Below, piece after piece: positions 1 through 38,864 of a stretch of 38,864 nucleotides of DNA. Under the pieces are notes generated by a model. It made no database searches. It worked only from the letters and a program-made list of their open reading frames with translations, and had not been told where the DNA came from. How positions within the stretch are numbered: the stretch's first letter is position 1; every line of letters starts with the position of its first letter. Source of the DNA: an uncultured Clostridia bacterium (GTDB lineage Bacteria > Bacillota > Clostridia > Oscillospirales > CAG-272); NCBI GenBank assembly GCA_947626065.1, contig CANQQT010000017.1, positions 1 through 38,864 of the forward strand. Direction: 5' to 3'. Made by a program: the position numbers and the translations under genes.

Positions 1-2925
1 CGGTTTTCCCGTGACGTAGGTAAAACCGGGTTCTACACCGGTGATTGCCCCACTTGCAGAAACCGTAGCAAGGGAGGGAATCCTGCTTTCCCATGTGAAG
101 GTTTGGGAGATTGTACTGGGAGAATAATAGACGGGCTTCAGGTAAAGACGCCCCAAATCCTTTGTCTCGCCGGGGGCAAGGTAAACTGTCGGATTTGTGA
201 CGATCTTCTTCGCGGAGGTATCGTACAGATACACTCCGGTCGGAACGGACGTGAACATCTCCACCTTCCGAAGATCCCACCGGGACGCCGTGTTGCCGGT
301 CGTCGGCCCCACGACGGCGGAGGCTCCGGAAGCCTTGCTTTGGCCCTGTGCCTGAAGGTAATACGACTCGTCGTTGTTGTTCTTCAGCTCATAATAGGCC
401 CCGACGTCATCGATTGTCCATCGGGCGCTGAGAAGAACCTCCGAATCGGTCGGATTTACTGCGTAAACGTCTACGTTGTTCCCCGTGCGGTCAAGCGCCA
501 TGTTGGGGTTGTAATAATGGCGAATGACGTATTTCCCGCCCTTGATATATTGAATGCGCCACATCTGACGAATCATGTCGGTTTCCGTGGAGGTATACCG
601 GCTCTCCTGCGTAACCTTCGTCAGGTTGTCATGGCACCCGTTGGTCGTCAGGTAGCAGTAAGAGTTCCCGTTCATGATATAGTAAATACCGTCAAGGATG
701 CGAACGCACAGCTCCTTCGAGACGGTGGCAATCTCTCCTGTAGAGGGAACGGTGCAGGAAGCGGTAATCACCGTCGTCCCCGCGCGAATGCCTCTCACCG
801 TACCCGAAGAATCCACCGCCGCGACTCCCGGGACGGAGGACGTCCATGTGACCGGAATCCCCGACGGAGAAGTGATCGCCGTCCACTGGATAGAGCCGTC
901 GGCATATACGTTTTCATTTCCGGTGATCTGAATCGTCGGAAGCTCATTTTCAATATATGCGCCGTTTTCAACAATGCGCCACCGCTGGTATGCGCTTCCC
1001 GTATAGGTCGATACGAAAACGTTTCCGGGCGAGGTGGTGGAGGTGCCCGAAGAGCTTCCGTTGGCGGAAGACGGATAGGCGGAGAGCGCCGTTGACATTT
1101 TTGTCCGAGGAATCAGCCGGAATTCGCTGTTTCCGCAACCGACGATAAACCAATGCTGAGCAAGGGAATCGTTGTTGGAATAAATCTGAACGTTGCTTCC
1201 GCTCTCGACGTAGCCGTCAATCTTGTAGATATCAAGAACACGGTTGGTTCCGTTTGAGCTGCACATGGCGCGCAGAACGTACCCGCCGGTTGAGGAGACG
1301 TATTCCAGCTTGAATTTCTGGCCGGAGGAGAGGGAAGAAATCGACGTACTGTACTGATAAACGTTGACGTCGTTGGCGTCGGTGCTGTTGTGAACCGTCA
1401 GGAAGGAACCGCTCCCGACGTTCTGGAAGGAATAGATTCCTCCCGAGAAGAGCGTGTCGGGAAGCGAATATCCGTACCGAACCGTGATCACGGGGCGCTT
1501 GGAGGCGGTGGAAATCTCGGTAGCAAGGAAGACGTTGTAGTCCGGATTGACGTTCGACTCATCCTCATACCGGATCATGTACCCGTAATTGGTTCCGCCC
1601 TGTTTCAGCTTCCACTCCATATCCGCCGTGATATCAAAGGTCATGGTGGAAAGGGAGGAATTGTAAGGGACGGTGGAAAGCAAGCTACCCCCGGACGGTG
1701 CGTTTGCAAAGGTGATAGTCGCGGGATCCCAAGACGAGCCGGCGCGATACATCCGGGCCGTCTTTCCTGTGGTCGTTCCGGACATGAACCGGAAGGTAGC
1801 CTCCGCGCTTTCAATCGGCATACTCGGGTCGATCTCGGGAAGATTGTTGATTTTAACATAGGTTCGGAGAACCTTTCCCGATTTCACCCCGAAGTAAAGA
1901 TTTTTCTCTTCCGAATGGTTGGCGGTGTTGCCTTCCTGAACGTAAGTGTCGGTAATGTTGGAACAGTATTCTCTTGTCGTTATCGAAGGATCCAGGAGAA
2001 GAGGATACACCCGATCGGGAGAAGAAAGCCATTCCTCCTCCGGCGTATAGGTAACGATCCAAACGTCGCCTTCCTGCTTTACCGTAACCTCGATATCGTT
2101 GAGAACCTCGTAAGCGGCGTCGGACATATAAGGAACGCCCACACGGTACTGGAGGGTTCCCGTCTCGTCGACGAAGCTCACGCTTCCGTCGCTCTGAGGA
2201 AGAGCGGACAGGCCGGGAGCGTTCACAAGCATCGAAAAGCTTCTTACGTCTGTCGGGGAAAGAATGTATACGTCCTCTTCTACCTTGTTTTGGAAAACGG
2301 AATATTCAACCGCAATCTCAGGGGAGGAGGAGAAGGGGCGGGAATATCTTAAAGCGCCGGAAATACCCGGTACGGCAAGCGCCGATGCGTCGGTTTCTTT
2401 GGCGTTTAAGATTTCGGCGGCCTGAGTGGAGGTTTCCTCCAAAATCTTGCTTATCCCTCCCGCTTTTCCGACTGCAAGAGACCATGAGAAGGAGCGGCCA
2501 TCCTTGAGGAGGGAGACCGTGTTCCGCGTCAGGGCCTTTTCCGCAAAGGACACCTGAAAGTCGGAATTGCTGTTCTTGATTTTCCCGTCCGATAGGCTCA
2601 GAGTATTGTCAACCTCCTGCCACCGGCCGTCTTCGTCAAGATAATGCACGGCTTCCGGATAGGTTACGGCCAAAAAGCTTCCGTCTTTAAGCAAATAATG
2701 CTTTTCAAACTCGCCGCGTCCCGAAATCTCTTCGGCGGCAATTTCGCTGTTGTCGGAAAGATAGGAGGGCACGGGGCCCAGCTCTTCCTCGCCGGAGAGA
2801 AGAGGCGCTCCCGTCTGAGGGTCCGGGCCGTTCGCCGAAACGTAAAACGGGAAGGCCGCGACCGAGAGAAGGACGGCAAGGAACAGACTGAGAAGGGAAA
2901 GTCTTCTTTTCTTTGAAATTTTCAT
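1..2925 (-). CDS. Secreted/surface protein with DNRLRE-like domain, ricin-type lectin (RICIN) segments and BIG2-like Ig domains; C-terminus truncated by window edge
   Basis: Manual translation from ATG at 2925 is open to base 1: MKISKKRRLSLLSLFLAVLLSVAAFPFYVSA signal peptide; TDTYVQEGNTANHSEEKNLYFGV...ARMYRAGSSWDPATITFANAPS (DNRLRE-like); GIYSFQNVGSGSFLTVHNSTDANDVNVYQY...AQHWFIV (RICIN-like); WTAITSPSGIPVTWTSSVPGVAAVDSSGTVRGIRAGTTVITA and TFTWESRIPSLATVSASGAITGVEPGFTYVTGK (BIG2-like). Absent from the ORF track because no stop lies in the window. Confidence 0.88.
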   Translation of the reverse strand, partial: MKISKKRRLSLLSLFLAVLLSVAAFPFYVSANGPDPQTGAPLLSGEEELGPVPSYLSDNSEIAAEEISGRGEFEKHYLLKDGSFLAVTYPEAVHYLDEDGRWQEVDNTLSLSDGKIKNSNSDFQVSFAEKALTRNTVSLLKDGRSFSWSLAVGKAGGISKILEETSTQAAEILNAKETDASALAVPGISGALRYSRPFSSSPEIAVEYSVFQNKVEEDVYILSPTDVRSFSMLVNAPGLSALPQSDGSVSFVDETGTLQYRVGVPYMSDAAYEVLNDIEVTVKQEGDVWIVTYTPEEEWLSSPDRVYPLLLDPSITTREYCSNITDTYVQEGNTANHSEEKNLYFGVKSGKVLRTYVKINNLPEIDPSMPIESAEATFRFMSGTTTGKTARMYRAGSSWDPATITFANAPSGGSLLSTVPYNSSLSTMTFDITADMEWKLKQGGTNYGYMIRYEDESNVNPDYNVFLATEISTASKRPVITVRYGYSLPDTLFSGGIYSFQNVGSGSFLTVHNSTDANDVNVYQYSTSISSLSSGQKFKLEYVSSTGGYVLRAMCSSNGTNRVLDIYKIDGYVESGSNVQIYSNNDSLAQHWFIVGCGNSEFRLIPRTKMSTALSAYPSSANGSSSGTSTTSPGNVFVSTYTGSAYQRWRIVENGAYIENELPTIQITGNENVYADGSIQWTAITSPSGIPVTWTSSVPGVAAVDSSGTVRGIRAGTTVITASCTVPSTGEIATVSKELCVRILDGIYYIMNGNSYCYLTTNGCHDNLTKVTQESRYTSTETDMIRQMWRIQYIKGGKYVIRHYYNPNMALDRTGNNVDVYAVNPTDSEVLLSARWTIDDVGAYYELKNNNDESYYLQAQGQSKASGASAVVGPTTGNTASRWDLRKVEMFTSVPTGVYLYDTSAKKIVTNPTVYLAPGETKDLGRLYLKPVYYSPSTISQTFTWESRIPSLATVSASGAITGVEPGFTYVTGKP

Positions 2926-2959
2926 TGCTGTGCTTCCTTTCTTTGACGTTATGGCCCAT

Positions 2960-3091
2960 TCAATGGGCCTTGCGCTTTTTTCCTTTTGTGCGTGCCGTCC
3001 GGGGATCCGAATCAGCACGCAAGCGGAACAAATTTAGGAAAAAAGGGCCAAAAAGGAAGGAAAACAGCGGGAAAGACGCCGGCCACCGCAT
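2960..3091 (-). CDS. Small ORF (43 aa) upstream of the DNRLRE gene; hydrophobic N-terminus, basic C-terminus; homologous to the sORF at 3723-3905
   Basis: MRWPASFPLFSFLFGPFFLNLFRLRADSDPRTARTKGKKRKAH*, GGAGG 4 nt upstream of ATG, about 45 nt downstream of the -10 of a predicted promoter; nucleotide and peptide similarity to 3723-3905. Confidence 0.5.
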   Translation of the reverse strand: MRWPASFPLFSFLFGPFFLNLFRLRADSDPRTARTKGKKRKAH

Positions 3092-3136
3092 AACGCCTCC
3101 TTTCTCACGGTGGAAAAAAGTTTTTATCTATAAATT

Positions 3137-3165
3137 ATTGTATCACATGGGAAATCATTTGTCAA
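3137..3165 (-). promoter_or_regulatory. Sigma70-type promoter for the sORF/DNRLRE gene
   Basis: Minus strand TTGACA-17 bp-TACAAT. Confidence 0.65.
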
Positions 3166-3176
3166 TAGTATCAAAC

Positions 3177-3196
3177 GTAAAATTTAAATATTTTAC
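3177..3196. promoter_or_regulatory. AT-rich inverted repeat upstream of the -35, possible operator
   Basis: GTAAAAT-TTAAAT-ATTTTAC, perfect 7-bp arms. Confidence 0.3.
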
Positions 3197-3283
3197 AGAA
3201 AGAGGGAAAAATTGGACGATTTTTTCCGGGGCCGATCCACCGGTCGGGGATTTGTCCCAAAAGCGCTTTTCTCAAAGCAGAAA

Positions 3284-3324
3284 CCGGTCGGGGCCCTTTT
3301 AAGGAGCTCCGACCGGACGTTTTT
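3284..3324. terminator. Hairpin with T-run in the interval after the 126-aa lipoprotein-like gene
   Basis: CCGGTCGGGGC...GCTCCGACCGG (one G-U pair) followed on + by CGTTTTT; in the minus direction it follows the stop at 3346. Confidence 0.5.
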
Positions 3325-3345
3325 ATCGGGTTGTTGCCTACGAGA

Positions 3346-3726
3346 TTACTCAGGCAATTCAAAAGTCATATCTTTCCAAAGATCGCCCCGAAAGCTCCAT
3401 TTGATTGTCACAGAACGACCGTCTTGGATGATTTCGTACTTGCCATCCGCGAACGGACAGTACCCATCGTCACCGCCGGTTAAATCGCCCAAATAGATCG
3501 GTTTGTCATCATCCTTTTGATAATACACATCTTCGCCACTTCCCATCAACCAGCCCCATTCCTTGATGATCAGCTTCTCGGACTCATCCTGTAAAGGGAT
3601 ATAAAGATCCTCCAAATATTCCCGCTCAAAAAAATCTCCTTCGGAATCGCATCCGCGAAAGGCGGGAATGACCAAGAAACAGCACAGCAACAAAGCGATG
3701 ACGGGGTTCACAATGATGTTATTCAT
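3346..3726 (-). CDS. Small exported/lipoprotein-like hypothetical protein (126 aa)
   Basis: MNNIIVNPVIALLLCCFLVIPAFRGCDSEG... hydrophobic N-terminus followed by Cys; start overlaps the upstream sORF stop (ATGA). Confidence 0.65.
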   Translation of the reverse strand: MNNIIVNPVIALLLCCFLVIPAFRGCDSEGDFFEREYLEDLYIPLQDESEKLIIKEWGWLMGSGEDVYYQKDDDKPIYLGDLTGGDDGYCPFADGKYEIIQDGRSVTIKWSFRGDLWKDMTFELPE

Positions 3727-3905
3727 TTTGTATCCTTTCCCAGAGAAAATCTGTAAACGCTTTCTTTCTTCATTGTCGTTTGCTGTTCGATAAGTTTTTC
3801 ACGTTTTTCGTTTGCGCGTACCGTCCGGGAATCCGAATCCGCACGAAAGCAAGACAAATTCAGAAAAAGGGCAAATGAGGAAAAGCCGAGGAAAGACGCG
3901 GCCAC
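3723..3905 (-). CDS. Small ORF (60 aa) translationally coupled to the 126-aa protein; homologue of the sORF at 2960-3091
   Basis: GTG start in the frame of track ORF 3723..4106: MAASFLGFSSFALFLNLSCFRADSDSRTVRANEKREKLIEQQTTMKKESVYRFSLGKDTK*; GGAGG upstream; ATGA overlap with next ORF. The longer 4106 start would read through the predicted promoter. Confidence 0.5.
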   Translation of the reverse strand: MAASFLGFSSFALFLNLSCFRADSDSRTVRANEKREKLIEQQTTMKKESVYRFSLGKDTK

Positions 3906-3942
3906 CGCGTAACCCTCCGTTCTGCTGTTGACGTTTGATTTT

Positions 3943-3971
3943 ATTATAGCGGGTACATTATCGCCATTCAA
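3943..3971 (-). promoter_or_regulatory. Predicted promoter for the sORF/126-aa protein pair
   Basis: Minus strand TTGAAT-17 bp-TATAAT. Confidence 0.55.
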
Positions 3972-4184
3972 GCACAATTTATTGACTTGCGATGAATTTT
4001 CTTTGAATTTTAAGTGCCGAATCGACCGTCGCCGCGCTTTTTTGCCCTTTTCCCGCTTCGAGAACGATGGCGCCACACCTTTTAACAAAGCCTTGTTATT
4101 TTCCAAGCGTTTTTATTCTCTTACGTCCTTGTCCAAAATTTCGCGTGGCCTTGACCCCGTCGCCGTCATCCTTTGCGCTCTTCA

Positions 4185-4224
4185 AAAAAGGAGCGTTTAC
4201 GCGTGGTTTTTGCGCGTAAACGCT
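4185..4224 (-). terminator. Rho-independent terminator of the Sel1-repeat gene 4277-6214 (likely bidirectional)
   Basis: Perfect 12-bp stem AGCGTTTACGCG/CGCGTAAACGCT; followed on minus by CCTTTTTT and on + by TTTTTT. Confidence 0.75.
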
Positions 4225-4278
4225 TTTTTATGCTTTTTTGCGTTTTTTACGCTTTTTTACGCGTGTAAACGCTTTTTT
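4224..4278. repeat. Phased T6 tracts
   Basis: T6 runs start at 4224, 4234, 4243, 4253 and 4273. Confidence 0.6.
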
Positions 4279-6214
4279 ACGCCTTATTCAGCACGGATTT
4301 ATACTTTGAAATCGGCAAGGAGGTTTCCGTTTCGTTTTTCTCAAACACACGGACGACACGGGTTTGCACATCCCCGTCGGGGGAAGGAACGACGACCTCG
4401 TCGCCGACCTTTATGTCGGGGAGATTGCAGAGGTAATCGTAACGCTTGCCGCCTTCCGAAAACATTACCGAGGCAAAGCGATACGTTTTCCCGGCGCTTG
4501 GGGAGGGGATTTTTAAAGCGAAATCCGCGCAGAGATGCATGACGCGTTCCCCGTAAAAATAATAATCGGAATCGGTGGCTTCGTCAAAGACGATCACCGC
4601 CTCGTCGCCGTCAAAGAGCTTCCCGCCTATCGCGAAGCGCTCAATTTTCGCTGTTTTTACGGTAATACGATCCATATAACCGCAGAAATGCGCCTCCGGA
4701 ATCGTGACAAAGAAGCGCGAAGGATAAAATTCTCCCTTCAAGGGCAGAATGCGGAAGCACAGACTATACTGCCCGTTTTTCAGCCGTTTTATCTTCGCTT
4801 CCACTCTTCTATTCAGATCCAGTGCGCTTGAAATCAGAGGCAATGCGGACCATCCATAGACCGTATGACGCGGTTTTCTATAGCTTGTCTGCGGTAAAAC
4901 CTCTTCAATCGCTTTCGCGATTCCGTCGGCGACCGCCGAATCTCCGTACCGGTCGCAATCGCGCATACGCTGTTTTATCGCAAACTCCGCCTGTAGGTAA
5001 TACCAGTAGGCGTCGTCCGCATCGCCTCCGTCGAGGCGCAAATGGCCCATGCGGAGAGCGATGTCCGCGAACTTGCCGTCTGTCCGGCCCTCCTGAATAA
5101 AGCGGAGATTTTCATAATACAGCTCCCTGGCGAGCCCCGCGGCAATCCGGGCGTTCTTTTTCACCCAGTAACCGTGGCGATACATATCGGACAGCTTGTA
5201 ACGTGATTCGTAAACGCCGCCCGCCGCGCCGATGTTATAGTAATAGAAGGCTTTTTCGTAATCGGGCTTCCCGTCGGCGCATCTGCCGTAATAGAAGAGA
5301 TAGCCGAGCGTGTTGGCAAGGAAGGGGCTTTCGTCAACCTCCATCAGCTTCAGAAGCAGATCGCGCGAGCCGCACCAGTCGCACGCATACGCGCGGTTGC
5401 CGCCGTAAAGGGAATACGCTTTCGCATAAAGCGCCGTCGTATTGCCTTTTTCGCACAGCTCCTCAACGTACTTCACCCACAAAGCGACCTCGGCATCGGT
5501 CGCCGCTTTCAGCATATCGTCGTTATCAAACGCCTTGATATAACGCTCCTTGACGCCGTCGTCATAATCCCGCTGAGGCACCGACAGCGAAAGCATTTTA
5601 AGCGTATTCTCGGTCCGCTTGATGAGCTTGTCAATCTCCGCCCCATCGGTATCGTTCCAGCCGCGCCAAATAAGCGCCGTAAAATCGCCGAGGAGCAGCT
5701 GCCCCTTCTGCGGGAGAAAACGATAGCCGTCCACAGACTCGAGGGGGAGATCCTCCTCCAAATTAAAGACGGTACCGAAAAGCGCCCGGACAGGCTCCAC
5801 CCATTCCTTTTTCGCGGCGGCGAAGCCGCGTTCTTTACACTTATACATCGCGGCGAGCAAATCCTCGCCGGTCATTACGACGGGTTCCTCACAGCGCAGA
5901 CGGCAATACGGATACAGGTCGCCGAAAAGATCGGAAAACGAGGTCTCGTATCTCAACAGCTTCCGCAAAGTGTCCCTGTCCGTCGTCACACTCGGGTAGT
6001 GATCCACCTTTTCGGGATCGAGCCGGATGAGCTCCTCTTCATATTCGTCATCGCAATCGGCGCAAACGAGCTTCCCTTTTTCTGTTCTCAGAACGATATA
6101 ATAATCGTATTTGCCTCTTTTGCCGTGTCCGACGACGTCTCCGGGAACGATTGGTTTCATGTGTAATACCATCCTTGTTTGATTGGCGTTGATGAAAAGT
6201 AAAAGAAAAAGCAC
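4277..6214 (-). CDS. Sel1-like (SLR/TPR) repeat protein, 645 aa
   Basis: Repeat segments such as ESPFLANTLGYLFYYGRCADGKPDYEKAFYYYNIGAAGGVYESRYKLSDMYRHGYWVKKN. Confidence 0.75.
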   Translation of the reverse strand: MLFLLLFINANQTRMVLHMKPIVPGDVVGHGKRGKYDYYIVLRTEKGKLVCADCDDEYEEELIRLDPEKVDHYPSVTTDRDTLRKLLRYETSFSDLFGDLYPYCRLRCEEPVVMTGEDLLAAMYKCKERGFAAAKKEWVEPVRALFGTVFNLEEDLPLESVDGYRFLPQKGQLLLGDFTALIWRGWNDTDGAEIDKLIKRTENTLKMLSLSVPQRDYDDGVKERYIKAFDNDDMLKAATDAEVALWVKYVEELCEKGNTTALYAKAYSLYGGNRAYACDWCGSRDLLLKLMEVDESPFLANTLGYLFYYGRCADGKPDYEKAFYYYNIGAAGGVYESRYKLSDMYRHGYWVKKNARIAAGLARELYYENLRFIQEGRTDGKFADIALRMGHLRLDGGDADDAYWYYLQAEFAIKQRMRDCDRYGDSAVADGIAKAIEEVLPQTSYRKPRHTVYGWSALPLISSALDLNRRVEAKIKRLKNGQYSLCFRILPLKGEFYPSRFFVTIPEAHFCGYMDRITVKTAKIERFAIGGKLFDGDEAVIVFDEATDSDYYFYGERVMHLCADFALKIPSPSAGKTYRFASVMFSEGGKRYDYLCNLPDIKVGDEVVVPSPDGDVQTRVVRVFEKNETETSLPISKYKSVLNKA

Positions 6215-6302
6215 AGCGGTGCAACATTATTATATCCCTAACGGAAGAAGAAGTCAACCGTTTTCGACAGATTTTTGAGAATTTCGCCCACGCTCGCCTC
6301 GT

Positions 6303-7103
6303 TTACCGCTCCCAGCTGATGCAATTCAGACAGCCGCCTTCCTTTGCGATTTCGTTCAGCATAACCGGCACGACCGGCTTTGAAAACAGTTCGGTCGCTC
6401 TTTTGACGGCGGTTTCGTCCTCCAGCGCGCCGAAAATCGGAAGAAACACGGCCTTTTCCGTTTCCAGAAAATTGAGATAACAGCCGACGGCGCTGTCCTT
6501 TGGGGAGGGAAAGTAGGGGAAATCGAGGGCTTCGATCCCGTTTGCGTGCAGTATCCGTGCGATTTTCTGCTCCAGCCCGTTTTGATAGGGCGTGTCGTTG
6601 CCGAGCGCCGTGTGCTCGTCCAAGAACCGCACCATTCCGTCGGCGTGACCCGTCCAATCGGACGGGAGCGACGGAATAATAATCACCCGCGCCTCTAAAA
6701 GCGATTCGAGCACCCCGACGAGCGCGGAGCGGGAAACGTCCGGATTTTCCGAAAAAATGCGGTCGCTGATGACGGCGGTTTCCCGCGAGGGAGAGAATAC
6801 TACGTTTCCGCCGTCCAGATTGATATCGGAATAAACGAGATTTTCCACGGAAAAATGCGGGGCGATATCGCGCCGAAAATCCGTGCGAAGCTCCGGCGCG
6901 TCTGCAAGATACCCCGGCTCATAACGAAACGATACGAATTTGCCGGATTTGGTGCGCACCGGCATAAAATCCCGCAGCCAGATATCTTTTGTGCTGTCGA
7001 GCAGACGGTATGCAACACTCTGTGAGTCCAGCGCGTCAAACAACCGTTTTGCCGCCGGAGCGTAGGCGGGGGTGGAGAGTAAGAGAGAGGAAAAATAGAG
7101 CAT
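6303..7103 (-). CDS. Agmatine deiminase / peptidyl-arginine deiminase family protein
   Basis: DIWLRDFMPV, WTGHADGMVRFLDEHTALGND and C-terminal GGCLNCISW Cys motif. Confidence 0.82.
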   Translation of the reverse strand: MLYFSSLLLSTPAYAPAAKRLFDALDSQSVAYRLLDSTKDIWLRDFMPVRTKSGKFVSFRYEPGYLADAPELRTDFRRDIAPHFSVENLVYSDINLDGGNVVFSPSRETAVISDRIFSENPDVSRSALVGVLESLLEARVIIIPSLPSDWTGHADGMVRFLDEHTALGNDTPYQNGLEQKIARILHANGIEALDFPYFPSPKDSAVGCYLNFLETEKAVFLPIFGALEDETAVKRATELFSKPVVPVMLNEIAKEGGCLNCISWER

Positions 7104-7108
7104 ATTAT

Positions 7109-7651
7109 TTAATTAACAATTACAAAGCGAAGTTCTTTTTTATCGCTGATATTTTTCCTTTGAAGGGAGAAAATTTTCAATGGTTCTTCCCCGTCTATCA
7201 AGTATAAATGGGATTCCGTATCCAGCGAATGCTGACCGTGGCAGTTGCAATATTCCGGTTTGCTTTTATATAAACATAAAGTATGTGCTATCTTATCGGG
7301 GCATAGAAAATCGCCGCTTTCGGTTTTTATTGCTTTGATAAGGACATTGTCCGAAAATTGTTCGTTCGTTACCGACAGAAGCAACTGCCCACCGTAAATG
7401 CACCACGTGCCCGGCTGGTCAAACAGGGCCGCCGAAACGAGATGTTTTTTCAGAGAGTACTCCTGCGTTTTATCCGCCCCATAACATATTTTTTTACCCG
7501 TCACATCCTTTTCATCATGATAGTATGCTTCGGTAGCAACGATTTGGAATTTTTGGCCGCCTTTTCTGCAAATATACTTGCCCAGCAGATCTTTTGCGAC
7601 CTCTTTTGCCTCCCTTGTAAAAAAGTTCTTGTCGTTTAAGCTCTTACTCAT
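7109..7651 (-). CDS. DNA-3-methyladenine glycosylase (AAG/MPG family)
   Basis: FFTREAKEVAKDLLGKYICRK...VATEAYYHDEKD...GTWCIYGGQLLLSV...ESHLYLIDGEEP pattern. Confidence 0.75.
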   Translation of the reverse strand: MSKSLNDKNFFTREAKEVAKDLLGKYICRKGGQKFQIVATEAYYHDEKDVTGKKICYGADKTQEYSLKKHLVSAALFDQPGTWCIYGGQLLLSVTNEQFSDNVLIKAIKTESGDFLCPDKIAHTLCLYKSKPEYCNCHGQHSLDTESHLYLIDGEEPLKIFSLQRKNISDKKELRFVIVN

Positions 7652-7696
7652 TTTTCATTTCTCCTTTGTTTTTTAATTTTATTCAGAAAAATCATC

Positions 7697-8098
7697 CTAT
7701 TTTTCGGCTTCCTCATTCGCCAATGCCCGATAGTGCGCCGAACCGTCGCTTTTGAAGCTAACGCACGACAGACCGGCCAGTCCGAACTCCCTCTTGATTT
7801 GTGCCCTAACGTCCTCGCGATTTAACTGCGGATTCAGATACACGGTCGCTTTGCTTCGTTTGACCTCCACGCGTCCGCGTGGGTAATAATTGTAAGGCTT
7901 GCCGTCGGTCACAGACCTCGGCAGTTTTTCCCACTCCGCCTTATGATTAAAATTCTCGCCGCTCTTGGCGGTAAACTCAACGTGTTCGAGCGGGGCGCCG
8001 TTTTCGTCACAGCGTACCTTGCGGCAGACGAGCGCCCCGTCAATCCGCCAGAAAACGCCTTTGTAAATGGCCGTGCCGTTTCTTTCGTTCAGTCCCAA
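7697..8098 (-). CDS. Hypothetical protein (133 aa, possible phage-type), probable TTG start overlapping the stop of the BC1881-like ORF
   Basis: In frame of track ORF 7697..8440, whose upstream part overlaps two other coding regions; TTGGGACTGA overlap suggests coupling. MGLNERNGTAIYKGVFWRIDGALVCRKVRCDENG... Confidence 0.55.
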   Translation of the reverse strand: MGLNERNGTAIYKGVFWRIDGALVCRKVRCDENGAPLEHVEFTAKSGENFNHKAEWEKLPRSVTDGKPYNYYPRGRVEVKRSKATVYLNPQLNREDVRAQIKREFGLAGLSCVSFKSDGSAHYRALANEEAEK

Positions 8099-8253
8099 AT
8101 CCGCAAAATCACCACCGGTCCGCTGTCGTTTACCGTCTGCCTGCCCGCGGTGATGCTGTAGGGCTCGTAGGGCTCGACCGAAAGCAGCTCTACGCCCTCC
8201 CGTTTTGCCAGCTCCTCCACCAGCTTTTTGGTTGATACGTCTTTCAGTTCCAT
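8089..8253 (-). CDS. BC1881-family-like small protein (54 aa)
   Basis: MELKDVSTKKLVEELAKREGVELLSVEPYEPYSITAGRQTVNDSGPVVILRIWD*; AAAAGGAGCGATCACA SD before ATG; below the ORF-track length cut-off. Confidence 0.65.
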   Translation of the reverse strand: MELKDVSTKKLVEELAKREGVELLSVEPYEPYSITAGRQTVNDSGPVVILRIWD

Positions 8254-8280
8254 TGTGATCGCTCCTTTTTGTTTTATTTC

Positions 8281-9564
8281 TCAGCCGACAGACTCGGATC
8301 CTTCGCCCTGCCGCCGAATAATATATAACTCGTCCGTGTCGCAAAATTTTAACAACACGCCGGTCAGATTGAAGCGCCTGCAAAGTTTCTCCGCTGTTTG
8401 CAGGGCTTCCTCCGCCGAGGCGACCGAGAGATTGACGCACAGAGATTTATCGTCAAAAACCAGGCCTCCGTCGCCATACTGCGATGCGTGAAAAAACCGC
8501 CCGATCGCCCACCGATTGCCGAAACGCTGGACGAAATATGTCAGCCCCTCCGCGGACAGCCCTTTGTTCCCCCGCCGCGAAAACGCAATCAGCGCGCCGC
8601 CCTCAAACGTGCCCGACGCCGTGATCGCCTTCTGCGAATCGAAACGAAGAGCGTCGGTTAAGAAGCCGTAAAAGTTATATTCATCCTTTTGATTGAGCTG
8701 ATTTACGGAATAGCTTGTTTTCCGCTTCGTATGCACGGCGTTTTGGTTTTTGTCCCAGCCGAGCCGCCAGTCGCGGTACTTGATCTGTCGTTCGGCGTAA
8801 AGCCGATACCACGCTGCCGCCTCTTTATGCCGCTTTTGCGCTTCTAAATAACGCGCAATCGTGCCCGGAGCGACGTTTGAACCGCTTTGCGACGCTTTTT
8901 CGTGCCAATAAAGCCCCAAAGCGACGTTCTTTTCGACATGGAAACCGTTGTAGTATCGATCCGCGACGTATTCCATCGCCTTTGTGCTCCCGTTTTCGGC
9001 GGCCTTCTGCGCCCAGTATAGGGCTTCTTCTTTATCCTCCGGAACGTCCCTCGTTCCGAGGTCATACAGCTCCATCAAATACTCCTGCGCCTCCGCGTCG
9101 CCCGCTTCGGCGGACTCCGTAACGCAACCCACGCTCTCGTCCGAGGTTTCGTCAAAAAGGATCTCGTCCAGCGCCTCGTCAAAGTCTCTGCCTTCGGTCA
9201 GCTCGGTAAGCCGTTGGATTCCCCGCTCGCTGACGGGATCGGGGTTTTTGGTCAAATCGTTTCTATAAATATTCCCGACGGCTTTTCTGTACCACCGTAT
9301 GGCGCTTTGATAGCTTTTTGAAACGCCGAAGCCGTTTTCATAGCACACTCCCAGCATAAACCGGGCGTTTGTCTGCGAAGTTGTATACTCGCCGTGGGCA
9401 AGATTCCGAAACTGCACAAACGCTCTTCTTCTGTTCTCGGGTGTTTCAGTTTTTAGCCGCAGAACCGCAAGCTCGCACTGCGCCGCCGGGTCGCCGGCGC
9501 TCTCGCCGCGAAACAGATCGAGCAAACGCTCAAATTCCGGGGAAAGGGTGATACTTTCGTCCAT
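8281..9564 (-). CDS. Sel1-repeat (SLR) protein, 427 aa
   Basis: ARFMLGVCYENGFGVSKSYQSAIRWYRKAV, AQEYLMELYDLGTRDVPEDKEEALYWAQKAAENGSTKAMEYVADRYYNGFHVEKNVALGLYWHEKA. Confidence 0.82.
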   Translation of the reverse strand: MDESITLSPEFERLLDLFRGESAGDPAAQCELAVLRLKTETPENRRRAFVQFRNLAHGEYTTSQTNARFMLGVCYENGFGVSKSYQSAIRWYRKAVGNIYRNDLTKNPDPVSERGIQRLTELTEGRDFDEALDEILFDETSDESVGCVTESAEAGDAEAQEYLMELYDLGTRDVPEDKEEALYWAQKAAENGSTKAMEYVADRYYNGFHVEKNVALGLYWHEKASQSGSNVAPGTIARYLEAQKRHKEAAAWYRLYAERQIKYRDWRLGWDKNQNAVHTKRKTSYSVNQLNQKDEYNFYGFLTDALRFDSQKAITASGTFEGGALIAFSRRGNKGLSAEGLTYFVQRFGNRWAIGRFFHASQYGDGGLVFDDKSLCVNLSVASAEEALQTAEKLCRRFNLTGVLLKFCDTDELYIIRRQGEGSESVG

Positions 9565-9742
9565 TTTTTAGCCTCCAAAGCAAAAGTGATCGGTTCCGAG
9601 TTATTATAGCACACTTTTCCGTTTTGACCGTGCGCGTGCGTTTTTGCCTTTTTCCCGATCCGAAAACGATTATACCACACCTTTTATTAAAACCCTTTTA
9701 TTATTTAATCTCTTTTTATTTGCCCGGCTTTCGTCAGCCGCT

Positions 9743-9991
9743 TCATTTGGCAAGTGCCTTATACGCCTGCCGGTTTTTTTCGATCAGGCGCTTGGAAATC
9801 GCCATAACGTCCTCGTCAGCGGCAAGCTGCTCAGATTCCGCCTGACTGAACTCCACGATAAGATAGCGCGGCACGTTGTTTTTGAGGATAACGGCGGCGC
9901 CGTTCTCGTCAACAAGCCGAGCGACACGGGAGAAGTTTTGATTGGCTTCCGTGATGGAAACCAGCGTTTTTGTGTTAATCGTCACTTTCAA
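9743..9991 (-). CDS. Phd/YefM-family type II antitoxin
   Basis: MKVTINTKTLVSITEANQNFSRVARLVDENGAAVILKNNVPRYLIVEFSQAE. Confidence 0.8.
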   Translation of the reverse strand: MKVTINTKTLVSITEANQNFSRVARLVDENGAAVILKNNVPRYLIVEFSQAESEQLAADEDVMAISKRLIEKNRQAYKALAK

Positions 9992-10129
9992 CCACCTCCA
10001 TCTTTATTATACACCACAAATAGGAGAAATTCAACCTATTTCGGAAAAATTTTGAAAGGAGGCTTCTTGTTATCGTCAATCTATGGTGACTTCAAATATG
10101 CAGATATCCGCAAACAGCCCGCGGATTCG

Positions 10130-10185
10130 GATAACGTATAATATTTTTCCCGTCTTTCTTTTTGCGAAAAATAGTATACGTTATC
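10130..10185. repeat. 19-bp inverted repeat with 18-nt loop
   Basis: GATAACGTATAATATTTTT / AAAAATAGTATACGTTATC, 18/19 complementary. Confidence 0.65.
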
Positions 10186-10267
10186 TGTGAACGCGAAAAG
10201 TGATATGATTTCTGCCGTCCGCCTTTTTATATACGCAAGAAAATTGTGACAACGGAAAGATATAGCA

Positions 10268-10303
10268 AAAAGCCTTGAAAACACAATCTTTTCAAGGCTT
10301 TTT
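10268..10303 (-). terminator. Terminator downstream of tRNA-Leu
   Basis: Minus strand AAAAAGCCTTGAAAAGATTGTGTTTTCAAGGCTTTTT. Confidence 0.85.
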
Positions 10304-10304
10304 A

Positions 10305-10391
10305 TGGTGCGGGTAAGAGGACTTGAACCTCCACGAAGTTGCCCCCACTAGAACCTGAATCTAGCGCGTCTGCCAATTCCGCCATACCCGC
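10305..10391 (-). tRNA. tRNA-Leu (anticodon CAG), CCA encoded
   Basis: GCGGGTA/TACCCGC acceptor, CTAGA-TTCAGGT-TCTAG anticodon arm, long variable arm, GGTTCAAGTCC T-arm, ACCA end. Confidence 0.95.
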
Positions 10392-10644
10392 GTATGTTTT
10401 CCGGAAAGAAGCGGCTCCGCTCCCTCCGTGTCCCGGCCTTATCGCCGATACTTGCTTATTATACCATATTCGCCCCGCCTTGTCAAGAGAAAAACGAAAA
10501 AAACTTATTCGGAAAGAGCCGCAAATTTCAGCGCCCGACGAAAGAAAATCAAAAGTTCAAAGCAAAGGCCCCGTGCCGCTCGGAAACCACTTCCGCCTGC
10601 GAATTAACCGAAAAACTTCTTCTCCGATTTTTCTCTTTCCCGGT

Positions 10645-10673
10645 TTGACAATCCGCCCCGTCTGTGCTATAAT
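10645..10673 (+). promoter_or_regulatory. Sigma70-type promoter upstream of the amidohydrolase gene
   Basis: TTGACA-17 bp-TATAAT. Confidence 0.75.
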
Positions 10674-10754
10674 GGATGCGGGGAGAGCTCCCGGCCCAAC
10701 CGTCCGCGGATTTCTTTACCCATCCGTGCCGGATTCCGGCAGAAAGCCGAATTT

Positions 10755-11582
10755 ATGTACCGAATCATCGACTGCCACACCCACACCTACCCGGAGGCGA
10801 TTGCCGAAAAGGCCTCGAAAAACCTCGCGGAATTCTACCGCTTTACCGTCGCGGAGAGCGGAACCTTCCCCGACCTTCTTTCCTGCGAAAGGGAAGCCGG
10901 CATCGGCGGCTTTCTCCTTCTCCCGGTGGCCACGGCGGCCAAAAACGTCGATTCCGTCAACCGTGCGGCGGTGGAACAGGTAAAAAGGGCCCTGGAGGCC
11001 GGATTTGAAGCCGCGAGCTTCGGCTGTATGCACCCCGACTATCCGGATTTCCGCGCCTCCCTTGATTACTGCCTTTCCCACGGCCTGCGGGGCATCAAGC
11101 TCCACCCCGATCTGCAAGGCGTAAAAGCCGACTGTGACCGCCTCTTTTCCCTTTATGAAATCATGCAGGAAAAGGGGATGATTCTCTGGCTCCACGTCGG
11201 GGACGACCGCCCGGAGATTGACTTTTCCTCCCCCGAACGGGTGGCGAATATTGCGAAGACCTTCCCGAAGCTGACCGTCGTCGCCGCCCATCTCGGCGGA
11301 TACCGGGTCTGGGATCGCGCCGAGCGCATTTTGATGGGCAAATTTGAAAATCTCCTTTACGACTGCTCCAGCACCCTCTTTGCCATGAGCCCGGAGCGGG
11401 GAAAATTTCTGATTGAAAAATGCGGCACCGACCGCGTCATGTTCGGAAGCGATTACCCCGCCATCTCCCCCGCCGCCTCTCTTGAAGGCTTTCTGCGTCT
11501 GGATTTTTCGGAGGAGGTGCGGCAGGATATCCTTTCCCGCAACATCCGGCGGCTTCTTCCCTTCGGTGACAGCCGTGAATGA
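10755..11582 (+). CDS. Amidohydrolase family metal-dependent hydrolase
   Basis: IIDCHTHTYPE, GIKLHPDLQG, WLHVGD, VVAAHLGG, RVMFGSDYP motifs. Confidence 0.85.
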   Translation: MYRIIDCHTHTYPEAIAEKASKNLAEFYRFTVAESGTFPDLLSCEREAGIGGFLLLPVATAAKNVDSVNRAAVEQVKRALEAGFEAASFGCMHPDYPDFRASLDYCLSHGLRGIKLHPDLQGVKADCDRLFSLYEIMQEKGMILWLHVGDDRPEIDFSSPERVANIAKTFPKLTVVAAHLGGYRVWDRAERILMGKFENLLYDCSSTLFAMSPERGKFLIEKCGTDRVMFGSDYPAISPAASLEGFLRLDFSEEVRQDILSRNIRRLLPFGDSRE

Positions 11583-12630
11583 TCTTTGGAGCTATCTTGA
11601 AACCGTCGATCGCCCGATCGTCCTCTACGGTACCGGCGACGGCGCCGACAAAATTCTTGCCGAGCTTGACCGGCGGGGCATTCCGGTTGCCGATATTTTC
11701 GCCAGCGACGGCTTCGTCAGAAACCGCGTTTTTCGCGAAAAAAAGGTCATCTCCTACGAGGAAGCGCGGCGGCGGCACGGTGACGGCATGATTCTTCTCC
11801 TCGCCTTCGGCTCCTCCCGCCCCGAGATCATCGGGCGCTTTTACGCGCTTGCGAACCGGCACGAATTTTACGCCCCCGACGTCCCGGTCGCGGGTGGGGA
11901 GCTCTTCACCGCTTCCTTCGCGCGCGCCCACGAGGAGGAGCTGCGGCAGGCGCGGGAGCTCTTTTCCGACGATGAGTCAAAAGCCCTTTTCGACTCGGTG
12001 ATACGCTACCGTCTGAGCGGCGACATCCGCTTTCTTTCCGAACCGGTGACCGATCCCGACCGGGTTTTCTCCACCCTTCTCCACCCCGAAAGTTATCGGC
12101 TGGCCGCCGACCTCGGGGCCTATACCGGGGACACGGCGCTCTTTCTCCTCAAACGCGCGCCCAAGCTTGAAGCTCTCCTCGCCCTCGAACCGGATTCTCG
12201 GAATTTCGGAAAGCTCTGCCTGAACACCGCCCCGACAAAGAAGGTGGAGGCCCATCTTGTCGCCGCTTGGAACCGGCCCGACGTCCTCCCCTTCTCCCAA
12301 GGAGGAGGCCGGGGCATCCGGCACTCGGAGGGGAAAAAGGCCGTGCAGGTCCGGGCGCTCCCTCTCGACTTTCTTCTCGACGGTCGGAGGCCCGACTTCA
12401 TCAAATTCGACGTGGAGGGCGCCGAACGGGAGGCCCTTGAGGGCTGCGCGGGGAGTATTTCCGCCCATTCGCCGGAGCTTCAGGTCGCCCTCTACCACCG
12501 GAGCGAGGATCTGTTTTCCCTTCCCCTTCTTCTTCACCGTCTGAATCCCTCCTATTCCTTCTATCTGCGCCGCTTCCCCTGCATCCCGGCTTGGGATCTC
12601 AATCTTTTTGCCGTGAAAAACCCGTTTTAA
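11566..12630 (+). CDS. FkbM family methyltransferase; starts within the 3' end of the amidohydrolase gene
   Basis: ADLGAYTGDTALFLL...LALEPDSRNFGKL...PDFIKFDVEGAEREALEG...LQVALYHRSEDLFSLPLLL. GTG starts at 11566/11575; the earlier track start overlaps the upstream gene. Confidence 0.82.
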   Translation: MTAVNDLWSYLETVDRPIVLYGTGDGADKILAELDRRGIPVADIFASDGFVRNRVFREKKVISYEEARRRHGDGMILLLAFGSSRPEIIGRFYALANRHEFYAPDVPVAGGELFTASFARAHEEELRQARELFSDDESKALFDSVIRYRLSGDIRFLSEPVTDPDRVFSTLLHPESYRLAADLGAYTGDTALFLLKRAPKLEALLALEPDSRNFGKLCLNTAPTKKVEAHLVAAWNRPDVLPFSQGGGRGIRHSEGKKAVQVRALPLDFLLDGRRPDFIKFDVEGAEREALEGCAGSISAHSPELQVALYHRSEDLFSLPLLLHRLNPSYSFYLRRFPCIPAWDLNLFAVKNPF

Positions 12631-12684
12631 AGAGTCCTTCTCTTTTTCAAAATCCTGTCAGGGCCCGCCCGAAAGGAAACCGTT

Positions 12685-15162
12685 ATGAGCGATATTTTCA
12701 GCAAATTCACCCCCTTTCTTCAGGACTACATCTACCGGAACGGCTGGGAAAGCCTGCGCGAGGTGCAGGTCGGCGCCGCCGAGGTTCTGCTTGAGACGCA
12801 GAACAACCTGCTCCTCACCTCCCCGACCGCGTCCGGCAAGACCGAGGCGGCCTTTTTCCCCGTCATCTCCCTTCTCGCCGCCGATCCGCCGACGAGCTTC
12901 GGCGTGCTCTATATCGCCCCGCTGAAAAGCCTGATCAACGATCAGTTTTCCCGCCTTGACGAGGTGCTGGATCAAAGCGGCATTCCCGTCTTTCACTGGC
13001 ACGGCGACGTGGCGATGTCCCACAAGAACAAGGCTCTGCGCAATCCGCAGGGAATCCTTCAAATCACGCCGGAATCGCTGGAAAGTATGCTGATGAACCG
13101 CTCGAACGATATCGTCCGCCTCTTCGGCGACCTGCGCTTCATCATCCTCGATGAAATTCACATCCTGACCGGCACCGACCGCGGCAATCAGATGATCTGC
13201 CAGCTTTGCAGAATCTCCCGCCTGATCGGTCACAACCCCGTCCGCATCGGCCTTTCGGCCACGCTCGGCGACCCGGAAAGAGCGGCGGCATGGCTGGGCG
13301 GCGGCTCCAACCGGAAGACCTCCGTCGTCGGAACCCGACAGGGCAAAGCCTCCTTCCGGCTGGGAATGGAGCATTTCTACATTCAAAACGACGCCTCCGA
13401 CCAGACAAACGCCGCAAACCGCTTTCTCACCGAGGAGGACAGAAGCCGGCTTTCCGAGGGCGAAAATCCCCCTCCCGCAAAAGAGGCTGCAGGGGAAGAG
13501 ACCGTCGGAAGCTCCTCTGCGAAAAATGCCCACGAGGAAGGCGTCCCCACCGGTGAAATCCGCGAAAAAGCGGCCCCCGCCGCAAGCTCCCTCACCGAAA
13601 ATTTTCTCGTCGAAAATTCCACCGTCGAAAAGGCCGCCGGTGAGGAATCCGAAGGCACATCTTCCGATGGAAAAAACAGCGAAGCTTCTCTCCCTTCCCT
13701 CCCGCTCGACCCCGGCTTTGAATACATTTACGACTGCTCCCGCGGCAAAAAGTGCTTGATTTTCTCCAATTCTAGGGAGGAGACCGAATATCTGACCGCC
13801 ACCCTCCGCCAGATTGCCGAACGGCGGGGCGATCCCGACGTTTTTCAGATTCACCACGGGAACCTCTCGGCCTCGATCCGGGAGGAGGCGGAAATGAAGC
13901 TGAAAGACGACGACCTCCGCACCGTCACCTGCGCGACGGTCACCCTCGAGCTCGGCATCGATATCGGGCGGCTGGAGCGGATTCTCCAGCTCGACGCTCC
14001 TACCACGGTTTCCAGCTTCCTCCAGCGCCTCGGTCGGTCGGGGCGGCGGGGAGAGCCCCCCGAAATGATGATGGTATTCCGGGAGGAGAATCCCCTGCCC
14101 AATACGCCGCTTCCTCAGCTAATGCCGTGGGGTCTCCTCCGCGCCATTGCCATTGTACAGCTCTATCTTGAGGAGCGCTTCATCGAGCCGCCGAACGTCA
14201 AAAAGCTCCCCTTCAGCCTCCTGTTTCAGCAGACGCTGAGCATCCTCGCCGCCTCGGGAGAGCTTACGCCGAAGGAGCTGGCCGGTCGGGTGCTGACTCT
14301 GCCGCCCTTTGCCGGGGTGGCCGCCGAGGACTACCGTCAGCTTCTCCTCTCGATGGTAAAAAACGAATTTCTCGAACTCACCGAAGAAAAAGGCCTTCTC
14401 ATCGGCCAGCGGGGAGAGCGGCTGATCAGCAGCTTCAAATTCTACGCCGTATTCAAGGACAGCGAGGACTATACCGTCCGCTGTGGCTCCGACGAAATCG
14501 GCACCATCACCACGCCTCCTCCCGTCGGCGACCGCTTCGCCCTCGCCGGGCGGGTCTGGGAGGTGGAGGAGCTCGACGTCCCCCGGAAGCTGATCTACGT
14601 AAAAGAGGTCAAGGGAAAGATGGAAATCTCATGGCCTGGAGACTACGGAGAAATTCACACGCGGATTTTGGAGCGGATGAAGCAGGTTCTCGTGGAGGAC
14701 ACTGTCTATCCCTATTTGAAAAAGAACGCGTGTCAGCGTCTGGACGTCGCCCGGCATATCGCCCGCAACACCGGGATGCTGGAGCATTCCCTCGTCCATC
14801 TCGGCGGCTACAGCTGGTGCCTCTTCCCGTGGCTCGGAACCCGTTCCTTCCGGACGCTCCGGAAATTCATCGTCAAAAACGGCGCGCCCTTCAGAATCAG
14901 CGGCATGGAGTACGAGGGCTGCTGTTATATGACCTTCAAGATGGAGCAGGGGAACGGCAGAGAGCTGATCGCCGCCCTGAACCGGAAGGCTTCGACGGAG
15001 GGCATCGACCTTGAAAGCCTTGTCTCGGCCTCGGAATGCCCGGTTTTTGAAAAGTACGACGATTTTATCCCCTCCGCCCTCCTGCGCAAAGCTTATCAAA
15101 CCGACCGGCTTCGCGCCGACGAGGTCGTCGCCCGGCTGGCGGAGCTTGCGGAGGAGCCCTGA
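12685..15162 (+). CDS. DEAD/DEAH-box helicase, Lhr-like
   Basis: TSPTASGKTEAAFFPV, IAPLKSLINDQ, LDEIH, IGLSATLGD, TLELGIDIG, LQRLGRSGRRGEPP. Confidence 0.88.
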   Translation: MSDIFSKFTPFLQDYIYRNGWESLREVQVGAAEVLLETQNNLLLTSPTASGKTEAAFFPVISLLAADPPTSFGVLYIAPLKSLINDQFSRLDEVLDQSGIPVFHWHGDVAMSHKNKALRNPQGILQITPESLESMLMNRSNDIVRLFGDLRFIILDEIHILTGTDRGNQMICQLCRISRLIGHNPVRIGLSATLGDPERAAAWLGGGSNRKTSVVGTRQGKASFRLGMEHFYIQNDASDQTNAANRFLTEEDRSRLSEGENPPPAKEAAGEETVGSSSAKNAHEEGVPTGEIREKAAPAASSLTENFLVENSTVEKAAGEESEGTSSDGKNSEASLPSLPLDPGFEYIYDCSRGKKCLIFSNSREETEYLTATLRQIAERRGDPDVFQIHHGNLSASIREEAEMKLKDDDLRTVTCATVTLELGIDIGRLERILQLDAPTTVSSFLQRLGRSGRRGEPPEMMMVFREENPLPNTPLPQLMPWGLLRAIAIVQLYLEERFIEPPNVKKLPFSLLFQQTLSILAASGELTPKELAGRVLTLPPFAGVAAEDYRQLLLSMVKNEFLELTEEKGLLIGQRGERLISSFKFYAVFKDSEDYTVRCGSDEIGTITTPPPVGDRFALAGRVWEVEELDVPRKLIYVKEVKGKMEISWPGDYGEIHTRILERMKQVLVEDTVYPYLKKNACQRLDVARHIARNTGMLEHSLVHLGGYSWCLFPWLGTRSFRTLRKFIVKNGAPFRISGMEYEGCCYMTFKMEQGNGRELIAALNRKASTEGIDLESLVSASECPVFEKYDDFIPSALLRKAYQTDRLRADEVVARLAELAEEP

Positions 15163-15179
15163 AAGCTCTGCCGACAACG

Positions 15180-15213
15180 CAAAAAGGCACGGGAAGCTCT
15201 CCTGTGCCTTTTT
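15180..15213 (+). terminator. Terminator after helicase gene
   Basis: AAAAAGGCACGGGA-AGCTC-TCCTGTGCCTTTTT, 13/14 stem. Confidence 0.8.
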
Positions 15214-15222
15214 CCTTTGGCC

Positions 15223-15292
15223 AAGCGACGGCGTCAAGCGGGAACGAACCGACTTTTTTGCAAGGCAACGACGTCAAGCGGAAACGAACCGA
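15223..15292. repeat. Two 30-bp imperfect direct repeats, 40-bp period
   Basis: aagcgacggcgtcaagcgggaacgaaccga / aggcaacgacgtcaagcggaaacgaaccga (26/30). Confidence 0.7.
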
Positions 15293-15339
15293 AATGGCCC
15301 CACGCGAAGCGTATAGGTTCGGCTCTCCTCGCCCTTTGC

Positions 15340-16092
15340 TTACGAATCGCTGTCGGCGTCGGACGCCGGTTCCTTATAGTCGAGCATCGTCAGGGGATCG
15401 ATCGGCTTGTCGTTGAGCAGAAGCTCAAAGTGAAGATGCGGATCGTCTGAGATCTCAATGATGGCGCTCTCTCCCACCGTACCGATCTTCTGCCCCGCGT
15501 AGACCGTAGCGCCCTCGCTGATTCCTTCCGCCACGCCCTCCGACAGGTTTTTATAGTACGAAACCAAGCCGTCGCCGTGGTCGATGACGATGCATCTCCC
15601 CATAAACGGATCGTTTCCCACCGCCTTAACCGTTCCGTATGCGCAGGAGAAAACCTCCGCTCCCTCCGCGCAGGAAAGGTCGATGCCCTGATGGATGCGG
15701 TAATCGTTCATCGTGAGGGAGTAGACGGCGTTGACAAGGTCGTGGCGTTTATATACCCTTCCCTCCACCGGCATCATCACCTTCAGCTTGCTCCAGTCCT
15801 TGGCGGGCGGAACGTTGGTGGGAATATCGCTTTCGGGAGGCAGATTTCCCGCCGGGCGGTCGGTCACCGGCCCGCCGGTTCCGGCGTCGGTTTCCTTATC
15901 GGGCCGGGAAGGGGCGGGGGTACTCTCCCCCGACCCGGTCACGGGGTTGTCGGGCGGATCGTTTCTTTTGGAGCCGCCGAAAAAGGTGAACATCGTGACG
16001 CAGAGCACCGTCACGGCCATCAGGGTCAGGGCGATATAAATCACCCTTCCTACAAGCGTTCTTTTTTGACTGTAATTCATCTTGGGAATCAT
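15340..16092 (-). CDS. M23 family metallopeptidase, membrane-anchored
   Basis: N-terminal TM; HQGIDLSCAEGAEVFSCAYGTVKAV...IVIDHGDGLVSYYKNL...DPHLHFELLLNDKPIDP. Confidence 0.88.
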   Translation of the reverse strand: MIPKMNYSQKRTLVGRVIYIALTLMAVTVLCVTMFTFFGGSKRNDPPDNPVTGSGESTPAPSRPDKETDAGTGGPVTDRPAGNLPPESDIPTNVPPAKDWSKLKVMMPVEGRVYKRHDLVNAVYSLTMNDYRIHQGIDLSCAEGAEVFSCAYGTVKAVGNDPFMGRCIVIDHGDGLVSYYKNLSEGVAEGISEGATVYAGQKIGTVGESAIIEISDDPHLHFELLLNDKPIDPLTMLDYKEPASDADSDS

Positions 16093-16312
16093 CCTTTCAG
16101 ACCTGAAAAATTGAGGGGGTTGTCATCCTTATTTTTGCCGCCTTTGGCGTTTTTATTCACGGCATGAAAATATCGCTCCTTTTTCGCCGAAAAGGGCGGC
16201 GGGAGGCCCCACCTTCCGGCTTTTTCGGGGAAAAACCGGGCAAAAATAGAAAATATTGAACTTTTTTCTCAACGGCGGCCCCACGGGAGGGAAAATTTTG
16301 TGTGTTCCGTTC

Positions 16313-16342
16313 TTGACAATTCCCTTGTTTATATCTTATAAT
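16313..16342 (+). promoter_or_regulatory. Promoter of aspartate kinase gene
   Basis: TTGACA-18 bp-TATAAT. Confidence 0.75.
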
Positions 16343-16401
16343 ATAGAATAACAGAAAAAACCGACACCGTGCGGCAGAAATTACGGACAGGAGCTATTTA
16401 C

Positions 16402-17724
16402 TTGGATAACAATACGGTAAAAACGGTAAAATTCGGCGGAAGCTCGCTTGCAAACGCGGAGCAGTTCCGCAAGGTTTATAAAATCGTCACCTCCGACCCC
16501 GACAGGCGCTACGTCGTCCCCTCCGCGCCGGGAAAGCGCTTCAAGGAGGACGCGAAGGTCACCGACCTTCTTTACGCCTGCTATGACCGGGCCTCCGGCG
16601 GCGAGCCCTTCGGGGAGGCCTTTGCGCAGATAAGAGAGCGTTATGACGGCATCATAAAGGAGCTTTCCCTCCCGCTCTCTCTTGAGGAGGACTATGCGGA
16701 AATCGAAAGCGCCCTGATTCACAAAATCGGACGGGACTACGCGGCCAGCCGCGGGGAATACCTGAATGGAAAGATTCTCGCCAAATACCTCGGCTACGAT
16801 TTCATCGACGCCGCCGACATCATTTTCTTCCGGGAGGATGGCTCCTTCGACAGCGAAAGAACCAACGAGGTTCTCTCCTCCGTGCTGAAAAGACACGACC
16901 GCGCGGTCATTCCCGGCTTCTACGGCTCGATGCCGAACGATACGATCAAGACCTTCTCGCGCGGCGGCTCCGACATCACCGGCTCCATCGTCGCAAGGGC
17001 TTCCCTCTCGGTTCTCTACGAAAACTGGACCGACGTCTCCGGCTTCCTGATGGCCGACCCGCGAATTGTCGATCACCCGAAGTCGATCCGGACCATCACC
17101 TACCGCGAGCTGCGAGAGCTTTCCTACATGGGCGCGACGGTGCTTCACGAGGAAGCGATTTTCCCGGTGCGCATCGCCGGGATTCCCATCAACATCCGCA
17201 ACACCAACCAGCCGGAGGAGGAGGGCACGATGATCGTCTCCCTCTGCCCTCCCGACGGAAAGAGCGTCATCACCGGAATCGCCGGGAAGCGCGGCTTCAG
17301 CGTCATCAACATTGAAAAGGATATGATGAATCAGGAGCGCGGCTTCGGGCGGCGCGTCCTTCAAGTCATCGAAAACAGCGGCATCTGCTTCGAGCATCTC
17401 CCCTCCGGCATCGACACCATGTCGGTCGTCATCAACACGGCGGATCTTGCTCCCTACCGCGATATGGTCATCAACAACATCTGCACCGCCGTCGACCCCG
17501 ACGCCATTTCGATTGAGGACGATCTGGCTCTCGTCGCCATCGTCGGCAGAAACATGGTCAACGCCAAAGGAACGGCGGCAAGGATTCTGAAAGCCGCGGC
17601 GGAGGCGGGAATCAACATCCGGATGATCGACCAGGGGTCGAGCGAAATGAACGTCATCCTCGGCGTCGACGAATCGGATTTTGAAAAGGCGGTCCGAGCG
17701 ATTTACCGGGAGTTTGAGGAATAA
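16402..17724 (+). CDS. lysC: Aspartate kinase
   Basis: VKFGGSSLANAEQF, SRGGSDITGSIVARA, TVLHEEAIFPVRIAGIPINIRNT, C-terminal ACT-like region. TTG start at 16402 preceded by AGGAG; track start is GTG at 16369. Confidence 0.88.
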   Translation: MDNNTVKTVKFGGSSLANAEQFRKVYKIVTSDPDRRYVVPSAPGKRFKEDAKVTDLLYACYDRASGGEPFGEAFAQIRERYDGIIKELSLPLSLEEDYAEIESALIHKIGRDYAASRGEYLNGKILAKYLGYDFIDAADIIFFREDGSFDSERTNEVLSSVLKRHDRAVIPGFYGSMPNDTIKTFSRGGSDITGSIVARASLSVLYENWTDVSGFLMADPRIVDHPKSIRTITYRELRELSYMGATVLHEEAIFPVRIAGIPINIRNTNQPEEEGTMIVSLCPPDGKSVITGIAGKRGFSVINIEKDMMNQERGFGRRVLQVIENSGICFEHLPSGIDTMSVVINTADLAPYRDMVINNICTAVDPDAISIEDDLALVAIVGRNMVNAKGTAARILKAAAEAGINIRMIDQGSSEMNVILGVDESDFEKAVRAIYREFEE

Positions 17725-17797
17725 CCGGAAAGGCCGAGCGTCCCCTTTCACGGTGCCGTGAGGGCCCTTTAAAATCCGCAAAACCCCGGCAGAATCT

Positions 17798-17918
17798 CCC
17801 GCCGGTACCGCAAAGCTCCGACAAAGGCCGAAAGTCCCGACGGAGCCTTCCGCCGGTATCGCAAAACTCCGACAAAATCTTCGCCGGCATCGAAAACTCT
17901 GGCAAAATCCCCCACCAG
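17798..17918. repeat. Degenerate direct repeats after aspartate kinase gene
   Basis: Related segments ccgccggtaccgcaaagctccgacaaa / ccgccggtatcgcaaaactccgacaaa / cgccggcatcgaaaactctggcaaa. Confidence 0.55.
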
Positions 17919-17930
17919 AGCAACACGACA

Positions 17931-17981
17931 AAAGAAAAAACGGAAGCGACTCCCACCGGGGAAATCGCTTCCGTTTCTTTT
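17931..17981. terminator. Bidirectional terminator between convergent lysC and VanY-like genes
   Basis: AAACGGAAGCGA...TCGCTTCCGTTT with A/T runs on both sides. Confidence 0.8.
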
Positions 17982-18080
17982 GCTTTTACGTTGCGTTTGA
18001 ATAGAGCGGCGCGGCTTCGGTTCCACAGCACTTGTCCAGTGCCGCGGCATCCCTGCCGCCGCACACGCGCAGGCGCTTTT

Positions 18081-19175
18081 TCAGGCCGCGCCGGTCTCCT
18101 GTGGAACAGGCGTCGGCCCCAACGTCACCGTGACGATAAAGCCTCCGCGATTGTCCCCGCTGAGGGTATACTCCCGGTTGGTGGGAAGCGGAATTTTCAC
18201 CGATCCCTCCTCCGCGCCCGTGACGTAGAAGATTTCATACCGCATCCCGTCTCCGGCGTCAACCGTCAGGTGTTCCCCCGCATAGAGGTACTTCTCGGCC
18301 AGAAGGTTCAGGTATTCCTCAAGGCACAGCCCGTTCTCATACATATAGGTCGCGTGGGGAATCCCTACGTAGCGCATCTGCCACGGAATGCTGTAGCCGG
18401 TAATCGACCTCTTGTCGCTCGGATAACGGAAGATGAAGCCGTACCGGGCGGCGTTTTGCTTCAACCAGACGCCCTCCTGCCGGTTCGTCAGAGAGAAAAT
18501 CCCGCCGGAGTCGTCTACATACCCCTCCAGCATAAAGGTCGCGCCGCTGTGATAGTCGCTGCAGCCGGGGGCGGCGGCTCCCGACGGATTCTTTTCATAG
18601 AGATTTTTCTGCGTGTCAAAGTCGCGGTAAGCCCCGGTGACAATCGCCTTCCGGAACTCGGTCTGAGCGGCGAACTCATCCATCATCGCGTTCAGCGCAT
18701 CAATCACCTCCGGTTTCAGCTTCAGAGAGGAAAGGGAAATCTGATAGGAAGAGCTCATATTTCCGTAGAGAGTCTCAAGCGTTATCCCACTCGGAAAGGT
18801 ATAGATGTGATCCTTGTCGATCAGCACCAGATCCCCCTTCCCGGAATCTTTCGCATTTTTTTCTGAAAATTGGTAGGCAACCTCTTCGGGGGGGAGCGGA
18901 TCGGTTTCTCCTTCCGTCTCAGGCTCCGTTTCCGGCTCGGTCTCCTCGCCCGGCTCCGTTCCGTTCCCTTCGGTGTCGGAAACGGCGGGGGGAAGCGGGG
19001 TTTGCCCGGAATTTTTGAAGAGCCCGGTTCCGGTCAGCGACATAACGAAAATCACGACGCCGACGACCACCATCATCGCCAAAAGCACCGTAAGCCCGAT
19101 TGGGGCGGACGACATCTTTTTTCTTCCTTTGTACCTCCGAACCGGCTCATAGCCGTCCGTGTCAAAATCCTTCAT
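18081..19175 (-). CDS. D-alanyl-D-alanine carboxypeptidase (VanY/M15B)-family protein, membrane-anchored, probably non-catalytic
   Basis: TGAYRDFDTQKNLYEKN...PGCSDYHSGATFMLEG...IPWQMRYVGIPHATYMYENGLCLEEYLNLL matches the VanY scaffold with altered metal/catalytic positions. Confidence 0.8.
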   Translation of the reverse strand: MKDFDTDGYEPVRRYKGRKKMSSAPIGLTVLLAMMVVVGVVIFVMSLTGTGLFKNSGQTPLPPAVSDTEGNGTEPGEETEPETEPETEGETDPLPPEEVAYQFSEKNAKDSGKGDLVLIDKDHIYTFPSGITLETLYGNMSSSYQISLSSLKLKPEVIDALNAMMDEFAAQTEFRKAIVTGAYRDFDTQKNLYEKNPSGAAAPGCSDYHSGATFMLEGYVDDSGGIFSLTNRQEGVWLKQNAARYGFIFRYPSDKRSITGYSIPWQMRYVGIPHATYMYENGLCLEEYLNLLAEKYLYAGEHLTVDAGDGMRYEIFYVTGAEEGSVKIPLPTNREYTLSGDNRGGFIVTVTLGPTPVPQETGAA

Positions 19176-19265
19176 AACGTTCCTCCGTCCTTTCTTTTTC
19201 GGGCCGTCGTGGATGGAAAAGCGCGTCGGCCCCCGCGCTTTTCTTCCTTTTTAATATCAAATAGG

Positions 19266-19435
19266 GTCTTGCTCTACCGTTCAACGGTCAAACAAAATTT
19301 TCCTTGCCTTCATTTTTCACAGAAACTTGCCCTATTATTCAGTTTTTACAGAGTTTTCCCTCTTATTCAGCGGTTGAACGAGGCCTGCCCTGCCGTTCCT
19401 TTTTAAGCGGGCTTGCCCCGCGTTCCGTTGAACAG
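19266..19435. repeat. Very degenerate short repeats upstream of the VanY-like gene / downstream of pfkA
   Basis: Recurrent cttgccctattattcag-like segments, about six, spacing about 25-35 bp. Confidence 0.35.
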
Positions 19436-19539
19436 GATCCGCACCGCCGGCACGGAAAGAAGCACCAAACGCGCTTGGACACGCGGCGGGGAATTTATCC
19501 CCTGCAAATTCCGGAAAATCCCCCGCCGCCTGTTCAGAA

Positions 19540-20634
19540 TCAGTAGTTGGAAATGTTCTCCGAAATGGCGAGGAGCTCCTTGACTTCCTGCTCTCTCATG
19601 GCGCAGAAGGCCTTCATATCCTCCACCTCGGCGGGGGAATAGGCCGCAAGCTCCTTCTCAGGGTATTTGACGGAGGGAGTAAAGCCGCTCTTGTACATCT
19701 TATCGATAACAATCGCCTTCTGGATATCGGTAGCGACCATCTTTCCGTCCCGTTCGCAGACGAAGACGTTCTCCCGGCCCTCAAGCAGGAAGTCGACGGC
19801 GGCGATGCCCATACGGGCGGCCAGCAGACGGTCGGAGAGGGAAGGCGAACCGCCGCGGACGATGTGGGCAAGGCGGGCGAATTTGGTTTCGACTCCCGTC
19901 TGCTCCTGAATCCTTGCGGCAAGGCCCTCGGAATAGTTTTCCACGCCCTCCGCCACGATGACGATGAAGTTTCTCTTTCCGGCGGCACGTCCGGCGCGAA
20001 TCTTTTCAAAGACGGCCTCTTCCTTATAGTTGAGATCCTCCTTCACGACAACCGCCGTCGCGCCGACCGCGATGGAGGTTTCCAGAGCAATGTATCCGGC
20101 GTTTCTTCCCATCACCTCGACGACGTTGCAGCGGGCGTGGGATTCGCAGGTGTCGCGCAGACGGTCGACCGCCTCCACCACGGTATTCATCGCGGTGTCA
20201 TAGCCGATGCTGTCGTCTGTGCAGGTAATATCGTTGTCGATGGTACCGGGGATGCCTATGCAGGGAATCCCTCTCTTGCAGAGGTCGGAGGCGCCGCGGA
20301 AGGTTCCGTCGCCGCCGATGGCGATGATGCCGTCAATGCCGATCTGATGGCAGACGTCGACGGCGCGTTTCAGTCCCGCCTCTTCCTTGAATTCCAGACA
20401 GCGTGCGGAATAGAGGATGGTACCGCCCTTTTCAATGATGTTCGCCACGTCCTGCGGGGCCAGCTTCTTCACCCCGTCGCCGCCGTCGATCAGGCCCTTG
20501 TAGCCCTCGTAAATTCCGTAGACCTCCATCCCGCGCCGGATGGCGTACCTTGTTACGGCGCGAACCGCCGCGTTCATTCCCGGCGCGTCGCCGCCCGAAG
20601 TCAAAATTCCGATCTTTTTAAATTCCTTTGCCAT
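19540..20634 (-). CDS. pfkA: 6-phosphofructokinase
   Basis: GILTSGGDAPGMNAAVRAV, GGDGTFRGA, PGTIDNDI, EVMGRNAGYIAL. Gly at the GGDG and PGTIDND positions argues for the ATP-dependent type. Alternative in-frame ATG at 20643. Confidence 0.93.
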   Translation of the reverse strand: MAKEFKKIGILTSGGDAPGMNAAVRAVTRYAIRRGMEVYGIYEGYKGLIDGGDGVKKLAPQDVANIIEKGGTILYSARCLEFKEEAGLKRAVDVCHQIGIDGIIAIGGDGTFRGASDLCKRGIPCIGIPGTIDNDITCTDDSIGYDTAMNTVVEAVDRLRDTCESHARCNVVEVMGRNAGYIALETSIAVGATAVVVKEDLNYKEEAVFEKIRAGRAAGKRNFIVIVAEGVENYSEGLAARIQEQTGVETKFARLAHIVRGGSPSLSDRLLAARMGIAAVDFLLEGRENVFVCERDGKMVATDIQKAIVIDKMYKSGFTPSVKYPEKELAAYSPAEVEDMKAFCAMREQEVKELLAISENISNY

Positions 20635-20897
20635 AGTAAGCACTCCTTCGGCCTGATGGCCTCATAATAATTTCCGTCATTACTAATGATAATACATTTT
20701 CCCGAAAAAATCAATACACTGCGCAGAAATTAAAAAAAAAGACATATTTTTGTACCTGCCCCTCGGCAAAAACAGGCCTGCCCGCGCGGGAATTCGCTTA
20801 TTTCCCCCGCTTTGCGGCGAAATTGTGCGGTTTCGGCAAGAGGGAATCAAAGGAAAATGTGCAGGACGACGAAAATTTTGTTTCGGGGGGAATCCTC

Positions 20898-20927
20898 TTG
20901 ACAACACTCCGAAAAAAGTGCTATAAT
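20898..20927 (+). promoter_or_regulatory. Promoter of rpsL
   Basis: TTGACA-18 bp-TATAAT. Confidence 0.8.
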
Positions 20928-20992
20928 ATACTGTGTTTTGTATAAAATCTTATACGAACGACAAACAAATACAAAAGAAAAGGAGGTGCGGT

Positions 20993-21406
20993 ATGCCAAC
21001 CTTTAACCAGCTTGTCAAGTACGGCCGCTCTGAAAAGGTGTACAAGTCCAAGGCCCCTGTCCTTCAGAAGGGCTTCAACACGCTCACCAACAAGCAGACG
21101 GATCTCAGCGCTCCCCAAAAGCGCGGAGTATGTACCAAGGTCACGACCACAAGCCCGAAGAAGCCGAACTCTGCGCTTCGTAAAATCGCAAGAGTCCGTC
21201 TGACGAACGGTCTTGAGGCTACGACCTACATTCCGGGAATCGGTCACAACCTTCAGGAACACTCGGTTGTCCTGATCCGCGGAGGAAGAGTACGCGATCT
21301 GCCCGGTGTGCGGTATCACATCATTCGCGGTACGCTTGACGCTCAGGGCGTTGCCAACCGTCAGCAGGGCCGTTCCAAGTACGGCGCCAAGAAGGGGAAG
21401 AAGTAA
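20993..21406 (+). CDS. rpsL: 30S ribosomal protein S12 (uS12)
   Basis: [12 protein letters not shown]...[32 protein letters not shown]...[47 protein letters not shown] before 20993. Confidence 0.98.
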
Positions 21407-21486
21407 TTCTGTTCCCTTCCCGCACGGCGGAAGGTGATATTGTCCGTCGGCGGAATCGTTTGTTTGTCGAATCGGTATAAATAACA

Positions 21487-21596
21487 GTACGGAGAATCCC
21501 GCGCGGAGAAATCCACGTGCGGAAGATTTCACCGGAGGAAAAATCCACCGGTGAGAAAATCCGCTTGCGGAGAGATTCGCGTGCGGAAAAATCCGT
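21487..21596. repeat. 16-bp tandem repeat, six in-register units plus one shorter unit, between rpsL and rpsG
   Basis: Units from 21501: gcgcggagaaatccac, gtgcggaagatttcac, cggaggaaaaatccac, cggtgagaaaatccgc, ttgcggagagattcgc, gtgcggaaaaatccgt. Confidence 0.85.
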
Positions 21597-21691
21597 TTTT
21601 GTGGTTTCCCGATGTCTGACAGCGCACAAACGAAAACGAAATTTTTTCGAGTACCTGTGATATCATATTTTTCATGAAGGAGGGAAGTACA

Positions 21692-22162
21692 GTGCCGAGA
21701 AGAGGTCAGATATCAAAAAGAGACGTGCTGCCGGATCCGTTGTACAATTCCAAGCTGGTCACCAAGCTGATCAACAATGTTATGTACGACGGCAAAAAAG
21801 GCGTTGCACAGAAAATCGTCTATGACGCGTTCCGGACGGTTGAGGAGAAATCGGGCAAAAACGCGCTCGAAGCCTTCACCGCCGCGCTTGACAACATCAT
21901 GCCTGTCCTTGAGGTAAAAGCAAGACGTGTCGGAGGTTCCACCTATCAGGTTCCGATGGACGTCCGCGCCGAGAGAAGACAGACGCTGGGACTTCGTTGG
22001 CTCGTCTCCTACGCGAGAAGCCGCGGAGAGAAGACGATGGCGGACCGTTTGGCCGCCGAAATCGTCGACGCGACCAACGGCGTCGGCGGAGCCGTCAAGA
22101 AGCGCGAAGAGACGCACAGAATGGCGGAAGCGAACAAGGCGTTTGCTCATTACAAGTATTGA
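21692..22162 (+). CDS. rpsG: 30S ribosomal protein S7 (uS7)
   Basis: [46 protein letters not shown]...; GTG start with GGAGG SD. Confidence 0.97.
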
Positions 22163-22191
22163 TTCATTGCAGTTAGTTTAAGGAGATTTCC

Positions 22192-24264
22192 ATGCCAAGA
22201 GAATACCCTTTGGAAAGAACCAGAAACATCGGAATCATGGCGCACATCGACGCGGGCAAAACCACGACGACCGAGCGAATCCTGTACTACACAGGAAAGA
22301 CACATAAGATCGGCGAGGTGCACGAGGGCGCCGCGACCATGGACTGGATGGCGCAGGAGCAGGAGAGAGGAATCACCATCACCTCCGCCGCCACCACCTG
22401 TTTCTGGAAGAACAACCGGATCAACATCATCGATACGCCGGGACACGTCGACTTCACCGTCGAGGTGGAACGGTCGCTTCGCGTGCTGGACGGTTCGGTT
22501 ACCGTTTTCTGCGCCAAGGGCGGCGTCGAGCCTCAGTCTGAAACCGTATGGCGTCAGGCCGATCAGTACGGCGTACCGCGTATGGCGTATGTAAACAAAA
22601 TGGACATCATGGGCGCTGATTTCTACCGGGTCGTCGATATGATGAAAACGCGTCTGAAGGCGCATCCGGTGCCGATTCAGCTCCCCATCGGGGCCGAGGA
22701 TACCTTCCGGGGCATCATCGACCTGATGAATATGGAGGCCGACGTCTATTACGACGAAATGGGCAAGGATATGCGTGTCGAGCCGATTCCGGAGGATATG
22801 CGCGAGAAGGCCGAGGAGTACCGGGCGCAGATGATCGAGGCTATCGCCGAGACCGACGAGACGCTCTTTGAAAAGTTCTGCGCGGAGGAGGAGCTCACCG
22901 TACCGGAGCTTAAGGCCGCGCTGAGAAAAGCCACCGTTTCCAATCAGCTGGTTCCCGTCGTCTGCGGAACCTCCTATCGGAACAAGGGCGTGCAGAAGCT
23001 CCTCGACGCCATCATCGACTATATGCCCTCCCCGCTTGACATCCCCGCCATCAAGGGAATCAACCCCCTGACCGACGAGGAGGACGAGCGCAAGGCAAGC
23101 GACGACGAGCCCTTCGCGGCTCTGGCCTTCAAGATCATGAGCGACCCCTACGTCGGAAAGCTCTGCTTCTTCCGCGTCTATTCCGGAACTCTTGAGACCG
23201 GCTCCACGGCCTACAATCCCGAGAAGCGCGCAAGAGAGCGCTTTGGCCGCATTCTTCAGATGCACGCCAACGAACGGAAGGACATCGACAAGGTCTACGC
23301 GGGCGATATCGCCGCAATCATCGGAACCAAGAATACGACGACCGGCGACACGCTCTGCGACGAAAACCATCCCATCATTCTTGAGCAGATGGTCTTCCCG
23401 GACCCCGTCATCAACGTAGCCATCGAGCCGAAGACAAAGGCCGGACAGGAAAAGATGGGCCTCGCGCTTGCCAAGCTGGCAGAGGAGGACCCGACCTTCC
23501 GCACCTACACCGACGAGGAAACGGGCCAGACCATCATCGCCGGTATGGGCGAGCTTCATCTTGAGATCATCGTCGACCGACTCCTCCGCGAGTTCAAGGT
23601 CGAGGCCAACGTCGGCGCGCCGCAGGTTTCCTACAAGGAGACCATCCGCAAGGAAGCGACCTCCGATATGAAGTACGCCCGTCAGTCGGGCGGTAAAGGT
23701 CAGTACGGCCACGTCAAGATCACCATCTCCCCCAACGAACCGGGCAAGGGATATGAATTTATCAATACCGTTGTCGGCGGAGCGATTCCGAAGGAATACA
23801 TTCCCGCCGTTGACGCCGGTATTCAGGGGGCGATGCAAACCGGTACTGTCGCCGGCTATAACGTCGTCGACGTCAAGGTCAACCTCTTCGACGGTTCCTA
23901 CCACGAGGTCGACTCTTCGGAAATGGCCTTCAAGATCGCCGGCTCCATGGCCTTCAAGGATGCCATGAAGAAGGCCGACCCGGTTCTCACCGAGCCGATC
24001 ATGAAGGTGGTTGTCACGACCCCCGACGACTATATGGGCGACGTCATGGGCGATATCAGCTCCCGCCGCGGTTCGATCCAGTCGATGGAGCCGGTCGCCG
24101 GTGCGCAGCAGATCACGGCGTTTGTCCCGCTGGCCGAAATGTTCGGATACGCAACCGAGCTCCGGTCCCGCACGCAGGGCCGCGGTCAGTATTCGATGGA
24201 GCCCAGCCACTTCGCCGAGGTTCCCAAGTCCATTCAGGAAAAAATCATTGCCGGGAAGAAATAA
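22192..24264 (+). CDS. fusA: Elongation factor G
   Basis: [58 protein letters not shown]...[21 protein letters not shown]. Confidence 0.98.
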
Positions 24265-24325
24265 TTCCGGCTTGATAAAAAAACAAAATCAAATCCAACA
24301 AAAAATTTAACGGAGGATAATAACA

Positions 24326-25531
24326 ATGGCAAAGGCAAAATTTGAAAGAACCAAACCCCATGTTAATATCGGTACCATCGGTCACGTCGACCATGGCAAG
24401 ACGACTCTGACTGCCGCGATCACGAAGTATCTGTCGCTCAGCAACAACAACATCGAGTTCATGGCCTACGATCAGATCGACAACGCTCCCGAAGAGAGAG
24501 CCCGTGGTATCACAATCAACACCCGTCACGTGGAGTACGAGACCGAGAAGCGTCACTACGCTCACGTCGACTGCCCCGGACACGCCGACTATATCAAGAA
24601 CATGATTACCGGCGCGGCTCAGATGGACGGCGCGATCCTCGTGGTCGCCGCTTCCGACGGTCCTCTGCAGCAGACCCGCGAGCACGTTCTGCTCGCCCGT
24701 CAGGTGGAGGTTCCTCAGCTGGTGGTCTTCATGAACAAGACCGACCTCGTTGACGACGAAGAGCTGCTTGAGCTGGTTGAGATGGAAATCCGCGACCTGC
24801 TCAGCTCCTACGACTTCGACGGTGACAATGTGCCGATCATCCGCGGCTCCGCAAGAGCGGCTCTTGAGTCGACCAGCACCGACCCGAACGATCCCGTCTA
24901 CGCTCCTATCAAAGAGCTGATGGACGCGGTTGACGATTATATCCCGACCCCCGAGAGAAGCGACAGCCTGCCCTTCCTGATGCCGGTTGAAGACGTCTTC
25001 TCGATCTCCGGACGCGGAACGGTTGCTACCGGCCGTGTTGAGAGAGGTACCGTTAAGGTCGGCGACGTCGTCGAAATCGTCGGTCTCTCCACCGAGAAGA
25101 AGAACACCACCGTTACCGGTGTCGAAATGTTCCACAAGCTCCTTGACATGGCGGAAGCCGGCGACAACATCGGCGCTCTGCTCCGCGGTATTGCCAAGAA
25201 CGAGGTTGAGCGCGGACAGGTTCTCTGCAAACCCGGCACGATTCATCCTCACACCAAGTTCAAGGGCAACGTGTACGTCCTTACCGAGAAGGAAGGCGGA
25301 CGTTCCAAGCCCTTCTTCCCCGGCTACCGTCCTCAGTTCTATTTCAGAACCACCGACGTTACCGGCACGATCGGACTTCCCGCTGACGTTGAGATGTGCC
25401 GCCCGGGCGACAACGTTGTGATGGACGTCGAGCTCATCACCCCCGTCGCTATCGAGAAGGGTCTCCGCTTCGCTATCCGTGAGGGCGGCAGAACCGTCGG
25501 TTCCGGCGTCGTTACCGAAATCGAAGGCTGA
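24326..25531 (+). CDS. tuf: Elongation factor Tu
   Basis: [32 protein letters not shown]...[31 protein letters not shown]. Confidence 0.98.
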
Positions 25532-25548
25532 TTTCCGATTCCCGCCTT

Positions 25549-25583
25549 TTTCCGGCACGCCCGATTTTCGGGCGTGCCGGAAA
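25549..25583 (+). terminator. Terminator after tuf
   Basis: TTTCCGGCACGCCCGA-TTT-TCGGGCGTGCCGGAAA, perfect 16-bp stem; T-run follows after a short gap. Confidence 0.75.
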
Positions 25584-25623
25584 GGCACCGTTTTTCCTTA
25601 AAAATTCAATATTTCATAAAAAT

Positions 25624-25737
25624 CTTTGGGGCGTGGTGAAATTCCACACCGGCGGTGATAGTCCGCGAACGCTTTTACAAGCGCCGAATGGGTGAAATTC
25701 CCATACCGACGGTTAAAGTCCGGATGGAAAAAGAGAG
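25624..25737 (+). ncRNA. FMN riboswitch (RFN element)
   Basis: CTTTGGGGCGTGGTGAAATTCCACACCGGCGGTGATAGTCCGCGAACGC...GCCGAATGGGTGAAATTCCCATACCGACGGTTAAAGTCCGGATGGAAAAAGAG. Confidence 0.95.
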
Positions 25738-25804
25738 GTTGGCTTCGACGCCCTTTTTGGCGCTCGGAGTCTTTTTCTTTCCCCGGAAAGGAATCTACCT
25801 TATT

Positions 25805-26524
25805 ATGAACTCTGAGAAATACCTTGAAAAGCACCTTGAAAAAATCCGCCGCCTCTGCCTGATATCCCTCTTCGCGGCGGTTGCCTACCTGACCCTTTTC
25901 GTCTTCCGCATCGCCGGGATCGGCGGCTTTCTCACCTTTGACCTGAAGGACGCCGTCATCACGGTGGCCGCGATGCTCTTCGGCCCGCTGACCGGCGTCG
26001 GGCTCTCTTTCCTTGTCGCGCTTCTTGAAATGATCACCGTCAGCGGCACCGGCCCGCTCGGGGCGCTGATGAATTTTGCCTCGACCGCCGTATTTTCCTC
26101 CTGCGCGGGGGCCGTCTACAACTATATGCCGAAAATAAAGCGCACCTTCCGGGGAGCGCTCGCCGGGCTTGCCTCCTCCGTTGTCATCGGCGTTATCTCC
26201 ATCCTGTGTCTGAATCTCGTCATCACGCCCATCTACAACAAAATGCCCGTCTCCGCCGTCGTCAATATGATTCTTCCCCTCCTGCTTCCCTTCAACCTCA
26301 TCAAGACGGTGCTCAACGCCTCGGTGGTCATGATGATTTACAAACCGATTTCCACCGTCCTCCGAAAGAGCCGCTTTCTCTCGCTTTCGCAGAACGAAAC
26401 GGCTCCCTACCGATTCTCGGGAAAGACCCTCGCCGTCTTTCTCGCCAGCGCCGCCGTTGCGGCGGCCTGCGTCGTTCTTCTGATTCTCGGGATGAACGGA
26501 ACCTTTACGCTTTTCAAGAAATAA
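25805..26524 (+). CDS. ribU: ECF transporter S component, riboflavin-specific (RibU-like)
   Basis: Polytopic membrane protein (FLTFDLKDAVITVAAMLFGPLTGVGLSFLVALLEMITV) directly downstream of the FMN riboswitch. Confidence 0.9.
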   Translation: MNSEKYLEKHLEKIRRLCLISLFAAVAYLTLFVFRIAGIGGFLTFDLKDAVITVAAMLFGPLTGVGLSFLVALLEMITVSGTGPLGALMNFASTAVFSSCAGAVYNYMPKIKRTFRGALAGLASSVVIGVISILCLNLVITPIYNKMPVSAVVNMILPLLLPFNLIKTVLNASVVMMIYKPISTVLRKSRFLSLSQNETAPYRFSGKTLAVFLASAAVAAACVVLLILGMNGTFTLFKK

Positions 26525-26530
26525 GAAATA

Positions 26531-26635
26531 TTTTTTAAAAGGCAACCGTTTTTTTAAAAGCAACAGAATTTTTAAAAATCAACGGGACTTTTAAAAAGCA
26601 ACCGGAAAAAGGGATTTTTTCAAAAAGCGAACCGC
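26531..26635. repeat. Degenerate about 20-bp tandem repeat downstream of ribU
   Basis: ttttttaaaaggcaaccg / tttttttaaaagcaacaga / atttttaaaaatcaacggga / cttttaaaaagcaaccgg / ttttttcaaaaagcgaaccgc. Confidence 0.7.
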
Positions 26636-26698
26636 TGTTCCCCTTTTGAAAAGAAAAGGCTAACGCCAAAACGGAACCCGTTCCATTATATAAAAACA

Positions 26699-26745
26699 GG
26701 CTCTGCCGCACGAGCGCTTTTTCGCTTGTGCGGCGGGCCCTTTTT
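26699..26745 (+). terminator. Terminator
   Basis: GCCGCACGAGCG-CTTTTT-CGCTTGTGCGGC then GGGCCCTTTTTATTTT. Confidence 0.75.
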
Positions 26746-26769
26746 ATTTTGAAAATTTCGGCCCGTCGA

Positions 26770-26940
26770 TTACCAGCCGTAAGCCAACGGTCGTCAGTTG
26801 TCAGCTGTCAGTCGACAGCTGTCGATCCGTCAGCGCCTTCAACAGTCGCCAGCTATCAATCCGTCGTAAGCCGTTGCCTTCGGTCGTCAGCAGTCGTAAG
26901 CCGTTGGCCGTCGGCCAACGGCTTACGGCTTACGACTTGC
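26770..26940. repeat. Palindrome-rich intergenic repeat region with a 15-bp perfect hairpin at 26895-26927
   Basis: CGTAAGCCGTTGGCC-GTC-GGCCAACGGCTTACG; additional CGTAAGCCGTTG/CGTCAG copies; CAGCTGTC-AGTC-GACAGCTG. Confidence 0.75.
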
Positions 26941-26961
26941 GTCCTTTCCTTCCGCCGGATC

Positions 26962-29403
26962 TCAAACCCACCAAAGCTTCTCCGCGTATTCCCGAACCAC
27001 CCGTTCGGAAGAAAAATCCCCCGCGCAGGCGATATTGACAAGTGCACGTTTCGCAAAGCCTACCCTGTCCTCATAGGCCGCAAAGGCCGCCTGCCGCGCC
27101 CGCCGATAGTCCGCGAAATCGGCAAGGGAGAGCGCCGGGTCGGGGCGGGAATAGAGTCCCCGCCGCAGGGAATAGACAATATCGTCGAACCGCTCCCCCG
27201 CAACGCCTTCTGAAAGCAGGGCGAGAACCTCCCGCAACAAGGGCTCCTTGGACAGAATCGCCGCCGGGTCGTAATGCTCCCGCAGCTCCTCGACCTCCTT
27301 CGCCCGAAGGCCGAAACGAAAGAAATTCTCCTCCCCCACCCGCGTAAAAATTTCTTCATTGACCCCGTCGAGAGTGCCGACCGTCACGGCGCCGTTCAGC
27401 ATCAGCATCAACCCCTCGGCGCTCCCTTTCCCACTTCCCGCAAGGAAGAGCCGCTCCGAAAGCTCCACCGCTGAAAAGAGCTCCTCGGCAAGGCAAACGC
27501 GGGGATCCGTTAAAACCGCGACGCGGATAAACTCCCTCGCCCGTCGGTCGTCCCCGAGCATCTCCCCGACCTTCACCGTCAGAGCGAGGAGCCGTTTCGC
27601 CATGATCCGCCCCGGCCGGGCCCTGCCGAAAAAAAGGAAGGTTTTGGGCCGCTGGGGCCGGTCGGGGGAATTTTTCAGCTCCAGATAGAGGGAAAGAATG
27701 TGCAGAAGGTTCAAGAGCTGACGCCGGTATTGGCAAAAGTCCCCGGCCTGAACGTCGAAGAGGGAATCGGGATCGAGAAAAAAGCCGCCATTTTCCGCAA
27801 TTCTCTTTGAAAGGCGACACTTGTTCTCCCTTTTGACACGGTTTAAGCTCTCAAGAAAGGCCGCGTCCTCCCGGAAGGGGAGCAAATCCCGCAGTCGGGT
27901 GCCGTCAAGAAGAAAATTCTCCCCGATGGCGTCGGCAATCGACGCTCTCAGCGCCGGATTGGCCCGGCAGAGCCACCGCCGGCAGGAAATGACCCCCGTC
28001 ACGTCGGGGAGGCGCGGAATCCCCGACCCACGCGAATCGCAAAAATGCCCTTCGGAGGGCCGGGCGGCGCGGCACGTAGAGACGACGCTCCCCGTATGAG
28101 CGCTTAAACGGCAGAGATTGAGCACCGAAATTTTCCCGTCCGAAAGAATCGCTCCTTCGCGGCCTCTTTTTCCCGTTTTCCCGAGCGCCAGAAGCTCCCG
28201 CCGGTCGATTTCCCGCACAATCTGATAAACCCTCGGGAGAAGTGAGGCAAACGCTCCCTCCTCCCAGCATTCCGACGCCTCCTCCCCCACGCGCCGGGCC
28301 GTGCCGGAAAGGCTCTCGCTTGTCATTTGCCATGCGCAGTCCCATTCATAACCGTATTCGTCGAGCAAAAGCCGCATCAGCTCCGGAATCCCGAGGGCAA
28401 GGCAAGCGCCGTTTCCGTGAATCGCTAGCCTTTGGGGAAGGCCGTCGAGGCTTCCCGTCCGGCTTTTTATCTCCTTGAGAATGCTTTGCAGAGAAGCGGA
28501 AACCAGCAGATACTGCTGGTGAAGGAGCCACCCTTCCCTTTTGCCGTCGATTTTCTCTACTCCGGTCTCACTGAATCCCCGACCGTCGCCGCTCTCCAAG
28601 GCCGTCCGGTCGGAGTGAGCGACTCTCCCGACCTCCCAGAGCGTCAGCCTGTTCACCGCCTCTGAGCGATACCCCGGGATAAGGAGATCCCGCGGAAACG
28701 CGGTAACCGCCCGATATCCTACCAGCTCCACCCGATAGCTCCCATCCCGCGCCCTTCTACCGACCGCCGCCCCGCCGAAGCGAATCTCCACCGCGTCGGC
28801 CCGGCGCTCAAGCTGCCAGATACCCTCCCCGCCCCGCCGCTTACAGGGGATTTCCTTCTCCCCGCCGCTTACCGTCCCCGGCTCCGAAGGGATAGCCCCT
28901 TTCAAGCCAAAGCCTGTGCAGAAAAGGCCGAGATCCGAGGCGGCTTCGAGAACCGCCGCCGCCCCGCCGGGGTCGCCTTCCCATGGCCCGGAATCCCACA
29001 GCCCGACATCCCACAGCCCAACATCCCTCGACCTGCCATCCCACGGTCTACCGTACCACGACCTGCCGTCCCCCGGCCCGGTGTCGGACTCCCTTTCGTA
29101 CAGCCGATTCAAATCCTTCCCGGCCTCAGCAAAAATTTTCCGCATTTTCTCCTCCAGCCCGAGGGAAAACAGGTAATTTTTCAGCGAGGCCCCGGCGGAA
29201 AATTCCGTCGAAAGGATGTAGACCGGATTTTGCCCCTTCCCTTCCATCGCGAGGGAAAAGGCGCGGTTTTTCTGCAAAAGAAGCTCCTTTACCGCAAGGC
29301 AAGCCGCCCCATACGCCACCTCTTCCGTCGCTTTTTCAAGCCCGCCGCCGGGAATTCCCTCGCAAAGCCGAAACAGCCGCTCTCTCAGTGTCTCCTCCTT
29401 CAT
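26962..29403 (-). CDS. GT35 glycogen/alpha-glucan phosphorylase homologue, predicted inactive (pseudoenzyme), 813 aa
   Basis: VYILSTEFSAGASLKNYLFSLGL; FDVQ........YRRQLLNLLHILSLY; FLFFGRARPGRIMAKRLL; MLNGAVTVGTLDGVNEEIFTRVGEENFFRFGL; PLP-lysine and phosphate-binding motifs altered. Confidence 0.8.
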   Translation of the reverse strand: MKEETLRERLFRLCEGIPGGGLEKATEEVAYGAACLAVKELLLQKNRAFSLAMEGKGQNPVYILSTEFSAGASLKNYLFSLGLEEKMRKIFAEAGKDLNRLYERESDTGPGDGRSWYGRPWDGRSRDVGLWDVGLWDSGPWEGDPGGAAAVLEAASDLGLFCTGFGLKGAIPSEPGTVSGGEKEIPCKRRGGEGIWQLERRADAVEIRFGGAAVGRRARDGSYRVELVGYRAVTAFPRDLLIPGYRSEAVNRLTLWEVGRVAHSDRTALESGDGRGFSETGVEKIDGKREGWLLHQQYLLVSASLQSILKEIKSRTGSLDGLPQRLAIHGNGACLALGIPELMRLLLDEYGYEWDCAWQMTSESLSGTARRVGEEASECWEEGAFASLLPRVYQIVREIDRRELLALGKTGKRGREGAILSDGKISVLNLCRLSAHTGSVVSTCRAARPSEGHFCDSRGSGIPRLPDVTGVISCRRWLCRANPALRASIADAIGENFLLDGTRLRDLLPFREDAAFLESLNRVKRENKCRLSKRIAENGGFFLDPDSLFDVQAGDFCQYRRQLLNLLHILSLYLELKNSPDRPQRPKTFLFFGRARPGRIMAKRLLALTVKVGEMLGDDRRAREFIRVAVLTDPRVCLAEELFSAVELSERLFLAGSGKGSAEGLMLMLNGAVTVGTLDGVNEEIFTRVGEENFFRFGLRAKEVEELREHYDPAAILSKEPLLREVLALLSEGVAGERFDDIVYSLRRGLYSRPDPALSLADFADYRRARQAAFAAYEDRVGFAKRALVNIACAGDFSSERVVREYAEKLWWV
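28979..29083. repeat. 15-bp in-frame minisatellite (7 units) within the phosphorylase-like ORF
   Basis: tcccatggcccggaa, tcccacagcccgaca, tcccacagcccaaca, tccctcgacctgcca, tcccacggtctaccg, taccacgacctgccg, tcccccggcccggtg; encodes ...RSWYGRPWDGRSRDVGLWDVGLWDSGPWEG. Confidence 0.85.
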
Positions 29404-29490
29404 CTAAAGGCCCCCCTTTCACGGATTTTTATTCCCATTTTACGGGGAATCCGAAAAAAACAGAACCGCGCCCGCGCTCCCCCAAAAAGA

Positions 29491-29521
29491 GGGCCCGAAG
29501 GCGTTTCTTTCCTTCGGGCCC
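29491..29521 (-). terminator. Hairpin downstream of the sialidase-like gene
   Basis: Perfect 11-bp stem GGGCCCGAAGG/CCTTCGGGCCC. Confidence 0.6.
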
Positions 29522-29588
29522 CACGTGGGAATGCGCTTTTGCGCGAATTCCCGTTCCTGTATATTCGATTTTCCGCTTTTTTGTTTTA

Positions 29589-31457
29589 TTACTCAAACGA
29601 AGCGATAAACCAGTTGTCCTTCTTCCGGAAGGTCGCGTCGGGATTCGACATATCGGTTTCCGGCTTGTCCCCTTCCCGGTCGGAATTTACAAGGTCGAAA
29701 ATCAGCTGGAGCCGACCTTCCTCTTTCAGGAGACTGCGCGGGATTGCGAGCTCGTAAATCACGCCGTTGTCAAACGTCGCCCGGTCGCCCACCGTTCCGT
29801 CCACATAGACCGCCGCCTTCACGCCTTCCGCCGCGAAATCGACCGCCTCGGCCTGCGCGGAGTTCGAGGCCTTGTAGACAAATTCTGTAATCCCTTCGTT
29901 CCCGACCGCCACGCGGTAGAAGCCGCTTGCGCTTCCGTCGCTCAGATAGAAGATGATTCCGTCGTCGGAGGTGAGCTGTTTATCGAGGCGCTCGCCGAGC
30001 AGATAGATATTGTCGTCGTCGTACCCGACGCGAACCGAGACCTGCGCCTGCGACTTACTGCCGCAGAAGAGGGCGTCGGTGTTGCCGTCCCATTCCGAGG
30101 TATCGGCGATGAGGGAGGGCGTCATCTTCTTTATATGGAGACGGTGATTCAGCATCATTCTCGCGATCATGATTTCATAGTGCTCGCTTCCCACCGTGAT
30201 GACCGCGCTGTGGGAATCCACCGTCGTCGTGCTTCCCCACATTCCGGCGTCCTTCGACCAGAGCGTTTTTGGGTCATAGAAGGTCCGCGCCGTGCAGTCG
30301 GCCAGCCGGTAATAGAAGGATCCCGAGCCGCTGTGCTGGGTCAGAACCACCTCGCCGGAGGGGAACTGCGACATATAGGGCCCCGCAAGCGGGAAAAGGT
30401 TGCTCTGCCGATCGGCGGGGCCGGTCTTATCCATTCCGACGTCCTCGGCAAAATTGTCTGTGCTGTAGGCTATTGAGAATTTATAGGCGTTGGTCTGCAT
30501 ATTCCAGCTCTCGACGACAAGCGTCATCGTGCCGTTGTTGAGAAGGAGCGGAACCGGCATCTGATCGTTGTAGCGCTTGATTCCCAGCTCGTCGGTGAAC
30601 ATATACTGCCGCATCGCGTACTGCGGAATATAGGGCGCTCCGGTTACGTTCGGCTCCCACGTCTTCCCACCGTCCTTTGAGCGGACGCATCCGGCGCCTC
30701 CCGAACGGTGGTCAAAGTTCGGGCTGGTTTCGGAGCCGTACTGATAAAGGGTCGGCGCGATACAGGTAAAGAAGGCCACGATTTCGCCGTTATTTCCCTC
30801 GATGATCGACGGCTCCCAGTTGGTTCCGACGTAGATCACCTGCTCCTCGCCCCACGTCTTGCCGTTGTCCTCCGAGAATTTCACGCAGACGCCGTGAGGC
30901 GCGATCGCCTTCTGATAAGAGGCGCCGGCGCGGTAGGAGGTGATCGCCACCAGCCGTCCGTCCGACAGGACACAGGCGTCAGGGGTCATGTAGCATTTCG
31001 TGTCGGCAACGCCGTTCACCGTGATCGGTGTCGCCGCAAAGAGAACCTGCGGCCTCGTCCATTCAACACAATCCTCGCTGAAGGCGTAATAGACGCTTCC
31101 GCCGTGCATATTGTCGTGATAAATCAGGAAATAGCTTCCGTCGGCCAGAACCTTGATACGGGGATAATAGGCCTGTATGCCGCTCTGATTCTTTGAGGCG
31201 AGGGTATAGCTCAGCCGATAGTTCATCATCAGCGTGCTGTACTGCTCCTCCCCCGCCGCCGAGTCGAGGGGATATTCCGTCGTGTTCAGCTCGAGGATGT
31301 CATGAATTTTCCGTGTGATGTCGGGAAGGGCCGCCGATTCGGTTTCCTGTTCGCTTTCGCTTACCGAGCCGCTTCCCCCTTCTTTCCCGCATCCGAAGAG
31401 CTGACAGGAAAGTGTCGCAAGCATCATAAAAATCAAAACCTTTCTGAAAAAACGCAT
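29589..31457 (-). CDS. Sialidase/BNR-repeat (exo-alpha-sialidase-like) lipoprotein with C-terminal carbohydrate-binding-like domain
   Basis: MRFFRKVLIFMMLATLSCQLFGCGKEG lipoprotein signal; Asp-box-like FSEDNGKTW and RSKDGGKTW; YYPRIKVLADGSYFLIYHD; C-terminal VSVRVGYDDDNIYLLGERLD...YELAIPRSLL (CBM9-like). Confidence 0.75.
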   Translation of the reverse strand: MRFFRKVLIFMMLATLSCQLFGCGKEGGSGSVSESEQETESAALPDITRKIHDILELNTTEYPLDSAAGEEQYSTLMMNYRLSYTLASKNQSGIQAYYPRIKVLADGSYFLIYHDNMHGGSVYYAFSEDCVEWTRPQVLFAATPITVNGVADTKCYMTPDACVLSDGRLVAITSYRAGASYQKAIAPHGVCVKFSEDNGKTWGEEQVIYVGTNWEPSIIEGNNGEIVAFFTCIAPTLYQYGSETSPNFDHRSGGAGCVRSKDGGKTWEPNVTGAPYIPQYAMRQYMFTDELGIKRYNDQMPVPLLLNNGTMTLVVESWNMQTNAYKFSIAYSTDNFAEDVGMDKTGPADRQSNLFPLAGPYMSQFPSGEVVLTQHSGSGSFYYRLADCTARTFYDPKTLWSKDAGMWGSTTTVDSHSAVITVGSEHYEIMIARMMLNHRLHIKKMTPSLIADTSEWDGNTDALFCGSKSQAQVSVRVGYDDDNIYLLGERLDKQLTSDDGIIFYLSDGSASGFYRVAVGNEGITEFVYKASNSAQAEAVDFAAEGVKAAVYVDGTVGDRATFDNGVIYELAIPRSLLKEEGRLQLIFDLVNSDREGDKPETDMSNPDATFRKKDNWFIASFE

Positions 31458-31581
31458 GAGTAAGTTCCCTTTCTGTGGAATAACGCCGCCCGACCGGTAA
31501 GGTTTCCCCCGTCGGACGGAAAGGAACGGCACGGCCCTGCACGGATTTTTTCTCCGCGAAGGCCGATGCGCCTGTGAAAAG

Positions 31582-31605
31582 CCGGGCGGCGTCCCCGCCG
31601 CCCGG
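31582..31605 (-). terminator. GC-rich hairpin downstream of the GLUG-like lipoprotein gene
   Basis: CCGGGCGGCG-TCCC-CGCCGCCCGG, perfect 10-bp stem, followed on minus by CTTTT. Confidence 0.5.
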
Positions 31606-31743
31606 TCCTTGCTTGTTCATTTGCTTTACCGAAGCGGAAAATTCCGTACCGGTGTTTTTTCTGCCCTTTGAGGACAAAAATTCCGTGCCGGTCGCCTCGT
31701 CCGTTTTTGACGGAAGGGAAAATTTCCGCCCGCCGGAGAGCTT

Positions 31744-32814
31744 TTATTTCTTCAGCTCAACCGTGCAGTTGGTGAAGAGATCGAACTTTCCGTCGCCGCC
31801 CTGGAAGTTGTCGGGCTGGGTATGGATGTCGCCGTCGGTATGCTCGTCAACAAACTCGTAATCGGTCACGTGAATGTTGGTCTGCACCTGCGTGTTGTTG
31901 TGCTGACCGGCAATCGCGCCGATGTAAACGCCCGCGCCGCCGACCTTTCCGCTCAGCTTGATGGTCAAGCCATTGATCGTGATGTCGGCAAGGATTCCGC
32001 CGCCCACGTTGTGAAGGAAGGCAGCCGCGCCGCCGGCGTAAACGTTGGTGGCATCCTCAGCAAGCTCAACCTCAATGGTTTCGTTCTCGATCGTAAAGTC
32101 CCGGGCCTCCGCCGCATAGGCAAGAGCGCCGAAGAGGCTGTAGTAATAGAAAGTCTTGAGGCTGTAGTGACGGGCGGTCTCGGTGGTCACGCGGAAATTC
32201 TTGATCGTGTGGCCCTGTCCGTTGAAGAAGCCACGGAAGGAGACGCAGGAACCGATCGGCGTCCAGACCTGATTGTTCAGGTCGATGTCGTTCATGAGAA
32301 CGAGCTCTTGGTTTCCGAAGACGTCGCCGATGGTGATCCGCTCGTTCTCGTCGTATCCGGCCTCGTCGGAAAGCTCCCCGTCGCCGTTGGTGTCGTAAAT
32401 CACCATGTAGTTGGGATCGTAGTAGATGTTCTTGCCCATACCGCTCATGTTGACAAGCAGGGAGAAGCCGTAGAAATCGTAAGCGTCCGAAATCTCATAA
32501 GCGGAGCGCTCGTCGCCGTTGATGTACCACTCAATGCAGCCGTTGATACCGTCCCAAGGCTGGGTCTTATCAAAGGCCGGGAAGTCGGGATTGGTCGGGG
32601 TGGAGGGCTCGGTAACGGCGTCGGTCTGCTCGGCAGACTCTGCCGGCTCCCCGCCCGTCGTTCCGGTCGGTTCGTCCGACTGAGCCGGTGTAGCGGCGGT
32701 GCCGCTGTCTTTTCCGGTCTCGTTTCCGTTTCCACTGCCTCCCGAGCAGCCCGCGGAAAGCAGGCAGATGGAGAGCATACATACCGTAAGAAGAAGTGCA
32801 AGTAATTTTTTCAT
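31744..32814 (-). CDS. Lipoprotein with GLUG-motif-like beta-solenoid domain
   Basis: MKKLLALLLTVCMLSICLLSAGCSGGSG lipobox; DIDLNNQVWTPIGSCVSFRGFFNGQGHTIKNFRV...LFGALAYAAEARDFTIENE. Confidence 0.75.
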   Translation of the reverse strand: MKKLLALLLTVCMLSICLLSAGCSGGSGNGNETGKDSGTAATPAQSDEPTGTTGGEPAESAEQTDAVTEPSTPTNPDFPAFDKTQPWDGINGCIEWYINGDERSAYEISDAYDFYGFSLLVNMSGMGKNIYYDPNYMVIYDTNGDGELSDEAGYDENERITIGDVFGNQELVLMNDIDLNNQVWTPIGSCVSFRGFFNGQGHTIKNFRVTTETARHYSLKTFYYYSLFGALAYAAEARDFTIENETIEVELAEDATNVYAGGAAAFLHNVGGGILADITINGLTIKLSGKVGGAGVYIGAIAGQHNNTQVQTNIHVTDYEFVDEHTDGDIHTQPDNFQGGDGKFDLFTNCTVELKK

Positions 32815-32882
32815 AACCTTGGATTTCCTTTCAGATAATTCGAGGATTATTCTTACAAGAGGTTCCCATTCCATAAACGGGA

Positions 32883-33077
32883 TTTTTCGGAATCGCGGGG
32901 GATTTTCCCCCTGCCGATTCCCGGCGGCTGTGCCGCCTTTTGCGGGAAATTACGGGCGCCCTTACCAAACCGCGCAAGAGGCCCTCCTGTCAGAAGGTTT
33001 TTCGGAATCGCGGAAAATTCTCCTGCCGATTCTCGCGGCTGTGCCGCCTTTTGCGGGGAATTACGGGCAAGCCCTTT
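32883..33077. repeat. About 80-bp imperfect direct repeat (32883-32963 and 32998-33077) with internal hairpins
   Basis: Both copies: TTTTTCGGAATCGCGG...CTGCCGATTC...GCGGCTGTGCCGCCTTTTGCGGG.AATTACGGGC.. Confidence 0.8.
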
Positions 33078-33109
33078 GGAGGAAAGCGTTCGGCTTTCGG
33101 CCTGAGCCG

Positions 33110-34180
33110 TCAGGAGAGCGCCGCTTTGGCGATATACTCCCCGAAGCGATTGCCCAAGGTGACCATCGCCGCCGAATCAAAATGCGCGTTGTCGTTGTTC
33201 TCAAGATTCCACGTCAGATCGTAGGTCTGGAAATAATAGGTGTTGGACCGATTCTTCGCCAGCGTCTGCTTGGCGGCGTTGATTTGGACCGCCTTTTTCC
33301 AGTAGGAGCTGATGCCCCCCTGAATGACGGCAAGACCCTTCTCCGGAATGTTTTCCTTGAAGGTCTCCTCAAAGCCGTCCGCCAGCTTTCCGAACAGATC
33401 CCCGTACCCGGCGAAATTGGTATCCTTGTAGAAATCTCCTCCCCGCTCGGAATCGCTCTCCCCCTGCATCCAGCAGAAGGCGATGATTTCGGCGCGGGAG
33501 CCGTCCTTTTCAAGCTCGCCGATCGCCGTTTTCGTGAAGGTCAGCATCTGCTTGTAGAGGTTATTTTCCTCCGAGGCAAGATCGGGATTCCAGTCCCCGA
33601 AAAGGGAGGTCGCGCCGGTGGCGCACTTGATAATGTAAAATTTTTCGTCGGGATAATTCTTATTCAGATATTCCGCAACCCCGACCTCCGGGCCGAAGGT
33701 CACGTTGGAGGACTTCACGCCGAAGCCGAAGTTCACCGGAACGAAATGCGCGTTGGCCATCGCCGCCGACTTGTAGGGATTGTTGCTGAACATAATCGTA
33801 ATGTTCTGGTAGCCCTTTTTCATTTCTTCCACCCGCTCGGCAGAAACCTTTCCCGCCGCGTCGGGGAGGAATTTGGCAAGGGAATGCCCGACGGCGTTGC
33901 TCTGTCCCGCCAGCACAATTACGCGCTTGACGTTTGTCGGCTCCGCCGCCGTTTCTATATCCGTTTCTATATCCGTTTCCGTCTCTTCCCCGTCGCCCGG
34001 CTGCGTTGCCTCCGGGTTTTCCGAAAGGGCCGGGGAATCGCTTTCCCCGTTTCCGCCGTTTCCGCCTCCGGCACAGCCGAAGAGGAAGAACGGAAGGGAA
34101 AGAAGGAGGGCAAGCGTCACAAGAACCGCCTTTTTTCCTCTTCCCGCCATTTGTTTGAAAATTTTCATTTTTGAAATCAA
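33110..34180 (-). CDS. Sialate O-acetylesterase (SASA/SGNH)-family lipoprotein
   Basis: Lipobox FFLFGCAGG; VIVLAGQSNAVGHSL; FYIIKCATGATSL; IIAFCWMQGESDSERG; NAHFDSAAMVTLG. Confidence 0.82.
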   Translation of the reverse strand: MISKMKIFKQMAGRGKKAVLVTLALLLSLPFFLFGCAGGGNGGNGESDSPALSENPEATQPGDGEETETDIETDIETAAEPTNVKRVIVLAGQSNAVGHSLAKFLPDAAGKVSAERVEEMKKGYQNITIMFSNNPYKSAAMANAHFVPVNFGFGVKSSNVTFGPEVGVAEYLNKNYPDEKFYIIKCATGATSLFGDWNPDLASEENNLYKQMLTFTKTAIGELEKDGSRAEIIAFCWMQGESDSERGGDFYKDTNFAGYGDLFGKLADGFEETFKENIPEKGLAVIQGGISSYWKKAVQINAAKQTLAKNRSNTYYFQTYDLTWNLENNDNAHFDSAAMVTLGNRFGEYIAKAALS

Positions 34181-34229
34181 AACCGTTCCTTTCCTGATTT
34201 CTCACCGGGGCGCCGTCGGAGGTTTTTGC

Positions 34230-34261
34230 GGGAACGGTCGGCAAGACCGTCGACCGTTCCC
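34230..34261. terminator. Intergenic hairpin between GLUG-like protein and SASA genes
   Basis: GGGAACGGTCG...CGACCGTTCCC, perfect 11-bp stem, weak T-runs. Confidence 0.45.
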
Positions 34262-34324
34262 TTTTCAGCCTCTTAACGCTTTCCCTATTTTTTCACAAGA
34301 CCTTGCGGCCCGGGACGTCCTGTT

Positions 34325-35605
34325 TTAGCGGGATTTTCTGCGCTTTCCGAAGACGTAGCCGACAGCCGCGCATCCGGCAAGAAGAATCACCGCGGGAAGG
34401 AAGGCGTCGCCCGTGGAGGGAGCGCTTCCGCTTCCGATGGCGGGGATCGTCTTGGAGGCCGTCTTATAGCCGCAGACGGTGCATTCCGAATGCTTCGAGC
34501 CTGCCTCGGTCTCGGTCGCTTCCTTGTCGACAACTTCTTTCAGCGTGTGCTTGGCCGTGTCAAGGGGATTGCCGCAGACGGTGCAGTTGTGCCAATGGTT
34601 CGTGCCATCGGAGGACCACGTCGTCGCCGCCGCACCGTGACCGACGGTCACCGAGCTGTCGGTGAAGAGGGCATCCTTGGCGGTTCCGCCTCCGCAGTCG
34701 CCGTAGAAGTTCTTTCCGGATTTCGTCACCGTAGTGGTTCCCTCATTGGTGACTACATAGCAGTTGACGGTAATTTTGTCAAAGGGCTGGTTGACAGCGT
34801 TCGGATACTGGCCGGTAACGGCGCCGAGGTTGGTCCGGCCCGCCGTCCGTTTGCCGATCTTCACGGTCAAACCGTTCACGGTTACGTTCGTTGCTTTCGC
34901 ACCGTCGCCGCCGGTGCTGTGAATCATGGAGAGAACGCCGCCGATGTTGACCGTCTGGGAGGAGTTTTCAAAACCGGAGCCGGTGGCGTCGAGGGTTTCG
35001 TTCTGAATCGTCAGATTCGAGACGCTTCCGCCCCACGCAATGCTTCCGAAGAGGCCGAAATCAAGAATGCCGGTACCCTTCGGGCCAGTGTGAAGGGCGG
35101 TTTCGGGGGTAACGTAGACGTTGCTGATCGTGTGATTCTGTCCGTCAAAGTGTCCGCCGAAGGAAGCGGAGGTTCCGACGGGGGTATAGGGCTTTCCTGC
35201 GAGGTCGAGGTCTGCGTCAAGCTTAATCGAAACGTCGCGGAAGGAAAGGATCGGCGTGTCGTTGGAATCTTTTCCTTTTTTCAGCTCCTTGAGGCCGGCG
35301 GCCAGCTTATCGGCCTGCGAAGTCTCATAGAACTCCTTCGGGGAATCCACCTTACCCGAGGCGTCGTAGTAGATGTACCAATCGCGATGAGCTACCAGAT
35401 AGGCAAGCCCCGCGAGGTCGGAGGCCTTCGAGATCGTGAAGGATTCCGCATCCTGATGCTCCGTGTACCAACCGATGGTGATGGTTTTTCCGTCCCAGAC
35501 GTCGGGCTTCGGATCGGCTGCCGAGGTCGGCAGGGCGAAGAGTGTGACGACCGTCGAGAGGACGAAAATCAGTGCCAGAACTACGCTTAAACTTCTGTGT
35601 TTCAT
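34325..35605 (-). CDS. Surface protein with GLUG-like domain, CxxC repeat and LPXTG-variant C-terminal sorting signal
   Basis: ATG at 35605 (AAGGAG SD): MKHRSLSVVLALIFVLSTVVTLFALPTSAA signal; DLDLAGKPYTPVGTSASFGGHFDGQNHTISNVYV; C-terminus APSTGDAFLPAVILLAGCAAVGYVFGKRRKSR. Confidence 0.82.
   Translation of the reverse strand: MKHRSLSVVLALIFVLSTVVTLFALPTSAADPKPDVWDGKTITIGWYTEHQDAESFTISKASDLAGLAYLVAHRDWYIYYDASGKVDSPKEFYETSQADKLAAGLKELKKGKDSNDTPILSFRDVSIKLDADLDLAGKPYTPVGTSASFGGHFDGQNHTISNVYVTPETALHTGPKGTGILDFGLFGSIAWGGSVSNLTIQNETLDATGSGFENSSQTVNIGGVLSMIHSTGGDGAKATNVTVNGLTVKIGKRTAGRTNLGAVTGQYPNAVNQPFDKITVNCYVVTNEGTTTVTKSGKNFYGDCGGGTAKDALFTDSSVTVGHGAAATTWSSDGTNHWHNCTVCGNPLDTAKHTLKEVVDKEATETEAGSKHSECTVCGYKTASKTIPAIGSGSAPSTGDAFLPAVILLAGCAAVGYVFGKRRKSR
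34602..35065. repeat. 464-bp direct repeat copy 1, identical by eye to 36907-37370
   Basis: Line-by-line comparison at constant 2305-bp offset, no difference seen. Confidence 0.9.
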
Positions 35606-35679
35606 TGCTTTTTTCTCCTTAAAGATTTTATTTTTTTGAACCGTGGGGTTTCCCCTCGCGGGACAAAATTCTGTAATGA

Positions 35680-35765
35680 TGAGACTTTTCAAGGAAAAGC
35701 ATTTCCGAAAAACATTTCCGAAAAGCTTTTCCAAAAAGAATTTTTCAAGGAAAAACGCGAATTTT
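35680..35765. repeat. Short A/T-rich degenerate tandem repeat upstream of the 34325-35605 gene
   Basis: aaaagcatttccg / aaaaacatttccg / aaaagcttttcc / aaaaagaatttttcaagg. Confidence 0.5.
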
Positions 35766-35900
35766 TCGGGAGCGGGGAGGCCGGGCCGTCGGGGTTCGGT
35801 AGGGCGTCCGTTCAGCCCCGCCGTCCCCGCTTCCGTAGGAGTGCCGGGAAATTATTAGAATTTCGGAAGAAATTCCTTTAGGGTTTCTAGAAGAAAGCCT

Positions 35901-37949
35901 TTAAGATTTCTTCTTTTTGCTCACAAGGCCGATAACGGCGATTCCGGAAACTGCGGTAAGCAGAACCGCGCCGGAAATGAGCAGGCGGTCGGAGGTGTCG
36001 GGAGCCGTGTAATTCGGGTCGGCCTCTCCGCAGACGGTGCAGACGCCGTCCTTGTAGCTGTGGGCGGTCTTGGCAAGCGTAACGCTTCCCTTATCGGTAA
36101 TCTCTTCCTTACCGTCGGCGACCTTGAAGTACTTGCCGCAGACTTCGCAGGAGTAGTATTCGATATTGCCCTCGGCTTGGCAGGTCGCAGCCTTGGCGTC
36201 GTGCTTCGTCAGGCCCGCGCCCTTGTTGTGGCCGGTGGCCTTCAGAACGACGCTTCCCTTATCGGCAATCTCTTCCTTTCCGTCGGCGGATTTGAAGTAC
36301 TTGCCGCAGACTTCGCAGGAATAGTATTCGCTGTTTCCGTCCTCTGTGCAGGTCGCGGCCTTGGCGTCATGCTTCGTCAGGCCCGTGCCCTTGTTGTGGC
36401 CGGTGGCTTTCAGAACGATCTCCTCCGCTGTATATTCGCTCGTGCAGGTGGCGTCCTTATAGTACTTGCCGTCGCAGACGCCGTTTTCGCCTGTGCAGGT
36501 GTAGTATTCCGGATTGCCGTCCTCTGTGCAGGTCGGATCCTTCTTTTCTACCTTGTTTGGCACGTGCGTGTGCTTGACTCTGGTCTGCCCGGTCGCCTCA
36601 CACTTGGTGCAGGTGGCAATCTCTTCCTTGTCGGGATTGGCGGGATTGTCCTTCCACTCCCACGTGTGCGCCTCGGCGGCGTTCACTTCCAGATCGCAGG
36701 TGTCGCAGGTGACCTTGTGGGTCTCACCGCCGTCGTTGGGCTCGTAGGACAGGCTGTCGTGCGCGACGGCTACGGTCTGATAACCACACTCGCAAACCTG
36801 ATAATGCTTCGTGTTGTCTTCCGTCTGCTTCCATTCGGTCGGGTTGTGAGCGACTACGGTTTCCTCAAGAGGATTTCCGCATCTTACGCAGTTGTGCCAA
36901 TGGTTTGTGCCATCGGAGGACCACGTCGTCGCCGCCGCACCGTGACCGACGGTCACCGAGCTGTCGGTGAAGAGGGCATCCTTGGCGGTTCCGCCTCCGC
37001 AGTCGCCGTAGAAGTTCTTTCCGGATTTCGTCACCGTAGTGGTTCCCTCATTGGTGACTACATAGCAGTTGACGGTAATTTTGTCAAAGGGCTGGTTGAC
37101 AGCGTTCGGATACTGGCCGGTAACGGCGCCGAGGTTGGTCCGGCCCGCCGTCCGTTTGCCGATCTTCACGGTCAAACCGTTCACGGTTACGTTCGTTGCT
37201 TTCGCACCGTCGCCGCCGGTGCTGTGAATCATGGAGAGAACGCCGCCGATGTTGACCGTCTGGGAGGAGTTTTCAAAACCGGAGCCGGTGGCGTCGAGGG
37301 TTTCGTTCTGAATCGTCAGATTCGAGACGCTTCCGCCCCACGCAATGCTTCCGAAGAGGCCGAAATCAAGTATGTTACTGTAGTGGTGAGTCGCTGTTTC
37401 GGGGGTAACGTAAACGTTGCTGATCGTGTGGTTCTGTCCGTCAAAGTGTCCGCCGAAGGAAGCGGAGGTTCCGACGGGGGTATAGGGCTTTCCGGCGAGG
37501 TCGAGGTCGGCGTCGAGCTTAATCGAAACACCACGGAAGGAAAGAATCTGCGTGCCGTTGTCGTCTTTCCCGTTTTCATTCTTTCCTATAGTTTTTCCGT
37601 TTATTTCCATTAAACCACTCTTGTCGGCCTGCGAAGCCTCATAGAACTCCTTCGGGGAATCCACCTTACCCGAGGCGTCGTAGTAGATGTAACAATCGCG
37701 ATGAGCTACCAGATAGGCAAGCCCCGCGAGGTCGGAGGCCTTCGACAGAGTGAAAGACGAATCGCTTTGATGCTCTGTATACCATCCGATCGTGACGGTT
37801 TCCCCATCCCAGACGTCTACCGTCTCAGCGGCAGGGGCGGGGTCTCCTCCTGCCTGAATCCCCATTGTGAAAGGAGCCGCGGCGAACAGAATCAATGCCA
37901 GAGTAACCGAAACCGCCGCAAGCAGCTTTCTTCTGAGCTTCTTTCCCAT
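35901..37949 (-). CDS. Large surface protein: signal peptide, GLUG-like domain, multiple Cys-rich CxxC repeats, C-terminal TM/basic tail
   Basis: MGKKLRRKLLAAVSVTLALILFAAAPFTMGIQA; repeated CTEDGNSEYYSCEVCGKYFKSADGKEEIADKGSVVLKATGHNKG; C-terminus TAPDTSDRLLISGAVLLTAVSGIAVIGLVSKKKKS. Alternative start 37961. Confidence 0.82.
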   Translation of the reverse strand: MGKKLRRKLLAAVSVTLALILFAAAPFTMGIQAGGDPAPAAETVDVWDGETVTIGWYTEHQSDSSFTLSKASDLAGLAYLVAHRDCYIYYDASGKVDSPKEFYEASQADKSGLMEINGKTIGKNENGKDDNGTQILSFRGVSIKLDADLDLAGKPYTPVGTSASFGGHFDGQNHTISNVYVTPETATHHYSNILDFGLFGSIAWGGSVSNLTIQNETLDATGSGFENSSQTVNIGGVLSMIHSTGGDGAKATNVTVNGLTVKIGKRTAGRTNLGAVTGQYPNAVNQPFDKITVNCYVVTNEGTTTVTKSGKNFYGDCGGGTAKDALFTDSSVTVGHGAAATTWSSDGTNHWHNCVRCGNPLEETVVAHNPTEWKQTEDNTKHYQVCECGYQTVAVAHDSLSYEPNDGGETHKVTCDTCDLEVNAAEAHTWEWKDNPANPDKEEIATCTKCEATGQTRVKHTHVPNKVEKKDPTCTEDGNPEYYTCTGENGVCDGKYYKDATCTSEYTAEEIVLKATGHNKGTGLTKHDAKAATCTEDGNSEYYSCEVCGKYFKSADGKEEIADKGSVVLKATGHNKGAGLTKHDAKAATCQAEGNIEYYSCEVCGKYFKVADGKEEITDKGSVTLAKTAHSYKDGVCTVCGEADPNYTAPDTSDRLLISGAVLLTAVSGIAVIGLVSKKKKS
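36907..37370. repeat. 464-bp direct repeat copy 2 (see 34602-35065)
   Basis: Identical by eye to copy 1. Confidence 0.9.
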
Positions 37950-37998
37950 TTCCAAAGTCAAAACTTCCTTTCTTTACCGGTTTTCCCGGTTATTTTTC

Positions 37999-38864
37999 TT
38001 ATCCCTCTAATTCAAGAGAGTTAAGTGCATCAAGAAATTGCGACATTCCGCGCTCCCACGCCTTCTGTCTGGCCTTAACGCCCGACGCCCAGCCGTAGTC
38101 GTTGTTCAGGATGTACGTGTAGATGAACAGCTGCTGAGCCGCCGAGGTCTGAATGGCAAACTGCGTGTAATAGCCCCAGTCCACCACAGCGCTCCGACGG
38201 ATGATGTCGAAAATCGCCTTGCTTTCCGGCGTGGCGTCGGAATACTTAATCTTCAGGGCCTCTTGGAAGTAAGCAGGCGTGAGGGTGGTGGAGCCGACGC
38301 TGGCCATGCATTCCATCACGGCGCTGGCGAGGTCGGTATCGGTGCAGCTTCTCATAATGGAGTAGGTGACGTGAAGCATACGGGAGAAGGTGGAGTAATC
38401 GTCATCCTCCGACCACTTGGGAAGAGGAAGCGGAATAAGGTCTCCGACCTTTTCGCTGTATACGTCAACCGCGTCCTGGAACTCCGCCGTCGTGAAGAGC
38501 GCGCGATCCTGAAGGATCATTCCGCGGTCAAGAGCCAACGTTTCGGAGCTGTAGAGGGAGAAGGTTCCCGTGCACTGCGCGTTGTCGTTGAAGAGATGTA
38601 CCATCCACTGAACCGCGTCGACGGCGTGGGAATTTCCGAAGGTGCAGTTCCCTTCCTTGTCGAGCATATAGACGCCGAGGCCGGCGGCCATCATCGTGGC
38701 ATGATCGCGCACCGGAACCACAAGGCCTACCGTATCGATCTCTTTGTTGACGTTCGTCGGGTCGGCGATCAGGTTGACCTTCATGGCGTATTCCTTCATC
38801 GTCTCAGCCGTCCATTTTCCGTCGATGACCAGCTGTTCCAGCTCGGAAACGTCAATTCCGAAGT
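37999..38864 (-). CDS. Extracellular solute-binding protein-like (ABC transporter family 1), N-terminus off the right edge
   Basis: Frame of track ORF 37999..38799 stays open to 38864 (FGIDVSELEQLVIDGKWTAETMKEYAMKVN...); LIPLPLPKWSEDDDYSTF, MLHVTYSIMRSC. Confidence 0.65.
   Translation of the reverse strand, partial: FGIDVSELEQLVIDGKWTAETMKEYAMKVNLIADPTNVNKEIDTVGLVVPVRDHATMMAAGLGVYMLDKEGNCTFGNSHAVDAVQWMVHLFNDNAQCTGTFSLYSSETLALDRGMILQDRALFTTAEFQDAVDVYSEKVGDLIPLPLPKWSEDDDYSTFSRMLHVTYSIMRSCTDTDLASAVMECMASVGSTTLTPAYFQEALKIKYSDATPESKAIFDIIRRSAVVDWGYYTQFAIQTSAAQQLFIYTYILNNDYGWASGVKARQKAWERGMSQFLDALNSLELEG

What the first reader, a model, noticed from the sequence alone, without database searches (positions are those of the whole stretch)
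2960..3930. Duplicated promoter-proximal small membrane-peptide ORFs, each preceding an exported-protein gene
Seen: two minus-strand intervals (about 2985-3105 and 3795-3925) share a diverged sequence. Each lies just downstream of a good promoter (3137-3165; 3943-3971) and carries a GGAGG Shine-Dalgarno. Each encodes a related peptide: A, MRWPASFPLFSFLFGPFFLNLFRLRADSDPRTARTKGKKRKAH; B, MAASFLGFSSFALFLNLSCFRADSDSRTVRANEKREKLIEQQTTMKK.... In the aligned body the gaps are whole codons and some changes are synonymous (CTA/CTG, GCT/GCG), favouring coding. B ends in an ATGA overlap with a 126-aa lipoprotein-like ORF; A ends 34 nt before the DNRLRE/lectin gene. Inference: a small-protein family or regulatory leader-peptide module duplicated upstream of secreted proteins. 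Neither is described to my knowledge, but I could not search.
Basis: partly seen in the sequence, partly recalled or inferred. Interest (0 to 1): 0.72.

Follow-up and report, generated by a model that had tools for sequence, protein, structure and literature searches.

The report
Repeated leader peptide before exported-protein genes
Several genes for exported proteins in this bacterium are each preceded by a copied control segment (a promoter, a hidden 24-amino-acid leader peptide in a different reading frame from the one first proposed, and an RNA hairpin at its stop codon), which probably works as a small ribosome-operated switch; how it works is untested.

Summary
The duplicated sequence is real, but the proposed peptides are not its product. 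The same genome holds five copies: A and B in the window, plus three on contigs C7, C8 and C26. Each copy sits just upstream of a gene for an exported or lipoprotein-like protein. A neighbouring frame does. Its GTG start lies 8-9 nt after the Shine-Dalgarno sequence and gives exactly 24 residues in four copies: MA(G/D/S)VFP(R/A)(L/V)F(C/L)PF(R/H/W)PFFPKFV(T/P)(P/L)AC-stop (shuffle p < 1/4000). The stop codon lies inside the 5' arm of a hairpin, which is the best-conserved part of the unit and marks its 3' end. A congeneric genome has a lone distant relative, MTYRGPTIRIATHLPFYEFFPKFVP-stop, with the same order: strong promoter, Shine-Dalgarno, short ORF, stop at the foot of a very strong hairpin. 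I read this as a leader-peptide attenuator in which the ribosome at or near the stop codon controls the hairpin; that mechanism is inferred. Copy B has lost the peptide frame. No Rfam, Pfam, NCBIfam, plasmid or phage match.

The parts
3137..3165 (-). promoter of copy A (TTGACA-17-TACAAT, TG before the -10)
   Evidence: conserved in copies C7, C8 and C26
3012..3086 (-). leader ORF of copy A: GTG start, 24 codons, TGA stop; MAGVFPAVFLPFWPFFPKFVPLAC
   Evidence: coding signature p<1/4000 over 4 copies; coordinates. Shine-Dalgarno GGAGG within 3083-3103
2989..3021 (-). hairpin of copy A (outer TGCGTGC/GCACGCA, inner TTCGG/CCGGA); the leader ORF's TGA lies in its 5' arm
   Evidence: z = -3.6 for the 59-nt stretch; best-conserved segment
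1..2925 (-). gene under copy A: exported DNRLRE / ricin-type lectin / Big2 protein with a signal peptide; it runs off the window start, probably onto contig C8
3943..3971 (-). promoter of copy B (TTGAAT-17-TATAAT), not alignable with the promoters of the other copies
3723..3905 (-). copy B ORF from the equivalent GTG: 60 codons.
3817..3845 (-). hairpin of copy B (weaker: one G-U pair, two broken pairs)
   Evidence: (z = -1.05)
3346..3726 (-). gene under copy B: 126-aa protein with an N-terminal hydrophobic segment, no Pfam or NCBIfam match
3284..3316 (-). inverted repeat (CCGGTCGGAGCTCC...GGGCCCCGACCGG) between gene B and promoter A, read here as a transcription terminator, homologous to the one preceding copy C8
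   Evidence: sequence and the 347-nt A/C8 alignment; not listed by the terminator scan

Best explanation
The repeated unit is a transcribed leader: a sigma-A-type promoter, a Shine-Dalgarno sequence, a 24-codon GTG-started leader ORF, and an RNA hairpin whose 5' arm contains the ORF's stop codon. Beyond it lies an exported-protein gene with its own Shine-Dalgarno. Shown here by computation: the unit, its five copies, protein-level conservation of the GTG frame in four of them, the conserved hairpin, and a related leader in a sister species. Inferred: the position and dwell time of the ribosome at the end of the leader ORF (the conserved PFxPFFPKFV stretch near the stop) decide whether the hairpin forms, and so whether transcription or message survives into the exported-protein gene. 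A ribosome held at the stop would keep the hairpin open; prompt release would let it form. The signal sensed is unknown. In copy B the peptide frame has been lost.
For: Five copies, all in sense orientation directly upstream of genes whose products start with an export-type hydrophobic segment. GTG frame: exactly 24 codons without indels in A, C7, C8 and C26; variable sites by codon position 6, 5, 15; shuffle p<1/4000, or 0.007-0.02 with the three close copies alone; the other two frames look non-coding. The hairpin is 77-100% identical between copies and is followed by an abrupt loss of similarity in every pair but C8/C26, whose downstream genes are paralogous. It folds with z of -2.6 to -4.2 in A, C7 and C8. 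The leader-peptide profile finds one further convincing match in the genus, in G003, E = 0.008 for one genome. That match has an 11/12 promoter, a GAGGAGG Shine-Dalgarno, a short ORF ending FFPKFVP-stop and, starting in the stop codon, a hairpin of -32 kcal/mol, z = -9.3, ahead of a membrane-anchored protein. Known precedent for ribosome position at a leader stop codon: TnaC, 24 aa, UGA stop (PMC8429421); Cd CliM, which arrests at its stop codon in Clostridia (PMC13183943).
Against: No expression or ribosome data. The type-1 hairpin has no immediate U-tract, so it is not a textbook terminator, and I found no consistent pairing with the downstream ribosome-binding site. The G003 hairpin is followed by a weak U-tract and did not pass the terminator scan. 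The gene right after it in G003 is degenerate or missing; the exported-protein gene lies about 300 nt on. Covariation in the hairpin is weak: one pair changed on both sides. The F/P-rich composition also follows from a 71-77% pyrimidine tract, which copy B keeps without the peptide. The four copies are paralogues in one genome. The background share of export-like genes in the window is 8 of 29, so the association with export is suggestive only (about 0.006 for four independent loci).
Confidence: 0.5

Rival explanations
1. An RNA-only leader: the pyrimidine-rich tract (a Rho-loading site or RNA-binding-protein site) and the hairpin are what matters, and the short ORF is incidental.
For: Copy B keeps the 76% pyrimidine tract and the hairpin (84-85% identity to the other copies) although its peptide frame is shifted. 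The tract is C-rich and G-poor (C 0.29-0.35, G 0.17-0.20), as Rho sites are. The hairpin is better conserved than the ORF.
Against: The strong excess of synonymous and third-position changes in one frame only and the FFPKFV motif preserved near the stop codon of a short ORF in a sister species are not expected if the peptide is irrelevant.
Confidence: 0.25
2. A promoter region copied along with gene duplications and recombination, with no regulatory role beyond being a promoter and 5' UTR.
For: A and C8 share 347 nt including the preceding inverted repeat; C8 and C26 share their downstream gene; B, A and C8 appear to lie in one gene cluster.
Against: Similarity ends at the hairpin's 3' end in every pair except C8/C26, the hairpin is more conserved than the promoter's surroundings, and the GTG frame shows protein-level constraint. 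The downstream genes of A, B, C7 and C8 are not recognisably related.
Confidence: 0.15
3. One reading: a duplicated small membrane-protein family in the ATG/GTG frame (MRWPASFPLF... and MAASFLGF...).
For: The ORFs are open in A and B; A has an ATG 4 nt after GGAGG; the amino acids look similar because the DNA is similar.
Against: No start codon in that frame in C7 or C26 and only a poorly placed GTG in C8; 1-nt deletion in C26; coding test p = 0.95 (5 synonymous against 58 nonsynonymous codon differences); A/B p = 0.56; no Pfam or NCBIfam match.
Confidence: 0.04
4. A small mobile or repeated DNA element (for example MITE-like) that inserts in front of genes.
For: Multi-copy, bounded at its 3' end by a hairpin.
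Against: No terminal inverted repeats apparent by eye, no matches in plasmids or phages, all copies in sense orientation before a gene start, copies diverged to 70-90% rather than recent.
Confidence: 0.06

Closest known systems
TnaC leader peptide of the E. coli tna operon (Rho-dependent attenuation; PMC8429421)
   Same: 24-residue leader ORF ending in UGA, control exerted while the ribosome sits at the stop codon
   Different: No sequence similarity; TnaC senses tryptophan and guards a rut site rather than a hairpin; here the targets are exported proteins and there are several copies in one genome; no stalling shown
CliM and other Sec/YidC-related arrest peptides (PMC13183943, PMC10987492)
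   Same: Leader ORFs with a conserved C-terminal stretch near the stop; Cd CliM arrests at its stop codon in a clostridial species
   Different: Those carry an N-terminal localisation signal, are larger than 30 aa and precede secA, secDF or yidC; this one is 24 aa, has no signal segment, lacks the RAPP-type or KYxIW motifs, and precedes diverse exported proteins
Amino-acid attenuators such as pheL/pheM (from general knowledge)
   Same: Phe-rich short leader ORF followed by RNA structure
   Different: No amino-acid biosynthesis or tRNA-synthetase gene downstream; Pro nearly as frequent as Phe; no terminator with an anti-terminator found

Membership tests
Cis-acting leader peptide (uORF) attenuators | short translated ORF with a ribosome-binding site between promoter and gene | tested here: met
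   (by sequence; translation itself not measured)
Cis-acting leader peptide (uORF) attenuators | conserved peptide sequence or regulatory codons | tested here: met
   distant relative
Cis-acting leader peptide (uORF) attenuators | alternative RNA structures, terminator or masked ribosome-binding site controlling the downstream gene | tested here: inconclusive
   hairpin conserved; no U-tract in type 1; ribosome-binding-site masking not consistent between copies
Ribosome arrest peptides | the nascent chain stalls the ribosome | not testable with these tools
   needs toeprinting
Sec/YidC-monitoring arrest peptides | signal or transmembrane segment plus C-terminal arrest motif, upstream of secA, secDF or yidC | tested here: not met
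   24 aa, no signal segment, other downstream genes (criteria)
Known RNA families (Rfam 15) | covariance-model match above the gathering score | tested here: not met

The most novel reading that the evidence does not exclude
A new class of nascent-chain sensor: a 24-residue PFxPFFPKFV leader peptide that arrests ribosomes at or near its stop codon and, by holding open an overlapping hairpin, co-regulates several unlinked surface-protein and lipoprotein genes of one bacterium as a leader-peptide regulon.
Probability: 0.2. Interest if true: 0.75.

Novelty: new member of a known kind. Interest (0 to 1): 0.5.

Why it matters
If correct, several exported-protein genes of a little-studied bacterium share one ribosome-operated switch, with the same leader peptide copied from gene to gene. 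Leader peptides are mostly known as single copies before one operon. The FFPKFV ending next to a stop codon embedded in a hairpin is a concrete, cheaply testable candidate for programmed pausing at termination. It also shows how easily a conserved leader can be read in the wrong frame when only two copies are seen.

Tried and rejected
Known RNA family: none in the leader region or related loci. Pfam and NCBIfam for both proposed peptides: none. Mobile association: no plasmid or phage match, no match to the core or the FFPKFVP-stop codon pattern in viral contigs. GTDB-wide pattern scan: only two hits, in a Flammeovirgaceae and a Bryobacteraceae contig, judged to be chance from the organism alone and not examined further. 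Family and order searches by blastn and covariance model: outside this genome only short, mostly promoter-like, or marginal matches. FFPKFV(P/T) codon pattern in 396 genomes: besides this genome and G003, the 30 loci inspected were inside other ORFs or lacked a convincing short-ORF context; about 30 more one-mismatch matches were not inspected. Masking of the downstream ribosome-binding site by the pyrimidine tract: strong in A only. The exact motif string is absent from the held papers.

Full report
What is there. The window is contig C17 of a 2.4-Mb draft genome. Blastn and a covariance model find three more copies in the same genome: C7:48.0-48.2 kb, C8:49.6-49.8 kb and C26:15.7-15.85 kb. 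The last 77 bases of contig C8 equal the first 77 of the window, so B, A and the C8 copy most likely sit in one same-strand cluster: B leader, 126-aa protein, inverted repeat, A leader, DNRLRE/lectin protein, a lipoprotein with weak DUF3862/BamE-like matches, inverted repeat, C8 leader, 349-aa lipoprotein.

The unit and its limits. In A, C7, C8 and C26 similarity runs from the promoter through a short leader to the end of a hairpin, then drops to background in every pair except C8/C26, whose downstream genes are paralogues. The hairpin (CGCGTGCTGATTCGGATTCCCGAAGGCACGCG in C7 and C8) is the best-conserved segment, 77-100% identical between copies and about 84% even against B. It folds better than shuffles in A, C7 and C8 (z = -3.6, -4.2, -2.6; B -1.05). 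Covariation is slight.

Which frame is coding. On the 75 gap-free columns of A, C7, C8 and C26, a column-shuffle test gives p<1/4000 for the frame that begins at the conserved GTG (34 synonymous against 26 nonsynonymous codon differences; still below 1/4000 when the hairpin arm is left out). With only the three closer copies, p is 0.007-0.02. The peptides are MAGVFPAVFLPFWPFFPKFVPLAC (A), MADVFPRLFCPFRPFFPKFVTPAC (C7), MAGVFPRLFCPFHPFFPKFVTPAC (C8) and MASVFPRVFCPFRPFFPKFVTPAC (C26). The UGA stop lies in the 5' arm of the hairpin.

Relatives. Blastn finds no copy of the unit in the eight other genomes of the genus. Blastn in 297 genomes of the family gives only short matches, mostly to the promoter, and the covariance model in 396 genomes of the order gives two marginal ones besides this genome. 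A profile of the four peptides finds one further convincing candidate, in G003 of the same genus (E = 0.008 for that genome): MTYRGPTIRIATHLPFYEFFPKFVP-stop. Its setting repeats the plan: TTGACA-17-TATGAT promoter, GAGGAGG Shine-Dalgarno, a 25-codon ORF, and a hairpin of -32 kcal/mol (z = -9.3) that begins in the stop codon, followed by a short U-run too weak for the terminator scan. The next intact gene, about 300 nt on, encodes a membrane-anchored protein without Pfam match. The codon pattern for FFPKFV(P/T) in 396 genomes gives no other instance in a convincing short-ORF setting among the 30 loci inspected. There is no exact match in viral contigs, no match in plasmids or phages, and only two apparently unrelated GTDB hits.

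A second leader type. Orthologues of the window's lectin gene in G007 and G005 have a different leader: promoter, Shine-Dalgarno, a 17-codon ORF (MIAEHIIVSACLYLTAR / MIGEQNIVSVCPCFASR), a strong hairpin, and a stretch after the stop that is complementary to the gene's Shine-Dalgarno. A covariance model finds it once in each of these two genomes and, apart from one marginal match, nowhere else in 39. Only about half of the 17 residues agree, so its ORF may be incidental. It suggests that this gene is under some leader control in the genus, by varying means.

How it probably works. The plan (translated leader, stop codon inside a hairpin, own ribosome-binding site for the gene) fits control by ribosome position at the leader's end: a ribosome waiting at UGA would cover the 5' arm and prevent the hairpin; prompt release would let it form. 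In G003 the hairpin may terminate transcription. In the window's type there is no U-tract, so the consequence could be Rho-dependent termination, message decay or a translational effect; the leader is C/U-rich and G-poor, which suits Rho. TnaC (24 aa, UGA, Rho; PMC8429421) and Cd CliM (arrest at its stop codon; PMC13183943) are precedents for control or arrest at a leader stop codon. None of these steps was tested here. Masking of the gene's ribosome-binding site was seen clearly only for A.

Association with export. All five downstream genes in this genome, and the one in G003, encode proteins with a strongly hydrophobic N-terminus. By the same crude measure 8 of 29 long ORFs in the window score so, which puts four independent loci at about 0.006. 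This is suggestive, and the measure is rough.

Verdict. Best filed as a new, lineage-restricted leader-peptide element, a new member of a known kind, with an untested mechanism.

Noticed in passing
L098 (rc about 1230-1450, G007) and L102 (rc about 1310-1540, G005): A different leader upstream of orthologues of the window's lectin gene: promoter, 17-codon ORF, strong hairpin followed by U-runs, and an anti-Shine-Dalgarno stretch (AATTCTCCGT in G005) complementary to the gene's Shine-Dalgarno (ACGGAGAAATT); also CGTCTCGG inside the ORF complementary to CCGAGACG in the hairpin. No Rfam match.
   Followed up: partly
window 1-77 and the end of contig C8: Contig C8 ends with the same 77 bases with which the window begins, inside the lectin gene, so the two contigs probably adjoin.
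   Followed up: partly
L061 1151-1342 (contig C26): An exact 82-bp direct repeat (spacing 110) just upstream of the C26 leader copy.
   Followed up: no
window 25618-25739, +: FMN riboswitch (105 bits).
   Followed up: no
window 4187-4229, +: A long inverted repeat with U-runs between the 645-aa Sel1-repeat gene and promoter B (20 counted pairs), next to runs of GTAAAAAAGCG-like repeats; a likely terminator.
   Followed up: no
L003 1910-2662, L002 904-1407, L118 3662-4393: Several paralogous lipoproteins, two of which were scanned and have weak DUF3862/BamE-like matches; only the C7 one carries the leader directly, the others start from a short upstream region without it.
   Followed up: no
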